DNA of 6,512 bases. Origin: Desulfobacteraceae bacterium 4572_19 (GTDB lineage Bacteria > Desulfobacterota > Desulfobacteria > Desulfobacterales > NBLS01). Position numbers and translations under genes: made by a program. Location: NCBI GenBank assembly GCA_002084385.1, contig NBLS01000106.1, forward strand, positions 1 through 6,512. The letters run 5' to 3'. The notes beneath the pieces are model-generated. The model saw only the letters and a list, made by a program, of their open reading frames with translations, had not been told where the DNA came from and ran no database searches. Every line of letters starts with the position of its first letter. Positions within the stretch are counted from its first letter, which is position 1. This document shows, piece by piece, positions 1 to 6,512 of the stretch.

Positions 1-324
1 GATGATATAAACGCCTTCAGGTTTATTACCAGCAACTTTATTCACCAGGGTACATGCCGGAAGGTTGATATCCAGAACTTTTTCGGAGTCAGTGAAGACA
101 GCGTCTACCGTTATTACAAGAAGTTTGTAGGACAAGGTGAACAGGGGTTTTTTGGAGATGATGCCCGCCATGGCACGGCACATAAGATAGTAGGTCCGCG
201 GCGTATAAGGATACAGCAGAAGCTTGATACGGGCCAAAGTGTTAATAGTATCGCCAAGGAAGAAGGTGTTCGGGAGTCTGCCATCCGCTATGCAGTTAAA
301 AAGGGGTATCTAAAAAAAAAGTGA
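1..324 (+). CDS. Transposase N-terminal helix-turn-helix part (5' partial)
   Basis: Frame 1 is open from the window edge to a TGA at 322-324 and gives 107 residues; the true start lies upstream. Two helix-turn-helix-like segments are visible. Residues about 20-42 contain GVSEDSVYRYYKK, and residues about 79-104 contain SIAKEEGVRESAIRYAVKKG; a charged linker with the phrase EQGFFGD separates them. This layout is typical of the DNA-binding front of transposases that recognise their own ends. The next frame (+1 relative to this one) carries the catalytic part of the same kind of protein. The two were therefore probably one polypeptide, or are joined by slippage at the nine-A run (312-320) just before the stop. 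Function is inferred from motif pattern; family assignment is not certain. Confidence 0.65.
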   Translation, partial: DDINAFRFITSNFIHQGTCRKVDIQNFFGVSEDSVYRYYKKFVGQGEQGFFGDDARHGTAHKIVGPRRIRIQQKLDTGQSVNSIAKEEGVRESAIRYAVKKGYLKKK

Positions 325-391
325 ATTAACTTCCATCCAGGAAGAAGAAGGCACACCTGGTGAACGAGACCATGCAGACCGCACAGCGCCA

Positions 392-1399
392 ATGGGAGAG
401 GCCACCACTCGGTTTGTAGAACGCACTTTATGCCCTCTTGGGAAAGGCTCGCACGCTACTCCGGAGTTTGAAGAGAACAAGTCTTTATGTAGGGCCGGCA
501 TCTTGTTTATGTTACCCTCTCTTTTGGCCCAGGGTTTACTGAAGGCCAAAGAAGTGTTCCGCTTGCCTTCATCCCATTATTATGGGCTGGAATCCGTGGT
601 TCTGACTCTGGCATTTATGGCCCTGGCAAGGATAAAGAATCCTGAACAGTTAAAACAATGCAAACCTGGAGAGATCGGCCGTCTTATTGGTCTTGACAGG
701 ATTCCTGAAGTGAGATGCCTTCGGGGAGAGATCGGCCGTCTTATTGGTCTTGACAGGATTCCTGAAGTGAGATGCCTTCGGGAGAAAATCAAATTCATTA
801 GCGAACAACAACGATCGGTACATTTTAACAACCTTTTGATTAATCAGTGGTACCATGAGGATAACAGGGAGGATACCGGATTCTTGTATGTAGATGGCCA
901 TGTACGGATCTACTATGGTTACAAGGCCAACCTGCCTTCAAAATTTGTCTCACGGCAAAAGTTGTGTTTAAGTGCCACCTCAGAGTTCTGGGTAAACGAT
1001 GCCAAGGGCATGCCGGTAATGATGGTCATGGGGGAGCTATCCGAGAAATTACAAACGGTAATAGAACACCAGATTATCCCGCGATTAATGGAAGCGAAAT
1101 TGATATCGGCTGATATCGGGCACCAGCAAGAACCCCAATGCACCCTTGTCTTCGACCGGGAAGCTTATGAGCCTGCCTTCTTTCAGCGCCTATGGGAGAA
1201 GTACCGGGTCGCCATTATCACCTATCGTAAAAACGTAAGGGACCAATGGAATAAAGAACGCTTTGAATCCATTGATGTTCAGGTATTAAATCATATCATT
1301 AACATGGATTTGTGCGAGCAGGATACGGAGCTCGGAGGATGCTGGATGAGGGAGATCCGCGTTTATATATCCATGTTATCAGTTTACCATCACTTGTAA
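392..1399 (+). pseudogene. Transposase catalytic part, frameshifted and 3'-truncated
   Basis: This 335-residue frame is the DDE-type catalytic part of the transposase begun at 1-324. The frame is open from 314, just inside the A9 run, so the ATG at 392 is only the first Met and probably not a real start; no convincing ribosome binding site precedes it. Likely catalytic aspartates are D168 in LYVDGHVRIYYG and D255 in LVFDREAYEP. The block SRQKLCLSATSEFWVNDAKGMP lies between them. The third acidic residue, normally further on, is not found: transposase-like sequence stops after MREIR (residues 319-323), and the last 12 residues are read from SDR 3' DNA. Residues 93-111 are repeated exactly as 112-130. 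With a broken frame, a duplication and a missing C-terminus, this is most likely a dead gene. It resembles a putative transposase family that I recall in Bacteroidota; I cannot name the IS family with certainty. Confidence 0.7.
668..781 (+). repeat. Exact 57-bp in-frame tandem duplication
   Basis: Copies at 668-724 and 725-781 are identical over 57 bases and directly adjacent. The length is 19 codons, so the transposase frame is kept and residues 93-111 (GEIGRLIGL...RCLR) are repeated as 112-130. The following sequence (REKIKFIS) continues naturally from the end of the second copy, which suggests that the ancestor had a single copy. Absence of any mismatch between copies points to a recent slippage or unequal exchange event. 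Confidence 0.95.
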
Positions 1400-2219
1400 G
1401 TGTTATATCTTTCTTCTTGTGGGCAATTCCAATAACTACTTCCTTAGCAACCTTTTCAGCTGGCATAAGTTTTTCCTCCTTAAACGGTGTTTCTAATTGA
1501 GGCACACCACAACCGTTTAACGCTACATTTCTTATGTTGGAAGTTGTAAAGCCTGGATGAACAAGCAAAACATGGAGATCGTTCTCGCTATTCTCAATTC
1601 TTAGAGTTTCTAAGAACCCATCCATGGCATGTTTGGAAGCTGAATAACCAGTTCTTCCTGGTAAAGGGGTAACACCACAGATAGATGATATGCCCACAAT
1701 GCTACCTTTCTGCTTGAGAATATGTGGAAGGGCATATTTGGTACAATAAACTGTACCCCAAAAATTCGTTTTCATGACTTTTTTCAGGACGCTTAATTCC
1801 ACATCCTTAAAATTTGCTCTCATCGATATTCCGGCATTGTTAACCAATATATCAACCTTCCCAAACGTTTTTACCGTACTCTCTATTAGGGACTTACATT
1901 GTTTCTCACTGGTAACATCTGTTGGAAAAGAAACAGCGAGTCCGCCATTCTCAATTATCTCGTCCTTTAACTCATGGAGTTTATTCACGTTGCGGGAGGC
2001 AAGTACTACCTTAGTCTTTTTATTAGCAAGCTCTATTGCAATTGCCCGCCCTATTCCAGAGGAAGGACCTGTTACAATAGCAACTTTATCCTGATAGTTA
2101 TAATCTAATTCACCAAGATGGTTATGTGGCAATATGGATATTGAATTCTCCTTTAGTGATTTCAGCTGTGAAATGTTCCATCCACGATCAGTCACAAAAT
2201 GATGTATATAATTTTTCAT
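1299..2219 (-). CDS. Short-chain dehydrogenase/reductase (SDR), 3' end replaced
   Basis: This is a classical SDR oxidoreductase, a cytoplasmic NAD(P)(H)-dependent enzyme acting on an alcohol/ketone-type substrate that cannot be told from sequence. The Rossmann glycine motif is TGPSSGIG (residues 50-57), NNAG is at 127-130, and the catalytic set is N152, S179, Y192 and K196 (YSASK). Arg76 after the second strand (ASRN) favours NADP. The HPGFTTSNIRN stretch fits the C1-type group. Two ends are odd. The N-terminus has about 40 residues before the usual start of the fold, and GGAG abuts the ATG with no spacer, so the start at 2219 is doubtful; a TTG at 2130-2132 is the only other candidate. The C-terminus ends in 19 residues (GSPSSSILRAPYPARTNPC) read antisense through the transposase remnant, replacing the native tail. 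The catalytic core is intact, so activity is possible but not assured. Confidence 0.85.
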   Translation of the reverse strand: MKNYIHHFVTDRGWNISQLKSLKENSISILPHNHLGELDYNYQDKVAIVTGPSSGIGRAIAIELANKKTKVVLASRNVNKLHELKDEIIENGGLAVSFPTDVTSEKQCKSLIESTVKTFGKVDILVNNAGISMRANFKDVELSVLKKVMKTNFWGTVYCTKYALPHILKQKGSIVGISSICGVTPLPGRTGYSASKHAMDGFLETLRIENSENDLHVLLVHPGFTTSNIRNVALNGCGVPQLETPFKEEKLMPAEKVAKEVVIGIAHKKKDITLTSDGKLITWIYKRGSPSSSILRAPYPARTNPC

Positions 2220-2271
2220 CTCCTAACAGTTATTAACCATCTGAAATTTTTGACATTTATATATTTAATTA

Positions 2272-2302
2272 ATGAGAAAGGGGCATACAGCCCCTTTCTC
2301 AT
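2272..2302 (-). terminator. Intrinsic terminator after htrA
   Basis: A perfect 12-bp stem (2272-2283 pairing with 2291-2302) with a 7-base loop begins 11 nt beyond the htrA stop codon on the minus strand. The sequence after it on that strand is A/T-rich (ATTAATTAAAT) without a clean T run. It probably ends the yfdX-htrA transcript and separates it from the SDR gene downstream. Confidence 0.8.
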
Positions 2303-2313
2303 ATTAAGGAGGA

Positions 2314-3825
2314 CTAAAGCCCGAAAGCATAATAGTACGATCCTGGGTAATCTTCATATACACCTTCAACCATGACACCACCTTTCCTATTTTCAAGATA
2401 ATTTACAAAATCATCAATAGTTTTCATGGTCTTGCCATCTACTTTCGTAATGATAAATCCTACTTTTACATCGGTTTGACGTTTCAACTTGCCTGGATAT
2501 AGCTTGGTAATTCTCAATCCTCCAACTAAATCAAGTTTATTTGCTGTTTCTTTATCCACCTCTTCAAGTTCAACACCAATAATGTCAAGTATTTCTTTTG
2601 TTCCACGTTCAAACATCTTTTCCTTTCCTTCCTGGTTCCGAAGTGTTACCAAAAAGTCCATTTCCTTGCTTTTCCGATCGACCTTTATAGCTACTTTATC
2701 ACCTGGATGATGACTGCCAATTATTTCAAGTAATTTAGAGGTTGTTTTCACTTCGGCTCCATCCACTTCAAGGATTATATCGCCTACTTCAATTCCTGCA
2801 TCTCCTGCTGCACTGTTATCGGCTATACTATCAACATATACTCCAGCAGTAACATCAAGTTCTTTCATTTTTGCCAAATTACCGTCAACATTTCTTATCA
2901 TCAATCCGAGATAACCTCGCTGAACCATACCATATTTAAGCAAATCCTCTACAACCTTCGAAACAATATTTGATGGCACAGCAAAACCATAGCCAGCATA
3001 AGCGCCTGTCGGGCTTGCAATGGCAGTATTTATTCCTATAAGCCCGCCTTGCAGGTTAACAAGAGCTCCTCCACTATTGCCCGGATTGATGGCAGCATCG
3101 GTTTGGATAAATGATTCTATGGCACTCCGGTCTTGCAGGATATTGATGTTCCGACCCTTAGCACTTACAATTCCGGCTGTAACAGTTGAGTTAAGGTTAA
3201 AAGGATTACCCACAGCCATTACCCATTCACCGACTTCAACATTATCGGAATTGATTAATGGTAGTGAAGGCAAATCCTTTTCTTTGATCTGTATTAAAGC
3301 TAAATCGGTAGACGGATCTGTTCCTATAACTTTCGCTTTGAAAACACGGTTATCATTGAGAGTAACTTCAATATCATCCGCATTCTCAATAACATGATTA
3401 TTGGTTACAATATAACCCTCTGGATTAATAATTACCCCCGAACCAGTTCCTACTCTTGCCTGAGGCCCTCGCTGTTGCGGTTGTGGAGACTTAAACTGTT
3501 CCTGTGGTCCAAAAAAATACTTGAAAATATCATCATCAAAGAAATCCCTAAACGGGTCAGAATTACCACGATAGTGATAGTTTTTTACATTTTGAACCTG
3601 TGTTGATTTGATATGCACAACAGCGGGCATAACCTTTTTAGCAACATCAGTAAAATCAAGAGGAATAATTTCTCCTTTCTTATCTATCGTATACGCAGCC
3701 CCTACAACCGGGGACCCTGAAATATGTTCAATCTTAATAGATTTCCCATTCCCGGGGTTAACGATTATATATGTTCCAAGCGTAAGAGCGCTACCGATTA
3801 CTGCCGATAATAATAGTTTTTTCAT
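2314..3825 (-). CDS. htrA: Do/DegP-family periplasmic serine protease HtrA
   Basis: This is a trypsin-like periplasmic protease/chaperone that degrades or refolds damaged envelope proteins. The 503-residue protein starts with a signal or signal-anchor segment (MKKLLLSAVIGSALTLGTYII). The catalytic triad is H144 (TNNHVIENADD), D174 (DPSTDLALIQI) and S251 (INPGNSGGALVN). A Q-rich loop before the catalytic domain (about residues 105-122) resembles the LA loop of DegP-type proteins. A first PDZ domain spans about 290-397, starting near RGYLGLMI. A second, more divergent PDZ-like domain spans about 415-500 and ends in YYYAFGL, as is usual for Bacteroidota homologues. Length matches the family. Start choice is supported by AAGGAG nine bases upstream. 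It lies 18 nt after the YfdX-like gene and is very likely co-transcribed with it; a hairpin terminator follows. It may cleave or be modulated by the lipoprotein neighbour, but this is inference. Confidence 0.96.
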   Translation of the reverse strand: MKKLLLSAVIGSALTLGTYIIVNPGNGKSIKIEHISGSPVVGAAYTIDKKGEIIPLDFTDVAKKVMPAVVHIKSTQVQNVKNYHYRGNSDPFRDFFDDDIFKYFFGPQEQFKSPQPQQRGPQARVGTGSGVIINPEGYIVTNNHVIENADDIEVTLNDNRVFKAKVIGTDPSTDLALIQIKEKDLPSLPLINSDNVEVGEWVMAVGNPFNLNSTVTAGIVSAKGRNINILQDRSAIESFIQTDAAINPGNSGGALVNLQGGLIGINTAIASPTGAYAGYGFAVPSNIVSKVVEDLLKYGMVQRGYLGLMIRNVDGNLAKMKELDVTAGVYVDSIADNSAAGDAGIEVGDIILEVDGAEVKTTSKLLEIIGSHHPGDKVAIKVDRKSKEMDFLVTLRNQEGKEKMFERGTKEILDIIGVELEEVDKETANKLDLVGGLRITKLYPGKLKRQTDVKVGFIITKVDGKTMKTIDDFVNYLENRKGGVMVEGVYEDYPGSYYYAFGL

Positions 3826-3834
3826 GGCTCAGTT

Positions 3835-3840
3835 CTCCTT
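3835..3840 (-). promoter_or_regulatory. Ribosome binding site of htrA
   Basis: AAGGAG on the minus strand sits nine bases before the htrA ATG, inside the 18-nt gap from the YfdX-like gene. It fixes the htrA start and supports coupled expression of the two genes. Confidence 0.75.
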
Positions 3841-3843
3841 TCC

Positions 3844-4782
3844 TTACTTTTTAGACTTGGAGATCTTTTCTTTGAATGTTTTTAGTTTCTCTCGAAGTCT
3901 CAGTGTCAAATCGGCTGAATCACCATCATTCACTTTCTTTATTTCCTTCTTTATTTTCTTGATGGCAGAATACATTTCTTCAAATTCTTTATCTTTTTTA
4001 CCATAGCCCAGGGCTTCCGCGAAGTGAATTTGGTATTCAGCATTTTCAAGCAAAGTATTTAAATCTGCATCCTTGTCTCCCTTTTCAAGCAAAGTTGACA
4101 CCTCCGAAAGCATCCGTTCCGCCCTTACCAGGGGAAGAGGAACATACCTGGTTTCAACAAACACGGTACTTAACGCTGTATTTAGAATAATCAGCGCCTC
4201 ATCAGGTTTGTCCTCACTTAGAGCTTTCGCTGCCAAGGACAAAGCATTAGGATATGTGGCCACAGGTAGCATTGGTGTGGTAATTTCGATCTCGCTTGCA
4301 AGGTCTTTGAGCAAATGTCGTGCTGCCTGTAAGTACCCCTGGTCAGTTAAACGATCTGCTTCTTTTCTTATACCCCATAACAAATCCATATCAGTAATTA
4401 CATCACGCGTTGTTATTTGCACATCTAAAGGAAATAGACTCAAATCAGGTCGCGACGCAGTCATTACTACAGCTTTACCTATGGCATCTTCTAATTTTGC
4501 AGTAGCCTCGATATAACTACTGTCAAGAATGTGTTTAACTGCTTGTTCTGTTAAACCAATAATCTGAATAGCATCAGCTATTCTCTCATCATTTGCCAGT
4601 GTTAGAATATCCCTGATCTCCTGGTCAACCTGATCTTGAAGTTGTACTTCTGTAAGGTATTTTTTCGAAGGTACATTTAAAGAATCTAATTGAGCATCAG
4701 ACACACCTACAACGCTTTCGGTCTTGTTACATCCGGCGAAAACTAGTGCCAGAAGGAACATCATCAATGTTAGATTTTTCAT
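3844..4782 (-). CDS. yfdX: YfdX-domain lipoprotein
   Basis: YfdX-family proteins are stress-associated, mostly helical, and of poorly known mechanism; in enterobacteria they occur in acid- and heat-stress loci. The predicted protein has 312 residues. A lipoprotein signal (MKNLTLMMFLLALVFAGC, with C18 as the lipidated residue) points to anchoring in an envelope membrane facing the periplasm. The YfdX-like region runs from about residue 65 to 282. It contains recognisable blocks such as RPDLSLFPLDVQ, EADRLTDQGYLQAARHLL, LASEIEITTPMLPVATYP and AEALGYG. A lysine-rich helical tail follows. The ATG at 4782 was chosen because it gives a proper lipoprotein signal; the frame extends upstream to a TTG at 4827, but that would bury the signal behind 15 residues. 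No strong Shine-Dalgarno is seen. It is 18 nt upstream of htrA and 52-79 nt downstream of the hsp20 terminator. The YfdX assignment is from memory of the family pattern. Confidence 0.85.
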   Translation of the reverse strand: MKNLTLMMFLLALVFAGCNKTESVVGVSDAQLDSLNVPSKKYLTEVQLQDQVDQEIRDILTLANDERIADAIQIIGLTEQAVKHILDSSYIEATAKLEDAIGKAVVMTASRPDLSLFPLDVQITTRDVITDMDLLWGIRKEADRLTDQGYLQAARHLLKDLASEIEITTPMLPVATYPNALSLAAKALSEDKPDEALIILNTALSTVFVETRYVPLPLVRAERMLSEVSTLLEKGDKDADLNTLLENAEYQIHFAEALGYGKKDKEFEEMYSAIKKIKKEIKKVNDGDSADLTLRLREKLKTFKEKISKSKK

Positions 4783-4833
4783 AGCACATGCATTTTTCAG
4801 CCTACAAGCTGCAGGCAGATTAAACAATAATAT

Positions 4834-4854
4834 GGCGGGGCAAAAAGCCCCGCC
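4834..4854 (-). terminator. GC hairpin terminator after hsp20
   Basis: A perfect 8-bp GC-rich stem (4834-4841 with 4847-4854) and a five-base loop begin 6 nt after the hsp20 stop. On the minus strand the stem is followed by ATATTATTGTTTAAT, a T-rich stretch. It lies between hsp20 and the YfdX-like gene, so it would end or attenuate hsp20 transcripts and lower read-through into yfdX-htrA. Confidence 0.8.
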
Positions 4855-4860
4855 GTTCTC

Positions 4861-5304
4861 TTATGATATTTTAATTTCTCTTGCAGGTTTAGGTTTAGCC
4901 TCTTCACGCTTTGGCAATGTAACATGAAGAATACCGTTGTCATATTTAGCTACTATCTTATCAGCATTCACAGTATTTTCAGGTACACTAAATGAACGTT
5001 GGAATGCTTGATAGCTAAATTCTCTACGGGTAACCTTCTCCCCATCTTTTTCTTCGTGTTCAGCTTTTTGCTCTGAAGAGATGGATAACCTGCCATTGTC
5101 GTAGCTTACATTGAAGTCACCCTTTTTTAATCCAGGTGCGGCAACGTCAATATAATACTCATTGTCGTTCTCCCTGACATTAACTGCAGGTAAAGTTGAA
5201 TTAGCTCCAGCATAATTATTGCTGTTCCAATCCATCATGTTTCCTTCAAAAAATTTATCCATTAATGAAGGAACCCAATTGTTCGATAATCTTGCTAAAG
5301 TCAT
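4861..5304 (-). CDS. hsp20: Small heat-shock protein, Hsp20/alpha-crystallin family
   Basis: This is an ATP-independent cytoplasmic holdase that binds unfolding proteins during heat or other stress and forms large oligomers. It has 147 residues, normal for the family. A short N-terminal arm (MTLARLSNNWVPSLMDKFF) precedes the alpha-crystallin domain at about residues 38-133. Visible family marks are APGLKK (56-61), the SYQAFQRSFSVPE strand region (97-109), the GILHVTLPK signature (124-132) and the C-terminal I-x-I motif (IKI, 144-146). The start at 5304 is chosen because GGAGGG lies seven bases upstream. The in-frame ATG at 5319 overlaps that ribosome binding site and would add five atypical residues. 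It is the first gene of the minus-strand stress cluster, divergent from the HPF-sigma gene, and followed by its own terminator. Confidence 0.96.
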   Translation of the reverse strand: MTLARLSNNWVPSLMDKFFEGNMMDWNSNNYAGANSTLPAVNVRENDNEYYIDVAAPGLKKGDFNVSYDNGRLSISSEQKAEHEEKDGEKVTRREFSYQAFQRSFSVPENTVNADKIVAKYDNGILHVTLPKREEAKPKPAREIKIS

Positions 5305-5311
5305 GATTAAA

Positions 5312-5317
5312 CCCTCC
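5312..5317 (-). promoter_or_regulatory. Ribosome binding site of hsp20
   Basis: GGAGGG on the minus strand, seven bases before the ATG at 5304. Its position decides between the two in-frame ATG codons (5304 and 5319) in favour of 5304. Confidence 0.8.
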
Positions 5318-5593
5318 ATTTTTTAATTAGACATTGTAATAATTGAACTAATAAATTTGAATTCAGAATACGTTTTTCAATCTATATGCCATTTTTTAGC
5401 CTCGTAGTGGAAAACATTTTTTAAAAGTCAGATAATGAGATGATTAATGGGTTTCATGCTAATAGGAGTGGACAACTTCAAAGATAATGAAACTGACAGA
5501 CATTCATGTCATATTGGCTATTTGGGAGGAAGGTAATTAGGTAACTATACGTTTTGGATTTTGAATTAGTTTATACAAAAAAAATGGGAAGCT
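5318..5593. promoter_or_regulatory. Divergent intergenic region between hsp20 and the HPF-sigma gene
   Basis: This non-coding gap should carry promoters for both directions. It is A/T-rich and holds no convincing gene. Visible elements are a 9-bp direct repeat AGATAATGA at 5430-5438 and 5482-5490, and an imperfect palindromic stretch TGACA...TGTCA around 5494-5511. On the + strand, TTTG at 5521-5524 is followed about 21-23 bases later by TATACGTTTTG. This resembles, imperfectly, the Bacteroidota promoter pattern TTTG/TAnnTTTG and could serve the + strand gene. On the minus strand TTGAAA followed by A/T-rich sequence lies upstream of hsp20, but no clear promoter can be called. All site assignments here are weak. 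Confidence 0.35.
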
Positions 5594-6512
5594 ATGGAAT
5601 ACAAAATAAACAATTTAAAGTGCATCAAAGATAAGCATGAAAAGCAAGCTGCCAGGGAGCTCATCGACCAGTTAACAGGACGATTGGAAAGAGTTGCTGA
5701 CAATTATCCCAAACCAGTTGTAGTTAACATCTTTTTCAATAAAACAGACAATATAAATTATCAGGTTTCAATAGTTGCTAATTTAAAAGAACATGTGGTT
5801 TATATTAAGGAGAAGGGAAAAGAAATAGAAGCCGTCCTATACACCATATTTGACAGATTGAAACTTTTGCTAAACAAGAAAATAGAGAAGGAAAGAAAAG
5901 AGTATTTATATAAACGCCAAAAACTCCGCTTAGCAAATTTTAACGAACATATGCAAGGCTTAATTGAATTTAATCATGAAGATAATCAAGAAGTATTTAA
6001 TAACCTTGCAAGGTTATTACTTAATGATGTTGCAAGTTATATTAGAAGAAGGATTAAATCGGCTGAAACGACTAAGGCTATTGGTCAGAATACTTTTAAT
6101 CCGCAGGAAATATTGGATGAATTATACCTAAAAGTGTATGAGAAAAAAGACGAGATTCCAAAGCAGGAAAACCAAACCCAAGTATGGTTATACAAATTTG
6201 CTGATCGTATACTTGATAATAAATTGAAAGAAGTTGAATTTGAAAAGGCAAACTTCGAGCGATTAGACGCTATAATTGAAGCCGAATATAAATTAATAAA
6301 TGTAGGGTTTACAACAGATGCCGAAAACGAAATTATACCAATTGAAGAACTGGATGATATAGAATATGCTCAGGGACGGTATTCTGCAAGAGATTTGCTT
6401 TTTGAAGAAGATGAAGATACTCTGCTTGATGACATTTTGCTTAGTTATAACCGGAGGAGCATACATAAAATCATTCAATTAGAACTGGCGAAATTACCCG
6501 TTCTGAAAAGAA
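5594..6512 (+). CDS. HPF/RaiA-like domain fused to sigma-70-like factor (3' partial)
   Basis: The frame is open from ATG 5594 to the window edge, 306 codons without a stop, and continues beyond it. Residues about 17-108 resemble a ribosome hibernation factor of the HPF/RaiA type: a beta strand PKPVVVNIFF, a strand INYQVSIVANLK, HVVYIKEKGKEIEAVLYTIFDRLKLLL and a basic helix. Residues about 130-212 resemble sigma-70 region 2: LARLLLNDVASYIRRRI, then NPQEILDELYLKVYEKKDE, then VWLYKFADRILDNKLKE. An acidic linker (about 225-283) leads to SIHKIIQLELAKLPVLKR, which looks like the start of region 4. The predicted role is a cytoplasmic regulator joining a ribosome-binding fold with a transcription factor. 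Start evidence is modest: GGGAAG lies a few bases before the ATG in an A-rich leader. It is divergent from hsp20. Domain calls are by eye; either could be wrong, but the long open frame in this A/T-rich DNA strongly supports a real gene. Confidence 0.8.
   Translation, partial: MEYKINNLKCIKDKHEKQAARELIDQLTGRLERVADNYPKPVVVNIFFNKTDNINYQVSIVANLKEHVVYIKEKGKEIEAVLYTIFDRLKLLLNKKIEKERKEYLYKRQKLRLANFNEHMQGLIEFNHEDNQEVFNNLARLLLNDVASYIRRRIKSAETTKAIGQNTFNPQEILDELYLKVYEKKDEIPKQENQTQVWLYKFADRILDNKLKEVEFEKANFERLDAIIEAEYKLINVGFTTDAENEIIPIEELDDIEYAQGRYSARDLLFEEDEDTLLDDILLSYNRRSIHKIIQLELAKLPVLKR

Follow-up and report, generated by a model that had tools for sequence, protein, structure and literature searches.

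The fusion gene and its homologues

The stretch of DNA analysed here (the window, 6,512 nucleotides) ends within a gene that encodes an HPF/RaiA-like domain fused to a sigma-like part. The window holds the first 306 of its 352 codons on the forward strand (5594..6511), in a frame with no stop up to the window end, and the 3' end of the gene lies beyond. The complete gene is found at L001:4663-5721, on a contig from a Bacteroidales MAG that agrees with the window over 5.1 kb without mismatch, except for one short gap and a 282-base intergenic stretch present in L001 only. The full-length protein, P0001, has 352 aa. It consists of the HPF/RaiA-like domain (residues 1-106, 5594..5911), a sigma region 2-like domain (residues 132-216, 5987..6241), a long acidic linker (residues 217-286, 6242..6451) with a motif around DAExE and EELD, and a sigma region 4-like domain, which begins at residue 287 (residues 287-306, 6452..6511) and runs beyond the window to residue 352. 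An intergenic region (5320..5593) separates the fusion gene from three genes on the reverse strand, which encode, in order, the divergent Hsp20 small heat-shock protein (4861..5319), a YfdX-family protein (3844..4827) and an HtrA/DegP-like protease (2314..3825). Elsewhere in the window, an ORF that resembles Transposase_29 and contains an internal tandem duplication (392-1399) meets the 3' end of an SDR gene (1299-2219); the SDR gene in L001 ends differently from the window copy, suggesting an insertion or an assembly join near position 1360.

The initial homology search gave 25 proteins, the window's own included, on which ground a chance ORF at 5594-6511 is rejected, and a profile search enlarged the list to 39 (P0001 and 38 others). 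Some genome searches scored at most five candidates per genome, and members may be missed. Protein length is 351-371 aa in 36 of the 39, and 24 columns are invariant in the 25-row alignment of the initial set. Automatic database names combine RaiA and sigma24 in five of the 39 (P0004, P0005, P0010, P0014 and P0038), and the domain pair has therefore already been machine-annotated; no description of an HPF-sigma fusion was found in the literature searched by title and abstract start, a search that left subscription journals mostly outside. A phage origin was considered and rejected: no relative turned up in one pattern-based scan of viral contigs, and a search of a viral structure library stayed without matches below E 1e-3, the best-placed entries being HPF-like or sigma-like proteins, separately.

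The first-pass annotation had read the gene as an HPF/RaiA-like N-terminal domain fused to a sigma-like domain, and had proposed to check this on the full gene by structure prediction, profile searches and a list of homologues and their neighbours. With these in hand, the two-domain reading is borne out by Pfam and NCBIfam matches and by an AlphaFold2 model. The HPF-sigma-like fusion is confirmed as real and unusual.

The HPF-like head

In the AlphaFold2 model, the N-terminal domain has the beta-alpha-beta-beta-beta-alpha fold of HPF/RaiA. In the profile searches, 14 of 25 members match Pfam S30AE (PF02482) at E <= 1 (best 1.6e-4), and the window protein and P0001 have no S30AE match. Relative to the gathering cut-off of 23.7 bits, the divergent fusions L058 and L064 score below (19.6 and 15.5 bits) and the shortened relative L026 above (27.4 bits). 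By hhalign, the profile-level similarity to seven canonical HPFs is weak (14%, E 0.002). We also tabulated residues against five canonical HPFs, by alignment rather than on a solved ribosome complex: columns 30, 72, 90, 95 and 99 are basic both in P0001 and in the canonical proteins, whereas fewer than 10% of the fusions have a basic residue at eight columns (P0001 27, 45, 56, 61, 73, 76, 91 and 97) where four or all five of the canonical HPFs do. The fold and the five basic columns are what the protein shares with HPF/RaiA/pY (PF02482), from which it differs by the weak sequence similarity, the loss of those eight canonical basic columns and its tail, which is sigma-like and about 245 residues long.

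The sigma-like part keeps the fold and loses the presumed DNA-facing surface

After the HPF/RaiA fold, the AlphaFold2 model contains ECF-type sigma regions 2 and 4. All 25 members match NCBIfam sigma70-ECF (TIGR02937) at E <= 1, with scores under the 42.9-bit cut-off for P0001 (20.2) and for the fusions of G002 (39.2), G003 (39.4) and G004 (36.6), and the packing positions W198, L301, L311, I322 and A323 are mostly retained in a mixed alignment. Residues and charges were compared between 35 of the 39 homologues (P0023, P0037, P0038 and P0039 were left out) and 12 ECF controls, some closely related to each other, which comprise L011 and 11 of the 30 loci L028-L057; the remaining loci were left out as primary sigmas, because the ORF rule took another frame, or by eye.

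Region 2.3-2.4 is acidic, not basic: its net charge is -3.6 (-7 to 0) in the fusions versus +5.1 (2 to 8) in the controls, and near neutral (+0.1) in relatives that have no HPF head. Charge ranges of the region 4 helix-turn-helix overlap (-8 to 1 in fusions, -3 to 4 in controls). Asn 205 of region 2.3, present in 12/12 controls, occurs in none of the 35 fusions (26 have E) and none of 12 other members. Position 213 is K/R in 10/12 controls and E in 35/35 fusions, and position 215 is K/R in 9/12 controls and D/E in 31/35 fusions. At recognition-helix positions 334 and 339, each K/R in 9/12 controls, the fusions have E in 31/35 and 28/35, respectively. Positions 212 and 341 are mostly uncharged in the fusions, 212 still being basic in 13/35, and basic residues are retained at 152 and 306 (35/35) and at 201 (25/35). 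Region 2.2, which binds the core enzyme, is only partly conserved: the acidic residues at 172 and 176 are retained; position 169 is D in 11/12 controls and K in 30/35 fusions, and position 175 is Q in 8/12 controls and D in 35/35 fusions. We take the compared Asn and basic positions to be DNA-facing (sigma regions 2.3-2.4 and 4.2).

These changes bear on the possibility that the protein is a genuine alternative sigma factor with HPF as its ribosome sensor, sequestered and then released as translation changes to transcribe stress genes. Such a factor would agree with the presence of both the sigma-2 and sigma-4 folds, the TIGR02937 matches of all 25 members, the stress-gene neighbours described below and the basic residues kept at 152, 201 and 306. 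We nevertheless find it quite unlikely, given the absence of the region 2.3 Asn throughout the fusions and the other members, the reversed charges at 213, 215, 334 and 339, the TIGR02937 scores under the cut-off and an hsp20 upstream palindrome that also occurs where no family member was found (below). The promoter-directing role that the first-pass annotation had given to the sigma part is not borne out, as Asn 205 is lost and the four charge-reversed positions are acidic in most of the 35 fusions. Since the fold is kept and the presumed DNA-facing surface is lost, a putative sigma mimic tethered to a ribosome-binding head fits the alignments better than a promoter-reading sigma factor.

A precedent is PhyR of the alphaproteobacterial general stress response, an anti-sigma sink with a correct ECF structure and degenerate promoter and RNAP regions (PMC8103513, excerpts). 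Compared by its description in that source, PhyR is like the fusion in its ECF-like fold, degenerate promoter contacts, second domain and link to stress. Unlike PhyR, which has a phosphorylated receiver and a NepR partner, the fusion has an HPF domain, Bacteroidota as its named hosts, and no recognised NepR among the identified neighbours. The 352-aa protein, which ends with the region 4-like domain, contains no receiver domain, and no receiver family is among its profile matches. Given the lost Asn and basic positions and the PhyR precedent, we do not class the protein among the ECF sigma factors. The family is also like sigma-2 plus sigma-4 proteins in which an extra domain replaces the anti-sigma factor (PMC8999054, excerpts), but several basic/Asn residues are acidic in the fusions, and the main text of that review does not mention ribosomes.

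Relatives without the HPF head and separate HPFs

Relatives that lack the HPF domain retain the sigma-like unit and the linker, including its motif, by themselves. In a tree of 13 of the 35 fusions, L004, four divergent fusions, 12 HPF-less members and 12 ECF sigma factors, they group with the fusions in one clade. These relatives show that a ribosome head is not needed for the sigma-like part to exist. Two further proteins, of 208-217 aa (L026:239-892 and L027:1453-2079), combine an HPF domain with a shortened tail that ends in a piece resembling the linker motif; both genomes also encode an HPF-less sigma-like protein elsewhere.

A separate canonical HPF above the cut-off is encoded in 7/11 of all genomes searched: in 4/4 of those with only an HPF-less member and in three of the seven with a fusion or fragment (G001, G003 and G037). 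It was not found in the other four (G002, G004, G005 and G154), where the MAGs may be incomplete, and the fusion might therefore serve as the HPF there. A housekeeping HPF with a tail keeps some probability on these counts.

The C-terminal domain of long HPF makes 70S dimers, and the fusion could likewise be a hibernation factor of the ribosome only, its sigma-like scaffold touching the ribosome or making 70S dimers with no tie to transcription. The loss of the presumed DNA-facing surface, the shortened tails of the L026 and L027 proteins and the four possibly incomplete genomes in which no separate HPF was found all favour such a role, as does the archaeal HPF/RaiA-CBS fusion HibA of stressed cells, in which an HPF head is joined to another ribosome-binding module (PMC13324472, excerpts). 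The second module of HibA is CBS and not sigma-like. The ribosome-only explanation appears unlikely to us, because sigma-2 and sigma-4 are both retained as an ECF-like unit, the HPF-less relatives keep this unit and the linker alone, and three of the seven genomes encode a canonical HPF as well.

Stress genes in the neighbourhood

In the window, the fusion gene is divergent from hsp20, which is followed by the YfdX and HtrA genes. A divergent hsp20 is also present in L002 and L003, next to fusions, and in L106, beside an HPF-less relative. Two tandem fusion genes flank a homologue of the YfdX gene in G554 (L097), with FtsH adjoining; Hsp20, DnaJ, FtsH, thioredoxin and the fusion gene are all on one strand in G450; ClpB and FtsH are near an HPF-less member in G786; and HdeD-like genes adjoin members in L101 (PF03729) and L102 (by similarity). 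At least one of Hsp20, YfdX, FtsH, ClpB, Trx, HdeD, DnaJ and baeRF is found in 11 of the 21 family loci versus none of the 19 ECF-sigma control loci, where the classes were picked after the loci had been viewed and the controls are hand-picked regions of eight genomes, many family loci coming from others. These neighbours occur in five of the nine loci that hold a fusion or a fragment of one, and in six of the 12 that have no HPF head; the other ten family loci, some on short contigs, have none. For Hsp20 alone, a class hinted at by the heat-shock operon of the first-pass annotation, the counts are 6/21 versus 0/19 (p 0.02), or 5/20 once the locus of the window is taken out (p 0.047). HtrA is not enriched (2/21 family loci, 2/19 controls). 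The stress-gene setting proposed for the window thus recurs in other genomes.

The transmissible locus of stress tolerance (tLST) comprises Hsp20, YfdX, DegP/HtrA, FtsH, ClpK, Trx and HdeD. Its gene set overlaps the neighbours of the fusion family, but only subsets lie near any one member, and a contiguous tLST island was not seen at the family loci. Much the same partners are reported for Balon genes, located with Hsp20, DnaJ, HdeD, an alternative sigma70 and RaiA (PMC10901736, excerpts), and baeRF genes are reported to be located with HPF (PMC6514570, excerpts). Genes for baeRF, a relative of the hibernation factor Balon, are present near three HPF-less members (L101:3817-4920, L105:6651-7832 and L109:8968-10122), whereas phmmer with two query proteins found none in the nine loci with a fusion or fragment.

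No anti-sigma or NepR-like gene was recognised among the identified neighbours. An orphan protein of about 100 aa adjoins the family in three loci (L097:10123-10422, L103:5028-5363 and L107:3827-4138); it resembles the N-terminal part of P0050 (residues 1-95) and has no match in Pfam or NCBIfam at E <= 0.1. Immediately downstream of the HPF-less sigma-like gene, two loci encode homologous 135-aa orphans (L107:8851-9258 and L108:8925-9332); nearby genes resemble, by eye, those of a response regulator and of a histidine kinase with a PAS domain.

A palindrome upstream of hsp20

The intergenic region of the window contains GTCATATTGGC (5508..5518, forward strand), one mismatch from the palindrome GYCATNATGRC of hsp20 upstream regions in related genomes. 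Both L002 and L003 have the palindrome between their divergent genes, and it also precedes other hsp20 genes of related Bacteroidales: L119 and many of L123-L158 have it (wider form TGYCA-N3-TGRCA) upstream of hsp20, with or without a fusion gene. A scan around the starts of hsp20 genes, covering up to 280 nt, found perfect copies in 4/9 regions of G001-G005, three of the nine being the fusion loci that gave the pattern, and in 7/27 regions of G006-G029. Allowing one mismatch, the counts are 6/9 and 17/27 versus 0.24 and 0.57 expected from base shuffles. At 1e-20, no family member was found in G006-G029.

Within 350 nt of the start, five of 21 family genes have the 13-base TGYCA-N3-TGRCA with one mismatch (the window, L002, L003, G554 and G291), none of them perfect. 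A perfect copy lies in the 282 bases that L001 has at 4314-4595 and the window lacks (site 5526/5527). A pattern search of three genomes gave 1, 4 and 4 matches, versus 0, 0 and 1 for the reversed pattern, a comparison that is circular because the pattern derives from these loci. Five of its matches are outside the fusion loci, one of them upstream of a second hsp20 (L119) and another near a different hsp20 but not upstream of that gene (L118).

The palindrome looks like a candidate Bacteroidales heat-shock operator independent of the fusion protein, and it may serve both hsp20 and the fusion gene. Because the palindrome also precedes hsp20 in genomes with no family member found, a dedicated targeting of Hsp20 by the fusion protein is improbable. 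The local target that the first-pass annotation had suggested beside the heat-shock operon is not supported for Hsp20, the palindrome being present in 17/27 regions of genomes without a detected member, and Hsp20 as a private target was dropped as unnecessary.

A possible link between ribosome hibernation and transcription

Taken from the fold, the residue changes and the genomic context, our preferred reading, to which we give a probability of about 0.5, is a stress-associated two-headed protein with an HPF-like head on the ribosome and a sigma-mimic tail, linking hibernation to transcription. The protein would be made under heat or proteotoxic stress, and its head would dock in the 30S decoding region. 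The tail would read no promoters and would instead, as a sigma mimic, hold a sigma-binding partner, either core RNA polymerase or, as in PhyR, an anti-sigma factor, thereby tying ribosome hibernation to transcription.

We lean slightly towards RNA polymerase as the partner, in view of the acidic residues retained at 172 and 176 in region 2.2 and of the identified neighbours, none of which was recognised as an anti-sigma gene. Several observations count against the preferred reading: the weak HPF similarity and the eight basic columns not kept, the changes at 169 and 175 in region 2.2, the overlap of the region 4 charge ranges, the near-neutral region 2.3-2.4 of the HPF-less relatives and the very existence of such relatives, and neighbour classes that were picked after viewing and are missing from ten of the 21 loci. 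A more specific version, rather unlikely in full, is that the HPF head silences and protects the ribosome while the sigma site of core RNA polymerase is filled by the DNA-blind mimic; Bacteroidota under stress would then store both and release them on recovery. A sub-case of the preferred reading would have the tail titrate an anti-sigma factor in the manner of PhyR, with HPF-ribosome binding governing its exposure. This is decidedly improbable, since the protein lacks a receiver domain, no anti-sigma gene was recognised among the neighbours identified, and the adjoining ~100-aa protein matches no Pfam or NCBIfam family.

We know of no other sigma mimic with a ribosome-binding domain, and the fusion would be the first; none is named in the literature searched by title and abstract start. 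In E. coli, the shutdown of transcription and translation uses separate factors, Rsd for sigma and RMF and HPF for ribosomes (PMC6904343). The two-headed protein, if true, would place the link between transcription and translation shutdown in one testable molecule. The fusion would also be a candidate stress factor in a phylum, the Bacteroidota, that is said to lack RpoS and RpoH, the sigmas that usually serve in stress.
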